DNA of 46,934 nt from Fructobacillus fructosus KCTC 3544 (GTDB taxonomy: Bacteria > Bacillota > Bacilli > Lactobacillales > Lactobacillaceae). A program made the position numbers and the translations under genes. Numbering within the stretch: the stretch's first letter is position 1; the number at the start of each line of letters is the position of its first letter. A model generated the notes under the pieces. It ran no database searches. It saw nothing but the letters and a program-made list of their open reading frames with translations, and was not told the origin of the DNA. Positions 1 through 46,934 of the stretch are shown here, in pieces. The stretch is from the NCBI RefSeq assembly GCF_001438695.1, contig NZ_JQBH01000010.1, positions 3,074 through 50,007 on the forward strand. The letters run 5' to 3'.

Positions 1-1
1 T

Positions 2-313
2 GTCAAAACGGCGAACATGATCAGCCTTCCTTTTGCAGATAAAAAGTTTGACTATGTCGTATCCAGTTTAGCCTTCCACAATATAAAGCCGGCTTCCGCA
101 AGAATACATGCACTAGAAGAAGCTGTACGTGTTCTTAGTGACAATGGTTCTCTAATCATTGTAGACACTGGCCATCACAAAAAAGAATACACAGACGCGC
201 TCGCTAGCTTGGGGCTTAAAGTCATAGAAGCTAAAACATACGGTGTATCTGGCTGGTGGACAGGTCCATGGATGCCCACCTATTCCATTATCGCAAAACG
301 AGAACATTCATAA
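2..313 (+). CDS. SAM-dependent methyltransferase, C-terminal part (5' end outside window)
   Basis: The reading frame is open from the first full codon of the window, so the gene starts upstream. The visible 103 residues match the second half of a class I SAM methyltransferase: a segment LPFADKKFDYVVSSLAFHNI typical of the region after motif III, an acidic helix with EEAVRVL, then GSLIIVDTGHH, the strand-5 region often seen in UbiE/BioC-like enzymes. The end is IIAKREHS. An 8-bp terminator follows the stop. Substrate unknown; these enzymes methylate anything from quinones to antibiotics. Confidence 0.75.
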   Translation, partial: VKTANMISLPFADKKFDYVVSSLAFHNIKPASARIHALEEAVRVLSDNGSLIIVDTGHHKKEYTDALASLGLKVIEAKTYGVSGWWTGPWMPTYSIIAKREHS

Positions 314-324
314 ATTATGTAATT

Positions 325-351
325 AGCCTACTCAGACAAGTAGGCTTTTTA
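325..351 (+). terminator. intrinsic terminator after the methyltransferase
   Basis: AGCCTACT (325-332) pairs perfectly with AGTAGGCT (339-346) over a 6-nt loop and is followed by TTTTTAT. It lies 12 nt after the methyltransferase stop. Confidence 0.8.
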
Positions 352-437
352 TATTGGAGATGTACACAATCACTAAAAAATACTACCCTTTTCTGGGGAT
401 GTGGTTTGTGACTTTTTAGGTGTGACCTTGTGACTTA

Positions 438-1007
438 CTAACTGAACGCCTTTTGAGCTTGCTCCCATTGCTCTTTAATTGCCTTGTCATGCGCTTCCTT
501 TCTCTTTCCGTAAAGTGCATACAGATTACTTAATTGTCGGCCTATGCTACATATTTCATCCATTTTCTTATTGTAAGTAGCCCAGTGCATCCCCTTCGGC
601 CGTTTTGGTGTAATGTACAGTCTATAAGCTAGATCACAGGCTAATAGATGGCCTAAGCCCACATAACTGTTATACAAACCCGGGTCTAGATTGTTAATAA
701 GATTTAGCTGTTTATCGTGTAATGCCATAATTTTAGTGAAAGTGTGACGTCTGGCTTTATTATCTTGCCCAGCGTAATACAACCCCGCACACACTCGGCA
801 TATTACTGCCCGACCTACTTGATACAATGCCCCTTTTCGCTTCTCACAGTAAGGACAAACAAACCAAAAACGTTTACCGCCATAATTAGGTTTAGTTGTT
901 GCTAAAGCTATCTTGTGCCCCTGCCACTTAACAAGATGAGCACGGGGAGGTTTGCTAAAGTCTATTTCCTTGATATTTAGTTTTGGATAGCTTGTGACCT
1001 TTTGCAT
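438..1007 (-). CDS. zinc-ribbon protein of unknown function
   Basis: I chose the ATG at 1007, giving 189 aa, because AAGGG lies just upstream of it; a GTG at 1064 would add 19 residues but has no ribosome site. A probable zinc ribbon is formed by CPYC and CRVC about 20 residues apart in the pattern W.VCPYC..R...LY......CRVC..LYY. That pattern recurs in uncharacterised proteins of mobile elements. After it come about 100 mostly charged helical residues, with many Lys/Arg near the C-terminus. No transmembrane segment. Function unknown; nucleic-acid binding is only a guess. Confidence 0.6.
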   Translation of the reverse strand: MQKVTSYPKLNIKEIDFSKPPRAHLVKWQGHKIALATTKPNYGGKRFWFVCPYCEKRKGALYQVGRAVICRVCAGLYYAGQDNKARRHTFTKIMALHDKQLNLINNLDPGLYNSYVGLGHLLACDLAYRLYITPKRPKGMHWATYNKKMDEICSIGRQLSNLYALYGKRKEAHDKAIKEQWEQAQKAFS

Positions 1008-1178
1008 TGCAACCCTTAATTTATGTCTAAAACAATAAGCAAATTTTGCAACCTTGTTGCACACTTTTTAAAGCTCTTTAGTCTACTATCGTTATTATAT
1101 CAACCTCTATAAGCCTGTAACCATGTAACTTTTAGGGTGCAACCTTTTGCAACGTTGCAACACTATTTAAGTGCGTTC

Positions 1179-1206
1179 TTGATCGTATAGGCATAGTTTT
1201 TATAAC
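1179..1206 (+). promoter_or_regulatory. candidate promoter for the structured RNA
   Basis: TTGATC (1179-1184) and TATAAC (1201-1206) are separated by 16 nt, a reasonable sigma-A promoter. It points into the hairpin-rich, gene-free block and would start RNA near 1213. Confidence 0.35.
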
Positions 1207-1269
1207 AGATTTTCTGAGGTTTAGGCATAGGTTTTTAGGGCAGGTTTTAGCAAGATCATAGGCACAAAA

Positions 1270-1296
1270 ATAGCCCTACTCGTTTGAGTAAGGCTT
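1270..1296. terminator. terminator-like hairpin
   Basis: AGCC-C-TACTC / GAGTA-A-GGCT with a GTTT loop and one mismatch. It is followed by TTTTG on the plus strand and a T-rich ATTTTTG on the minus strand. It may be a bidirectional terminator or part of the 5' domain of the structured RNA. Confidence 0.4.
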
Positions 1297-1744
1297 TTGT
1301 TATTGGGGATGTTTTACGCATGCCCACATACAAATAGCGAAGTTTAAAGTGTACCCATCCCCGTTACATGCTTGCTACTTTGTAACGTTCACGCTTTTAA
1401 TGTCTTTCCCAACTTCTTGGGAACATTCCACACAAGTGGAGAAAATGAAAACAAGTAGTTGTTTTCGTTGCCAGTTCTGGCAATGTTTCCCCACTGATGG
1501 GGAACGGTCTAAATTAAACTTAGAGTGTCGCGTTTCGTTACTCCCCTATGTCGGTCTAGATTAAACCTAGGTCGTGACCTGCACCGACTACATGTAGGGA
1601 CAGGTTGCCTTCCTGACCTGACTCGGTAAATCACAGTATCAGGTCTGCCACTTCTGGCAGAAAGCTGGGGTAACGTTTTGTTATGGCGGGTCAACTTTGA
1701 ACACTGTAAGTCAAAATACAAGTGTGGATAGATCCACGGTTGTC

Positions 1745-1776
1745 AAAGGGGTGTCTATTTTGGACACTCCTTTTTG
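1745..1776 (+). terminator. intrinsic terminator of the hairpin-array RNA
   Basis: AAAGGGGTGTC (1745-1755) pairs with GACACTCCTTT (1763-1773) over 11 bp with one G-U, loop TATTTTG, then TTTTTG. No protein gene precedes it, so it argues for an RNA gene on the plus strand. Confidence 0.7.
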
Positions 1777-1928
1777 TTTTCGCCACTTTTGGCAAAGGCG
1801 TCGGCAAATCACCGCCCCCCTATCTTGATTATTTAATACGACACACACATATTGTCATCAAACAGACAAGGGGCAGGGGCTTTTTTGTTTTAGTTCTGTT
1901 TACGTCCAATCATACTAGAACAAATTAA

Positions 1929-1946
1929 AAAGCCTATACGGGCTTT
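1929..1946 (-). terminator. terminator of the 1978-2334 gene
   Basis: AAAGCC (1929-1934) and GGCTTT (1941-1946) form a short hairpin. Read on the minus strand, it is followed by TTTTTAATTT. It lies about 30 nt after the stop of the upstream minus-strand gene. Confidence 0.6.
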
Positions 1947-1977
1947 ATATGGCGTATTTATTTAAGGCCTATTAACT

Positions 1978-2334
1978 CTAATATTGCTTCATTATAATTA
2001 ATTTGCTGCCCTTGGCTCTTTCTGATAACTTAATTGACTTGGCTAGCCTGTTTAGCTCATTATTGACCTCTTGTATAACGGCAGTAGGCGCTACTATGTT
2101 GTAATACTCACCAAATGGTTTACGGTGTTTGTAGTGATCATGTTGCATTTGCACGATTTCAGGCGGTAGCGTAGCCACATATGGGTCAAGCGTCCGATGT
2201 ATTTCTTCCCACAAGTTACAGTTTTCTTCTGCGAAACGATTATTAAAACCTGCCCTTTTTAATTGTTCGATGTTCTCCAACGTCCAACCATTGCAACCTG
2301 TAAAGTATTGGCTAAGTATTTCCCTTTTGTTCAT
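1978..2334 (-). CDS. small hypothetical protein of the element
   Basis: I chose the ATG at 2334, giving 118 aa, because a G-rich GGGGG lies about 8 nt upstream; a GTG four codons earlier is possible. The protein is acidic to neutral and helical, with no signal peptide or membrane segment, starts MNKREILSQYFTGCNG and ends in a basic KGSKLIIMKQY. I do not recognise the family. Its own terminator follows. Position inside the AT-rich block suggests a phage or integrative-element gene. Confidence 0.5.
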   Translation of the reverse strand: MNKREILSQYFTGCNGWTLENIEQLKRAGFNNRFAEENCNLWEEIHRTLDPYVATLPPEIVQMQHDHYKHRKPFGEYYNIVAPTAVIQEVNNELNRLAKSIKLSERAKGSKLIIMKQY

Positions 2335-2569
2335 GTCATCCCCCACAAAGACTTTTAAGACAATTATACAAGAAGACCCGACGCACTAATTCGGTGCACC
2401 AGCGCGCTTGCAGACACGGAGGTCAATAGGTGCGTGGATGTAACCACACCCTGAAAATCAAACAAGCGTACTTTCAGGTACGGTTGTTAGTTGTCCACTA
2501 CTGGACAATACAAAAATATTCGTTACTGCTGGAAGGCGTTTTATCGTTGAGTTATGGCAATATAAAAAT

Positions 2570-2781
2570 ATCCGCTACTTTTTCCGCTACAATTTCAAGC
2601 CGTGTTGTTGTTCCTTACTGCGGTACTGATCCTTGTACTTTAGCGCGCTAATAACAATTTTTCCGCTTTTATCCGTCTTTTTCCGCTACTTTTCTGCTAT
2701 TTAGGCAAAATAAAAACGGCTATAAAAGCCGTTACATTGCTGGGGTGCAACCTTTATTTTATCCGCTACTTTTTCCGCTAC
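2570..2781. repeat. five copies of octamer TCCGCTAC
   Basis: TCCGCTAC occurs at 2571-2578, 2583-2590, 2682-2689, 2762-2769 and 2774-2781. Two of the pairs have an identical 12-nt period, so a 21-bp block is exactly duplicated at 2570-2590 and 2761-2781. Repeats of this kind beside an attachment site are typical of integrase arm-binding sites; iterons are an alternative. Confidence 0.6.
2713..2733 (-). terminator. terminator downstream of ssrA
   Basis: AACGGCT (2715-2721) pairs with AGCCGTT (2727-2733). On the minus strand the stem runs into TTTTTATTTTG. It is the first terminator after tmRNA, about 145 nt beyond its 3' end and inside the putative element, so it could end the tmRNA precursor or belong to the element. 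Confidence 0.6.
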
Positions 2782-2789
2782 TTTTGTTG

Positions 2790-2875
2790 ATTGTCAGTGA
2801 CGTTCAGTGACGGTCAAAAAATCAAAATAGCTTAAGAGTGGGATTTTTGACGCCTCTTGACGTCTCCTGATGTTA
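2790..2875. repeat. two further tandem repeat pairs beside the ssrA 3' end
   Basis: Reading away from tmRNA on the minus strand, GGAGACGTCA is followed at once by AGAGGCGTCA, and further on CGTCACTGA occurs twice 10-11 nt apart. With the TCCGCTAC repeats this makes a dense array of directly repeated short sites within 310 bp of the ssrA end, consistent with an attachment region. Function inferred. Confidence 0.45.
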
Positions 2876-2879
2876 CCAA

Positions 2880-3233
2880 TGGACCCGAGGGGAGTCGAAC
2901 CCCTGTCCAAACCATCCGCCACGCTAGCGTCTACATTCATAGGGCAATCATTGTTACCGCAACCAAAGCAGCCATTGTCCAGAACTTGACTTTGGCTGGG
3001 ATCGAATTGATTTAAGTTACATCGCGCCGACATCGTCATGCAACCGAGCTAACCATTTATAAGAGTATACTCACCATGTTAGCCTAACGAGTATACCCAC
3101 GTGTCACTGGTTTTTAGGCAGCGACAGCGTAAGAGTTATTGTTTTTTGCAGTTAAATAGTCTGCCTGCTTAACGCCCAGATGGCGGAATGCAGCTAGCGC
3201 TCGTAATAGCCTGTCGAATTCCGGGACGAGCCC
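2880..3233 (-). ncRNA. ssrA: tmRNA (ssrA)
   Basis: Transfer-messenger RNA rescues stalled ribosomes and tags the stalled peptide. The 5' end GGGCTCG pairs with the 3' end CGGGTCC, forming the acceptor stem. A T-arm with GGTTCGACTCCCC-type sequence sits at the 3' end, and GGAATTCGACAGGC matches the conserved 5' region. The tag frame at 3114-3149 (minus) reads AKNNNSYAVAA and then TAA, starting at the usual GCA resume codon. CCA is not encoded. The gene follows the accA terminator, and its 3' end is the likely integration site of the DNA at 1-2880. Confidence 0.97.
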
Positions 3234-3242
3234 AAATAAAAA

Positions 3243-3267
3243 GCGCTGAGAAAAAGTTCCTCAGCAC
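3243..3267 (-). terminator. terminator of the fatty-acid operon, overlapping the ssrA leader
   Basis: GCGCTGAG (3243-3250) pairs with CTCAGCAC (3260-3267), 8 bp with one wobble. On the minus strand it is followed by TTTTTATTT. It lies 45 nt after the accA stop and only 10 nt before the tmRNA 5' end. Confidence 0.75.
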
Positions 3268-3268
3268 T

Positions 3269-3274
3269 ATTATA
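3269..3274 (-). promoter_or_regulatory. candidate -10 of the ssrA promoter
   Basis: TATAAT on the minus strand, just upstream of the terminator hairpin. A start about 7 nt downstream would put that hairpin inside the tmRNA precursor, about 30 nt before the mature 5' end, which RNase P would remove. The -35 (TTCTTT at 17 nt) is weak. Confidence 0.5.
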
Positions 3275-3311
3275 GCAAAGTTCTTCTTTGGAAAGAACCA
3301 CTCGATTCAAA

Positions 3312-4109
3312 TTAGAAAGCACGGTAACGTGCTCGACGGCTTTCGATGAGTTCACGCTTTGGCAGCGCCTGCATGGCATCGAATTCCTCAACTAACTTTT
3401 CCTGCATGCCTTCAAAAATCTTGGCATGGTGGCGGCCCTCAGGGATTATCTGGTCAATGACATGCTTCTCTAACAAGTCTGCAGGAGTAATACCCATAAT
3501 GGCAGCCGCTTCTTCCGAACGCTTGGCATCTTTCCAGAGGATAGAGGCGAAACCTTCGGGTGAAAGGATTGAGTAGGTGGCGTTTTCAAACATCCACACT
3601 TGGTCGGCTGTGGCCAATGCCAAAGCCCCACCAGAACCACCTTCACCATAAATGATGGCGATCATTGGCACGGTCAACTTCATGGATTCAAGGATGGACT
3701 GTGCAATGGCTTCTCCCTGCCCTTGCGCTTCCGCTTCCATTCCGGGAAAAGCACCCGGAGTGTTAATCAGTGTAATAATCGGACGGTTAAACTTGGCGGC
3801 CTGCTTCATCAGGCGCTGGGCCTTTCGGTAGCCCCATGGCTGTGGGGAACCATTCCGCTTTGACAACTTATCGTGAATATCAACACCCTTATCGATGGCA
3901 ATGATGGTAACCGGACGCCCTTTCAAGCGACCAATTCCCCCAATGACTGATGTATCGTCAGCAGACAGGCGGTCCCCGTGAAACTCGATAAAGTCAGAAA
4001 CCAAACCGTTGATTAACTCGCGGGCCAGGAAACGGTCTTCACGAGACTTTTTCACAACTTCAGCCGGATTGACATCTTTTTTGAAGATTGTTTTAACGAA
4101 CTCAAACAT
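3312..4109 (-). CDS. accA: acetyl-CoA carboxylase carboxyltransferase subunit alpha
   Basis: AccA and AccD form the carboxyltransferase that moves CO2 from biotin on AccB to acetyl-CoA, giving malonyl-CoA. I chose ATG 4109 (265 aa, MFEFVKTIFKK) because AGGAGGTT lies at the right distance; the open frame runs 27 codons further up through accD sequence. Crotonase-fold features are visible: ELINGLVSDFIEFHGDR, then GGIGRLKGRPV, TPGAFPGMEAE and GEGGSGGALAL (oxyanion-hole glycines). It overlaps accD by 8 bp, so translation is coupled. Last gene of the operon; a terminator follows. Confidence 0.96.
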   Translation of the reverse strand: MFEFVKTIFKKDVNPAEVVKKSREDRFLARELINGLVSDFIEFHGDRLSADDTSVIGGIGRLKGRPVTIIAIDKGVDIHDKLSKRNGSPQPWGYRKAQRLMKQAAKFNRPIITLINTPGAFPGMEAEAQGQGEAIAQSILESMKLTVPMIAIIYGEGGSGGALALATADQVWMFENATYSILSPEGFASILWKDAKRSEEAAAIMGITPADLLEKHVIDQIIPEGRHHAKIFEGMQEKLVEEFDAMQALPKRELIESRRARYRAF

Positions 4110-4953
4110 CGGCAACCTCCTGCTGGTGCATGGCAACAATCTGACCAATGATGCCAGCCAATTCTTGTCTTGGCACAATTTTGTCAACAAAGCCGTTTTC
4201 CAGGAGCGTTTCTACCCGTTGGAAATCCTTTGGTAACTTTTCGTGAATGGTTGATTCAATGACACGGGCACCGGCAAAACCAACAAGAGCGTGTGGTTCA
4301 GCCAAAGTCACGTCACCCTGCATGGCGAAAGAAGCGGTAACACCACCAGTTGTTGGGTCAGTCAACACAACTAAGTACAGTAAGCCAGCTTCTTGATGAG
4401 CAGCTACAGCACCCGAAATCTTCGCCATCTGCATGAGGGAGTTAATCCCTTCTTGCATCCGGGCACCACCAGACGCAGTGAAAAGTACGACTGGTAGACG
4501 ATGAGCCGTTGCGTGTTCGAAGAGGCGGGTAATTTTTTCACCCGTTTGTGAACCGAGGGACCCCATCATGAAATAAGAATCCATGATGCCAAGGGCCACT
4601 TCCTGACCATCAATCTTTCCGGTTCCAGTCAAAACCGACTCATTCATGTCCGTTTGTTTCTTGGCCCGATCGAGCTTCCCTTGGTACCCCGGAAAGTCGG
4701 TCTGATCAATCGTCAAATCCGCGTTCATTTCAACGAAATCCGTGGCAAAGAGGGCCACACGTTCGCGCGCCTGCAAACGGAAACCATAGTTACAGTTCGG
4801 GCAAACACGGTAATCACCCAATTGCTTGTTGTAAATCTGCGTACCACAGTAGGGGCATGCTAAAAACAAACCATCTGGGATTCGGTCACGAACTTCGTCC
4901 GTTACCTTAAACTTATTATTATCGACTTTATTGTCGGAAGAAAACAAATCCAT
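4102..4953 (-). CDS. accD: acetyl-CoA carboxylase carboxyltransferase subunit beta
   Basis: Partner of AccA in the carboxyltransferase. At 283 aa it has the usual length. An N-terminal zinc finger is formed by CPYC and CPNC about 19 residues apart (about residues 34-56), the mark of bacterial AccD. The crotonase-type core shows FTASGGARMQEG, GAVAAH, DPTTGGVTASFAMQGD and EPHALVGFAGARVIE. It is preceded by a 64-nt gap after accC and overlaps accA by 8 bp. The zinc finger is known in this family to bind nucleic acid and substrate in E. coli. Confidence 0.96.
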   Translation of the reverse strand: MDLFSSDNKVDNNKFKVTDEVRDRIPDGLFLACPYCGTQIYNKQLGDYRVCPNCNYGFRLQARERVALFATDFVEMNADLTIDQTDFPGYQGKLDRAKKQTDMNESVLTGTGKIDGQEVALGIMDSYFMMGSLGSQTGEKITRLFEHATAHRLPVVLFTASGGARMQEGINSLMQMAKISGAVAAHQEAGLLYLVVLTDPTTGGVTASFAMQGDVTLAEPHALVGFAGARVIESTIHEKLPKDFQRVETLLENGFVDKIVPRQELAGIIGQIVAMHQQEVADV

Positions 4954-5017
4954 ATTATGTGGGCAAAGCCCGCTCCTTTCTCAATTGGTTAGTTACAACC
5001 TAACCGTTGAAAAGACC

Positions 5018-6394
5018 TTATACGTCAGTTGCCAGACTAGCTTCCCATTCCGGCAAGAAATGCTCTTCTAAGTACTTGGTCGTGAACTGGTCAGTTAGCA
5101 CACCCTCATCTTTTAACAAGGCTTCTTGAAAATTCTTAGAAGTCGACACACCGACGATTGACGTTTCATCAATCATTCGAGCCAACTTGGCGATGGCTTC
5201 TTCACGCGTTTCATCGTGAGCAATCAGCTTGGCAATCATTGAGTCGTAGAAGGGTTGAATCATGTCGCCGTTATACAGTGCGGAATCGATTCGAACACCG
5301 GGTCCACCGGTTGGCAGAAAGACAAAGTCGACTTTTCCAGCTGATGGGGCAAAGTTGGCTTCAGGTTTCTCGGCGGTCAAACGCATTTCGACAGCATGAC
5401 CTTGAATCTTGACGTCCTCTTGCTTCAATGGCAAAGTTTCACCGGCGGCCACTTGAACCTGCAGGCGAACCAAGTCAAGGCCCGTCACCATTTCAGTTAC
5501 GGGGTGCTCCACCTGGATACGCGTGTTCATCTCCATGAAGTAGAACTGACCAGATTGATCTTGCAAGAATTCAATCGTTCCGGTGTTTTCGTAATCGATG
5601 GCGTTCACGGCTTTGGTAACGACATCAATCATGTCTTCACGCATATCAGTCGTCATTGAAGCCGCCGGCGACTCTTCCATCACCTTTTGGTTACGACGCT
5701 GCAGGGAACAGTTACGTTCTGGGAAACAAACGACGTTACCCTGTTGATCACGAATCACTTGCATCTCAATGTGGCGGCAGTTAAGCATGACTTTTTCAAT
5801 GTACATGTGTTCGTCGCCATAGTTCAACTTGGCTTCGGCCTGGGCATTGGTAAAGTTTTCTTGCAACTCATCGTCAGCGTAAATGAAACGCATTCCCTTA
5901 CCACCACCACCGGCAGCGGCCTTCAGCAAGACTGGGTACCCAATTTCGTTGGCCACTTCGCGAGCTTCATCCACGTTGTGAATGTAGCCTAATGAACCGG
6001 GAATGACGGGAACATCGGCTTGACGCATTTCATTTCGTGCGTGTTCTTTGTTTCCCATCAAATCGATGGTTTCAGGGCGGGGACCAATCCACTTAATCCC
6101 GACATCCCCGACCATTTCAGCAAAAAGCGCGTTTTCAGACAAAAAACCGTAACCCGGGTGAATGGCCTCAGACCCTGTTAAAACAGCAGCCGAAATCACG
6201 TTTTTCATGTTGATATAGGAGTCGGCCGGCTTCGGTCCTCCGACACAGATTGCTTCATCCGCAATCTGAACGTGCAAGGAATTCTTATCCGCCGTCGAAT
6301 AGATGGCAACGGCCTTGATTCCCATTTCTTTCAGGGTACGAATGATTCGAACCGCGACTTCACCACGGTTTGCTACCAATACTTTTTTGAACAT
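5018..6394 (-). CDS. accC: acetyl-CoA carboxylase, biotin carboxylase subunit
   Basis: ATP-dependent carboxylation of biotin on AccB. Start ATG 6394 (458 aa, MFKKVLVANRGEVAVRII) follows GGAG at 7 nt; a TTG four codons earlier is in frame but less likely. Domains: N-terminal biotin-carboxylase domain (IHPGYGFLSENA), ATP-grasp with glycine-rich KAAAGGGGKGMR, ERNCSLQRRNQKVMEESP, catalytic EMNTRIQVEHPVTEMV, and a C-terminal domain with TGGPGVRID. It begins 1 nt after the fabZ stop, so the two are translationally linked. Confidence 0.97.
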   Translation of the reverse strand: MFKKVLVANRGEVAVRIIRTLKEMGIKAVAIYSTADKNSLHVQIADEAICVGGPKPADSYINMKNVISAAVLTGSEAIHPGYGFLSENALFAEMVGDVGIKWIGPRPETIDLMGNKEHARNEMRQADVPVIPGSLGYIHNVDEAREVANEIGYPVLLKAAAGGGGKGMRFIYADDELQENFTNAQAEAKLNYGDEHMYIEKVMLNCRHIEMQVIRDQQGNVVCFPERNCSLQRRNQKVMEESPAASMTTDMREDMIDVVTKAVNAIDYENTGTIEFLQDQSGQFYFMEMNTRIQVEHPVTEMVTGLDLVRLQVQVAAGETLPLKQEDVKIQGHAVEMRLTAEKPEANFAPSAGKVDFVFLPTGGPGVRIDSALYNGDMIQPFYDSMIAKLIAHDETREEAIAKLARMIDETSIVGVSTSKNFQEALLKDEGVLTDQFTTKYLEEHFLPEWEASLATDV

Positions 6395-6395
6395 T

Positions 6396-6827
6396 TTAGT
6401 CTCCAATAATAAAGGTTAGTTCAGCCGTCGTCGCCTTCTTTCCGTTTACCCAGGCAATCCCTTTTCCAGAACCAACGGGGCCACGCAAGCGATCCAAAAC
6501 GACTTCGAGCTTTACTTGGTCACCAGGACGCACCATCTTACGGTAACGGGCCTTCTTGATGCCGCCAAAGTAAGCAGTCTTACCCTTAAATTCAGGCATG
6601 GAAAGTAAGGCAACGGCGCCACACTGTGCCAGTGCTTCAACAGTCAAAGCACCTGGAAAAGTCGGGTTACCGGGAAAGTGGCCTTGGAAGATTTCTTCGT
6701 TGATTGAAATGTTCTTGATGGCTACACATTTTTCACCAGGAACCAGTTCTTCCACCGTGTCCAACATGAGCATTGGGTAGCGATGTGGCAGGATTTCTTG
6801 AATCTCTTGCGCGTTCATTAAAGACAT
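6396..6827 (-). CDS. fabZ: 3-hydroxyacyl-ACP dehydratase FabZ
   Basis: Dehydrates 3-hydroxyacyl-ACP in each elongation round. 143 aa hot-dog fold with EILPHRYPMLMLD, GHFPGNPTFPGALTVEALAQ (catalytic His and Glu) and GIKKARYRKMVRPGDQ. Ribosome site AAGGAG. It sits at the usual FabZ position between accB and accC in lactococcal/streptococcal-type clusters. The PHRYP motif separates it from the first dehydratase of the operon, which has PNRYP. Confidence 0.95.
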   Translation of the reverse strand: MSLMNAQEIQEILPHRYPMLMLDTVEELVPGEKCVAIKNISINEEIFQGHFPGNPTFPGALTVEALAQCGAVALLSMPEFKGKTAYFGGIKKARYRKMVRPGDQVKLEVVLDRLRGPVGSGKGIAWVNGKKATTAELTFIIGD

Positions 6828-6910
6828 TTTTATTCTCCTTTTGTGCCTATGTATGCCTGAACGGTCTTCGACAACCGAGCAGGCTTATGACTAAATCAAC
6901 GTTTCGGTTC

Positions 6911-7390
6911 TTAATCAACCGTTACGCGATAAAGTGGCTTGTCGTAATCGACAACTTCTTCGTTTTCAACCAAAATTTCTGAAATTGTTCCAGAAACATC
7001 GGCCTTAATTTCCGTCATCAACTTCATCGCTTCGATGATGGCAACTGTTTCACCCTTTTCGACTTTGTCCCCAACGGACTTAAAGTCGGGTTCGTCAGGC
7101 TTTGGCTTCAAGTAAACCGTTCCAACCATCGGTGCCTTGATTTCCTTACCGGCAGCTGGTGCGGCGGGTGCGGCAGGTTCGCTTGCAACCGGTGCGGCCG
7201 AAACATTGTTCGTCACACTTGGTGCAGCTGGTGCGGCAGCGGGAGCAGCCACAGGAGCTGCTGGCGTAGCCACTTGTTCATTCTTTGAAAGGTGTAATGA
7301 AAAGTCACCATCTGAAATGGCGATATCGCGCAGGGATGACTTTTCTAAATCAGCCATCAATTCACGGATTTCTTGGACATTTAAATTCAT
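6911..7390 (-). CDS. accB: biotin carboxyl carrier protein of acetyl-CoA carboxylase
   Basis: Carries biotin between AccC and AccA/AccD. Start ATG 7390 (159 aa, MNLNVQEIRELM) follows AAGGGGA; the frame stays open upstream into fabF. N-terminal helical segment 1-38, then an Ala/Pro-rich flexible linker (about 41-80) and the biotinyl domain, with the acceptor lysine in EAMKLM at about residue 123. The protein ends KPLYRVTVD. Confidence 0.96.
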   Translation of the reverse strand: MNLNVQEIRELMADLEKSSLRDIAISDGDFSLHLSKNEQVATPAAPVAAPAAAPAAPSVTNNVSAAPVASEPAAPAAPAAGKEIKAPMVGTVYLKPKPDEPDFKSVGDKVEKGETVAIIEAMKLMTEIKADVSGTISEILVENEEVVDYDKPLYRVTVD

Positions 7391-7403
7391 TGGAGCGTTC
7401 CCC

Positions 7404-8654
7404 TTAAAACTTCTTGAAGATGACGGCGGCATTGTGACCACCGAATCCATAGTTGGCTGACATCACGTATTCTGGTGCCACGTTCTGGTTATTCTTGTTA
7501 ACCAAGTTAACCTTCTTTGTGTGCTCATCAGGTTCGTCAAACCCAATGTTTTCTGGCAAAATACCACGGTCAATGGCGCCGACTGAAGCAACGGCTTCGA
7601 TGGCACCGGCGGCACCAAGCAAGTGGCCAGTCATTCCCTTCGTTGATGAGACGGGCACGGTGTTTTCACCAAAGACAGCAGCAATGGCTTCGGCTTCACC
7701 AGAATCGTTGGCCCCCGTTGCCGTTCCGTGAGCGTTGATGTATGAAATCTGCTCAGGCTTAATCTTGGCATCAGCCAAGGCCTCTTCAAAGGCGCGGATA
7801 ACTCCCTCACCATCTGGGGCTGGAGACGTCATGTGGTATGCATCAGCAGTGGCACCATAACCAACAACTTCAGCTAAAATCTTAGCGCCACGCGCCTGTG
7901 CGTGTTCCAATGATTCAAGCACCAACACACCAGAACCTTCGCCAAGAACGAAACCATGACGGTTCTTATCGAACGGCTTGGAAGCTTCCTTTGGATCCTT
8001 TTCCTTTGACAAAGCAGTTAGGGCAGCGAAACCAGCAATTCCAATTTCGTTAACCGTTGCTTCAGATCCACCAGTCAAGACAACGTCTTCGCGACCGGAT
8101 TCAATGCGCCAAAAAGCTTCCCCAATGGCGTTTGTTGCAGAGGCACAGGCCGTGACGATGGTCATGTTCGTTCCCTTAGCACCGAAGCGCAATGAAACGT
8201 TTCCAGAAACCATGTTCGGAATTGATTCTGGCACGAAAAGTGGTGAGACACGCTGTGGTCCCTTGTCGTGCATCTTAATCACTTGTTCTTGGATGGTCGT
8301 CAACCCACCGATTCCGTTACCCAAGATAACCCCAAAACGGTTTGGGTTTTTCACCTTTGAGCGTTCTTCGGAGTCTTCATCTGGCATCAAACCAGCCTGT
8401 TCCATTGCCTGCGTTGCAGCATCAATGGCGTACTGTGAGAACAAATCCAACTTACGAGCAGCACGCTTACCAACGCGTTCGTTGGCATCGAAGCCGTCAA
8501 CTTGTCCAGCAACCGAGATTCCTGTTTCGGTTGCATCGAACTTTGTAATTGGCTTGATACCACTTTGTCCTGCAAAGATGGCATCCAAAAATGCCTTTGT
8601 GTCATTTCCGTTTGGGGCAATTGCACCCATTCCAGTCACTACAACTCGTGTCAT
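7404..8654 (-). CDS. fabF: 3-oxoacyl-ACP synthase II
   Basis: Elongating condensing enzyme. ATG 8654 (416 aa, MTRVVVTGMGAIAPNG) follows AAGGAAA; an in-frame TTG five codons earlier is unlikely. The Cys-His-His triad is visible: TACASATNAIG, NAHGTATGANDSGEAEA, and STKGMTGHLLGAAGAIEA. The C-terminal NYGFGGHNAAVIFKKF is typical. It is the only elongating KAS in the operon, so unsaturated chain elongation needs either this enzyme or a FabO/FabB elsewhere. Confidence 0.97.
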   Translation of the reverse strand: MTRVVVTGMGAIAPNGNDTKAFLDAIFAGQSGIKPITKFDATETGISVAGQVDGFDANERVGKRAARKLDLFSQYAIDAATQAMEQAGLMPDEDSEERSKVKNPNRFGVILGNGIGGLTTIQEQVIKMHDKGPQRVSPLFVPESIPNMVSGNVSLRFGAKGTNMTIVTACASATNAIGEAFWRIESGREDVVLTGGSEATVNEIGIAGFAALTALSKEKDPKEASKPFDKNRHGFVLGEGSGVLVLESLEHAQARGAKILAEVVGYGATADAYHMTSPAPDGEGVIRAFEEALADAKIKPEQISYINAHGTATGANDSGEAEAIAAVFGENTVPVSSTKGMTGHLLGAAGAIEAVASVGAIDRGILPENIGFDEPDEHTKKVNLVNKNNQNVAPEYVMSANYGFGGHNAAVIFKKF

Positions 8655-8690
8655 GTTATTTCCTTTCAAGAGCTCAGTTTATCCGTTTGT

Positions 8691-9419
8691 TTAGATATAA
8701 AGTCCGCCATCGACCGTAATGGTTTGGCCAGTGATGTAATCGTTACCCGCTAAGAAGAGGGCAACGTCCGCCACGTCTTCCACCGTTCCGAAACGGGAAA
8801 GCGGAATTTCGTTCAGAATGGCTTCCTTGGCCTTATCTGACAAGGCATCCGTCATGTCTGAAACAATCATGCCGGGCGCAATGGCATTCACACGAATGTT
8901 ACGGCGGGCACCTTCCTTTGCCAGCGACTTGGTCAAGCCAATCACACCCGCCTTTGAAGCGGCGTAGTTAGCCTGACCAATGTTGCCCATCTGCCCAACA
9001 ACAGAAGCCATGTTAATGATGACACCGTGCTTTTGGCGAATCATTTTTTTAAAGACCGGCTGAGTCACGTTGAAAGTGCCCGTCAGATTCGTGTTGACCA
9101 CGGCCGCGAAGTCTTCCAACTTCATACCCATCGCCAACTGATCTTTTGTGATTCCGGCGTTGTTCACTAGGATATCAATGCCGTCAAAGTCTTCTTCCTT
9201 GTACAAGGCCTTCAAAGCCGCTTCCGCTGCTTCGCCATCGGCGATGTCAAACTGCAAAGTCCTTGGCTTCTTTGAGAAAGAGTTAATCACTTCTTCCTTC
9301 AAAGGCGAACGACCGTGCAAAATCAAGTTCGCTCCAGCCTGATCAAAAGCGTGGGCCACGGCTAAACCGATTCCACGTGAGGAACCAGTTACAAGAACGG
9401 TTTGGTTACTAAAATCCAT
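8691..9419 (-). CDS. fabG: 3-oxoacyl-ACP reductase
   Basis: NADPH-dependent reduction of 3-oxoacyl-ACP. 242 aa short-chain dehydrogenase with TGSSRGIG cofactor loop (11-18), NNAG (86-89), and catalytic Ser139, Tyr152 and Lys156 in MASVVGQMGNIGQANYAASK. C-terminal ITGQTITVDGGLYI is typical of FabG. Two nt separate it from fabD. Confidence 0.96.
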   Translation of the reverse strand: MDFSNQTVLVTGSSRGIGLAVAHAFDQAGANLILHGRSPLKEEVINSFSKKPRTLQFDIADGEAAEAALKALYKEEDFDGIDILVNNAGITKDQLAMGMKLEDFAAVVNTNLTGTFNVTQPVFKKMIRQKHGVIINMASVVGQMGNIGQANYAASKAGVIGLTKSLAKEGARRNIRVNAIAPGMIVSDMTDALSDKAKEAILNEIPLSRFGTVEDVADVALFLAGNDYITGQTITVDGGLYI

Positions 9420-9421
9420 TT

Positions 9422-10363
9422 TTATCCTTCTTCCTTCACTTGGGCAATGACTTTTTCAAAGCTTTCCCAGTCCGTTACGGAATAACGGGTAATTTCTTTG
9501 GAAACAATTTTACGAGCAAACTTCGACAACGTAACACCCGGACCAATTTCAATCAAAGTGTCCACCTGATTGTCCGTCACCATTTCGTCTAAACACTGGG
9601 CGAAGTAGGTTGGTGACACGATTTGCTTTGTTAACGTTTCCTTCAACGACTCCGGTTCAAAGACACGCTTCGTGGTATTTGAATAAACCGGATACTGAGC
9701 TTCGTGAATTGGTTCGTCTGCTAAACGAACGGCCATTTTATCGGCCGCTTCCTTCAAAAGTGGCGTATGAAACGCACCAGAAACAGGTAGCGGTACGATT
9801 TTCTTGACACCATCAATCGTCAAAACCTGAACGGCCTGATCAACAGCCAATTCCTTTCCACCAATAACCAGCTGGTTGAAGGTATTAAAATTAGCTGCGT
9901 ATACTTCCAATCCTTCTCGCTGCATCTTTTCAATGGTAGCCACAATCATGTCCTGGTTATCATCCAAAACCGCGACCATCTTACCGGGATTTTCATCTCC
10001 AACCGCTTGCATGTAAGCGCCACGATCCTTGACCAAGGCAATCGCCTGGTCAAAAGTCAGCATGCCGTTGGCAACCAATGCTGGGTATTCCCCAAGGGAA
10101 AGACCCAAGCCAGCAACGACGTTTTGCACACCCGCTTCGACTAAGCAAGCGGCTAATGCAGCATCAAAGGCAACAATGGCAGGCTGCGCCCACTTTGTTT
10201 GGCTAATCTTTTCTTCGTCATTCCAAACATCCACAAGATTATAGCCTAAAACAGTGGATGCTCGGTCGATTCGTTCTTTAAACGCGGGCAAGTGCTCATA
10301 CAAATCCTGACCCATGCCAGCTTTTTGTGAACCTTGACCGTTAAATAACAATCCGATGCGCAT
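9422..10363 (-). CDS. fabD: malonyl-CoA:ACP transacylase
   Basis: Loads malonyl groups on ACP. 313 aa with LLFNGQGSQKAGMG at the N-terminus, nucleophile Ser89 in GLSLGEYPALV, and the active-site His in PVSGAFHTPLL. It lies 14 nt after fabK and 2 nt before fabG in the operon. Confidence 0.96.
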   Translation of the reverse strand: MRIGLLFNGQGSQKAGMGQDLYEHLPAFKERIDRASTVLGYNLVDVWNDEEKISQTKWAQPAIVAFDAALAACLVEAGVQNVVAGLGLSLGEYPALVANGMLTFDQAIALVKDRGAYMQAVGDENPGKMVAVLDDNQDMIVATIEKMQREGLEVYAANFNTFNQLVIGGKELAVDQAVQVLTIDGVKKIVPLPVSGAFHTPLLKEAADKMAVRLADEPIHEAQYPVYSNTTKRVFEPESLKETLTKQIVSPTYFAQCLDEMVTDNQVDTLIEIGPGVTLSKFARKIVSKEITRYSVTDWESFEKVIAQVKEEG

Positions 10364-10377
10364 AGAAACTTCCTACC

Positions 10378-11343
10378 TTACTTCGTTGTGTTTGGAATAC
10401 CAAGAATGTCTGTTGCCTGGGCCCATGTATCGGCCAAGATATCAGCAACTGGCTTTTCTTCCTTGATCATTCCAGAAATCTGACCGGCCATGAAGGCCCC
10501 ACCATCCTTGTCGCCCTGTTGTACGGCGGCACGAAGTGTTCCAGATTCCAGCTTTTCAACCGTTTCGTAATCAGGAGCAGGCTTTTGCGCTTCTTCGATT
10601 TCCTTCTTCACGTATTCCTTGGCCATCTTGTTCTTCAAGACACGGGCACGGGAACCAGCAATGTTTCCAGTCACAATCGTATCGATGTCACGAGCCTTCA
10701 AAATCTTCTTCTTGAAGTTTTCGTGCACTTCTGATTCCGGTGAGGCAAGGAATCGTGTTCCCATCTGAACACCAGAAGCTCCAAGAGCAAAGGCGGCGGC
10801 GGCCCCACGACCATCAGCGATTCCACCGGCAGCGATAACCGGAATGTTCACGGCATCGACAACCTGTGGAACCAAAGCCATCGTCGTCATCTGACCAATG
10901 TGGCCACCAGATTCCATTCCTTCGGCAATCACGGCATCAACACCCTTTCGTTCCATCATCTTAGCTAATGAAACGGATGGCACAACAGGCATCACAACGA
11001 TACCAGCGGCGTGCAATTCATCCAAGAATGGGGAAGGATCGCCGGCACCAGTGGCCACGACTTTAACACCTTCTTCTAAAATGACGTCGAAGACTTCACG
11101 AATGTGACGAGACATCAACATGACGTTCACACCAAAAGACTTATCGGTCAAAGCCTTAGCGCGACGAACTTCCTTGCGAACATCATCACCGTGCCAGTAA
11201 CCAGTTCCGATGAAACCAAGTCCCCCTGCTTCAGAAATGGCAGCAGCCAAGGCACCCGTTCCGGCCCAAGTCATCCCACCTTCAACGATTGGGTACTTCA
11301 TCCCAAGCTTATCAAAAATTTCGTTTCCCACTTTAACAGTCAT
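10378..11343 (-). CDS. fabK: enoyl-ACP reductase II (FMN-dependent)
   Basis: Last reduction of each elongation round. At 321 aa it has the TIM-barrel fold of the nitronate monooxygenase/FabK family: PIVEGGMTWAGTG, GFIGTGYW, FGVNVML, MESGGHIG, VIAAGGIADGRGAAAAFALGASGVQMGTRF. FabK replaces FabI in many lactobacilli and streptococci and is not sensitive to triclosan. Position after acpP is the standard one. Confidence 0.95.
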   Translation of the reverse strand: MTVKVGNEIFDKLGMKYPIVEGGMTWAGTGALAAAISEAGGLGFIGTGYWHGDDVRKEVRRAKALTDKSFGVNVMLMSRHIREVFDVILEEGVKVVATGAGDPSPFLDELHAAGIVVMPVVPSVSLAKMMERKGVDAVIAEGMESGGHIGQMTTMALVPQVVDAVNIPVIAAGGIADGRGAAAAFALGASGVQMGTRFLASPESEVHENFKKKILKARDIDTIVTGNIAGSRARVLKNKMAKEYVKKEIEEAQKPAPDYETVEKLESGTLRAAVQQGDKDGGAFMAGQISGMIKEEKPVADILADTWAQATDILGIPNTTK

Positions 11344-11411
11344 AAAATCCGCCTTACCCTTTAAATGTTATGTATGCGGCGACAAGCGCCGCCTAATAAG
11401 AAGTATTGCAA

Positions 11412-11654
11412 TTACTTCTTGTCAGTTTGTTCCTTGATCTTGTTTACCAAGTCAGCAACCGTTGATACTTCTTCAGTATCTTCCAACTTAATGTCAAATT
11501 CGTCTTCAACTTGGTTCAAAACTTCAAACAAGTCCAATGAATCGGCATCGATGTCATCCGTCATGTTCGTTGTCATCGTTACTTCTGAGTCGTCCAAATC
11601 AAATTGGTCAACCAAGATGTCCTTTACCTTGTCAAAAATCTCTTCTTGTGTCAT
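11412..11654 (-). CDS. acpP: acyl carrier protein
   Basis: Carries growing acyl chains on phosphopantetheine. ATG 11654 (80 aa) follows AGGAG at 10 nt; an in-frame GTG two codons earlier is less likely. Strongly acidic, with the phosphopantetheine serine in DADSLDLFEVL. The 100-nt upstream gap holds a 14-bp perfect palindrome and a hairpin. Confidence 0.96.
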   Translation of the reverse strand: MTQEEIFDKVKDILVDQFDLDDSEVTMTTNMTDDIDADSLDLFEVLNQVEDEFDIKLEDTEEVSTVADLVNKIKEQTDKK

Positions 11655-11676
11655 GAGCACATTCTCCTATAGGTTT

Positions 11677-11722
11677 CGTATTGCAATACGTTTGATTTTT
11701 ACGGTGCAGCCTACTACACCGT
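11677..11722 (-). repeat. palindrome and hairpin in the acpP leader
   Basis: CGTATTGCAATACG (11677-11690) is a perfect 14-bp palindrome, and ACGGTG (11701-11706) pairs with CACCGT (11717-11722). Neither is followed by a T-run on the minus strand, so they are not a terminator. A related TATTGCAAT occurs just after the acpP stop near 11403. They may be mRNA processing or stability elements that let ACP be made in excess. Confidence 0.4.
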
Positions 11723-11753
11723 ATTCTACTTTAATGATAAAAGTCGACAGCCC

Positions 11754-12731
11754 TTAAAACTGCCAAATTTGAGCCCCAATGGCTAAACCACCACCGAAGC
11801 CAACGAAAGCGACCGTCATATCTGGTTTGATTTTGCCAGTTTTTTGCAGTTCGTCTAGCAAAATAGCCGTCGAAGCAGCCGAAGTGTTCCCGTACTCCAC
11901 CATGTTCGTTGGGAACTTTTCCATCGGTTGACCAAAGTTTTTCGCCATGGATTCAATAATCCGATGGTTCGCCTGATGGGCTAAGTAGAGGTCCACATCA
12001 TCAGCCGTCAAACCGGCTTTTTCAAGTGCCTTGTTCAGTACCTTCGGTACTTCACGAGTAGCAAAGGAATAAACACCCCGACCGTCCTGATGGAAGTACG
12101 GATCGAGTGGCGAAATTTCACCAGCAAAGGCGTTTTTGTTCGCAAAGCGACCGGTCAAAATCGCTTCACCACGATCACCATAAGCTTGAAGCTCTTCTGC
12201 TAACAAGCCCTTTGGCTCTTCAGTCTTCTCGAGCAAAACACCACCAGCACCATCACCAAAGAGTACGGAAACCGTGCGGTCCTTCCAGTCGACTAGTTTC
12301 GACAACACTTCGGCCCCGATAAACATCCCCTTCTGGTAGCGACCAGATGAAAGGAAAGCAGAAGCGACGGACAGTCCGTAAACAAAGCCAGAACAAGCCG
12401 CGTTCACATCGAAGGCAAAAGCGTTGGTCGCCTCGATGTTTCCCTGAACAATGGCCGCCGTGTGCGGTGACAAAGCGTCCGGTGACATGGTCGAGACGAT
12501 GATAAAGTCGAGGTCATTTGCTGACCAACCACTCTCCGCCAACAGTTTTTCGGCGACACTCGTTGCTAAATCCGACGTATTTTCATTCGTCACAACGTGC
12601 CGGTTATGGATACCCGTTCTTGGGTAAATCCATTCATCCGACGTGTCCATCAAATCCGTCAACTCATCATTTGTTACCACTCGTTCAGGCACCTGCCGAG
12701 CGGTGGCTACAATTTTCATCTTTTCCATCAT
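11754..12731 (-). CDS. fabH: 3-oxoacyl-ACP synthase III (operon copy)
   Basis: Starts fatty-acid synthesis by condensing acetyl-CoA with malonyl-ACP. About 321-325 aa depending on which of three close ATGs is used (12731, 12728, 12719); AAAGG best fits 12728. Catalytic triad: NAACSGFVYGL (Cys), AHQANHRI (His), YGNTSAAS (Asn); C-terminal FGGGLAIGAQIWQF. The second copy at 35425 is clearly different in sequence. It lies 12 nt after fabT. Confidence 0.95.
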   Translation of the reverse strand: MMEKMKIVATARQVPERVVTNDELTDLMDTSDEWIYPRTGIHNRHVVTNENTSDLATSVAEKLLAESGWSANDLDFIIVSTMSPDALSPHTAAIVQGNIEATNAFAFDVNAACSGFVYGLSVASAFLSSGRYQKGMFIGAEVLSKLVDWKDRTVSVLFGDGAGGVLLEKTEEPKGLLAEELQAYGDRGEAILTGRFANKNAFAGEISPLDPYFHQDGRGVYSFATREVPKVLNKALEKAGLTADDVDLYLAHQANHRIIESMAKNFGQPMEKFPTNMVEYGNTSAASTAILLDELQKTGKIKPDMTVAFVGFGGGLAIGAQIWQF

Positions 12732-12743
12732 TCATCCTTTTGC

Positions 12744-13214
12744 TTACTCTTTCAGTAAGTCCTGAAGGTAGTTCTTTAAATTATCCAATGCCTTTTCCAA
12801 AATACCCGCTGCATCGTCAGAAAAGCCATGAAACATGGCCTGGGTCATTTTCAAATGAAAGGCTTGGTGGGCACGGTAAAGAATCCGGCCCTGGTGGGTG
12901 AGTCCTAACTTAACCACCCGCCGATCACTTTTGGAGCGCCGACGTTCAACATAGCCCTTTTGCACAAGACGATCAATCGCCGTTGTCATGGCGGACGGTG
13001 AAAGATGTACCATTCGTGCCAATTGCGAGGCTGTTTTTTCCTCATACATCGAAATGGCATAAATCGTGTGCACATCACGCACTGTCAGGGCAGCGAAAGG
13101 ACCGCGTTTCAACGCACCTTCCTCAACCCAGACCGCATTAGCCAATAGGTCGATCAGCGTTTGACTCGCCGTCCTATAATGAACGGCCGGAGCCGTTTCG
13201 CTATTCTTTTTCAT
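12744..13214 (-). CDS. fabT: FabT, MarR-family repressor of fatty-acid synthesis
   Basis: In streptococci FabT binds long-chain acyl-ACP and represses the fab operon. 156 aa from ATG 13214, which overlaps the end of the upstream dehydratase gene by 14 bp; no strong ribosome site, so coupling is likely. Winged helix-turn-helix: TASQLARMVHLSPSAMTTAIDRLVQKGYVERRRSKSDRRVVKLGLT, the classic MarR recognition helix and wing. Position directly before fabH is that of fabT in Lactococcus and Streptococcus. Confidence 0.92.
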   Translation of the reverse strand: MKKNSETAPAVHYRTASQTLIDLLANAVWVEEGALKRGPFAALTVRDVHTIYAISMYEEKTASQLARMVHLSPSAMTTAIDRLVQKGYVERRRSKSDRRVVKLGLTHQGRILYRAHQAFHLKMTQAMFHGFSDDAAGILEKALDNLKNYLQDLLKE

Positions 13215-13644
13215 CGGGAGCCACCACAAACATCAGCTCCGCCTTTGTGGCGACTTTTCCGTCAACCTTGGCCACAACTTCGACCGTCCCCATGTTTTCA
13301 CGAACCTTACCAAAGGTTACGTGCAACTTCAAAACATCACCAGGAACGACCATTTTCTTAAACTTGGCATCGTTGATACCAGTCATGTAGGCCGTCTTTC
13401 CCTTAAACTGGGGTGAAGACAAAATCAAGATTGAAGCAGCTTGTGCCAATGATTCAATAATCAAAACGCCAGGCATCACAGGGTTACCCGGAAAATGTCC
13501 TTGGAAAAATTGTTCGTTAATCGTCACGTTCTTGACGGCAACGATCGATTCATCGGGCACCATCTCCTCGACGTAGTCCATGTAAAGAATTGGATAACGG
13601 TTCGGAATCAAATCCATGATTTCCGTCGTTGTTAACACTGGCAT
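13201..13644 (-). CDS. fabN: FabZ-type dehydratase, probably FabN-like dehydratase/isomerase
   Basis: 147 aa hot-dog protein, first gene of the operon. It has GHFPGNPVMPGVLIIESLAQ (catalytic His and Glu) but IPNRYPILYMDYV where ordinary FabZ, including the copy at 6396-6827, has PHRYP. As I recall, that Asn form is found in FabN of Enterococcus faecalis, which also isomerises trans-2 to cis-3 and so makes unsaturated fatty acids. No FabA or FabM is in the window, so this role would fill a gap. Activity cannot be read from sequence with certainty; it could simply be a second FabZ. Confidence 0.75.
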   Translation of the reverse strand: MPVLTTTEIMDLIPNRYPILYMDYVEEMVPDESIVAVKNVTINEQFFQGHFPGNPVMPGVLIIESLAQAASILILSSPQFKGKTAYMTGINDAKFKKMVVPGDVLKLHVTFGKVRENMGTVEVVAKVDGKVATKAELMFVVAPDEKE

Positions 13645-13699
13645 TAGTTGTCCTTTCTAAGACCTAAAAGGCCTACAATAAAGATTTTTTCACGATATG

Positions 13700-13737
13700 G
13701 TTAGTCTAACAAGAAATACTTCGATAGTCAAACTATC
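13700..13737 (-). promoter_or_regulatory. fatty-acid operon promoter with candidate FabT operators
   Basis: On the minus strand TTGACT (13726-13731) and TAGACT (13703-13708) are separated by exactly 17 nt. The -35 lies inside the palindrome GATAGTCAAACTATC (13723-13737) and the -10 inside GTTAGTCTAAC (13700-13710). The first resembles the published FabT box (TTTGA-TATCAAA type). FabT is the third reading frame away in the same operon, so autoregulation is expected. Confidence 0.75.
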
Positions 13738-13770
13738 TCATTACAGAAGGAATTTTTAAACAAACTATAT

Positions 13771-14583
13771 CTATAAGTCTAAAATCAATAACCGCTTCTT
13801 CCACTCGGTCATAAAGTCTTTTTGTGACCATTCATGGATTCGTTTTGTTTCGTATCCAAGCGAGGCATTGTAAAAAGTGGTCTCAGCGATCCGATGCTTT
13901 GGCATCCGCCAATGGATATGACCTGAAACCACAACGGGAACGTGGGCGGCCACCAGCTGTTCTCCAAAAGCCTCTGAACCAAGATAAGCCTTTAAAATGG
14001 CGAGTTTCGACTTTGAAAAGGGAATCGTCTCAACCAACTGCCCATCTGGGGAAAAGTGGGTGATGATTAGTGGCTTTTGCCCAGCCCGTCGCGCCTCGTT
14101 CACTGCTCGTTTGACTTGTTGCTGACTAAGAACGGCTCGTTTCTGATCCGTCATCGTTTGCTTAATCCGCCTGTCATACCAAAATGACTTTTTAAACCGC
14201 CCAATGGTGGCCGCATCATGCTGCCCATGGTCGAAGGAATAGTCATACCAACCGTTGTTGCCGATAATCCGATAGGCGCCAAGGTCAATGCTTTGATTGT
14301 GCAAGTAGCCGTCAGAAAGGTGCTCCTCGTATTTCTCAAATGAAAGGCCATCCCCCATTTCATGGTTACCCGCCAAGTAAAATACCCGTACTTTACCAGA
14401 CAGTAAGGCGTTCAATTGTCTGACAAACTCCCTAGTCTTAACTAGGGAATTGAAACTGTCGCCCGCCAAGACGTAGACAGCGATTTGTTCTTTTAGCAGA
14501 TAGTCGGCCATTTTGTGTGCCACTTCGGGTACATCTAATCGATTGATATCTAAATGTAAGTCCGAAATAACCGCTAGACGCAT
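13771..14583 (-). CDS. calcineurin-like metallophosphoesterase
   Basis: 270 aa with all five motifs of the dinuclear-metal fold: SDLHLD (8-13), AGDSFNS, LAGNHEM, ITHFSP and VSGHIHW. No signal peptide, so cytoplasmic. The subgroup is that of lactic-acid-bacterial phosphoesterases of unknown substrate; YkuE-like or cyclic-nucleotide substrates cannot be separated here. Transcribed toward the fab operon with no clear terminator before the fab promoter. Confidence 0.88.
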   Translation of the reverse strand: MRLAVISDLHLDINRLDVPEVAHKMADYLLKEQIAVYVLAGDSFNSLVKTREFVRQLNALLSGKVRVFYLAGNHEMGDGLSFEKYEEHLSDGYLHNQSIDLGAYRIIGNNGWYDYSFDHGQHDAATIGRFKKSFWYDRRIKQTMTDQKRAVLSQQQVKRAVNEARRAGQKPLIITHFSPDGQLVETIPFSKSKLAILKAYLGSEAFGEQLVAAHVPVVVSGHIHWRMPKHRIAETTFYNASLGYETKRIHEWSQKDFMTEWKKRLLILDL

Positions 14584-14660
14584 GACAATTCCTCCTGTTT
14601 CACTGCCTGTAGTATAGCATAGCCAGTAATCGGCGAAAAAAGGCGAGCTTCTCCCTCAAT

Positions 14661-14690
14661 AAAAAAGACCCGCCAAGGCGAATCTTTAAA
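14661..14690 (-). terminator. terminator of the surface-protein gene
   Basis: On the minus strand AGATTCGCC pairs with GGCGGGTCT (two G-U) and is followed by TTTTTT. It lies about 30 nt after the stop at 14717. Confidence 0.75.
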
Positions 14691-14716
14691 AATCGATGAT
14701 GGTAACCACTATCAAA

Positions 14717-16120
14717 TTAATCCCACGACACGTCAGCAAAATTGTAATTGCGTTTAGTATTCGTTGCGCTTTGCTGACTCACAACGCCACGGTTATCAGA
14801 GAAGGTCGTATTGTACTGGACTTTATCATTGACGTTATTTGGATTGACAATCGACATGTTGGCCATGACCGTATATGGTAGCACGACATTACCGTCTTCA
14901 GCCATGTAGCGGGCCTCCATCTGCTGAATAAGGACGTCAGAAACATGGGCATACTGCGACTTCATCAACGTCTCAAATTGGGTCATTGGAATTTCTAAGG
15001 CCTGCTGTTTTCCAAAGTTAATCACTAGCTTCAACTCACTAGCCGATACACGGATGACCTGATACTGATTGGCAGCTGGTGTTCCCTGACTCTGCGTGAA
15101 CCAGCTACTGATTCGCTTCGTTGCGTTGGAAGTACCGCCCCAATTATTAGCCGCTTGATCAGTCCAGCCGACTGAATTAGTTGCGGGTCCGATGTTTGTT
15201 GCGGCAACAACGTAAGGAGCAAAGTCCTTCGCTTCAATATAAACCGGCACCATGCCACAATTGCGTTGCGTGCTAGCCTTGATATCAATGGTTTGCACGT
15301 AGTCCTGACCATCGTTTAAGTTAACCGCTTTCGTAAAGGCTGCGTTATCCACGTTGTTAATCCGCGTTCGCACGGATAATCCTTCCGGTTTATTGTCCGT
15401 CAAGAAGGACTGCATTTTCCCGACTTGATTATTCTCCTTAAAATTCGCCACCGTTGCTTTTGGCGCCCAGTGGTAATTGTGCGTTTGATCCGCAACCGTT
15501 TCGGAGAAGGACAAGTCACCACCATTGGAAGCCGTCTTTGGGAAGACCATTCCGCCTGCGGTATTAAAAGTCAGGGTCACGTTACGACTTTGCTTAACTG
15601 AAAAGTCGCGACCGTCCAGCGGAACTAGAATGGCTTGCTGACTGGCGTCATAGTGGACGTTTTTCGAAAGCTGTTCATGGGTGCCGTTATCATACAATTC
15701 ATTGTTCAAGTTGCTGATGTTAAATCCCTGCGTAAAGGCCTGGTTAGCAAGATTGGTTGATACCGGCACTTTAATCACATCCCCAGCCTTTAGCAGGCAG
15801 TTCGCCTTTAATTGAAAAGACACACTGGTTTGACCATTCTGTTGATTCTGAAGGTAATCCATCGAACCAGTTGGTAATTGGTCGCCATCTTGATGCTGCC
15901 AGGACACAGTCGTATTGGAAACATCCCCCCGCTTTGCTAACTGACCATATTGATAAGTCGCCCCAGTCTCAGCAGCGGTTGCCACTGCCGGTCCACTGAC
16001 CGTCTTCTGCCATAAAACAGTCGCAGTTCCAGTTAGTCCAACCATGAGACCTGCAGCCACACAAATCGTTAGCAAACGCCTTTCGGTTCGTTTCCCACTA
16101 CCATTCATTCTCTTCTTCAC
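14717..16120 (-). CDS. secreted surface protein, adhesin-like
   Basis: 467 aa. The basic start (MKKRMNGSGKRTERR) and a hydrophobic stretch at about 16-36 form a signal peptide or anchor, with a possible cleavage near VATAAET. The rest is polar, beta-rich and Asn/Thr/Gln-rich. Residues about 60-230 (VSFQLKANCLLKAGDVIKVPVS...FNISNL...VTLTF) resemble the Ig-like heads of Gram-positive adhesins. Only two cysteines. No LPXTG signal, LysM or other anchor is present, and a terminator follows, so it is secreted, held by an uncleaved signal, or a truncated adhesin. Family not recognised with certainty. Confidence 0.65.
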   Translation of the reverse strand: MKKRMNGSGKRTERRLLTICVAAGLMVGLTGTATVLWQKTVSGPAVATAAETGATYQYGQLAKRGDVSNTTVSWQHQDGDQLPTGSMDYLQNQQNGQTSVSFQLKANCLLKAGDVIKVPVSTNLANQAFTQGFNISNLNNELYDNGTHEQLSKNVHYDASQQAILVPLDGRDFSVKQSRNVTLTFNTAGGMVFPKTASNGGDLSFSETVADQTHNYHWAPKATVANFKENNQVGKMQSFLTDNKPEGLSVRTRINNVDNAAFTKAVNLNDGQDYVQTIDIKASTQRNCGMVPVYIEAKDFAPYVVAATNIGPATNSVGWTDQAANNWGGTSNATKRISSWFTQSQGTPAANQYQVIRVSASELKLVINFGKQQALEIPMTQFETLMKSQYAHVSDVLIQQMEARYMAEDGNVVLPYTVMANMSIVNPNNVNDKVQYNTTFSDNRGVVSQQSATNTKRNYNFADVSWD

Positions 16121-16261
16121 TTGAACAACCTTCTCTCTATATTATTTATCGATGCAGAATAATCAATTATGTCAATTATCTGAACACCTTCATCTTAGTC
16201 TGATTCTAATTAACTGTCAACGAACGACCACTCTTTTCCGTTGATTGTTTGTACACAAAAA

Positions 16262-16283
16262 AAGACCCGCCGAAGCGGATCTT
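16262..16283 (-). terminator. terminator of gap
   Basis: AAGACCCGC (16262-16270) and GCGGATCTT (16275-16283); on the minus strand this is a 9-bp stem with a TTCG tetraloop followed by TTTTTTTT. Confidence 0.9.
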
Positions 16284-16306
16284 TGAAAAAGTTAATTTTT
16301 GAGTGA

Positions 16307-17320
16307 TTAACCGATGTGTGCAAAGTGCAACAACGTACGGATCATGTTTGAAGTGAAACCGTATTCGTTGTCATACCATGAAACAGTCTTAACCAATTGC
16401 TTGTCGCCTGCTTCGATGATTTGTGTTTGCGTTGCATCGAAAGTCGTTCCGTGTGTGTCACCAATGATGTCAGATGAAACGATTTCGTCTTCGTTGTAAC
16501 CGAATGAATCAGAAGCAGCAGCCTTCATGGCAGCGTTGATTTCTTCAGCAGTAACCTTCTTTGACAAAACAGAAGTCAATTCAGTAACTGATCCATCAAC
16601 AACTGAAACACGTTGTGCGTGACCGTCAACCTTACCCTTCAATTCAGGAACAACAAGACCGATGGCCTTAGCAGCACCCGTTGAGTGAGGGATTGTGTTA
16701 ACTGAAGCCGTACGGTTTGAACGGAACTTCTTTGACTTTGGACCGTCCAAAATCATTTGAGTTGAAGTGAAGGCGTGAATCGTTGTCATCGTACCAATTT
16801 CAACACCGAAGTTGTCAACCAATACCTTACCCATTGGTGCCAATGATTGTGTTGTACATGAACCAGCAGAAACAATCTTGTCTTCTGGCTTCAAGATGTC
16901 TTGGTTTACACCATAAACAACAGTTGGTACGTCACCAGCTGGAGCAGTGATCAAGACCTTCTTAGCACCGGCATCCAAGTGAGCTTGTGCCTTTTCGGCT
17001 GAAGTATAGAAACCAGTAGCTTCCATAACATATTCAACACCATCGTTCTTAACCCAAGGAATGTTCTTAGCATCGCGTTCTGAGTAAACCGTGTAGTGCT
17101 TACCGTTAACGATGATACCAGTTTCATCAGCTGAAACTTCAGCATCCAATGTGCCGTGAGTTGAGTCATACTTCAACAAGTATGCCAACATTGATGGGCT
17201 CGTCAAGTCGTTAATTGCGGCAACTTCAACATCAGCAGCTGTGTCACCCAATTCCATAATGCGGCGGAATGCCAAACGACCGATGCGTCCGAATCCGTTA
17301 ATACCAATCTTCACAGTCAT
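16307..17320 (-). CDS. gap: glyceraldehyde-3-phosphate dehydrogenase
   Basis: Glycolytic NAD-dependent oxidation and phosphorylation of glyceraldehyde-3-phosphate. 337 aa from ATG 17320 after GGAGG; the frame is open 19 codons further but without a ribosome site. [10 protein letters not shown] Rossmann start, catalytic Cys155 in [18 protein letters not shown] (catalytic His), [26 protein letters not shown]. The usual SCTTN is SCTTQ here. Single gene with its own promoter and terminator. Codon choice is strongly biased, as expected for a highly expressed gene. Confidence 0.97.
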
Positions 17321-17349
17321 GTGTGTAGACCTCCAAATAAATTTTTGAC

Positions 17350-17371
17350 CTGTGTCAACACAAACATTATA
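17350..17371 (-). promoter_or_regulatory. gap promoter -10 and dyad
   Basis: TATAAT (17366-17371, minus) is followed a few nt downstream by the dyad TGTGT-TG-ACACA, placed around the transcription start. The dyad could be an operator; no regulator can be named. Confidence 0.5.
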
Positions 17372-17523
17372 ACACAATGGCCTCCCAGCAGTGCAACTCC
17401 TTTAGCCATTTTCTCACAAGGTAAGCCATACCATTTGTGTATATTTGGCCTATTACCAAGATAACATGGTAAAATAAAAGGAATATTTAACATTCGAGAG
17501 TTTTTTATTTGGAGGAGAGTCTT

Positions 17524-18012
17524 ATGTCAAAATGGTCGAGTAAACGGATTGCCATTCTTGCTGCCATCATTGCTTTAAACGTCGCGCTGTCATACGTGGT
17601 GCACATTCCAATTCCCGCCACTTCTGGTTTCGTTAACTTAGTCGAAGCCGGTATCTTTATCGCGGCCCTATCAATGGGACCAGGGGCCGGTCTTCTAGTC
17701 GGGGCCTTTTCCGGTGCCCTACTTGACCTTTTTGCTGGTTACCCACAGTGGTTGCTTTTTTCCTTCGTTATTCATGGACTAGAAGGTTACATTGCTGGCC
17801 TAGCCATTAAGCGGTCAGGACTTGTACAAGCCATTGCTTTAATTTTGGCATCGATTGTGATGATTATTGGGTATGTTTTGGCCGGTTCCTTCCTATACAA
17901 TTGGGCAGCCGGTTGGGCGTCAATCTTTGGTAACTTCGGCCAATGCCTCTTTGGTGCCATTGTCGCCCTTGCCATTCTACCCGTCCTAAAGAAGCAACTA
18001 GCGTCACGCTAA
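17524..18012 (+). CDS. ECF transporter S component, substrate unknown
   Basis: Membrane substrate-binding subunit of an energy-coupling-factor vitamin transporter; works with shared EcfA/A'/T, which are not in the window. Start ATG 17524 (162 aa) after GGAGGAG. About five to six hydrophobic segments: 8-30, 38-62, 65-85, 88-105, 108-130, 135-158. VNLVEAGIFIAALSMGPGAGLLVGAFSGALLDLFAGYP is typical of the ECF S-component family that includes HmpT. No thiamine, folate or riboflavin riboswitch is visible upstream, so the vitamin cannot be named. Confidence 0.8.
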   Translation: MSKWSSKRIAILAAIIALNVALSYVVHIPIPATSGFVNLVEAGIFIAALSMGPGAGLLVGAFSGALLDLFAGYPQWLLFSFVIHGLEGYIAGLAIKRSGLVQAIALILASIVMIIGYVLAGSFLYNWAAGWASIFGNFGQCLFGAIVALAILPVLKKQLASR

Positions 18013-18024
18013 CCATGTCCAAAA

Positions 18025-18053
18025 AAGTCTGATCTTAACCGGTCAGGCTTTTT
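18025..18053 (+). terminator. terminator of the ECF S-component gene
   Basis: AAGTCTGA (18025-18032) pairs with TCAGGCTT (18043-18050) with one G-U and is followed by TTT. Confidence 0.75.
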
Positions 18054-18123
18054 ACTTTCCTTTAATATTTTTATTTCCAAATAAAGCGTGGGATAATAGA
18101 AAGAACTAAGAAGGAGGAAATTC

Positions 18124-19461
18124 ATGTCACACACATTTGATTATGACGTTCTTTTCATCGGAGCCGGACACGGTTCTTTTGATGGCGCACCCGCCCTCAC
18201 TGCCGCAGGCAAGCGAGTGGCCTTTGTAGAAGAAGATCGTGTTGGTGGTACCTGCCCAAACTGGGGCTGCAATGCCAAAATTATTCTAGAAGCCCCTGCC
18301 AAAGTCTTACAGACCATTAAGCAGTCGGACGGTGTCATTACCGATACTGCTAAAATTGATTGGCCAAAAGCCATGCAACGCAAACAAAAGATTGTCGATG
18401 GCTTTGCACCCGCCATTCAAGCTGGCATGGAATCGGCCGGTATCGACTTTATCTTTGGCCATGCTTCCTTTGTGGATGAGCACACAGTGTCTGTCGGCGA
18501 TCGCCAAGTCACAGCGGATAAAATTGTGATTGCCACGGGGCAGCATTCACACCGCCTGGCCATTCCAGGAAAAGAATTCCTCCATGACTCAAAGGACTTT
18601 TTGAGTATTCCGGATGTACCTGGCAAAATGGTCATTATTGGGGCTGGTTTCATTGGTTTGGAAGCCGCTTCCATCATGCAAACTGCTGGATCACAAGTCA
18701 CCGTTATCATGCGTGGCTCTGAAGCACTCCCTGCCTTTGATAAAGCATACAGTGACCAACTAATGAAGCATTTGGCTGCCCAAGGTGTCGTCTTCATCAA
18801 GAATAGCCAAGTGCAATCCGTGGAAGAAAACGGCTCCGCTTACACGGTGTCAACCTCAACTGGTTCATACCCGGCTGACTATATCTTGGATGCGACGGGA
18901 CGGATACCAAACACTGACGGGCTCAACCTCGACACCCTCGGCATCAACTATGACGAGAAGGGAATCGAAGTGAACGAATTCCTCCAAACCAGCCAGCCAA
19001 ACATTTATGCTTCGGGTGATGTGATTAAAAAAGAACAGCCAAAGCTCACGCCAACGGCTACCTTTGAATCACAATACATCGTCGCCCACATTCTTGGTGA
19101 AGAGACGGAGGCCATCAACTACCCAGCCATCGCTGAAAACGTTTTTGCCACACCACGCTTGGCAAAGGCCGGTGTTACAATTGCCGAAGCAAAAGCCGCA
19201 CCCGACAAATACGACATTGTCCAACAACAAGTGGCAGATGACTGGTACCGTCTGGTCGACTTTGAAAGTGCCGGCCAACGTACCTTGATTTATAACAAGA
19301 ACAAGCAGTTGGTCGGAGTGATTGAAATTTCTGACAAGGCTGATGACGTGGTCAACGCACTCTTGCCCGCCATTGAATTCGGTTATACAGCCGAGCAACT
19401 CAAGCGCCTCGTGACCATTTTCCCAACCATTGGTTACTCAGCTTTGGGCTACTTAGGCTAA
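18124..19461 (+). CDS. FAD-dependent disulfide-reductase-family oxidoreductase
   Basis: 445 aa. N-terminal FAD motif FIGAGHGSFDGA, redox pair GGTCPNWGCNAK, NAD(P) motif IIGAGFIGLEAA at about 175, second FAD motif IYASGDV, and a dimerisation domain. Lactobacilli annotate this family as glutathione-reductase or dihydrolipoamide-dehydrogenase-like. However, the C-terminal His-Glu pair that serves the redox cysteines in those enzymes (HPT..E) is absent: the sequence reads TIFPTIGYSALGYLG. Substrate therefore unknown. Ribosome site AGGAGG; single-gene unit. Confidence 0.85.
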   Translation: MSHTFDYDVLFIGAGHGSFDGAPALTAAGKRVAFVEEDRVGGTCPNWGCNAKIILEAPAKVLQTIKQSDGVITDTAKIDWPKAMQRKQKIVDGFAPAIQAGMESAGIDFIFGHASFVDEHTVSVGDRQVTADKIVIATGQHSHRLAIPGKEFLHDSKDFLSIPDVPGKMVIIGAGFIGLEAASIMQTAGSQVTVIMRGSEALPAFDKAYSDQLMKHLAAQGVVFIKNSQVQSVEENGSAYTVSTSTGSYPADYILDATGRIPNTDGLNLDTLGINYDEKGIEVNEFLQTSQPNIYASGDVIKKEQPKLTPTATFESQYIVAHILGEETEAINYPAIAENVFATPRLAKAGVTIAEAKAAPDKYDIVQQQVADDWYRLVDFESAGQRTLIYNKNKQLVGVIEISDKADDVVNALLPAIEFGYTAEQLKRLVTIFPTIGYSALGYLG

Positions 19462-19491
19462 AATTCATTACTGTTTTTAAAGCAAAAAGAA

Positions 19492-19520
19492 CCTCGTTCC
19501 ATGGAACGAGGCTTTTTTTT
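19492..19520. terminator. bidirectional terminator between the reductase and metG
   Basis: The perfect 20-nt palindrome CCTCGTTCCATGGAACGAGG (19492-19511) is followed by eight T on the plus strand and by TTCTTTTT on the minus strand. It serves the two convergent genes. Confidence 0.9.
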
Positions 19521-19522
19521 AA

Positions 19523-21562
19523 TTATTCAATTCCTGATCCCGCTTCGATTGAATCGGGCAAAACGGTCACCGTTACGATACCGTTCTTTTCAGCAGAAAG
19601 TACCATTCCTTCAGACAATTCGCCGGCCATCTTACGGGGCTTCATGTTCGCAACAATCGCCACTGTCTTACCAACCAATTCTTCTGGTTCTGGATACCAC
19701 TGACGAATTCCCGAAAGAATTTGACGTGGCTTTTCCGAACCGTCATCCAAAGTAAATTTAATTAACTTCTTTGACTTTGGTAAAATTTCTGCCGCTGTAA
19801 TTTTAGCAGCTAAGATCTCAACCTTATCAAAGTCATCATATTCAATGGCTGCCTTGTGTTCCACGGCCGCTGCTTCCTTTTCTTGTTCAGCCTGCTTGGC
19901 CGCTTCCTTGACTGCACGACCCTTGCCCTTGGTATCCTTCGATACTAAGCCGGCAATGAAGGCTACTTCTTGTTCCACATCCAAGCGTGGGAAGATTGGC
20001 TGTCCCTTCTCGACGACCTGAGCACCTGCTGGCAAGTCCACCATGGCCAAATCAACCAAAGACAATCCTTCAGCTGGCAAAGTCAAACCAAGTTGTGCAA
20101 AGATTTGCTTTGGCACATTGACCATGATTGGTTGCAACATGGCCGCCACAACACGCAGACTGGCGGCTAGATGCGCCATCACAGCGGACAACGTTTCCTT
20201 AGCGGTTGCATCTTCCCCAGCTTTTTTAGCCAAAACCCATGGTTCTGTCTCATCAATATACTTATTGGCCCGACGAACAATGGCCCACACTGACTCGAGA
20301 GCATCGGCCGTGTGGACAGCTTGCATCTGATCGTTGAAGGACGCAATTTTTTCGGCCACTAGTTCTTCAAAGTCAGCATCAAAGTCGGTCTTATCCGAAA
20401 CGAATTCTGGCAAAACGCCACCTTCGTACTTATTAATCATGGCAACCGTTCGGTTCAACAAGTTGCCCAAATCGTTGGCCAAGTCGAAGTTCACGCGGTC
20501 AACAAAGTCTTCCGGTGAGAAGACCCCGTCATTTCCAAATGGCATGGCGCGCAGCAAGTAGTAACGGACCGCATCCAAACTGTAGCGTTCCGTCAAGTCT
20601 TCAGGGTAAATGACGTTTCCCTTCGACTTGGACATCTTACCATCCTTCATCACCAACCAACCGTGGCCGATGATTTCCTTTGGTAACTCCAAGCCAAGTG
20701 CGTGGAGCATAATTGGCCAGTAGATAATGTGGAAACGGACAATTTCCTTTCCAACCAATTGGATATTGGCAGGCCAGAACTTCTTAAATAGTTCGTCATT
20801 GGCCGAATCATAGCCGAGTGCCGTAATGTAGTTGGCCAAGGCATCGATCCAAACGTAAATCACGTGCTTCTCGTCACCAGGAACCGGTACCCCCCAATCA
20901 AAGGAAGTACGGGTAACGGCCAAATCTTCCAAGCCAGGAAGAATGAAGTTCTGTAGCATCTCATTCATTCGAGATTCTGGTTGAACGAAGTCTGGGTGGT
21001 TCTTGTAGTAGTCCACCAGCCAGTCGGCGTACTTCGACATCTTGAAGAAGTAGGTTTCTTCTTGAATCTTTTCCACTTCGTGACCTGATGGAGCCTTCCC
21101 ACCAATCATCTTACCGTTTTCATCACGGTAAACTTCAGCCAGTTGTGATTCCGTAAAGTATTCTTCGTCCGAAACAGAGTACCAACCTTCGTACTGTCCC
21201 TTATAAATATCACCCTGATCGAGCAGCTGTTGGAAAATCTTTTGCACGGCTTTTTCGTGGTCCACGTCGGTCGTTCGAATAAACTTGTCATAAGAAATGT
21301 GCATCAAAGACCAGAGTTCCTTGATGTCCTTGGCCATTTTGTCCAAGTATTCCTTTTCCGTCGTGCCGGCCGCGGCAGCCTTCTTCTGAATCTTTTCACC
21401 GTGTTCGTCGGTTCCAGTTAAGAAGAAAACGTCTTCACCAAGCAAGCGGTGGTAACGCGCAGCCGCATCGGCTAAAACCGTCGTGTAAGTGTTTCCCAAT
21501 TGCAACTTTCCAGATGGATAGTAAATCGGGGTCGTAATATAGAAGTTTTTTTTGTCTGACAT
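19523..21562 (-). CDS. metG: methionyl-tRNA synthetase
   Basis: Charges tRNA-Met. 679 aa: class I catalytic domain with the HIGH-equivalent in PSGKLQLGNTYTT (Gln in place of the first His), LTGTDEHGEKI, KMSKS in DGKMSKSKGN, helical anticodon-binding domain, and a C-terminal tRNA-binding OB domain (about 575-679, VEILAAKITAAEILPKSKK...GIRQWYPEPEELVGKTVAIVAN). The protein contains no cysteine. Promoter with extended -10 (TGGTATACT) about 45 nt upstream. Confidence 0.96.
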   Translation of the reverse strand: MSDKKNFYITTPIYYPSGKLQLGNTYTTVLADAAARYHRLLGEDVFFLTGTDEHGEKIQKKAAAAGTTEKEYLDKMAKDIKELWSLMHISYDKFIRTTDVDHEKAVQKIFQQLLDQGDIYKGQYEGWYSVSDEEYFTESQLAEVYRDENGKMIGGKAPSGHEVEKIQEETYFFKMSKYADWLVDYYKNHPDFVQPESRMNEMLQNFILPGLEDLAVTRTSFDWGVPVPGDEKHVIYVWIDALANYITALGYDSANDELFKKFWPANIQLVGKEIVRFHIIYWPIMLHALGLELPKEIIGHGWLVMKDGKMSKSKGNVIYPEDLTERYSLDAVRYYLLRAMPFGNDGVFSPEDFVDRVNFDLANDLGNLLNRTVAMINKYEGGVLPEFVSDKTDFDADFEELVAEKIASFNDQMQAVHTADALESVWAIVRRANKYIDETEPWVLAKKAGEDATAKETLSAVMAHLAASLRVVAAMLQPIMVNVPKQIFAQLGLTLPAEGLSLVDLAMVDLPAGAQVVEKGQPIFPRLDVEQEVAFIAGLVSKDTKGKGRAVKEAAKQAEQEKEAAAVEHKAAIEYDDFDKVEILAAKITAAEILPKSKKLIKFTLDDGSEKPRQILSGIRQWYPEPEELVGKTVAIVANMKPRKMAGELSEGMVLSAEKNGIVTVTVLPDSIEAGSGIE

Positions 21563-21640
21563 ATGAGTCCCTTTCCTGGCAAATGGTGCCTGTTCTCTTC
21601 ATTAGTATACCAAAATCAAACGAGGCAAACCAGCAGCGTC

Positions 21641-21664
21641 AGGACTTTCAACTTACAAAGTCCT
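21641..21664. repeat. 8-bp inverted repeat between metG and the cystine operon
   Basis: AGGACTTT (21641-21648) and AAAGTCCT (21657-21664), loop 8 nt, no T-run on either side. It lies upstream of both divergent promoters, so an operator is possible; nothing else supports this. The rest of 21563-21775 shows only the metG promoter. Confidence 0.3.
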
Positions 21665-21775
21665 AATAAACCAGTTTCGATTCTCTTAGCACAAACGCCT
21701 TTACCATAAGACTTTATCGATTAACAATTTTCAGACCAATTTATTAAAAAAACAATTCTAACCATTGAATCATTA

Positions 21776-21804
21776 TTGACAAAGAATAGCCCCACCGTTA
21801 CACT
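21776..21804 (+). promoter_or_regulatory. promoter of the cystine-transport operon
   Basis: TTGACA (21776-21781) and TACACT (21799-21804) are separated by exactly 17 nt, a near-consensus promoter. Predicted start near 21811, about 20 nt before the leader peptide. Confidence 0.85.
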
Positions 21805-21829
21805 AAATACAGATTATAAGGAGGAACCT

Positions 21830-21904
21830 ATGAACGCGAACATTCGAAACTCACAACAAAACACGATGACTCAAACGGTTTGCTGTTGCGCACCGCTTTT
21901 TTAG
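21830..21904 (+). CDS. cysteine leader peptide (24 aa)
   Basis: Short ORF from ATG 21830 to TAG 21902-21904, with a strong ribosome site (AAGGAGG) at the right distance. It encodes 24 residues ending TVCCCAPLF; codons 18-20 are TGC TGT TGC (21881-21889). Cysteine is very rare in this genome (none in MetRS, 679 aa, or ValRS, 892 aa), so three in a row in a 24-residue peptide is striking. The stop codon lies inside the 5' strand of the antiterminator. I infer it senses Cys-tRNA supply; the peptide itself need have no function. Confidence 0.85.
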   Translation: MNANIRNSQQNTMTQTVCCCAPLF

Positions 21905-21970
21905 GGTGGCGTTTATAGGCTAAAAACCACCCTAGGGCGACATCTATCCTGCCCCGGGGTGGTTTTTTCT
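21901..21970 (+). promoter_or_regulatory. transcription attenuator: antiterminator / terminator
   Basis: Two mutually exclusive structures share AAAAACCACCC (21922-21932). Terminator: it pairs with GGGTGGTTTTT (21957-21967), 11 bp plus inner GGGC 21935-21938 / GCCC 21951-21954, followed by T. Antiterminator: TAGGGTGG (21902-21909) pairs with CCACCCTA (21927-21934), with an inner TTTA 21912-21915 / TAAA 21921-21924. A ribosome finishing at TAG would mask 21902-21909 and allow termination; one stalled at the Cys codons leaves it free, giving readthrough into the transporter genes. Confidence 0.85.
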
Positions 21971-21997
21971 TTTGAGTAAATTTAGGAGTACAAAAAC

Positions 21998-22792
21998 ATG
22001 AACAAGAAAATTGCAATTATCATCGCTGGTCTCGTTATTATTATCGGTGCTGTGTTCGGCATTAGTAAGATGACCTCGTCTAGCAAGGACAACACAACCA
22101 TCAAGGCCGGCACCTTCACGGTCGGACTAGAAGGAACCTACGCCCCCTTTTCTTACCACGACGATAAGGGGCAATTAACCGGATTCGAAGTTGAAATTGC
22201 GCGCGCTTTGGCCAAGAAAATGGACATGAAAGTCAATTTTGTCCAATCAAAGTGGGATTCCCTTATCGCTGGCTTGAATGCTAAGCGTTACGATGCTGTC
22301 ATTAACAACATCGGAATCACCGATCAGCGCAAGGAAAACTACCGCATGTCAACTGCTTACCTCTATCCAAAGGCCGCTTTGATTCGTCGCACTGGTGATA
22401 CATCATTGAACAGCCTTTCGGATATTAACGGGAAGACAATGGCTCAGTCCGTCACATCCAACTATGGTAAGAAGGCGAAGGAAGAAGGCGCCAACATTAA
22501 GGCTGTTGCCGGCATTATTGAAGCGATGAACTTGATTACAACCAACCGTGCCGATGGTTCGTTGAACGATATGGGCGCCTTTGAAAACTGGAAGCAGTCG
22601 AATCCTGATGCAGACGTTGAAGCCGTCGACATTTCAAAGCAAATGGGCTCCACTCCCGATGGTGTCTTGATGAACAAGGATAGCAAGAAGCTGCAAGAAA
22701 AGGTCAACAAGGCACTCAAGGAACTGCGTGAAGACGGAACCTTGACCAAGTTATCAAAGAAGTACTTCAACAAGGACCTAACCAAAGAATAA
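21998..22792 (+). CDS. amino-acid (probably cystine) ABC transporter substrate-binding protein
   Basis: 264 aa. Uncleaved-looking N-terminal hydrophobic segment (about 4-24, IAIIIAGLVIIIGAVFGI), then a periplasmic-binding-protein family 3 domain: FTVGLEGTYAPFSYHDDKGQLTGFEVEIARALA, AGLNAKRYDAVINNIGIT, INGKTMAQSVTSNYGK, and a terminal LTKLSKKYFNKD. The GLEGTYAPF region resembles cystine-binding FliY/TcyA. There is no lipobox cysteine; the protein is Cys-free, so it is probably held by its N-terminal helix. First structural gene behind the Cys attenuator, which supports cystine or cysteine as substrate. Confidence 0.88.
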   Translation: MNKKIAIIIAGLVIIIGAVFGISKMTSSSKDNTTIKAGTFTVGLEGTYAPFSYHDDKGQLTGFEVEIARALAKKMDMKVNFVQSKWDSLIAGLNAKRYDAVINNIGITDQRKENYRMSTAYLYPKAALIRRTGDTSLNSLSDINGKTMAQSVTSNYGKKAKEEGANIKAVAGIIEAMNLITTNRADGSLNDMGAFENWKQSNPDADVEAVDISKQMGSTPDGVLMNKDSKKLQEKVNKALKELREDGTLTKLSKKYFNKDLTKE

Positions 22793-22823
22793 GCCATCCG
22801 GCTACACTAAATAGGAAGAAAGT

Positions 22824-23522
22824 ATGATAGACTTTTTTAATCTGGCAGTTCAATATCTGCCCGAGCTCTTTCTCACAGCGCTCAAATACACACTCCCACT
22901 CACAGCCATCTCCTTCTTTTTCGGGTTGATTTTTGCCTCGCTAACGGCACTGGTTCGAGTGGCTAAGCTACCTCAAAACGAGTGGGCAGCCGCCCTGCTC
23001 CAAATCGTTAAGTGGATTGCCAATGCATATGTTTGGTTCTTCCGGTCAACGCCACTGATTGTTCAACTTTTCATCGTCTTCTACGGCTTGCCAAACGCAC
23101 ACATCGCCCTCTTCCAGTCTGCCTGGGTTTCGGCTATCACGGTTTTCTCACTGAACACCGGCGCCTATGCATCAGAGACGATTCGTGCATCGATTTCCTC
23201 CGTTCCAGAAGTTCAAAAGCAAGCAGCGGAATCGTTGGGGATGACCCGCGCACAAGTTTACCTTTACGTGGTTTTGCCACAGGCTGCCCGAATCTCTATT
23301 CCACCGCTTTCCAATTCACTAATTGGTCTGCTGAAGGACACCTCATTGGCTTCCGTCATTACCATTGTGGAAATCTTCTATTTGTCGCAACAAATCGCGG
23401 CAGCAAACTATAAGGTTCTGTCAATGTACATTCTGGTCGCCATGGTTTACGCCTTCTTCACATCAATTCTTTCAATTGGTCAGCACTACCTAGAAAAGTA
23501 CACATCGAGGTTTGCCCAATGA
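22824..23522 (+). CDS. amino-acid ABC transporter permease (cystine type)
   Basis: 232 aa, HisM/TcyB-type permease with about five membrane helices. The EAA loop that contacts the ATPase reads QAAESLGMTRAQVYLYVVLPQA (about 133-154). FFRSTPLIVQLFIVFYGLP is typical of polar amino-acid permeases. One permease only, so it presumably works as a homodimer. It overlaps the ATPase gene by 4 nt (ATGA). No cysteine. Confidence 0.92.
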   Translation: MIDFFNLAVQYLPELFLTALKYTLPLTAISFFFGLIFASLTALVRVAKLPQNEWAAALLQIVKWIANAYVWFFRSTPLIVQLFIVFYGLPNAHIALFQSAWVSAITVFSLNTGAYASETIRASISSVPEVQKQAAESLGMTRAQVYLYVVLPQAARISIPPLSNSLIGLLKDTSLASVITIVEIFYLSQQIAAANYKVLSMYILVAMVYAFFTSILSIGQHYLEKYTSRFAQ

Positions 23523-24253
23523 TTCAAGTTAAAAATCTCAGTAAACACTATCCCGACAAGGTCGCCTTGGAAGACATCAACCTGACTTTCCCGGCTGATC
23601 ACACAACAGCCATCGTGGGTCCATCGGGCTCTGGTAAGTCCACGCTACTACGTTCGCTTAATTTATTGGATCGCCCAGATACTGGTACACTGCAAATTGA
23701 CCAATTAATCTTGGATTTGGCCAAACCATTAACGAACGGCCAAATTTTACAAATTCGTCAAAAGACGGCCATGGTCTTCCAGGAAAAGGCGCTCTTTACC
23801 CACCTCACGGTGCTAAAAAACCTGACGGAAGGTCCCATTAAGGTCCAGAAGAAAAGTAAGGAAGAGGCCGAATCGTCCGCCAAAGAACTATTAAAGCAGT
23901 TTAACATGACGGAACTAGCTAATCGCTATCCTTACCAACTTTCCGGGGGTCAACAACAGCGTGTGGCTATTCTACGCGCCCTAGCCATGTCCCCTAAGTA
24001 TCTACTGTTGGACGAACCAACGTCGGCCCTCGATCCAGAGTTGGAGGCACAAGTGCTTCGGGTACTGAAGGAATTAGCGAAAAAAGAAGTCTCCATGGTC
24101 ATTGTCACCCATAACATGTCCTTTGCAGAACAAGTAGCTGACCAAGTGGTCTTTATTGACGATGGTCACGTTGGCTACGCTGGACCAACCGACGGCTTCT
24201 TCCATTCAAACGAGAAACGGATTAAGCAGTTCTTGGGAGCAATGTCTTTCTAA
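23519..24253 (+). CDS. amino-acid ABC transporter ATPase (cystine type)
   Basis: 244 aa. Walker A GPSGSGKST (34-42), Q-loop VFQEKALF, signature LSGGQQQRVAILRA, Walker B YLLLDEPTSALD, H-loop VTHNM. Belongs to the GlnQ/TcyC polar amino-acid importer group. Third gene of the Cys-regulated operon; it overlaps the permease by 4 nt and the nuclease by 1 nt. No cysteine. Confidence 0.94.
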   Translation: MIQVKNLSKHYPDKVALEDINLTFPADHTTAIVGPSGSGKSTLLRSLNLLDRPDTGTLQIDQLILDLAKPLTNGQILQIRQKTAMVFQEKALFTHLTVLKNLTEGPIKVQKKSKEEAESSAKELLKQFNMTELANRYPYQLSGGQQQRVAILRALAMSPKYLLLDEPTSALDPELEAQVLRVLKELAKKEVSMVIVTHNMSFAEQVADQVVFIDDGHVGYAGPTDGFFHSNEKRIKQFLGAMSF

Positions 24254-25149
24254 TGGTTAAACGTCGCAAACAATCAAAAAAACGCTTCTCACAAACCGTC
24301 GCCATCGTTATCGCCATGGTGGCGGTTTTGTCCTACCAAGCGTTTCAAAAAGAAAAGACCGCTCCGAACAATAGCCAACAGCAGTCCAAGGTAATCAAGT
24401 CTGCCAAAAACTCAAAGCACTCCGCGACAGTCCAAAGTGGTGAACAGGGCAACCAGGATCTCTTAGCCATCCAGTGGGATGGCACCCTTGATGGTGACAT
24501 TGTTCACCTCAATGGTAACAAGGCCACTTTCACCGCCACTGAACTAGCACAGACTTTCCCAGCTGACGGATCTAAATTAAATCCCGTCAACGGATTAGCG
24601 CTTTCACCACTCGATTCATTGGGGCGTTCCGGCCAAGGCAACTTCATCGCTTCGAAAGCATCCATGGATCAGGTTACCAAGCGCCCTTCCCAAATACCAA
24701 AGTCAGTCCGACCATCTGGTTGGAATCAAAATGATTATTTTAACGGGACGTCTTGGGTCGGCGGTACCCATCATAACCCCCAGGTCACGCTTGGTGGCAG
24801 CAAACAGGCTCTCTGGAATAAATCGCATATTGTCGGTTATCAATTCTTTGGAATGCCCACGATGGTAACTGAAAATATGACGACAGGGACACGCGTGGAA
24901 AACGCCTTCCCGGGACAGCTTGTACCAGAGGATGACATCCGCTACGCAATCAAGCAACATCCAAACATCACCATCCGCGGTCAGGTGACACCGATTTATT
25001 CTGGTAACGAGCTTGTTCCTCGTGGTGTCCACTACATGGCCAAATCTGTCCAGGACAATGGTGCTTCGCTTGATTTTAATTACTGGATATTTAACGTTCA
25101 GCCTGGTGTGACGATCGATTACAGCACCGGCGCGTCAACCATTCAATAA
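24253..25149 (+). CDS. secreted DNA/RNA non-specific endonuclease
   Basis: 298 aa. Basic N-terminus (VKRRKQSKKRF) and membrane segment (about 14-30), a Lys/Ser/Gln-rich linker, then an EndA/NucA-like beta-beta-alpha-metal nuclease domain. The active-site His is probably in NKSHIVGYQFFG, and the metal Asn in TGTRVENAF, which matches the TGTR..N pattern of lactobacillal enzymes; the usual DRGH is KSH. Likely surface-anchored, degrading extracellular DNA. Its ATG shares a base with the ATPase stop, so it is translationally coupled and should fall under the Cys attenuator. No cysteine. Confidence 0.82.
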   Translation: MVKRRKQSKKRFSQTVAIVIAMVAVLSYQAFQKEKTAPNNSQQQSKVIKSAKNSKHSATVQSGEQGNQDLLAIQWDGTLDGDIVHLNGNKATFTATELAQTFPADGSKLNPVNGLALSPLDSLGRSGQGNFIASKASMDQVTKRPSQIPKSVRPSGWNQNDYFNGTSWVGGTHHNPQVTLGGSKQALWNKSHIVGYQFFGMPTMVTENMTTGTRVENAFPGQLVPEDDIRYAIKQHPNITIRGQVTPIYSGNELVPRGVHYMAKSVQDNGASLDFNYWIFNVQPGVTIDYSTGASTIQ

Positions 25150-25161
25150 AGTCAGTTAATC

Positions 25162-25193
25162 AATCGGTTTCGTTAAGGCGGAACCGATTTTTT
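25162..25193 (+). terminator. terminator of the cystine-transport/nuclease operon
   Basis: AATCGGTTTCG (25162-25172) pairs with CGGAACCGATT (25179-25189) and is followed by TTTTG. Confidence 0.85.
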
Positions 25194-25202
25194 GTGTACA
25201 AA

Positions 25203-25230
25203 AAAAGGAAGTAACCTTCGTTACTTCCTT
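25203..25230 (-). terminator. terminator of tRNA-Leu
   Basis: GGAAGTAAC (25207-25215) and GTTACTTCC (25220-25228) with flanking A/T pairs. On the minus strand it is followed by TTTTTTT and lies just after tRNA-Leu. Confidence 0.85.
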
Positions 25231-25237
25231 TTAATCA

Positions 25238-25321
25238 TGCCCTCGGTGGGAGTCGAACCCACACGGTGTTGCCACCACTGGATTTTGAGTCCAGCGCGTC
25301 TGCCAATTCCGCCACAAGGGC
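25238..25321 (-). tRNA. tRNA-Leu (CAA)
   Basis: 84 nt with acceptor GCCCTTG / CGAGGGC and discriminator A. The anticodon loop is CTCAAAA (CAA) on stem CTGGA/TCCAG. The long variable arm is typical of leucine tRNA, and the T-loop is GGTTCGA. CCA is not encoded. Confidence 0.96.
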
Positions 25322-25387
25322 GTTGCTCTTTTACAACTTTATTAGTTTATCAAGGCTAGCAAACCTTGTCAATAAAAAAGAGCGAAT

Positions 25388-25729
25388 TTAGTCATTTTTA
25401 TCCTCTTTATGTTGAGCTTCCCATTCAGCATGACTTTCATGATTCACAACGTGCTCAACGTGCCGTTCAGCATTCGCAAGCAGGTCTAAAATGTGTGAGT
25501 CCGTTAAGCGGTAATAGACCGTCCTGCCGACTTTTTCGACCGTGACAACCTGATCCTCTCGCAGTTTCCGCAGTTGATGTGACACGGCGGACTGTTCCAT
25601 CCCCAGTGCCTCAACAATCTCATTCACCGAATAAGAACGCTCTTGCAATAGCATTAAAATGGCCAAACGTTTTTCGCCTGCTAATAACTTAAAAATATGG
25701 CTTAGTTCAAGTTGAATTTCTTTTTGCAT
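25388..25729 (-). CDS. CzrA-like ArsR-family metal-sensing repressor
   Basis: 113 aa winged-helix repressor: SVNEIVEALGMEQSAVSHQLRKLREDQVVTVEKVGRTVYYRL. The last helix has Asp-x-His, then His and His at +13 and +16 (DSHILDLLANAERHVEH), exactly the spacing of the alpha-5 zinc/cobalt site of CzrA (D84, H86, H97, H100). A His/Glu-rich tail follows. It probably senses zinc and controls export, e.g. the CDF gene at 28124. The promoter places the start at the ATG itself: a leaderless message is likely. Confidence 0.9.
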   Translation of the reverse strand: MQKEIQLELSHIFKLLAGEKRLAILMLLQERSYSVNEIVEALGMEQSAVSHQLRKLREDQVVTVEKVGRTVYYRLTDSHILDLLANAERHVEHVVNHESHAEWEAQHKEDKND

Positions 25730-25741
25730 AGCGCTATTATA
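25728..25741 (-). promoter_or_regulatory. extended -10 promoter and palindrome at the repressor start
   Basis: TGTTATAAT on the minus strand is an extended -10 (TATAAT at 25736-25741). Six nt lie between it and the ATG, so transcription would begin at or beside the start codon. The perfect palindrome ATAGCGCTAT (25728-25737) spans the -10/start region and could be the autoregulatory operator. Confidence 0.55.
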
Positions 25742-25781
25742 ACAAATTACCCCTCAGTTGTTTCCGATAAAAGTCAACAAA

Positions 25782-25812
25782 AAAGACCTTTGAATCACTT
25801 CAAAGGTCTTTT
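25782..25812. terminator. terminator of the mntH-uspA operon
   Basis: AAAGACCTTTGAA / TTCAAAGGTCTTT, 13 bp with a TCAC loop; T-run on both strands, stronger on the minus strand (TTTTTTG). Confidence 0.9.
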
Positions 25813-25817
25813 AATTT

Positions 25818-26279
25818 TTAGCCTTGAACAATCAAAACAGAAATCCGTGAGTTACGTGCAATGTAAGCTGCCTGTGAACCAATTGATCCCCAGAAGCCTT
25901 CACGAGAGTGTGCACCGACAACAATCAAGTCGGCCTTAACACGTGGCGCAATTTCATCGGCAAGAATTTGTCCAGCCTTCACACCATCATCAAAGACAGT
26001 ATCAACTTGCTTGATGCCTTGGCTTTCAGCGAATTGACGGTACTTTTCCAAGTTCTTTTCAATTTCTTCACGCTTTTCCTTAATCACATCAAGGTGTAGC
26101 GCGGCAATGGCTGATAAGTCACCCATTTCCAAAATGGAAGCGATAATCAAGTGCGCATCATCTTCGCGTGCTTGGTGAATCGCGTTAGCCAAGGCCTTGT
26201 AGCCTTGTTCTGATTCATCAACACCAACCAAAACCGTCTTAAATTGCTTTGGTTCAATATTCATTGTTAATTCAGTCAT
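25818..26279 (-). CDS. universal stress protein UspA family
   Basis: 153 aa. Usp fold: TVLVGVDESEQGYKAL at the start, LIIASILEMGD, a central helical part, DLIVVGAHSREGFWGSIGSQAAYIARNSRISVLIVQG at the end. The G-S region partly matches the ATP-binding G2xG9xG pattern, so nucleotide binding is possible. It lies 17 nt after mntH and is co-transcribed with it, a pairing often seen in lactobacilli. Confidence 0.92.
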   Translation of the reverse strand: MTELTMNIEPKQFKTVLVGVDESEQGYKALANAIHQAREDDAHLIIASILEMGDLSAIAALHLDVIKEKREEIEKNLEKYRQFAESQGIKQVDTVFDDGVKAGQILADEIAPRVKADLIVVGAHSREGFWGSIGSQAAYIARNSRISVLIVQG

Positions 26280-26296
26280 GATAGCCTCCTATTCAA

Positions 26297-27679
26297 TTAG
26301 CCAGCAAACATTTGGTAAATAAGAACGATGTTAATAATCGTCAAACCAATGAAGCAGAGCCAACCAACCCACTTTACCCAAGCAGAGTTAGCGTAGTCAC
26401 CCATGATCTTCTTTGAAGAAGTAAAGTAAATCAATGGGGCCATTGAGAATGGCAAGGCGATTGACAAGAAGACCTGAGTCGACTCAATCAAGGCATCCAT
26501 TTGTGATTCGTTACCACCGTACATAATCGCAATGATCAATACAGGCGTGATGGCGATACCACGGGTAATCACACGACGAAGCCACATTGGGATTCGGAAG
26601 TGCAAGAAACCTTCCATGATAATTTCACCAGTCAACGTACCAGTAATGGTTGAGTTCTGACCTGAAGCCAAGAGGGCCAAGGCGAACAAAGTTGACAACA
26701 CTGGTGAAGCAATCGCACCGGCAATGTTGTGGTTGTTCAAAGCATCATACAATTGGTGGAAACCATCCAATTCAGTTGCGTGACCAAAGAACAAGGCGGC
26801 ACCAACAATCAACAACATTGAGTTAATGAAGAAGGCCAAAGTCAACTGGATGTTAGAATCCCAAGTCATCAACTTGATGGCATCCTTCACTTCAGCAGGG
26901 TCATCGTGGTTAACCTTACGCGTTTGTGAGATTGATGAGTGCAAGTAAAGGTTGTGCGGCATAACCGTGGCACCAATGATACCAGCAGTCAACGTAATTG
27001 GGCTATCCAATCCATGTAATGCTTCAGTTGACAAAGTCTGTGGACGAGGCACATAGTTTCCCATGATGGCCATCCAGTCTGGCTTTGACAAAATAGTTAG
27101 GTAAACGAAGACAACCAAGATGGTCAAAATCAACGTCATAACAATCGCTTCAATCTTACGGAATCCGAACTTCATCAAGAGAAGCAGGATCACAACATCG
27201 AAGGCCGTCAAGAAGATGGTAACCAACAGTGGCCAACCAAATAGCAAGGACATGGCAATGGCACCACCAACAACTTCGGCGATATCCGTTGCAACTAAGG
27301 CCAATTCGGTCATAATCCAGAGTGCGTAACGGCCAAACTTGTTGGTACGGTTACCAGTAGCCTGGGCCAAATCTTCTTGCTTAACGATTCCAAGCTTTCC
27401 AGCCATGTACTGCAAAAGCATCGCAATCAATGATGAAATCAAGATAACAGACAAAAGCAAGTAGTGGTATGCAGCTCCACCCTTGATTGATGTCACCCAG
27501 TTACCTGGATCCATGTAACCAACGGCAACCAAGGCACCAGGCCCTGAGAAAGCCCACAATCGACGCCAGAAAGAACCATTCTTTGGAACTTCAATGGAGC
27601 CGTTTACTTCAGCCAGTGACTTATCACCGGTGTGCTCAATCAATGAATGATGAGTCTTTTTATTTACGGAATTGTCCAT
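26297..27679 (-). CDS. mntH: Nramp-family manganese transporter
   Basis: Proton-coupled Mn(II) importer. 460 aa from ATG 27679 (MDNSVNKKTHHSL) after AAGGAG; the frame runs 22 codons further but the ribosome site fixes this start. Nramp signatures: FSGPGALVAVGYMDPGNWVTSIKGG (helix 1, the DPGN metal motif) and GATVMPHNLYLHSS (helix 6, MPH), with about 11 membrane helices. The long leader and TAAGTCTAGACTTA operator suggest manganese control. Confidence 0.95.
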   Translation of the reverse strand: MDNSVNKKTHHSLIEHTGDKSLAEVNGSIEVPKNGSFWRRLWAFSGPGALVAVGYMDPGNWVTSIKGGAAYHYLLLSVILISSLIAMLLQYMAGKLGIVKQEDLAQATGNRTNKFGRYALWIMTELALVATDIAEVVGGAIAMSLLFGWPLLVTIFLTAFDVVILLLLMKFGFRKIEAIVMTLILTILVVFVYLTILSKPDWMAIMGNYVPRPQTLSTEALHGLDSPITLTAGIIGATVMPHNLYLHSSISQTRKVNHDDPAEVKDAIKLMTWDSNIQLTLAFFINSMLLIVGAALFFGHATELDGFHQLYDALNNHNIAGAIASPVLSTLFALALLASGQNSTITGTLTGEIIMEGFLHFRIPMWLRRVITRGIAITPVLIIAIMYGGNESQMDALIESTQVFLSIALPFSMAPLIYFTSSKKIMGDYANSAWVKWVGWLCFIGLTIINIVLIYQMFAG

Positions 27680-27737
27680 AATTGTCTCCTTTGGATTTCT
27701 CCTTAGGAAGGCCATTGAACGACGCAGAAAAATGATT

Positions 27738-27876
27738 TCAAGCAAAAAGACCGCAAGAACCCCTTGCTTGACATTTAATTATTCTCAAGTAGCAGAATAG
27801 CTAGATTTTCACAATTTTGCGCTAAATAATTTTCATAAAGGATTTCATTCAACTTGGTTGTTGAAAGCTTATGAAA
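27738..27876 (-). promoter_or_regulatory. structured leader of mntH
   Basis: The mRNA from the predicted start has about 220 nt of leader with two hairpins. One is TTTCATAA 27831-27838 / TTATGAAA 27869-27876 with inner TTCAAC 27848-27853 / GTTGAA 27860-27865. The second region can form either TCAAGCAA 27738-27745 / TTGCTTGA 27764-27771 or the short GCAAG 27753-27757 / CTTGC 27763-27767, which on the minus strand is followed by GGTCTTTTT. The alternative pairing suggests attenuation. It does not look like the yybP-ykoY manganese riboswitch. Confidence 0.4.
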
Positions 27877-27901
27877 GGTACTTAACTCAATGACTTTTAC
27901 C

Positions 27902-27943
27902 TAAGTCTAGACTTAATATTACACGATGCAGCGTCCGGGTCAA
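27902..27943 (-). promoter_or_regulatory. mntH promoter with candidate MntR operator
   Basis: TTGACC (27938-27943) and TAATAT (27916-27921), 16-nt spacer, minus strand. Directly downstream of the -10 lies the perfect 14-bp palindrome TAAGTCTAGACTTA (27902-27915), similar to DtxR/MntR-family operators and well placed to block transcription. Confidence 0.6.
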
Positions 27944-27981
27944 GCATAATTTTTTGATTTATTTCAGGTTTTTTTGAACAA

Positions 27982-28011
27982 AAAAATAAAAAAAGGCATT
28001 GGAACAAGCCT
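27982..28011 (-). terminator. terminator of the CDF exporter gene
   Basis: AGGC-TTG / CAA-T-GCCT stem (27994-28011), followed on the minus strand by TTTTTTTATTTTTTT. Confidence 0.65.
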
Positions 28012-28063
28012 CAACCCCTTTTTATGATTTAATCTTAATTTAATTATATTCTGTAACACGGTC

Positions 28064-28092
28064 TTTTAAATGAGAATAATTCTTATTTAAAA
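28064..28092. promoter_or_regulatory. 29-bp near-perfect palindrome, Fur-family-type box
   Basis: TTTTAAAT-G-AGAAT, central A, ATTCT-T-ATTTAAAA: 13 of 14 positions are symmetrical about A28078. The core TGAGAAT-A-ATTCTTA has the 7-1-7 layout of Fur/Zur/PerR boxes. It lies between the CDF exporter stop and the mntH promoter. An alternative is a stem in the exporter transcript, but no T-run follows. Confidence 0.5.
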
Positions 28093-28123
28093 GGATTTTT
28101 TGCGATTTTTAAACATTTTGTCA

Positions 28124-29137
28124 TTAAATTGTATTGCAGTTTTCTTCGTGTTGTTGCCCTTCAATCTGGATGGTTACGTGGCTAACACCAAAAGTTTCTT
28201 TTAAGGCAGTTTCAATGTCATGGAGCTCTTTTTGTCCATGATCCCCTCGTAACGCTTCGTCTGACAACGCCAAGTGAACCGTCAACGCCGTTTCCGTCGT
28301 CGATAATGGCCAAATATGCAGATCGTGTAGTGACACCACGCCCTCTTTTTTTGCTAGATAGTCATAGATGGCATCTTCATCAATGGTATCTGGCACCCCA
28401 TTAATCGCTAAGTTAACGGTTTCTTTCATGACAGGCCAAGCCGTTAGCAAGATAATCAAACCAATCAAAAGCGAAACAATGGGGTCAATTATTTGCCAAC
28501 CGGTTAGGTTAATTAGCCATCCAGCTAAAATAACACCAATTGAAACACCAGCATCGGATAGCAGATGAATATAGGCTGTCTTGGCATTTAAGTCTTGGTC
28601 ATGATGATGACTGTGACCGTGCTCGTCCGGCACGTCTGAAGCTTTAAAAAGCAGAGCTGTTGAGACATTAACGACGATTCCGATGGCCGCAACAACCGTA
28701 ATCATCAAACCATTCGTATGAATGCCGGAAGGATTCAAGAGGTCGTTAACCCCCTCGACTAGGATGGTCCCCACCGCAAAGAGCAGCAAAACCGTGTTAA
28801 AAATCGAAGCCAGAATTGAAACATTGTGCCAGCCATATGTCTTACTACGCGTTGCCTTAATACCAAAAACCAAAACGGCCAGCCACGCGATAACAAGCGC
28901 GAGCACATCCGAAAGGTTGTGAAAGGCATCAGCGAATAAGGCGGTTGAATGAGCTAACTTGGCAAAAATTAATTCAGACAAAACGAAAATCAAGTTCAGA
29001 CTAATCCCAATTAAATACGGCTTTTGCGAGGGCTGCCCACCCTGTGTATGGCCATGATGATGAAGATGATTTTCCTTTTGTTGAACAGTTCCATGGGAAG
29101 CCGCCGTTTGTCTTGGCGCTTCTTCTTGTGTTGACAT
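28124..29137 (-). CDS. cation diffusion facilitator (zinc exporter)
   Basis: 337 aa, ZitB/CzcD type. A His-rich N-terminus (HLHHHGH) and a His-rich loop (EHGHSHHHDQD) flank six membrane helices. The metal sites are in helices 2 and 5: FADAFHNLSD and HLLSDAGVS, the HxxxD pairs of zinc exporters. The C-terminal cytoplasmic domain contains VSLHDLHIWPLS. Probably controlled by the CzrA-like repressor at 25388, though no clear ArsR box is visible in its short leader. Own promoter (-10 TATGAT) and ribosome site AAGGAGG. Confidence 0.93.
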   Translation of the reverse strand: MSTQEEAPRQTAASHGTVQQKENHLHHHGHTQGGQPSQKPYLIGISLNLIFVLSELIFAKLAHSTALFADAFHNLSDVLALVIAWLAVLVFGIKATRSKTYGWHNVSILASIFNTVLLLFAVGTILVEGVNDLLNPSGIHTNGLMITVVAAIGIVVNVSTALLFKASDVPDEHGHSHHHDQDLNAKTAYIHLLSDAGVSIGVILAGWLINLTGWQIIDPIVSLLIGLIILLTAWPVMKETVNLAINGVPDTIDEDAIYDYLAKKEGVVSLHDLHIWPLSTTETALTVHLALSDEALRGDHGQKELHDIETALKETFGVSHVTIQIEGQQHEENCNTI

Positions 29138-29182
29138 AGTTTTCTTCCTCCTTTTTGTATCATACCTTTTTTCTAAATAAAA

Positions 29183-29204
29183 AAAAGCCCAAATATGGAC
29201 TTAG
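29183..29204 (-). terminator. terminator of the ppx-mvaA-sirtuin operon
   Basis: On the minus strand AAGTCC pairs with GGGCTT (one G-U) and is followed by TTTTTTTT, directly at the sirtuin stop. Confidence 0.7.
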
Positions 29205-29911
29205 TTTTTTAATTCACCGAAAAAGTCAGCGGCATTTCCGATAATTTGTTGCACACCAGCCATGGCTGGCAACGGTGTCAAGTTAACGGCAAAAATTGGC
29301 ACATTGGGCTGGGCATAACTTAGCAACCCAGCGAAGGGATAGACTTTAAAGGAGGTCCCCACTAAACAAATCAGATCCGCCTGGGCAACCCAGGTAGCCG
29401 CCTCTTCTACCCGAAAAGGGATCTCGCCATAAAAGGTGATTCGTGGTCGAATCTTAGCCCCATCTTCTGGTCGATAGAGCGAACACTGATAATCCTCTAA
29501 GCGGGCTTTTTGCCCGTCTTTGGGACTGTATAAATCATAAAGTGAACCGTGAAAGCGAATCAATTGTTGATCAGATAAACCAGCCTTAACGTCCAAATCA
29601 TCAATGTTTTGTGTAATGACTTTTGCCCGTCCCTCAGTAACAAATTCAGCCATTTTTTGATGAATCACGTTGGGTTGTGCCTTTGGAAAATACAGATTTT
29701 GCTGCATGAAATCGTACTGAATGTCTGGAATTTCAGCAAAGGCCTGGTCCGACAATAAGTACTCCGGCGAATAGTCGAGTCCTTGGTAAACCCCATTTTT
29801 AGAACGGTAGTCCGGAATACCCGACAACGTCGAAACACCAGCTCCCGTCAAAAACACGATTTTCTTTGCTTGATCAAAGGCTCGTTGAACGCCCTCAGTT
29901 ACCATCTTCAT
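29201..29911 (-). CDS. sirtuin-family protein lacking the zinc site
   Basis: 236 aa. NAD-binding GAGVSTLSGIPDYRSKNGVY and the catalytic His in IRFHGSLYD are kept, as are TQNID and VGTSFKVYPFAGL. But the four zinc cysteines after HGSLYD are gone (the whole protein has only two Cys, one in DYQCSLY and one in LICLVG), and the usual NID.LH..AG reads NIDDLDVKAG. It may still bind NAD; deacetylase activity is uncertain, and ADP-ribosylation or a different acyl substrate is possible. Last gene of the four-gene operon, 18 nt after its neighbour. Confidence 0.85.
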   Translation of the reverse strand: MKMVTEGVQRAFDQAKKIVFLTGAGVSTLSGIPDYRSKNGVYQGLDYSPEYLLSDQAFAEIPDIQYDFMQQNLYFPKAQPNVIHQKMAEFVTEGRAKVITQNIDDLDVKAGLSDQQLIRFHGSLYDLYSPKDGQKARLEDYQCSLYRPEDGAKIRPRITFYGEIPFRVEEAATWVAQADLICLVGTSFKVYPFAGLLSYAQPNVPIFAVNLTPLPAMAGVQQIIGNAADFFGELKN

Positions 29912-29929
29912 GAACGACTCCTCCTTCTT

Positions 29930-30901
29930 TTACTTTCGCAAAATATAAGGCAACGCCAACTTCTCCAGCAATTCTCGAACAGATAGTGCGTAGAGTTCCG
30001 TAAAGAACTTAGGTCGATCGGCAGGGTTTTTAGGCGCGGCAATCACAAAGGTGTTCTGCTTATCTTGCTTACCCAACCCAACGTATGCCTTTTCCTTTGA
30101 AGCATAATCGGTCATCTCAGAATGGAAAATTTCATACAGATTTTTCACGGGACCATTCAGTTGCCGTTCGGACAAAACCGGAGCCAATGTCACGTATTGT
30201 TGGGCATTAACAGTTGGCAAGTTTTCCTTTGCCAACAGTTCATCGAGGCCGGCAAATAAATGAACAATGGTTTTACGAATCGTTCGTGAATCCGTCAAAT
30301 CAGCACTCATGATTGGCTCAGCCAGCGCCTTGGCGTCAGCATTTGCCCTTGGGTAATGACTTTGGTAAAAACGTTCGGCTTCTGCCGACTCTTCTGCCAA
30401 TTCCCGCTCTTTCAACACGGCATTAAAAATTTGAGCATCTACCAAGGACAACAGGCGGAAAAGATGTTGCCCATCAATTTCTTCCTGTTCATCGGACAAT
30501 TCGTCTGCGATTCCGTTGCGGAAAGCAGTGGCTGTCGAATTGTTCAAATAACCCTGCTTACCCATTTCGCGGAAGGCAATGGCGTGCATGACCATCCGAT
30601 GCAAGCGACTCGCAATGGTGACCAATTGCTGATCAAGGGTTTCATCTTCAAAAGTAAGACCAAAGAAAATTTGGGGCACGATGCCATTCAAGGACAACAA
30701 TAGCTGAATCAGTTCGACCCCAATGGCAAAGTCGGCTTCCGTTTCATCCGGCACTTCAATCAACAAACGGTCGGCTAAAAAGGATTGCTTAACCTGATCC
30801 AGTCGCAATCGTCCCGACTTTTCTTGACCAGTCCGAACCATCACCGTCCCAGGATAGGTTTCGTTTACTTGTTCTAATAATTTTTGTAATTTAGGCGTCA
30901 T
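29930..30901 (-). CDS. conserved lactobacillal protein of unknown function (IpaB/EvcA-like annotation)
   Basis: 323 aa, acidic, mostly helical, no signal peptide or membrane helix. Proteins of this look and length in lactobacilli carry the label IpaB/EvcA family, from memory and with no known function. Regions: an N-terminal alpha/beta part, a Leu-rich stretch (IGVELIQLLLSLNGIVPQIFFGLTFEDETLDQQLVTIASRLHRMVMHAIAFREMG, given in parts) and a C-terminal KNLYEIFHSEM segment. It overlaps the end of the HMG-CoA reductase gene by 11 bp, so they are translated together. Confidence 0.6.
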   Translation of the reverse strand: MTPKLQKLLEQVNETYPGTVMVRTGQEKSGRLRLDQVKQSFLADRLLIEVPDETEADFAIGVELIQLLLSLNGIVPQIFFGLTFEDETLDQQLVTIASRLHRMVMHAIAFREMGKQGYLNNSTATAFRNGIADELSDEQEEIDGQHLFRLLSLVDAQIFNAVLKERELAEESAEAERFYQSHYPRANADAKALAEPIMSADLTDSRTIRKTIVHLFAGLDELLAKENLPTVNAQQYVTLAPVLSERQLNGPVKNLYEIFHSEMTDYASKEKAYVGLGKQDKQNTFVIAAPKNPADRPKFFTELYALSVRELLEKLALPYILRK

Positions 30902-32120
30902 TTTTTCGTATTTCTCCTAAAATTTTTTTAGCATGATTTTGATCAACTGCACCCTCGGCTGCCAATCCATTGGCCACTTTCAGGACTTCATCACCAACGG
31001 CACCCACCTGGACAGCGAGTGTTCGCGCCTGCATTCGCATATGTCCTGCCTGAATGCCAGGACCAGACACCGCCTTTAAGGCAGCCAAATTATTGGCTAA
31101 ACCAGTGGCCACGATGACTTTCTTCAGTGCATCTAGGGAAGGCGCTCCCAGCAATTCCAAGTTCCTTTGGGCCATCGGCATGGCTGCAATGGCGCCACCC
31201 AAACGACCAATGTTGACCGGCATCGTTAAGGAGCCCAGTAGGAACTTGCCAGTATCATCTAATTTCCAAGTTGACAACGACTGGTACCGTCCCGTACTTC
31301 CCGCATAAGCGTGGCCAGCTGCTTCCACCGCACGGTAATCATTACCGGTGGCCAAGACAACAGCGGACAAGCCGTTGAAGATGCCTTTATTTTCAGTAAC
31401 CGCTCGGTCTGGATCGACTTTTCCAAAAGCCGATAATGACTCAATGGCTTTGGCAGCCGCTAAACCGCCTACCAGCGCCACTGGCATGTGGGCCGTTACG
31501 GTCACCAAGGCGTCATGACCGGCATTTGTTAAAATAGCCGCAACAATGTTCTTGTTAAACGGCTGAAAAACAGCTTTAACGGCTTCTAGAATCGTGTTAA
31601 CGGCGTTAGCGCCCATTGCTTCACCAGTTTGGACGGTTAGGTCGAGCGACGCCCTTCGTCCTGCTAGCGGTCGAATCTGGACATCTTTGAGGCCATCGCC
31701 TCGTTCAACCATGGAAGGCTTAGCCAGCTTAGCAGCTTCAAAAATGGCTTCTCGCTGTTCAGAAACGTAGGCTGACAACTCATCAATCGCCACATCTTGA
31801 AAAAGAATTTGACCTCCGAGAAGGGATTGGCTTGTTTGGTGACTTTGAAAGCCACCTGCTTGGCCGACCAAACGAGCCCCATTGTTAGCCGCAGCGACAA
31901 CAGAAGGTTCCTCCGTGACCATGGGAACCTGATAGGAGCGACCATCGACCACTAGATGGCGTAAAAGTCCTTCCGGTAACGTAAAATCAGCAAAGTAATT
32001 TTCAATCAGGTTGGGCATTTCATCGGATTGTCGCTCCCGGTAAAAAGCCGTTAAAGATGGAGTCAAGCCCATGGCTTCGAGCCGTTCTCGTGCTGACAGT
32101 TGGTAAAACTTCTTTGTCAT
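30891..32120 (-). CDS. mvaA: hydroxymethylglutaryl-CoA reductase, class II
   Basis: Makes mevalonate for isoprenoid synthesis in Gram-positive cocci and lactobacilli. 409 aa. Class II features: SMVERGDGLKDVQIRPL, GEAMGANAVNTILEAV, TENKGIFNGLSAVVLATGNDYRAVEAAGHAYA (catalytic Lys and Asp region), MPVNIGRLGG and the C-terminal catalytic His in QAGHMRMQAR. It starts inside the last codons of ppx (4-nt overlap). Confidence 0.95.
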   Translation of the reverse strand: MTKKFYQLSARERLEAMGLTPSLTAFYRERQSDEMPNLIENYFADFTLPEGLLRHLVVDGRSYQVPMVTEEPSVVAAANNGARLVGQAGGFQSHQTSQSLLGGQILFQDVAIDELSAYVSEQREAIFEAAKLAKPSMVERGDGLKDVQIRPLAGRRASLDLTVQTGEAMGANAVNTILEAVKAVFQPFNKNIVAAILTNAGHDALVTVTAHMPVALVGGLAAAKAIESLSAFGKVDPDRAVTENKGIFNGLSAVVLATGNDYRAVEAAGHAYAGSTGRYQSLSTWKLDDTGKFLLGSLTMPVNIGRLGGAIAAMPMAQRNLELLGAPSLDALKKVIVATGLANNLAALKAVSGPGIQAGHMRMQARTLAVQVGAVGDEVLKVANGLAAEGAVDQNHAKKILGEIRKNDA

Positions 32121-33061
32121 GAGTGGCCAAATTCCTCTTTCATTAATTCATAAATCAAACCTTCGCGCACACCCGATTCAGAAAAAATTACCCGTGGTGC
32201 CTGTAGGGCGCGGACCAGATTGAGCACGAGCAACAAGCCGGAAACAATGATATCTGCCCGGTTTTTCTCCAGCCCAGCTAAGTGTTCCCGCTGCGCGCGA
32301 GACATTTCAGCAATTTCTGCAAAGATTTCTTCTACGTGGGCACTGGTTAAATAAAGGCCATGCAAGGTCGGTTGGTTCTGCTTGGTCCAGCCCTTCTTTT
32401 CCGCCATTTTTGCCAGTGAACGGTTGGCCCCACCTAGCAAAATAATTGGTTGACCCTGATTTTGTCTAATGAAGGGAAGACCTTGGTAGGCGGATTGAAT
32501 CTTTTGACAAGCCGCCTTAATTTGTGACTTTTCCACCGTATCCGCCAACTGATACTTTTCCGATAAATTAACGGCACCAAAGGGTAGGGATAACTCCACT
32601 TCTGCCACTTGATGGTGAAAAGGAATTAACTCAACCGAAGCCCCTCCGGTATCCAGTATAACGGCTGAATGCACCTTGGGGAGAGAAGCAATGACTCCTA
32701 AAAAGTCATAATGAGCCTCTTCTTCACCCGTTAAAACGCGCAGCTGTAATCCAATCGCTTGCTTGACCCGAGCTAAAAATTCAGACTGATTTTTGGCTGT
32801 ACGAACCGCAGCAGTTGTAATGCCATAAACAGCATCAACCGAAAAATTCTGCAAAGAAGCCATGTAGGTCTTTAATACCGTGATTGTTTTTTCCATTGGC
32901 TCTTCTTGTAAAAGAAGACTATCCCCCATCCCCTGTGAAAGACGAGTGTCTTCTTTCACACGATAGAGTTCTTCATACGAGCCGTCTTCTTTTATTTTTT
33001 CAACAACTAGTCGTGCTGAGTTGCTGCCCAAATCGATAATGGCGATGTTTTTCTCTTGCAT
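32117..33061 (-). CDS. ppx: Ppx/GppA-family phosphatase
   Basis: Exopolyphosphatase or guanosine pentaphosphatase family of the actin-like ATPase fold. 314 aa: AIIDLGSNSARLVVEKI (phosphate 1 loop), TAAVRTAKN, GEEEAHYDFLGV, ILDTGGASVELI (phosphate 2), LLGGANRSLA. Only the two N-terminal domains of long enzymes are present, the usual short form. Polyphosphate and (p)ppGpp cannot be separated as substrate. First gene of the operon. Confidence 0.9.
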   Translation of the reverse strand: MQEKNIAIIDLGSNSARLVVEKIKEDGSYEELYRVKEDTRLSQGMGDSLLLQEEPMEKTITVLKTYMASLQNFSVDAVYGITTAAVRTAKNQSEFLARVKQAIGLQLRVLTGEEEAHYDFLGVIASLPKVHSAVILDTGGASVELIPFHHQVAEVELSLPFGAVNLSEKYQLADTVEKSQIKAACQKIQSAYQGLPFIRQNQGQPIILLGGANRSLAKMAEKKGWTKQNQPTLHGLYLTSAHVEEIFAEIAEMSRAQREHLAGLEKNRADIIVSGLLLVLNLVRALQAPRVIFSESGVREGLIYELMKEEFGHS

Positions 33062-33114
33062 AATGGCCCCATTTAGTGATTATTGTCCAGTATAACACAG
33101 CCATTTCCTCCAAA

Positions 33115-33144
33115 GAAAAAAGCATTAGACGACTGTCTAATGCT
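33115..33144 (-). terminator. terminator of the LCP gene
   Basis: AGCATTAGAC (33121-33130) pairs with GTCTAATGCT (33135-33144). The LCP gene stops at 33152 and transcription runs into TTTTTT (33115-33120). Confidence 0.85.
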
Positions 33145-33151
33145 TTTTATT

Positions 33152-34315
33152 CTATTGTTCTAACGTCTCGCCGATTTGTGACAAATACGTATTTGCAATA
33201 CTTGTTCCTGAGGATGGTACGTCACCACCAAACTGTGTTCCGGTTTCTTTTTCAGAAAGTCCAAGCTGCTTTCGTAGCTTGTTCGTAACACGTTGCTTTT
33301 CAGAGTTCGTTACCGCTTGGTAAGAAACCCCATCGTACATGACACCGGTTCCCTGCATGTGATCAGAATCTTGGTTCTTAGCTGCGTTTCGGTAGTTTTG
33401 AGCAATCTTCAAGATATTGTTGAATGACAAATCTGTCTGTGCATACTTCGACAAAGACTTGATGAAGGAAGCGTTCAAAAGCGTCTCTGCATTCACAGAT
33501 TTCTTAATCAACGCCTGCAAAACGAGTCGTTGCCGTTGCTGACGTCCATAGTCTCCCTGTGGATCATCATAACGCATTCTTGAAAAGGCCAAAGCCGCTT
33601 CCCCAGTCAACTTCGTCTTAGATGATGTCCAAGTAGCTCCGTTATCATCGGAATACTCCCACTTCGTGGAACCCTTATGGAAACGATACAGGTCAGGACC
33701 GTAATCGTGGGCGGTATCTTGGCTATACTGGAAGTCCATTGGTGATTTAACGGAAACACCACCAACCTTATCGACCAATGTCGTCAACCCCTTCATGTTA
33801 ACCAATGCATAAGAGTCGATTGGAACATTCAGGTAATTCTGCACGGCTTTCATAGTTGCTCCCACGCCACCGTAAGCATATGCAGCATTCAACTTCTGAG
33901 GGAAGGAATCTTCATAACCGGGAATGGCCGTCATAATATCACGAGGGATCGACATCATCGTGACTTTATCAGTCTTGGGATTAATCGTCACCAGCATCAT
34001 GGAATCCGTGAGACCTTCTCGATCGTTACGGTTCAACTCCCCAACGTCGGTTCCCATAACCAAAACTGAAAAAGGCTTACCCCGGGCAATTAAATTCGAA
34101 ACATTGCGAGTCTTTGAGATCTTGGCAGACTTTTGGATATCATCGATTGACCCCTTGTACTGGGCATAGAGATAGGTTCCCCATCCAGCAACCGCCAATA
34201 GAATAATCGTCAGAATGGAAAGAATCCACTTCCGAATACGGCTCCGCTTCTTTCGCTTTTGGCGGACACCGTCATACCGAACTTTCCGGGATAATTGATC
34301 TGGATCTTGTTGCAT
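33152..34315 (-). CDS. LytR-CpsA-Psr family wall-glycopolymer ligase
   Basis: Attaches teichoic acids or polysaccharides to peptidoglycan outside the membrane. 387 aa: basic cytoplasmic tail (RQKRKKRSRIRKW), one membrane helix (about 30-52), then the LCP domain: FSVLVMGTDVGE, RNDREGLTDSMMLVTINPKTDKVTMMSIPRDIMTAIPG, KLNAAYAYGG, FSRMRYDDPQGDYGRQQRQR, where the Arg and Asp residues bind the pyrophosphate lipid. Tail of about 60 polar residues rich in Gly/Ser/Thr. Confidence 0.95.
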   Translation of the reverse strand: MQQDPDQLSRKVRYDGVRQKRKKRSRIRKWILSILTIILLAVAGWGTYLYAQYKGSIDDIQKSAKISKTRNVSNLIARGKPFSVLVMGTDVGELNRNDREGLTDSMMLVTINPKTDKVTMMSIPRDIMTAIPGYEDSFPQKLNAAYAYGGVGATMKAVQNYLNVPIDSYALVNMKGLTTLVDKVGGVSVKSPMDFQYSQDTAHDYGPDLYRFHKGSTKWEYSDDNGATWTSSKTKLTGEAALAFSRMRYDDPQGDYGRQQRQRLVLQALIKKSVNAETLLNASFIKSLSKYAQTDLSFNNILKIAQNYRNAAKNQDSDHMQGTGVMYDGVSYQAVTNSEKQRVTNKLRKQLGLSEKETGTQFGGDVPSSGTSIANTYLSQIGETLEQ

Positions 34316-34460
34316 ATGAATGATCTTCGCTTTCTACCGATTTTTAAAATTATCACTTAACTTTTATTATTCTATCACATAGCATGTTAAACAGGCGTTA
34401 AAAGCAGGCGAATTAAGACATCTTAGGAAAAGCTTTATATTTGTTTTTGAGTAAACAAAA

Positions 34461-34485
34461 AACGACCAGGCAACGCCTAGTCGTT
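34461..34485 (-). terminator. terminator of the LysM-CAP gene
   Basis: AACGACCAGGC (34461-34471) pairs with GCCTAGTCGTT (34475-34485); on the minus strand TTTTTTG follows. The gap 34316-34505 holds nothing else I can identify. Confidence 0.85.
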
Positions 34486-34505
34486 TTGAAAAAATTAAAT
34501 TTAAA

Positions 34506-35267
34506 TTAGCCAGCGATACCAACAATCGTGCCGTCAACGATACCGAAACCAACCTTTGTGAATGAAGCATTCATCAACCAGTTACGGTGTGCAGGTGCGG
34601 CAACCATGCCAGTTTCGTTGTACCAAGCATCAACAACTGATGAAGGTGACCAATCGATGGCAACAACTTCAGGACCAGCAACTTGTTGGAAGTGTCCAGT
34701 TGGCAATCCACCGTTTGCTACAGCGTTAGCTGCACGTGAAGCAGCCGTTGCGGCCAATGAAGCATCGTATGAAACAGGTGCCAAACCGGCAGCTGCACGC
34801 TTTGCGTTCATTGCGTTGATAATTGTTTGAACTGAACCATCAGCACCAGCTGAGTAAGTCGTGTTTGAAACGGCAGCAGTCGTTGCAGCAGCAGCTTGTG
34901 TGTTCGTGTTCGTCGTTGCTTGTGTGTTAGCAGTTGCGGCTGAATCATCAGTCGTTGAAGCCGTCACGTTTTCATCAGCGGCAGCAGCAACTGAAGCAGT
35001 GGCAGCAGTTGCCGTTGCAGAAGTTGTAGCGGCAGCAGCAACACCGTCAGTTGTGATTGTGTCACCAGCGATGATCAAGTCAGCGTTGGCGATGTTGTTC
35101 TTAGCAACCAATTCTTCAACAGTTGTGTTGTTATCTTCAGCGATTTGTGACAGTGTGTCACCGGCCTTGATTGTGACGTCGTTGGCAGAAGCGTGAGCAC
35201 CTGCTGCAGCAAAAGCAGTAGCAGAAGCTAATGTGGCCAAGATTGTCTTAGTAACGTTATTCTTCAT
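34506..35267 (-). CDS. secreted LysM and CAP-domain protein
   Basis: 253 aa. Signal peptide (1-28, cleaved near AHASA), one LysM domain (about 29-73: VTIKAGDTLSQIAEDNNTTVEELVAKNN...IIAGDTI) that binds peptidoglycan, a 75-residue Ala/Thr/Ser/Asn linker, and a C-terminal CAP/SCP-like domain (about 145-253: INAMNAKRAAAGLAPVSYD, GHFQQVAGPEVVAI, AHRNWLMNASFTKVGFGI). Common in Leuconostocaceae as abundant wall proteins. CAP function in bacteria is unclear. Confidence 0.9.
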   Translation of the reverse strand: MKNNVTKTILATLASATAFAAAGAHASANDVTIKAGDTLSQIAEDNNTTVEELVAKNNIANADLIIAGDTITTDGVAAAATTSATATAATASVAAAADENVTASTTDDSAATANTQATTNTNTQAAAATTAAVSNTTYSAGADGSVQTIINAMNAKRAAAGLAPVSYDASLAATAASRAANAVANGGLPTGHFQQVAGPEVVAIDWSPSSVVDAWYNETGMVAAPAHRNWLMNASFTKVGFGIVDGTIVGIAG

Positions 35268-35424
35268 GAGAGACTCTCCAATTATGTTCTACTTATTTTT
35301 TATTGATAGTGGGTACAACTCAGTGGCTGTACTCAATCGATATGCCTATTGTAAGATAACAGCATTACTGCATAACATCCCATAGGTTACGTTCATATTA
35401 CAATAAATCAACTCTTTTTGCAAA

Positions 35425-36393
35425 TCAAAATTCCAATAAGAGTGATCCGTATGTGAAACCAGCGCCAAATCCAGTTAACACCACCTTCTTTCCAGTCAGG
35501 TCAACTTGGCTGTTCAACTGGTCAAAGGCCATGGCAATCCCTGCTGAAGAAGCATTGCCATATTCTTCTAGGTTCGTAATGAATTTATCCATACTCTGAC
35601 CGAGACTAGCAGCCACTTTTTCGATCATCCGTAAGTTGGCTTGGTGCAAGACAAAGTAATCAACGTCATCAACGGTTAGGTTCTTCCCCTTCAAAAAGTC
35701 TTGAATGTGGTTCGGAATCTTTGTCGTGACTTCGTTATAAACCGTCCGACCCTCCTGAGCAAAAGCATCAATGGTCGGGTAGTTCTCAGCTGATAATTTC
35801 GTCAAAGGCGCAATGCGTCCAGAGTGTACCACTTCGGCATCCCCAATGGTGTGCATTTCCTCAGCAGTTAAAACGCCGACCTCGCTAGGCGCCAAAACAG
35901 CCGCACCGGCTCCATCACCGAAGAAAACGGTCGATGTTCGGTCCGAAAAGTCCATCATCTTGGAGTTTACCTCAGCGGCAATAACCAAGCCGTATTGGTA
36001 CGCCCCGCTTTTAATGAATTTATCTGCGGTTGACAAGCCAAAGACAAAGCCCGCACAGGCCGTTGATAAATCAAAGCCCCAGGCTTTATCAGCGCCCAAA
36101 TTGCGTTGAACCAACGCTGCTGTCGAAGGAGCTAATCCATCTGGTGTAAAAGTCGTCACAATAATGAAGCCTAATTCCTTGGCTGAAATACCTGCCCGTT
36201 CTAACGCAATCTCTGCCGCCTTAGTTGCCAGGTCTGATGTATTTTCACCCCGAAGCGAAACACGGCGTGAGCGAATCCCCGTATGGGAAACAATCCATTC
36301 ATCACTCGTGTCCACGACTTTGGCTAAATCATCATTGGTCACAATATCTTTTGGCACATAGTGGCCGGTGGCCAAAATCTTACTTCCAATCAT
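35425..36393 (-). CDS. second 3-oxoacyl-ACP synthase III (FabH paralog)
   Basis: About 322 aa from ATG 36393 (6 nt after TAGGA; the ATG two codons earlier is too close). Full triad: DLSTACAGFVFGL (Cys), LHQANLRMIE (His), YGNASSAGIA (Asn), C-terminal FGAGFTYGSLLLEF. It clearly differs from the operon FabH (11754), so it is an old paralog. It lies outside the FabT-controlled operon and so may escape its control; a different primer specificity is possible. Confidence 0.9.
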   Translation of the reverse strand: MIGSKILATGHYVPKDIVTNDDLAKVVDTSDEWIVSHTGIRSRRVSLRGENTSDLATKAAEIALERAGISAKELGFIIVTTFTPDGLAPSTAALVQRNLGADKAWGFDLSTACAGFVFGLSTADKFIKSGAYQYGLVIAAEVNSKMMDFSDRTSTVFFGDGAGAAVLAPSEVGVLTAEEMHTIGDAEVVHSGRIAPLTKLSAENYPTIDAFAQEGRTVYNEVTTKIPNHIQDFLKGKNLTVDDVDYFVLHQANLRMIEKVAASLGQSMDKFITNLEEYGNASSAGIAMAFDQLNSQVDLTGKKVVLTGFGAGFTYGSLLLEF

Positions 36394-36412
36394 AATCATT
36401 CCTATACTAAGT

Positions 36413-36441
36413 TGGAGCTTCCTTTTTTACTTCAAAAAGGG
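36413..36441 (-). promoter_or_regulatory. hairpin in the leader of the second fabH
   Basis: GAGC-TT-CCTTTTT and AAAAAGG-GCTC form a stem of 11 pairs just upstream of the start, flanked by direct repeats CTATACTAA. It lies close to the ribosome site and may affect translation. Not a terminator. Confidence 0.35.
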
Positions 36442-36479
36442 CTCACTGTAAGTGTAGCGAGTCTATACTAAATTAACAT

Positions 36480-36512
36480 AAAAACCCCACCATCATTTCG
36501 ATGAGGGAGCTA
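36480..36512 (-). terminator. terminator of valS
   Basis: On the minus strand CCCTCATC and GATGGTGGGG form an imperfect stem with a GAAAT loop, followed by TTTTTATG. It is 25 nt after the valS stop. Confidence 0.65.
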
Positions 36513-36535
36513 ACTATGCTTATTATAGGTGTTCT

Positions 36536-39214
36536 TTAGGCCTTCTTCAAGTCGTCGAGACGCTTCTTCGTGGCAGCGGCCTTTTCTTGCCAGTCCGCCA
36601 ACTTTTCCTTCTCCTTGGCTACAACGGCTTCCGGAGCAGAAGAAACGAACTTTTCATTGGCAAGTTTTCCTTGACCACGCTTGACTTCCTTATCAAACTT
36701 GGCCAATTCGCCTTCCAAACGCTCGATTTCGGCATCGATGTCAATCAATCCGGCAAGCGGTACGTAGACTTCAGCACCCGTAATCACCTGTGACATGGCC
36801 AAATCAGGAACATCAACGTCTTCTGCAATCGTCAATGACTTTGGCTTTACAAAGCGCTGGATGTAATCGGCGTTGTCGTTGAAAATCGTAACCAAATGGT
36901 CATCTTTTACCTTAATCAACACGTCGATTTCCTTGGACATCGGCGCCTTCGCTTCGGCACGAATCGTCCGGACCGCCACAATCAAATCTTGCAAAGACTT
37001 GAAGGAAGCAGCGGCTTCGTCGTTTTCCAATTCTTTCTTATAAACTGGGTAAGCTTGGATGCCTAAGTGGGCATCCTTACCAGCCTGTTCTGGCATTTCC
37101 TGCCAGATGGCTTCAGCCATGAATGGCATGATTGGTTGGAGGAGACGCAGGGTTTGGTCCAAGACATAGGCCAAGGTTTCTTGAACGGCCGTCTTGTCAC
37201 CATCCCCGTTCAACGATTCCTTCGTCATTTCGATGTACCAGTCGGCAAAGTCAGACCAGATGAAGTTGTACAGATCACGACCCGCTTCACCAAATTCGAA
37301 CTTATCGAAGTTTTCTGTAACTTCCTTGACCGTTTTGTTCAAACGATCCAGAATCCACTTGTCCGCAAGAGACAACTTGTCTTCATCGGGAATGCGCGCC
37401 ACTGTATCGTCTTCCAAGTTCATAATAACGTAGCGGGAAGCGTTCCAGATCTTGTTGATGAAGTTCCAGGCGGCGTCCATCTTTTCGTAAGTAAAGCGGA
37501 CGTCTTGACCAGGCGTTGATCCCGTCGCCAAGAACCAACGCAAGGCATCGGCACCGTACTTTTCGATGACGTCCATTGGATCAACACCGTTTCCGAGTGA
37601 TTTGGACATCTTGCGGCCTTCCCCATCACGAATCAAACCGTGAATCAACACGTTCTTGAATGGTCGCTCACCAGTGAATTCTTTTCCTTGGAACATCATT
37701 CGAGCAACCCAGAAGAAGATGATGTCATAACCCGTAACCAAGGTATTTGTTGGGTAGTAGCGAGCAAAGTCTTCGTCCAAGTTGTTTGGCCAACCCATCG
37801 TTGAAAATGGCCAAAGAGCAGAGGAGAACCAAGTATCCAAAACGTCTGGATCACGTTCCCAATCATCCCCCGGCGCCTTTTCACCAACGTAGATTTCTTC
37901 TTGATCCGTCCCCTTGTTCTTGTACCAGGCAGGAATTTGGTGTCCCCACCAGAGCTGACGTGAGATAACCCAGTCACGGATGTTTTCCATCCAACGGGTG
38001 AAGGTATCTTCAAAACGACCTGGGACGAAGTTGACTTTTTCGTCAGCGTTTTCTTGCATCGCTAGGATTTGCTTAGCCAATGGCTCCATCTTAACGAACC
38101 ACTGCGTTGACAAGCGTGATTCGATAGCAACACCAGTACGTTCTGAATGACCAACGGAGTGCGTGTATGGCTCAATCTTCAACATGTCACCGGCGGCTTC
38201 CATGTCGGCCACCATGGCCTTACGAGCTTCGAAGCGATCCAAGCCCTCGTACTTACCGGCATTGGCATTCATGTGAGCGTCTTCGGTCATCGTGTTGATG
38301 CGTTCCAAGTTATGACGGTTACCAACTTGGAAATCGTTTGGATCGTGGGCTGGCGTAATCTTCACCATTCCCGTTCCAAAGTCCTTTTCAACGTATTCGT
38401 CGGCGATGATTGGAATTTCGCGACCGACGAGCGGAACCTTAACCGTCTTTCCAATGATGTCTTTGTAACGTTCATCCGTTGGGTTGACGGCAACGGCAAC
38501 GTCACCAAAGATTGTTTCAGGACGAGTTGTGGCAATCTCGATGTAGTCCTTGCCATCCAAAGTCGTCCCATCCGTGAATGGGTACTTAACGTGGTAAAAG
38601 GCCCCTTCGTCATCTTGATAAATGACTTCGATATCAGACAAAGCTGTTCGAGCCTGTGGATCCCAGTTAATGATGTATTCACCACGGTAGATTAGACCCT
38701 TGTTGTAAAGGTCGATGAAGACTTTGTTAACCGCTTCATTCAACCCCTTATCCAAGGTAAAACGTTCGCGGGAATAATCCAGGGCCAAGCCCATCTTTCC
38801 CCACTGCTTTTTGATTGTTGAAGCGTATTCGTTCTTCCAATCCCAGACCTGTTCGATGAACTTTTCACGACCAAGATCGTAACGGGAGATGCCTTCGGCA
38901 CGCAAGCGTTGTTCCACTTTGGCCTGTGTGGCGATACCGGCATGGTCCATTCCTGGCAACCAGAGCGTATCAAAGCCTTGCATCCGCTTTTGACGAATCA
39001 ACATATCTTGCAAAGTCGTGTCCCAGGCATGACCCAAGTGCAACTTTCCCGTCACGTTTGGTGGCGGAATCACGACAGAATAAGGTTCTGGTTCGTTTCC
39101 CTGAATCGCCTTGTTCGCTTCGGGAGCGAACAGCTTGTTGTCCAACCAATCTTGGTAGCGACCCGCTTCGACCGCGGTTGGATCATACTTGGTTGACATG
39201 TTTACATCACGCAT
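36536..39214 (-). CDS. valS: valyl-tRNA synthetase
   Basis: 892 aa class I synthetase. HIGH in [18 protein letters not shown], editing domain ([17 protein letters not shown]), KMSKS in [14 protein letters not shown], anticodon-binding domain, and a C-terminal coiled-coil arm ([26 protein letters not shown]...). ATG 39214 has GAGG at 8 nt; an internal ATG five codons on lacks one. No cysteine in the whole protein. Controlled by the T-box just upstream. Confidence 0.97.
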
Positions 39215-39263
39215 CGACTGTCCTCACTTTACTTTACAAAATGGCTTTTTTTAAGATGATATT

Positions 39264-39459
39264 AAAAAAGCGTCCTAATCAAAAGATTAGGACGCTTGCA
39301 CGTGGTACCACCTAAATTGCGTTTTCCTAGCAAAAGCCAGAAAAACACCACTTCATTCAAATTAATTATTTACCCTTAGCAACCTTCCGCATTAACTCGC
39401 CCGTTTTCCAGCAACCAACGGTTCTCTATATCAGTAGCGCTTGCGTACTCCTCTAAGTT
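39264..39459 (-). promoter_or_regulatory. T-box riboswitch (valine) of valS
   Basis: The leader senses uncharged tRNA-Val. T-box core GGTGGTACCACG (39301-39312, minus); the UGGU reads the tRNA end with discriminator A. Terminator AAGCGTCCTAATC 39268-39280 / GATTAGGACGCTT 39285-39297, 13 bp, followed by TTTTTT. Upstream the leader has AGAGGAGTACGC, typical of Stem I. I could not place the specifier codon with certainty; valine is inferred from valS. Confidence 0.92.
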
Positions 39460-39465
39460 CTCTTT

Positions 39466-39494
39466 AGTGTACAAAGTCTTTTGGGGTTAGTCAA
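39466..39494 (-). promoter_or_regulatory. promoter of the valS T-box leader
   Basis: TTGACT (39489-39494) and TACACT (39466-39471) with a 17-nt spacer on the minus strand; start near 39459. Confidence 0.8.
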
Positions 39495-39508
39495 GCCTTT
39501 CTTAATCC

Positions 39509-40222
39509 TCAAGACTGACTATTCCCAGCTTGTTCTTCATAGGTTGACTGGTATTGGTCAATTTGCTCTTTCAAAACGCCAATTTGTTCAGTATTGACTT
39601 TCAAAACCGGTAATTCCTTCGGATGGTCATTGTTCTCTGTATAAAGCCCATAAGCATTTCCGGACACCGTCTGCCCTGGGGCTAGCTTCCAACAAAGGTA
39701 GCGGTACTTACCGGACTGGCCGAGGATGACATCTCCCTTCTTTTGCAATTTGTTACTAATCAATTGATCATCTTTTAATTGACCAGCACCATTTTCAAAA
39801 TACTTCACGCTGGAAGTCCAGGCCGTGGCCGTGATGTCATCGGTGGCAAGGCCCGTCATGTTACGACTATCTGTATTCTTAAAGCCCGTATCAAAGGCCC
39901 CATTGGGCGCTGATGCAACGACGTACAGGTTCGATTTAGTCGTGTTCTTTAGTTGCAACTTGATTTTCACAACACTTCGACTATGGAAAGCCTTGTAATC
40001 CGTTTTTTTAAGGGACAAAACGTTGATTTTTAACCCCTTAATAGTGCCAGACTGCCCCGAAGTTAGGGCGAGTATACCATTACTTGTTGACGAGCGAACA
40101 CTACTTACCGTCTCCTGCTTTTGGTCATTCTTATTCAACTGGTGTTTTTGCCAGACGAACGTCCCGGATAGCCCAGCCACGAGCAGAACAACCACTAGCC
40201 AAATCCACTTTGTTCGTTTCAT
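39509..40222 (-). CDS. membrane-anchored protein with an Ig-like (DUF4352-type) domain
   Basis: 237 aa. N-terminal membrane segment (about 6-24) with basic start, polar linker, then a beta-rich extracellular domain: IKGLKINVLSLKKTDYKAFHSRSVVKIKLQLKNTTKSNLYV resembles the DUF4352/telokin-like fold found in surface lipoproteins. No lipobox cysteine. Function unknown. It has its own promoter (TATAAT at 40256-40261) after the upstream terminator. Confidence 0.65.
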   Translation of the reverse strand: MKRTKWIWLVVVLLVAGLSGTFVWQKHQLNKNDQKQETVSSVRSSTSNGILALTSGQSGTIKGLKINVLSLKKTDYKAFHSRSVVKIKLQLKNTTKSNLYVVASAPNGAFDTGFKNTDSRNMTGLATDDITATAWTSSVKYFENGAGQLKDDQLISNKLQKKGDVILGQSGKYRYLCWKLAPGQTVSGNAYGLYTENNDHPKELPVLKVNTEQIGVLKEQIDQYQSTYEEQAGNSQS

Positions 40223-40286
40223 CTTTCAACCTGATTTCTTTCCTTAATGTCCCCCATTATACGCTTCTTTTAAATTAGAATAAAAA

Positions 40287-40309
40287 AGCAGACGATCAAA
40301 TCGTCTGCT
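40287..40309 (-). terminator. terminator of the 40331-41290 gene pair
   Basis: AGCAGACGAT (40287-40296) pairs with ATCGTCTGCT (40300-40309), followed on the minus strand by TTTTTTATT. Confidence 0.85.
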
Positions 40310-40330
40310 TTCCACCTAATCTTGACCATC

Positions 40331-40852
40331 TTAATGGTTTTGATTCTGGTTCTGATTTTGAGCTGCGGCTGCTGCAGCAGATGAAGATTGGGCTGCTGCA
40401 CTTGAAGCAGAGTCGGCCGCTGCCTTTGAGGAAGCGGAATCTGCGGCTGCCTTTGCTGAAGAATCAGCCGCTGCCGCTGCCTTTGCAGAGGCGGCTGCAG
40501 CTTGTGATGAGGCTGCCGCTGCGGCTGATTGTGCGTTTTGTCTTGCAATCGCTTCACGATCGGCCGCCGCTTCGGAGCTAGCTCTTGCGGCTGCGGCTGC
40601 ATTGGCCGATGCTGTGTTCGCATCATCGTCATCATCTGACGTTGATGAGCTCTTTGAGGATGAATGCTTCTTTGAAGAGTATGAAATATCCGGCGTTGAT
40701 GAATCATCATTGTCAGAAGACGATGAGGCCGCGCCAACCATGTAGAAGGCAAAGGCACCACCAATTAACACAACGATGAGCCAAAACCACCATTTTTTAT
40801 AAAAGGTCATCCCGCGCTTGTCGGTTTTCCGACGCTTTGAACGTGATAGCAT
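40331..40852 (-). CDS. membrane protein with long Ala/Ser-rich extracellular tail
   Basis: 173 aa. Basic cytoplasmic start, one membrane helix (about 20-43, WWFWLIVVLIGGAFAFYMVGAA), then only low-complexity sequence: Ser/Asp/Lys-rich to about 75, Ala/Ser with regularly spaced Lys to about 160, and a (QN) tail QNQNQNQNH. The Ala-rich part has SAKAAAAADSSAKAAADSASSKAAA, which could form an extended helix. Start supported by AAGGA. Function unknown; co-transcribed with the membrane protein upstream (21-nt gap). A Gln-rich ORF in another frame is a shadow. Confidence 0.7.
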   Translation of the reverse strand: MLSRSKRRKTDKRGMTFYKKWWFWLIVVLIGGAFAFYMVGAASSSSDNDDSSTPDISYSSKKHSSSKSSSTSDDDDDANTASANAAAAARASSEAAADREAIARQNAQSAAAAASSQAAAASAKAAAAADSSAKAAADSASSKAAADSASSAAAQSSSAAAAAAQNQNQNQNH

Positions 40853-40873
40853 ATGTAAATTCCTTTCTCGCGT

Positions 40874-41290
40874 TTAGTCCTTACGACCCAAACGGTTTAG
40901 AAGTTCACGAATTTCCTTGCGGTAGTAAATAATGAAACCAGCAAAGACAATGGGCCAAGCACCTTGCTTAACGGCTGCGAGTAACAACTCACCCACGAAC
41001 CCGAAAAACTTATCGAAGATAGTACCAAAAAGAACACGAACGGCTACGAGCAAAACAATGGCCGTAATCACCACAACAAAGGGGTTAGACCACTCGGAGC
41101 GTTCTTTGACTTTGACAAAGGCCTGCTTAGCAGAATCCGTCGCCGCTTGGGCACCTTTTTGTGCAGCTTCCGCCGCTTCTTCCATGCGGTTGTTACCCGT
41201 GTTTTCTTTCTTTGAATCAACCGGCTGCGCTTCAGATGTGTTTTGTTCCACATCCTTTTTTGTTTTTGGCGTCTTTTTCTCTTCTGCCAT
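40874..41290 (-). CDS. small membrane protein of unknown function
   Basis: 138 aa from ATG 41290 (MAEEKKTPKTKKDVEQ) after AAGGAAA; the frame is open 11 codons further. The first 70 residues are charged and polar (EEAAEAAQKGAQAATDSAKQAF, likely a coiled or amphipathic helix). Two membrane helices follow (about 77-99 and 108-126) and a basic end (YYRKEIRELLNRLGRKD). Family unknown to me. Confidence 0.7.
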   Translation of the reverse strand: MAEEKKTPKTKKDVEQNTSEAQPVDSKKENTGNNRMEEAAEAAQKGAQAATDSAKQAFVKVKERSEWSNPFVVVITAIVLLVAVRVLFGTIFDKFFGFVGELLLAAVKQGAWPIVFAGFIIYYRKEIRELLNRLGRKD

Positions 41291-41370
41291 AAGCGATTTC
41301 CTTTCAATCAAGTTTATTGTCAACTTTCATTCTAGCAGGAATGAAACAAAAGAGCCAATATCATTAAAAA

Positions 41371-41395
41371 AGTCAGTCGAGGGGATCGACTGACT
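41371..41395 (-). terminator. second terminator after nupC
   Basis: AGTCAGTCGA (41371-41380) pairs with TCGACTGACT (41386-41395); on the minus strand TTTTTTAATG follows. Confidence 0.75.
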
Positions 41396-41406
41396 TTACA
41401 AAAGAG

Positions 41407-41434
41407 AAAAACGACCCGCAGGTCGTTTTTTAAT
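41407..41434. terminator. terminator after nupC
   Basis: AAACGACC / GGTCGTTT with a 4-nt loop, T-run on both strands, 8 nt after the nupC stop. Confidence 0.8.
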
Positions 41435-41441
41435 CAACTGC

Positions 41442-42710
41442 TTACCAAACAAATAGTCCCACCATGGCCGCTGAACAAAGCGAAACCAGGATACCAGACA
41501 AGAGGAGGTAGCCAACGTTCTTGGCAATGACCTTGCTCTTATCGTCTGAAACCATTCCCTTGAAGCAACCAACAATCATTCCGATTGTTGAGAAGTTGGC
41601 AAATGACGTTAAGAACACCGTCAAAACTGCCGCATAGTGTTCTGGGAAGTGGCTAATCTTGTTAGTCACAGACCCCATCACAACGAATTCGTTCGTAATC
41701 AACTTTGTTCCCATGAACTGGGCCAAGTCGAAGGAGTGTGCTCCCACACCGAGCAACCAAGCAAATGGATACATCACGATTCCCAAGATATGTTCGAGGG
41801 ATAGCCAGGGGTTGATAAGACCCAACAGCTTATCCACCATCGCTGCCAAAGCAACGAAGGCAATCACGTTGGCCGCAATGATCAAAATCAACTTCCCGGC
41901 ACCAAGAATGGAATCACCTAAGAATGAGAAGAACGGCTCACGTTTGGCAACAACGGCTTCCTTCACCTCGGACTCAGCCAAGACTTCTGATCCGGAGTCG
42001 ATATCCTCGGCTGCTGCCGGAGCAGGTCCCATCTTTGCAATCGTATCTTCTTCTGGTGACACTTCAACAGGATTCAAGATAGCCGTCACAATTAGTGCGT
42101 TAATAACGTTAATGGGAACAGCCGTCAAGATGTAACGAGCAGGCATCATCAACGTATAAGAACCCAGAACCGAGGCCGTCACACAAGACATGGACATCAT
42201 GGCCAAAGTCAACATCCGGTCCGCCTTCATCTTCTTCAATTGCAAGGCAGAAACGGCCAAGGCTTCCGTGTTTCCTAGAAACATCATTTCAATTGAGAAG
42301 AATGATTCAAACTTTGGTTGGCCAAAGAGCTTTGAAAGCCCCTTTCCAAGCCACTTAATGACGAATGGCAAAATCCCAAAGTAAGTTAAAATATCGAAAA
42401 GTGGCACAACCAACAGAATTGGCAACAAAACGGACGTAAAGAAAGTGCCCTGCAACTTAGCGCCGGTTGGCTTCAAAGCAAAGTCAATTCCAACACTGGC
42501 CACTGAAATTAGTTCGTTAAAGCCACCAGCGGCCGCATCAATCATGTCACGACCGATTGAGAACGATGTGAAGAACCAAGCTAATACTAAGTTAACCACC
42601 ACCATGATGGCAATCGAGCGCCAGTTAATCTTCGAACGGTTCTTTGAAAACAGCACAGCCAGTCCGATAAAGACCAGTAGTCCCACCGCATTTACCAACA
42701 AATAGAACAT
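41442..42710 (-). CDS. nupC: concentrative nucleoside transporter (NupC family)
   Basis: Proton-linked uptake of nucleosides. 422 aa from ATG 42710 (MFYLLVNAVGLL) after GGGGGAAA. About eight to ten membrane helices. CNT signatures: GNTEALAVSALQLKKMKADRM (nucleoside-binding helix), ALKPTGAKLQGTFFTSVLLPILLVVPLFDILTYFGILP in parts, and FAWLLGVGAHSFDLAQFMGTKLITNEFV. A soluble loop (EVSPEEDTIAKMGPAPAAAEDIDSG) interrupts the core. The 300-bp gap upstream shares regulatory DNA with pnuC. Confidence 0.93.
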   Translation of the reverse strand: MFYLLVNAVGLLVFIGLAVLFSKNRSKINWRSIAIMVVVNLVLAWFFTSFSIGRDMIDAAAGGFNELISVASVGIDFALKPTGAKLQGTFFTSVLLPILLVVPLFDILTYFGILPFVIKWLGKGLSKLFGQPKFESFFSIEMMFLGNTEALAVSALQLKKMKADRMLTLAMMSMSCVTASVLGSYTLMMPARYILTAVPINVINALIVTAILNPVEVSPEEDTIAKMGPAPAAAEDIDSGSEVLAESEVKEAVVAKREPFFSFLGDSILGAGKLILIIAANVIAFVALAAMVDKLLGLINPWLSLEHILGIVMYPFAWLLGVGAHSFDLAQFMGTKLITNEFVVMGSVTNKISHFPEHYAAVLTVFLTSFANFSTIGMIVGCFKGMVSDDKSKVIAKNVGYLLLSGILVSLCSAAMVGLFVW

Positions 42711-42806
42711 GTCGTTTCCCCCTGTAATTCCGACAGTTTCGCATAACAACTCAATTATACACGGTGAAAAGTAAACAAATTAAGTTTCTCTCTCTTTCTT
42801 TCCTTG

Positions 42807-42853
42807 TTTTAACGAACATTTTGATTAAATTTATCTAATCGTTCGTTTTATTA
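42807..42853. promoter_or_regulatory. candidate PurBox pair
   Basis: AACGAAC (42811-42817) and GTTCGTT (42841-42847) are inverted, with 23 nt between them; the flanks fit the PurR box A-W-W-W-C-C-G-A-A-C-W-W-T except for one position. Bacillus PurR needs two such inverted boxes about 16-17 bp apart, as here after allowing for flanks. Between them GATTA / TAATC also pair. The neighbours are a nucleoside and a nicotinamide-riboside transporter. Confidence 0.45.
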
Positions 42854-42914
42854 GAATTTCCTCCATTATACCCATTCAGATGCTTCTCTTTTAAAAAGAA
42901 AATCCCCACAAAAA

Positions 42915-43003
42915 TGCTATAATCAACACGTTTACCAATTCCGGTGAGCGCTAAACACACGGTGCGTTGCTTCCGATGACGGCACCTAAAAAACAATAGG
43001 AGG
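42915..43003 (+). promoter_or_regulatory. pnuC promoter and structured leader (candidate riboswitch)
   Basis: Extended -10 TGCTATAAT (TATAAT 42918-42923) starts RNA near 42930. The 80-nt leader contains GGTGC-GT (42961-42967) pairing with AC-G-GCACC (42979-42986), then a run of A and the ribosome site AGGAGG (42998-43003). AGCGC (42947-42951) could instead pair with GCGTT (42964-42968). Small translation-controlling riboswitches upstream of pnuC are known in Lactobacillales (the NAD+-II or pnuC motif). I cannot match the consensus from memory. Confidence 0.4.
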
Positions 43004-43010
43004 ATTCATC

Positions 43011-43739
43011 ATGAATCAAAAATCAAGCACACTGGCCCTGACTTTTTCGCCCAAGGCGATTTGGTCGGACCTCATCTCACTGAATAAGGCAACAAAGGCA
43101 ATGCTTTCCGTAATGGTCTTCGCCCAGCTTTTGACCTTTCTGCTCTCGTCCGACCGATCCGGTCTCGCCTGGTTGACCCTTTGGACCGGTTTGGCCGCGG
43201 TGATTAACCTGGCCTTAGTTGACCAGGGCAAGCAATCCAACTTCTTTTGGGGCCTAATTTGTACGGCCGCCTGGTTGATGGTTGCTCTACACTCTCGAAC
43301 TTTCGGGGACGTTTTTGCCCAGGGATTCGCCTTTTTGATGCAGTTTTCCGGGATTTACTTCTGGGCTCGGGCACGAAACAGCGAAAAGGGTGAGCTGGTC
43401 TTCAAGAAGATGTCCAAAACCTTGGCTTGGTCGGTCTTAACTTTGACCATCCTGACCTACTTAGTGGTTTTAGCCATTTCAAAGCACTTGAACGGACTGC
43501 AAGTTTACTTGGATTCCGCGGTGCTCCCGCTGAACATCATCGGTCAGTTACTCATGACCTATGGTTACCGCTCCCAGTGGTTCGCCTGGATTACCGTTGA
43601 CATCGTTCAGGTGCTCGTCTGGGCCCAAAACATTTTCGTCCTCGACGGCTCCTATGCGATTTCCATGCTGGTGCTTCAAATCGTCATGCTGGCAAACGCC
43701 CTCTACGGTGCTTGGTACTGGTATAATCGAAAAAACTAA
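43011..43739 (+). CDS. pnuC: nicotinamide riboside transporter PnuC
   Basis: Imports nicotinamide riboside for NAD synthesis. 242 aa with seven membrane helices, typical of the PnuC 3+1+3 fold. Family features: FLMQFSGIYFWAR after helix 3 and a C-terminal WITVDIVQVLVWAQNIFVLDGSYAISMLVLQIVMLANALYGAWYWYNR in parts, where W-x-x-x-D-x-x and N line the pocket. Ribosome site AGGAGG. Confidence 0.92.
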   Translation: MNQKSSTLALTFSPKAIWSDLISLNKATKAMLSVMVFAQLLTFLLSSDRSGLAWLTLWTGLAAVINLALVDQGKQSNFFWGLICTAAWLMVALHSRTFGDVFAQGFAFLMQFSGIYFWARARNSEKGELVFKKMSKTLAWSVLTLTILTYLVVLAISKHLNGLQVYLDSAVLPLNIIGQLLMTYGYRSQWFAWITVDIVQVLVWAQNIFVLDGSYAISMLVLQIVMLANALYGAWYWYNRKN

Positions 43740-43747
43740 TTCATTAT

Positions 43748-43786
43748 AAAAGTCCCGTTCTCGACTAGTGAGAGCGGGACTTTTTC
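43748..43786. terminator. bidirectional terminator between pnuC and the amino-acid transporter
   Basis: AAAAGTCCCGTTCTC (43748-43762) pairs with GAGAGCGGGACTTTT (43770-43784) with one G-U; T-runs on both strands for two convergent units. Confidence 0.9.
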
Positions 43787-43796
43787 ATTGATTCGA

Positions 43797-44450
43797 TTAT
43801 GCTAAACGGCGATCAAGACGCTTGGCCAACAAAGATAAGAGGTAGTTCGCGATAAAGTAGCAGAAAGTCATAAAGACCAGAATGGGTACAATATAGTGAC
43901 TGTTTTGTGCATAGACAACCTGACCACGAAAGGTCAAATCAGCAAGCACAATCCCAGAGGCCAAAGAGGTATCCTTTACCAAAGAAATCAACTGCGAAAT
44001 CAATGGCGGAATCATCTTCTTGTATGCCTGGGGCAAGATGATGTACATCATGGTCTGTCGGTTGGACATACCAGTCGAACGAGCACCTTCGAACTGTCCC
44101 TTGTCAATCGAGTCCAAGCCACCACGAATAATTTCAGACAGCATGGCCGCTTCGAAAAAGGACATGGCGACAACCGTCGACCAGAAAACCGGTAGGCGAA
44201 TCCCAATCTGAGGCAAAGCAAAGTAAGTGAAGAAGATAATCAACAACAGTGGTAAGTTTCGCACGATGTTGTTTAGAGTACCAACTAACGATGAAAAGTA
44301 AGGAATCTTTTCAAACATGACAATTCCAATAACGGAACCAAGAATGAAGGAAACCACAATTGAAAGAACAGAAACCGCAACGGTAATCCATAGGCCCTGC
44401 ATGAGATAACCCAAGTTATCGGGTGTTAACGCATTTAAAAAGTCATTCAT
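43797..44450 (-). CDS. polar amino-acid ABC transporter permease
   Basis: 217 aa, about five membrane helices. EAA loop: EGARSTGMSNRQTMMYIILPQAYKK. IVRNLPLLLIIFFTYFALPQ is the usual substrate-pathway segment. Last gene of an ATPase - binding protein - permease - permease operon, the order of Bacillus glnQHMP and Corynebacterium gluABCD. A heterodimer with the 44464 permease is expected. Confidence 0.92.
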   Translation of the reverse strand: MNDFLNALTPDNLGYLMQGLWITVAVSVLSIVVSFILGSVIGIVMFEKIPYFSSLVGTLNNIVRNLPLLLIIFFTYFALPQIGIRLPVFWSTVVAMSFFEAAMLSEIIRGGLDSIDKGQFEGARSTGMSNRQTMMYIILPQAYKKMIPPLISQLISLVKDTSLASGIVLADLTFRGQVVYAQNSHYIVPILVFMTFCYFIANYLLSLLAKRLDRRLA

Positions 44451-44463
44451 TGGTCATCCCCTC

Positions 44464-45105
44464 CTATCGATTTCCCTGCAGACGTTCTTCCAAGTACTGC
44501 ATACCATAACTAAGTGGCAACGTTAAGACGAGGTAGAAAATACCAACGATGATATAAGACGTGAACGTATCAAACGAACTAGCTGCCACTAAGTTTCCCT
44601 GATACATCAAGTCTAAGCCACCAACAAAGGCCAAAATGGAAGAATTCTTGACCAAATTAATGAATTGATTTCCTAAAGATGGAATGGCAACCTTGAATGC
44701 CTGTGGTAAGACAATTACCCGCATGGCTTGACCATAGGATAAACCATTGGCTAAGGCACCTTCCATCTGTCCCTTATCAATCGACAAAATCCCGGCACGA
44801 ACCGACTCAGCGATAAAAGCCGACGTATAAAGTGATAAGGCAACAGTTCCCGCAACAAAGCCGGTCATCTTAATGACTTTGGCAACTGCTAAGTAGAAAA
44901 AGAGCGTAATAATCAGCAACGGTACGTTTCGAAAGAACTGCACATAGGCGTTCCCTAAACCTGACCAGAGGCGTTTTTTCGACAACTGAAGCAAGGCAAA
45001 GAGCGTCCCTAATACGAGAGAAGCAACCAAAGCGATGAGCGAAGCGAGAAGGGTGTAACCAAATCCAGAGTAAAAGAGGGAACTATAATGATTAAAGATT
45101 GTCAT
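44464..45105 (-). CDS. polar amino-acid ABC transporter permease
   Basis: 213 aa, about five membrane helices, EAA loop EGALANGLSYGQAMRVIVLPQAFKV. FFRNVPLLIITLFFYLAVA corresponds to the partner permease segment. Its start overlaps the end of the binding-protein gene by 4 nt. Glutamine or glutamate is the likely substrate from gene order only. Confidence 0.92.
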   Translation of the reverse strand: MTIFNHYSSLFYSGFGYTLLASLIALVASLVLGTLFALLQLSKKRLWSGLGNAYVQFFRNVPLLIITLFFYLAVAKVIKMTGFVAGTVALSLYTSAFIAESVRAGILSIDKGQMEGALANGLSYGQAMRVIVLPQAFKVAIPSLGNQFINLVKNSSILAFVGGLDLMYQGNLVAASSFDTFTSYIIVGIFYLVLTLPLSYGMQYLEERLQGNR

Positions 45106-45971
45106 TGTGTCACCTCCAATTGACTAACGTCTAATCCCTGTACCTGACCAAACCACTTTCTAATTAAGGCGTTGTACGTTCCATTTTTCTTGAGGGCGGC
45201 CAACGCTTCATTACTTTCTTTCACCATACCAGGCTGGTTGTGGTCAAAGGCAATACCATAAGGAGCGTAGCCCATGATGCCACCAACCACGTGATAGTCT
45301 GGGTTTTCGGTTACCAAACCATACAAAATGGCGTTATCTGTCACAATTGCCTGACCTTGGCCGGCCTTCAGAGCCTGCATAGCCGAAGCATAATCTTGCA
45401 AGGCCAAAACCTTAGCCTTTGGCGCTTCCTTTTTGACAGTATCCGCGGCCGTTGTTCCCAGGGCAATCAAGATGGTCTTGGATGGATCATTCAAATCCTT
45501 AATCGACTGGATACCCGAATCCTTTTTAACCAAAAGCGAATTTCCGGCTGGGAAATACGGATCAGTGAAATCAACGATTTTGGCACGTTCCTTCGTGATG
45601 GTCATGACCGCGGCCACCCCATCAATGTTCGTGTTCTTCAATAATTGAACCTTTGAAGAGGCGTTAACGGGTGTAAAAGTCGCGGTCAGCTTCATGTTCA
45701 ATTGCTTACCAATTTGCTTTGTAAGCGCCTTTGCCAAATCAACGTCGAAGCCCTCCGACTGCCCAGTTTTGGTATTTACCAGACCAAAGAGTTTCGTGTC
45801 TGTCTTAACCCCCCAATTAATGGTCTTGGTCTTTTCAACACGGGCCAGTGTATCTTGATGCATGCGGTTTTCATGAGCACGGTTTGCAGCCCAAAAACCA
45901 GCAACAATCAAAATCAGCACTAACAGAATGGAGGCAGTAATCCCAAAAAGACGTTTTTTATTCTTTTCCAT
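45102..45971 (-). CDS. polar amino-acid ABC transporter substrate-binding protein
   Basis: 289 aa. One N-terminal hydrophobic segment (about 8-28, LFGITASILLVLILIVAGFWA) without a lipobox cysteine, so probably a membrane-tethered binding protein. Family 3 domain: INWGVKTDTKLFGLVNTKTGQSEGFDVDLAKALTKQIG in parts, DGVAAVMTITKERAKIVDFTDPYFPAGNSLLVKK, ALGTTAADTVKK, MGYAPYGIAF. Gene order suggests glutamine/glutamate. Confidence 0.9.
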   Translation of the reverse strand: MEKNKKRLFGITASILLVLILIVAGFWAANRAHENRMHQDTLARVEKTKTINWGVKTDTKLFGLVNTKTGQSEGFDVDLAKALTKQIGKQLNMKLTATFTPVNASSKVQLLKNTNIDGVAAVMTITKERAKIVDFTDPYFPAGNSLLVKKDSGIQSIKDLNDPSKTILIALGTTAADTVKKEAPKAKVLALQDYASAMQALKAGQGQAIVTDNAILYGLVTENPDYHVVGGIMGYAPYGIAFDHNQPGMVKESNEALAALKKNGTYNALIRKWFGQVQGLDVSQLEVTQ

Positions 45972-45984
45972 CTTGCCTCCTCCC

Positions 45985-46722
45985 TTAGTGGTTTGCCACT
46001 TGACTCAAGAACTTCTTTGCTCGTTCGTTACTTGGGTCCTTAAAGAACTGCTCCGTTGAGGAATCTTCCAAAATCTGACCATCCGCCATGAAGATTACAC
46101 GATCGGCCACGGCCTTTGCAAAGCCCATTTCGTGGGTCACGACCAACATCGTCATATCACTATCTTCAGCAATTTCCCTCATAACCTTCAAAACATCCCC
46201 AATCATTTCGGGATCCAAGGCAGAAGTTGGCTCATCAAAGAGCAGGCACTTAGGCTTCATCGCCAAAGAACGGGCAATGGCCACGCGCTGCTTTTGTCCA
46301 CCAGACAATGCCGATGGCATGTTATTCGCCTTGTCAGCCAAACCGACACGCTCCAACAGCTCCATTGCAATGCGCTTGTTTTCCGCTTCATCCCGTTTCA
46401 AGACCAAACGGGGGGCCAACATAATGTTTTCAATCACGGTTTTATTGTTATAGAGGTTAAAATGCTGAAAGACCATTCCAACGTTCTTACGAATCTTATT
46501 CATATCCGTCTTGGGATCATGAAGGTCAAAACCATCAACAATGAGCTGACCCTCTTGGATTTCTTCCAACCCGTTCACCGTTCGAATTAACGTTGATTTA
46601 CCAGAACCAGATGGACCAATCAACACAACGGTTTCGCCCGCATCAATTTTCAGGTTAATGTCTTTTAGTGCGTGAAAGTCGCCATAGTACTTTTCTACGT
46701 CTTTGAACTCAATCATGGACAT
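45985..46722 (-). CDS. glnQ: polar amino-acid ABC transporter ATPase
   Basis: 245 aa from ATG 46722 (MSMIEFKDVEKYYGDFHALKDI); G-rich ribosome site GGGGGAAAG upstream. The frame is open 12 codons further. Walker A GPSGSGKST, Q-loop VFQHFNLYNN, signature LSGGQKQRVAIARSLA, Walker B CLLFDEPTSALDPE, H-loop VTHEMGFA. GlnQ/HisP group. First gene of the four-gene operon. Confidence 0.94.
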   Translation of the reverse strand: MSMIEFKDVEKYYGDFHALKDINLKIDAGETVVLIGPSGSGKSTLIRTVNGLEEIQEGQLIVDGFDLHDPKTDMNKIRKNVGMVFQHFNLYNNKTVIENIMLAPRLVLKRDEAENKRIAMELLERVGLADKANNMPSALSGGQKQRVAIARSLAMKPKCLLFDEPTSALDPEMIGDVLKVMREIAEDSDMTMLVVTHEMGFAKAVADRVIFMADGQILEDSSTEQFFKDPSNERAKKFLSQVANH

Positions 46723-46847
46723 CTGTTTTCTTTCCCCCATGTCTTTTTTTAGAATCAATGTATTATAGCCATTATAACCCTTGTAGGAATAAATGGTCCT
46801 TTTTTGTTAACTTTTATAACGAGGCCGAATATTTTGAAGAAAATAAA

Positions 46848-46874
46848 AAAAGCCCCTCCTCGTATGGAGCGACG
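46848..46874 (-). terminator. terminator of the tRNA transcript
   Basis: On the minus strand CTCC / GGAG with flanking GC pairs forms an imperfect stem after tRNA-Asn, followed by TTTTTTTATTTT. Confidence 0.6.
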
Positions 46875-46878
46875 CAGA

Positions 46879-46934
46879 CTGTCCCGGCTGGGCTCGAACC
46901 AGCGACCTTCGCATTAACAGTGCGGTGTTCTACC
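46879..46934 (-). tRNA. tRNA-Asn (GTT), 5' part cut by the window end
   Basis: The visible part has anticodon loop CTGTTAA (GTT), T-arm GCTGG-TTCGAGC-CCAGC, 3' acceptor CGGGACA and discriminator G, as usual for tRNA-Asn. CCA is not encoded. The D-arm start and 5' acceptor strand lie beyond 46934. Confidence 0.88.

Follow-up and report, generated by a model that had tools for sequence, protein, structure and literature searches.

A candidate cysteine-codon leader-peptide attenuator preceding a cystine-type ABC importer operon in Fructobacillus

The transcript leader of an amino-acid ABC importer operon in Fructobacillus fructosus KCTC 3544 is probably a transcription attenuator of the ribosome-mediated type, with charged tRNA-Cys as its signal and a cystine-type importer as its target, a reading to which, from the sequence and its relatives, we assign a probability of about 0.8. 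The parts of the attenuator are present, are conserved in related genomes, and pair in a partner-specific manner. They are located in the window, i.e. the whole stretch of 46,934 nucleotides analysed, itself part of a 1.48-Mb genome in 45 contigs, as follows (window coordinates, strand, feature, with the evidence in parentheses).

21776-21804, + strand: sigma-70-type promoter, TTGACA-17-TACACT (consensus scan; upstream regions of relatives)
21818-21824, + strand: Shine-Dalgarno sequence of the leader ORF, AAGGAGG (sequence)
21827-21837, + strand: leader ribosome-site strand CCTATGAACGC, able to pair with 21909-21919 (fold; helix tests)
21830-21904, + strand: leader ORF, 24 codons plus TAG, peptide MNANIRNSQQNTMTQTVCCCAPLF (sequence; relatives)
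21876-21902, + strand: T1, possible hairpin over the Cys codons, CGGU..ACCG (sequence; folds of relatives)
21881-21889, + strand: control codons TGC TGT TGC (sequence; at least one Cys codon in 29/29 orthologous loci)
21902-21909, + strand: antiterminator 5′ strand TAGGGTGG, starting with the leader stop codon (duplex tests)
21909-21919, + strand: antiterminator-loop strand GCGTTTATAGG, complementary to the leader start site (fold; helix tests)
21923-21968, + strand: T2, intrinsic terminator, 11-bp stem plus inner 5-bp stem and six U (fold; both-sided changes in relatives)
21927-21934, + strand: antiterminator 3′ strand CCACCCTA, overlapping the terminator 5′ arm (duplex tests)
21998-22792, + strand: amino-acid ABC transporter substrate-binding protein, SBP (best NCBIfam relative a cystine-binding family, below cut-off)
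22824-23522, + strand: ABC permease (best NCBIfam relative a cystine permease, below cut-off)
23519-24253, + strand: ABC ATP-binding protein (best NCBIfam relative TcyN, below cut-off)

An earlier note on this DNA had proposed a near-consensus promoter, a ribosome site, a 24-codon ORF carrying TGC TGT TGC, a leader stop codon within the antiterminator 5′ strand, two mutually exclusive hairpins, and an 11-bp terminator, and the layout agrees with it in these respects. TTGACA (21776-21781) and TACACT (21799-21804), separated by a 17-nt spacer, match the consensus at 10 of 12 positions; AAGGAGG at 21818-21824 precedes the ATG at 21830, the Cys codons occupy 21881-21889, and the stop codon TAG (21902-21904) opens the strand TAGGGTGG (21902-21909). 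The latter is complementary to CCACCCTA (21927-21934), which overlaps the 5′ arm of T2, making the two hairpins exclusive. In the fold T2 has a stem of 11 pairs with an inner stem of five, and its U-run is 21963-21968; T1 is followed by C and six U, these encoding the end of the peptide. Neither the hairpin over the Cys codons nor pairing of the ribosome site was mentioned in the earlier note. The short ORF has its own ribosome site and shows signs of a kept reading frame, and its translation is predicted; the control codons are placed such that a stalled ribosome would free the antiterminator strand, cystine handling being assigned by best family match only. The intrinsic terminator is accompanied by an exclusive antiterminator with partner-specific change, antiterminator support being weak in genera g16 and g56.

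How these parts would act in time we infer as follows. RNA polymerase would leave the promoter and a ribosome would start on the leader. With enough Cys-tRNA, the ribosome would reach the stop codon at 21902 and cover TAGGGTGG, leaving CCACCC free, so that T2 would form and transcription would end near 21968. With little Cys-tRNA, the ribosome would wait on the Cys codons, still 5-7 codons short of the stop, and the exposed TAGGGTGG would pair with CCACCCTA, so blocking T2 and allowing the importer genes to be transcribed. In the least certain step, when there is no ribosome on the leader, its ribosome site would pair with the antiterminator region and so make termination more likely.

Conservation speaks more strongly for these elements than do the single-sequence controls described below. 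The six closest relatives by protein in a collection of named genomes are all Fructobacillus, i.e. F. papyrifericola (G008), F. parabroussonetiae (G010), F. papyriferae (G003), F. sp. CRL 2054 (G007), F. broussonetiae (G004), and F. durionis (G009). The orthologous SBP gene is present in all 13 Fructobacillus genomes, and in the aligned upstream regions a Cys-codon leader lies 5′ of the transporter gene in each. The −10 element is kept as TACACT or TAAACT in 13/13, and the −35 TTGACA in all 12 stretches that reach that far (the G010 stretch being too short). Seven of the 13 leaders carry VCCC followed by APLF, TPLI, or PPLF; five have Cys at one conserved site, V-[KM]-C-[YQT]-L-P-[LF]-F, with a second Cys earlier in the leader in one of them (G005). 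G011 (locus L032) has a divergent leader, MFVSQSATTCC, followed directly by a strong hairpin and U-run, i.e. similar parts in another order. An RNA model, R1, made from 12 Fructobacillus sequences, matched those 12 only, with one copy in each, among 397 family genomes.

In folds of the five single-Cys Fructobacillus leaders, the Cys codon is in or beside the loop of a strong hairpin, e.g. CGGTAAT..ATTACCG, which is followed by a U-run encoding the last residues of the peptide. T1 in the CCC group is weaker; it appears when G008 and G010 are folded but not in the minimum-energy fold of the window. As modelled, T1 is likely a pause hairpin or a first terminator.

The manner in which the CCC-type leaders vary is informative with respect to the role of the ORF. 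Their length is 75 nt in 7/7, and their pairwise differences are spread over codon positions 1, 2, and 3 as 140, 138, and 138, with 36 synonymous and 202 nonsynonymous codon differences; within the Cys run, the residue is invariant and one third position varies. Such even drift around a fixed Cys run is what would be expected of a reading frame free to change apart from its control codons. Cys accounts for 43 of 12,838 codons, and CC is absent, in a mechanically chosen set of 41 long ORFs of the window, so that, at this usage, Cys is expected in ~7% of 20-codon ORFs. Among 14 short ATG ORFs of the window with a Shine-Dalgarno-like site, CC is found in two and CCC in the leader ORF only.

The Cys leader extends beyond the genus. 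Of 301 family genomes searched with the protein, 31 had a match at E ≤ 1e-65, comprising the 13 Fructobacillus, 11 others at at least 50% identity, and seven at 44-48%. The 11 have a Cys-codon leader, after which most show a conserved stretch, CCGG..CCGGTATTTTGACG, ahead of a terminator; in the 44-48% group (G013, G030, G065, G075, G138, G207, and G217), no Shine-Dalgarno-led Cys leader was seen beside a terminator. Upstream of the 48%-identical SBP gene of G217, an incomplete genome, a long hairpin with a U-run overlaps a short Cys-free ORF (L046) and is perhaps another type of attenuator. Searches in two genera and with a further RNA model, R2, added G326, G327, G396, G371, and G344; other R2 matches, at G326 C2:76863 and in G380 and G061, were judged on reading to be chance terminators. 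A Cys-codon leader is present in 16/16 of the further genomes with an SBP at least 50% identical and in 29/29 of all such genomes, these being related rather than independent; a leader ORF was counted in the 29 loci when it had a Shine-Dalgarno sequence at the homologous place, and the ORF listings covered Cys-containing ORFs only.

Among the 29, CCC occurs in seven leaders, CC in one, and one or two Cys codons in the others. Of the poly-Cys leader proposed in the earlier note, the Cys codon is thus kept throughout but the run is not, and a single Cys codon appears to be enough in most relatives. The residues around it differ in other genera, e.g. YCSNRR, VCLTPGAC, ACDTRRSY, and ICETWLL, Cys being common to all. 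Homologs that keep the hairpins without the Cys codons or ORF, which according to the earlier note would speak against this reading, were not found, all 29 keeping a leader ORF with Cys. A Cys codon is placed 5-7 codons ahead of the stop in 23 of the 28 leaders measured, and 9-18 ahead in the remaining five. These 28 comprise 27 loci with a clear terminator plus that of G144; G011, for its different layout, and G275, in which a deletion shortens the terminator 5′ arm, were left out of the leader and helix tests. The deletion in G275 (L040) is relative to G143 and may weaken the switch.

The genus g18 offers several further arrangements. In G144 (L116:480-640), a Cys leader, MSQLMSSFIICLHLA, a hairpin, and a terminator lie 5′ of a permease-ATPase pair; the permease best matches a cystine permease and the ATPase is about equally close to arginine, glutamine, and cystine families, with no SBP gene within the 2.5 kb read. 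A second cystine-like SBP of this genus, 42-44% identical, is preceded in 6 of 12 aligned upstream regions, from 14 genomes (without G420 and G421), by a 7-codon leader ending Cys-stop (MSLGMRC, MNFRMRC, or MALGMRC; L123, L124, L125, L130, L133, and L134). In five of these six folds, the bases directly following the stop are paired with those immediately 5′ of the SBP Shine-Dalgarno sequence (GATG/CATC in three, GGTG/CACC in two), and no terminator was found by eye at these 7-codon leaders; as folded, the arrangement looks like a translational Cys attenuator. The leaders in L132 (G088) and L136 (G316) end GCCC-stop and MNRC-stop, respectively, and in G422, G418, G404, and G379 the second SBP is preceded by a longer ORF that contains at most one Cys.

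The pairings were compared with those of exchanged and shuffled partners. In a partner permutation with 14 representatives (ungapped sequences, 20,000 permutations each), the native mean energies were −20.6 for T2, −18.9 for the antiterminator, and −14.3 for the leader ribosome site with the antiterminator region, and for each of the three helices these were reached in 0/20,000 permutations, likewise with 10 representatives, shared ancestry and base composition remaining in the result. The four Fructobacillus alone are too few for this test, and the result with them was not significant (native energy reached in 3309, 798, and 1628 of 20,000 permutations for ribosome site, antiterminator, and T2, respectively). 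Compensatory change, which the earlier note had proposed seeking, is consistent with these results, in that the stem sequences change while their pairing is kept. For T2, both-sided changes are seen in the alignment pair counts, which are too low for G003 and G010 because in alignment A5 MAFFT misplaced both at the terminator by one base.

For 10 of the 12 Fructobacillus, <5% of shuffles equalled the duplex between the strand after the Cys codons and the terminator arm (0.4-13% across the 12; 1.0% of 1000 shuffles for the window), and in 12/12 the antiterminator 5′ strand starts no more than two bases from the stop codon. Outside Fructobacillus this held in 1 of 16 (G029), with values as high as 95.8% (G289) and 96.5% (G326); the antiterminator in other genera is a longer composite hairpin, and the test omits its inner helix. 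A two-halves test, which splits the composite hairpin and cuts through the antiterminator stem of the CCC group, gave <1% of shuffles in 5/5 g18 orthologs and 2/2 of g6, 3-31% in six g16, 15% in two g56, and 23% for G144.

Folding the RNA as it exists once polymerase has transcribed the terminator loop, with the ribosome leading edge assumed to be 13 nt past the first base of the A-site, gave mean probabilities for upstream pairing of the terminator 5′ arm of 0.62 with the ribosome at Cys, 0.20 with it at the stop, and 0.46 with none; the stalled value exceeded the stop value in 25 of 28 leaders (the exceptions being G143, G211, and G144). In these models the contrast is mostly generic, because shuffled upstream RNA gives means of 0.32-0.72, native RNA beating 95/100 shuffles in 3/28 only. 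For the window, the ensemble measure of antiterminator formation was matched by 13/100 shuffles; its 166-nt leader fold has z = −3.84, with 0/200 shuffles as good. Consensus scans of the window found three promoter-like sites against 1.1 in shuffles and one terminator-like site against 0.4. Overall, single-sequence folding tests lend the modelled mechanism only modest support.

In the predicted fold, CCTATGAACGC (21827-21837) can form 11 bp with GCGTTTATAGG (21909-21919) in the antiterminator loop. The helix was noticed in the window and then tested in 26 leaders over the stretch from −14 to +13 relative to the leader start, G326 and G327 being left out since the leader start was outside the stretch used. 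Its mean energy was −14.3 with native partners compared with −9.8 across groups, and it was as good in <5% of shuffles in 15 of the 26, i.e. in 6/7 CCC Fructobacillus, 0/5 single-Cys Fructobacillus, and 9/14 others. Foreign partners were about as good or better in the single-Cys Fructobacillus. The helix was absent from the predicted ensemble in G012, G005, and G118 and nearly absent in G073 and G105, and, without a ribosome, the terminator arm was still at least 0.7 paired upstream in 7/26, any upstream partner being counted. That the helix hinders the antiterminator when the leader is untranslated is the least certain part of the model. Reportedly, the ribosome site of the Escherichia coli trp leader can be masked by a distal segment.

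A wider reading, for which we put the odds a little short of even, is that these leaders form a Cys-sensing leader-peptide family in Fructobacillus and related genera, in several lineages of which the leader ribosome site serves as an anti-antiterminator, such that the switch would read both leader initiation and Cys-tRNA charging. The family may have originated, or been reassembled, several times in operons for cystine import, in transcriptional and, in g18, translational forms, where a T-box might be expected.

Other readings of the leader account for part of these observations. Conservation of the peptide end in 12 of 13 Fructobacillus, as V-x-C-x-x-P-[LF]-[FI], might be explained by an arrest peptide whose nascent chain, with CCCAPLF at its end, stalls the ribosome for some other signal, with Cys charging not being sensed. 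However, this part of the leader is also constrained by the RNA, through the hairpin stem and U-run, and the residues flanking Cys differ in other genera, with Cys alone being common, so that we consider an arrest peptide improbable. We regard as rather less probable still a ligand- or tRNA-binding leader RNA, i.e. a T-box or riboswitch, with an incidental ORF. Firmicutes often use T-boxes, and some portions of the RNA are strongly conserved in other genera; much of that conserved sequence can, however, be explained by the antiterminator and ribosome-site helices, and an incidental ORF is not expected to keep a Cys codon in 29/29. The T-box model does detect in this genome, with 25 matches at E ≤ 0.001, nine of them over the curated score, but none in the leader, and identity with a T-box or other Rfam leader RNA was rejected, there being no match at gathering score in the window leader or the 11 related loci scanned.

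The least probable reading, to which we give very little weight, is that T2 terminates or pauses transcription constitutively, the ORF encoding a small protein that contains Cys and has a function of its own. The ORF does have its own ribosome site, and its length is constant inside each Fructobacillus group, but its N-terminal part shows drift free of amino-acid constraint, a single Cys is present in most relatives, and the position of the stop shifts between lineages. The known motif uORFC-8-2 of Rhodobacterales cysS was also rejected as an identity, the downstream gene here being an ABC SBP gene and not cysS.

Returning to the attenuator sensing charged tRNA-Cys, the operon that it would control was described in the earlier note as encoding a cystine-type transporter. 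This is upheld insofar as the best NCBIfam relatives of the SBP, permease, and ATPase are all cystine systems, but none of the three matches a cystine family over its curated cut-off, and for that reason cystine is a putative substrate. The closest solved relative of the SBP is 2yln, which we take to be a cystine-binding protein. The gene upstream of the leader, by eye presumably that for methionyl-tRNA synthetase, is on the opposite strand, and T2 therefore does not serve it. Directly after the ATPase gene, an ORF at 24253-25149 (+ strand), with no NCBIfam match at E ≤ 0.001, has a motif that by eye we take to be that of a DNA/RNA endonuclease; it is possibly part of the importer operon. A tmRNA gene is located at 2877-3233 of the window (− strand).

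Cysteine synthase over the TIGR01136 cut-off was found in 0/13 Fructobacillus genomes, eight having weak matches only, compared with 11 of 14 control genomes. Given this, uptake of cystine or cysteine is likely to be needed for Fructobacillus growth, and from the genomes we infer auxotrophy; among the literature matches listed there was no Fructobacillus paper on cysteine auxotrophy. In hosts without a cysteine synthase over the cut-off, import of cystine or cysteine should be vital. If the attenuator reading is correct, leader-peptide attenuation for cysteine reaches the Lactobacillales, a group better known for T-boxes, and the 29 natural variants offer material for asking what minimum of control codons an attenuator requires and whether the switch is gated by base pairing between the leader ribosome site and the antiterminator region.

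The classical leader-peptide attenuators are those of the trp and his operons of Enterobacteria. The Fructobacillus-type leaders resemble these in having control codons in a short ORF, an exclusive antiterminator and terminator, and an operon for the same amino acid; they differ in that there is often a single control codon and in that several lineages appear to use the leader ribosome site as a strand competing for the antiterminator. Polycysteine ORFs of mycobacteria were reportedly described by Canestrari in 2020, a paper cited in PMC13236596. Among the full-text literature matches listed, a scope outside which most subscription papers fall, there was no Cys leader attenuator in Lactobacillales.

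Classical leader-peptide attenuation is outlined in PMC9413887, which also covers his operons with His leaders in the Bacillus cereus group and others and assigns T-boxes to histidine genes of Lactobacillales. Together with the hisS/hisZ leaders of bacilli (PMC2965389), these are likewise leader-peptide attenuators in Firmicutes, but with His codons and in other orders. The cys leader peptides of Actinobacteria are similar in having runs of Cys codons near the leader stop, whereas no conserved terminator was found for mycobacterial operons (PMC1262725), and the operons are cys and cbs rather than that of a cystine importer. The motif uORFC-8-2 (PMC8632094) is similar in that a first stem encloses the tandem Cys codons of a short ORF and an intrinsic terminator comes next; by contrast, it is found in Rhodobacterales, i.e. 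Alphaproteobacteria, 5′ of cysS, the gene for cysteinyl-tRNA synthetase. Overall, attenuators of this kind are known; the candidates here would be a variant in that they concern cysteine in Lactobacillales, often have one control codon, and in some lineages add a helix at the ribosome site.
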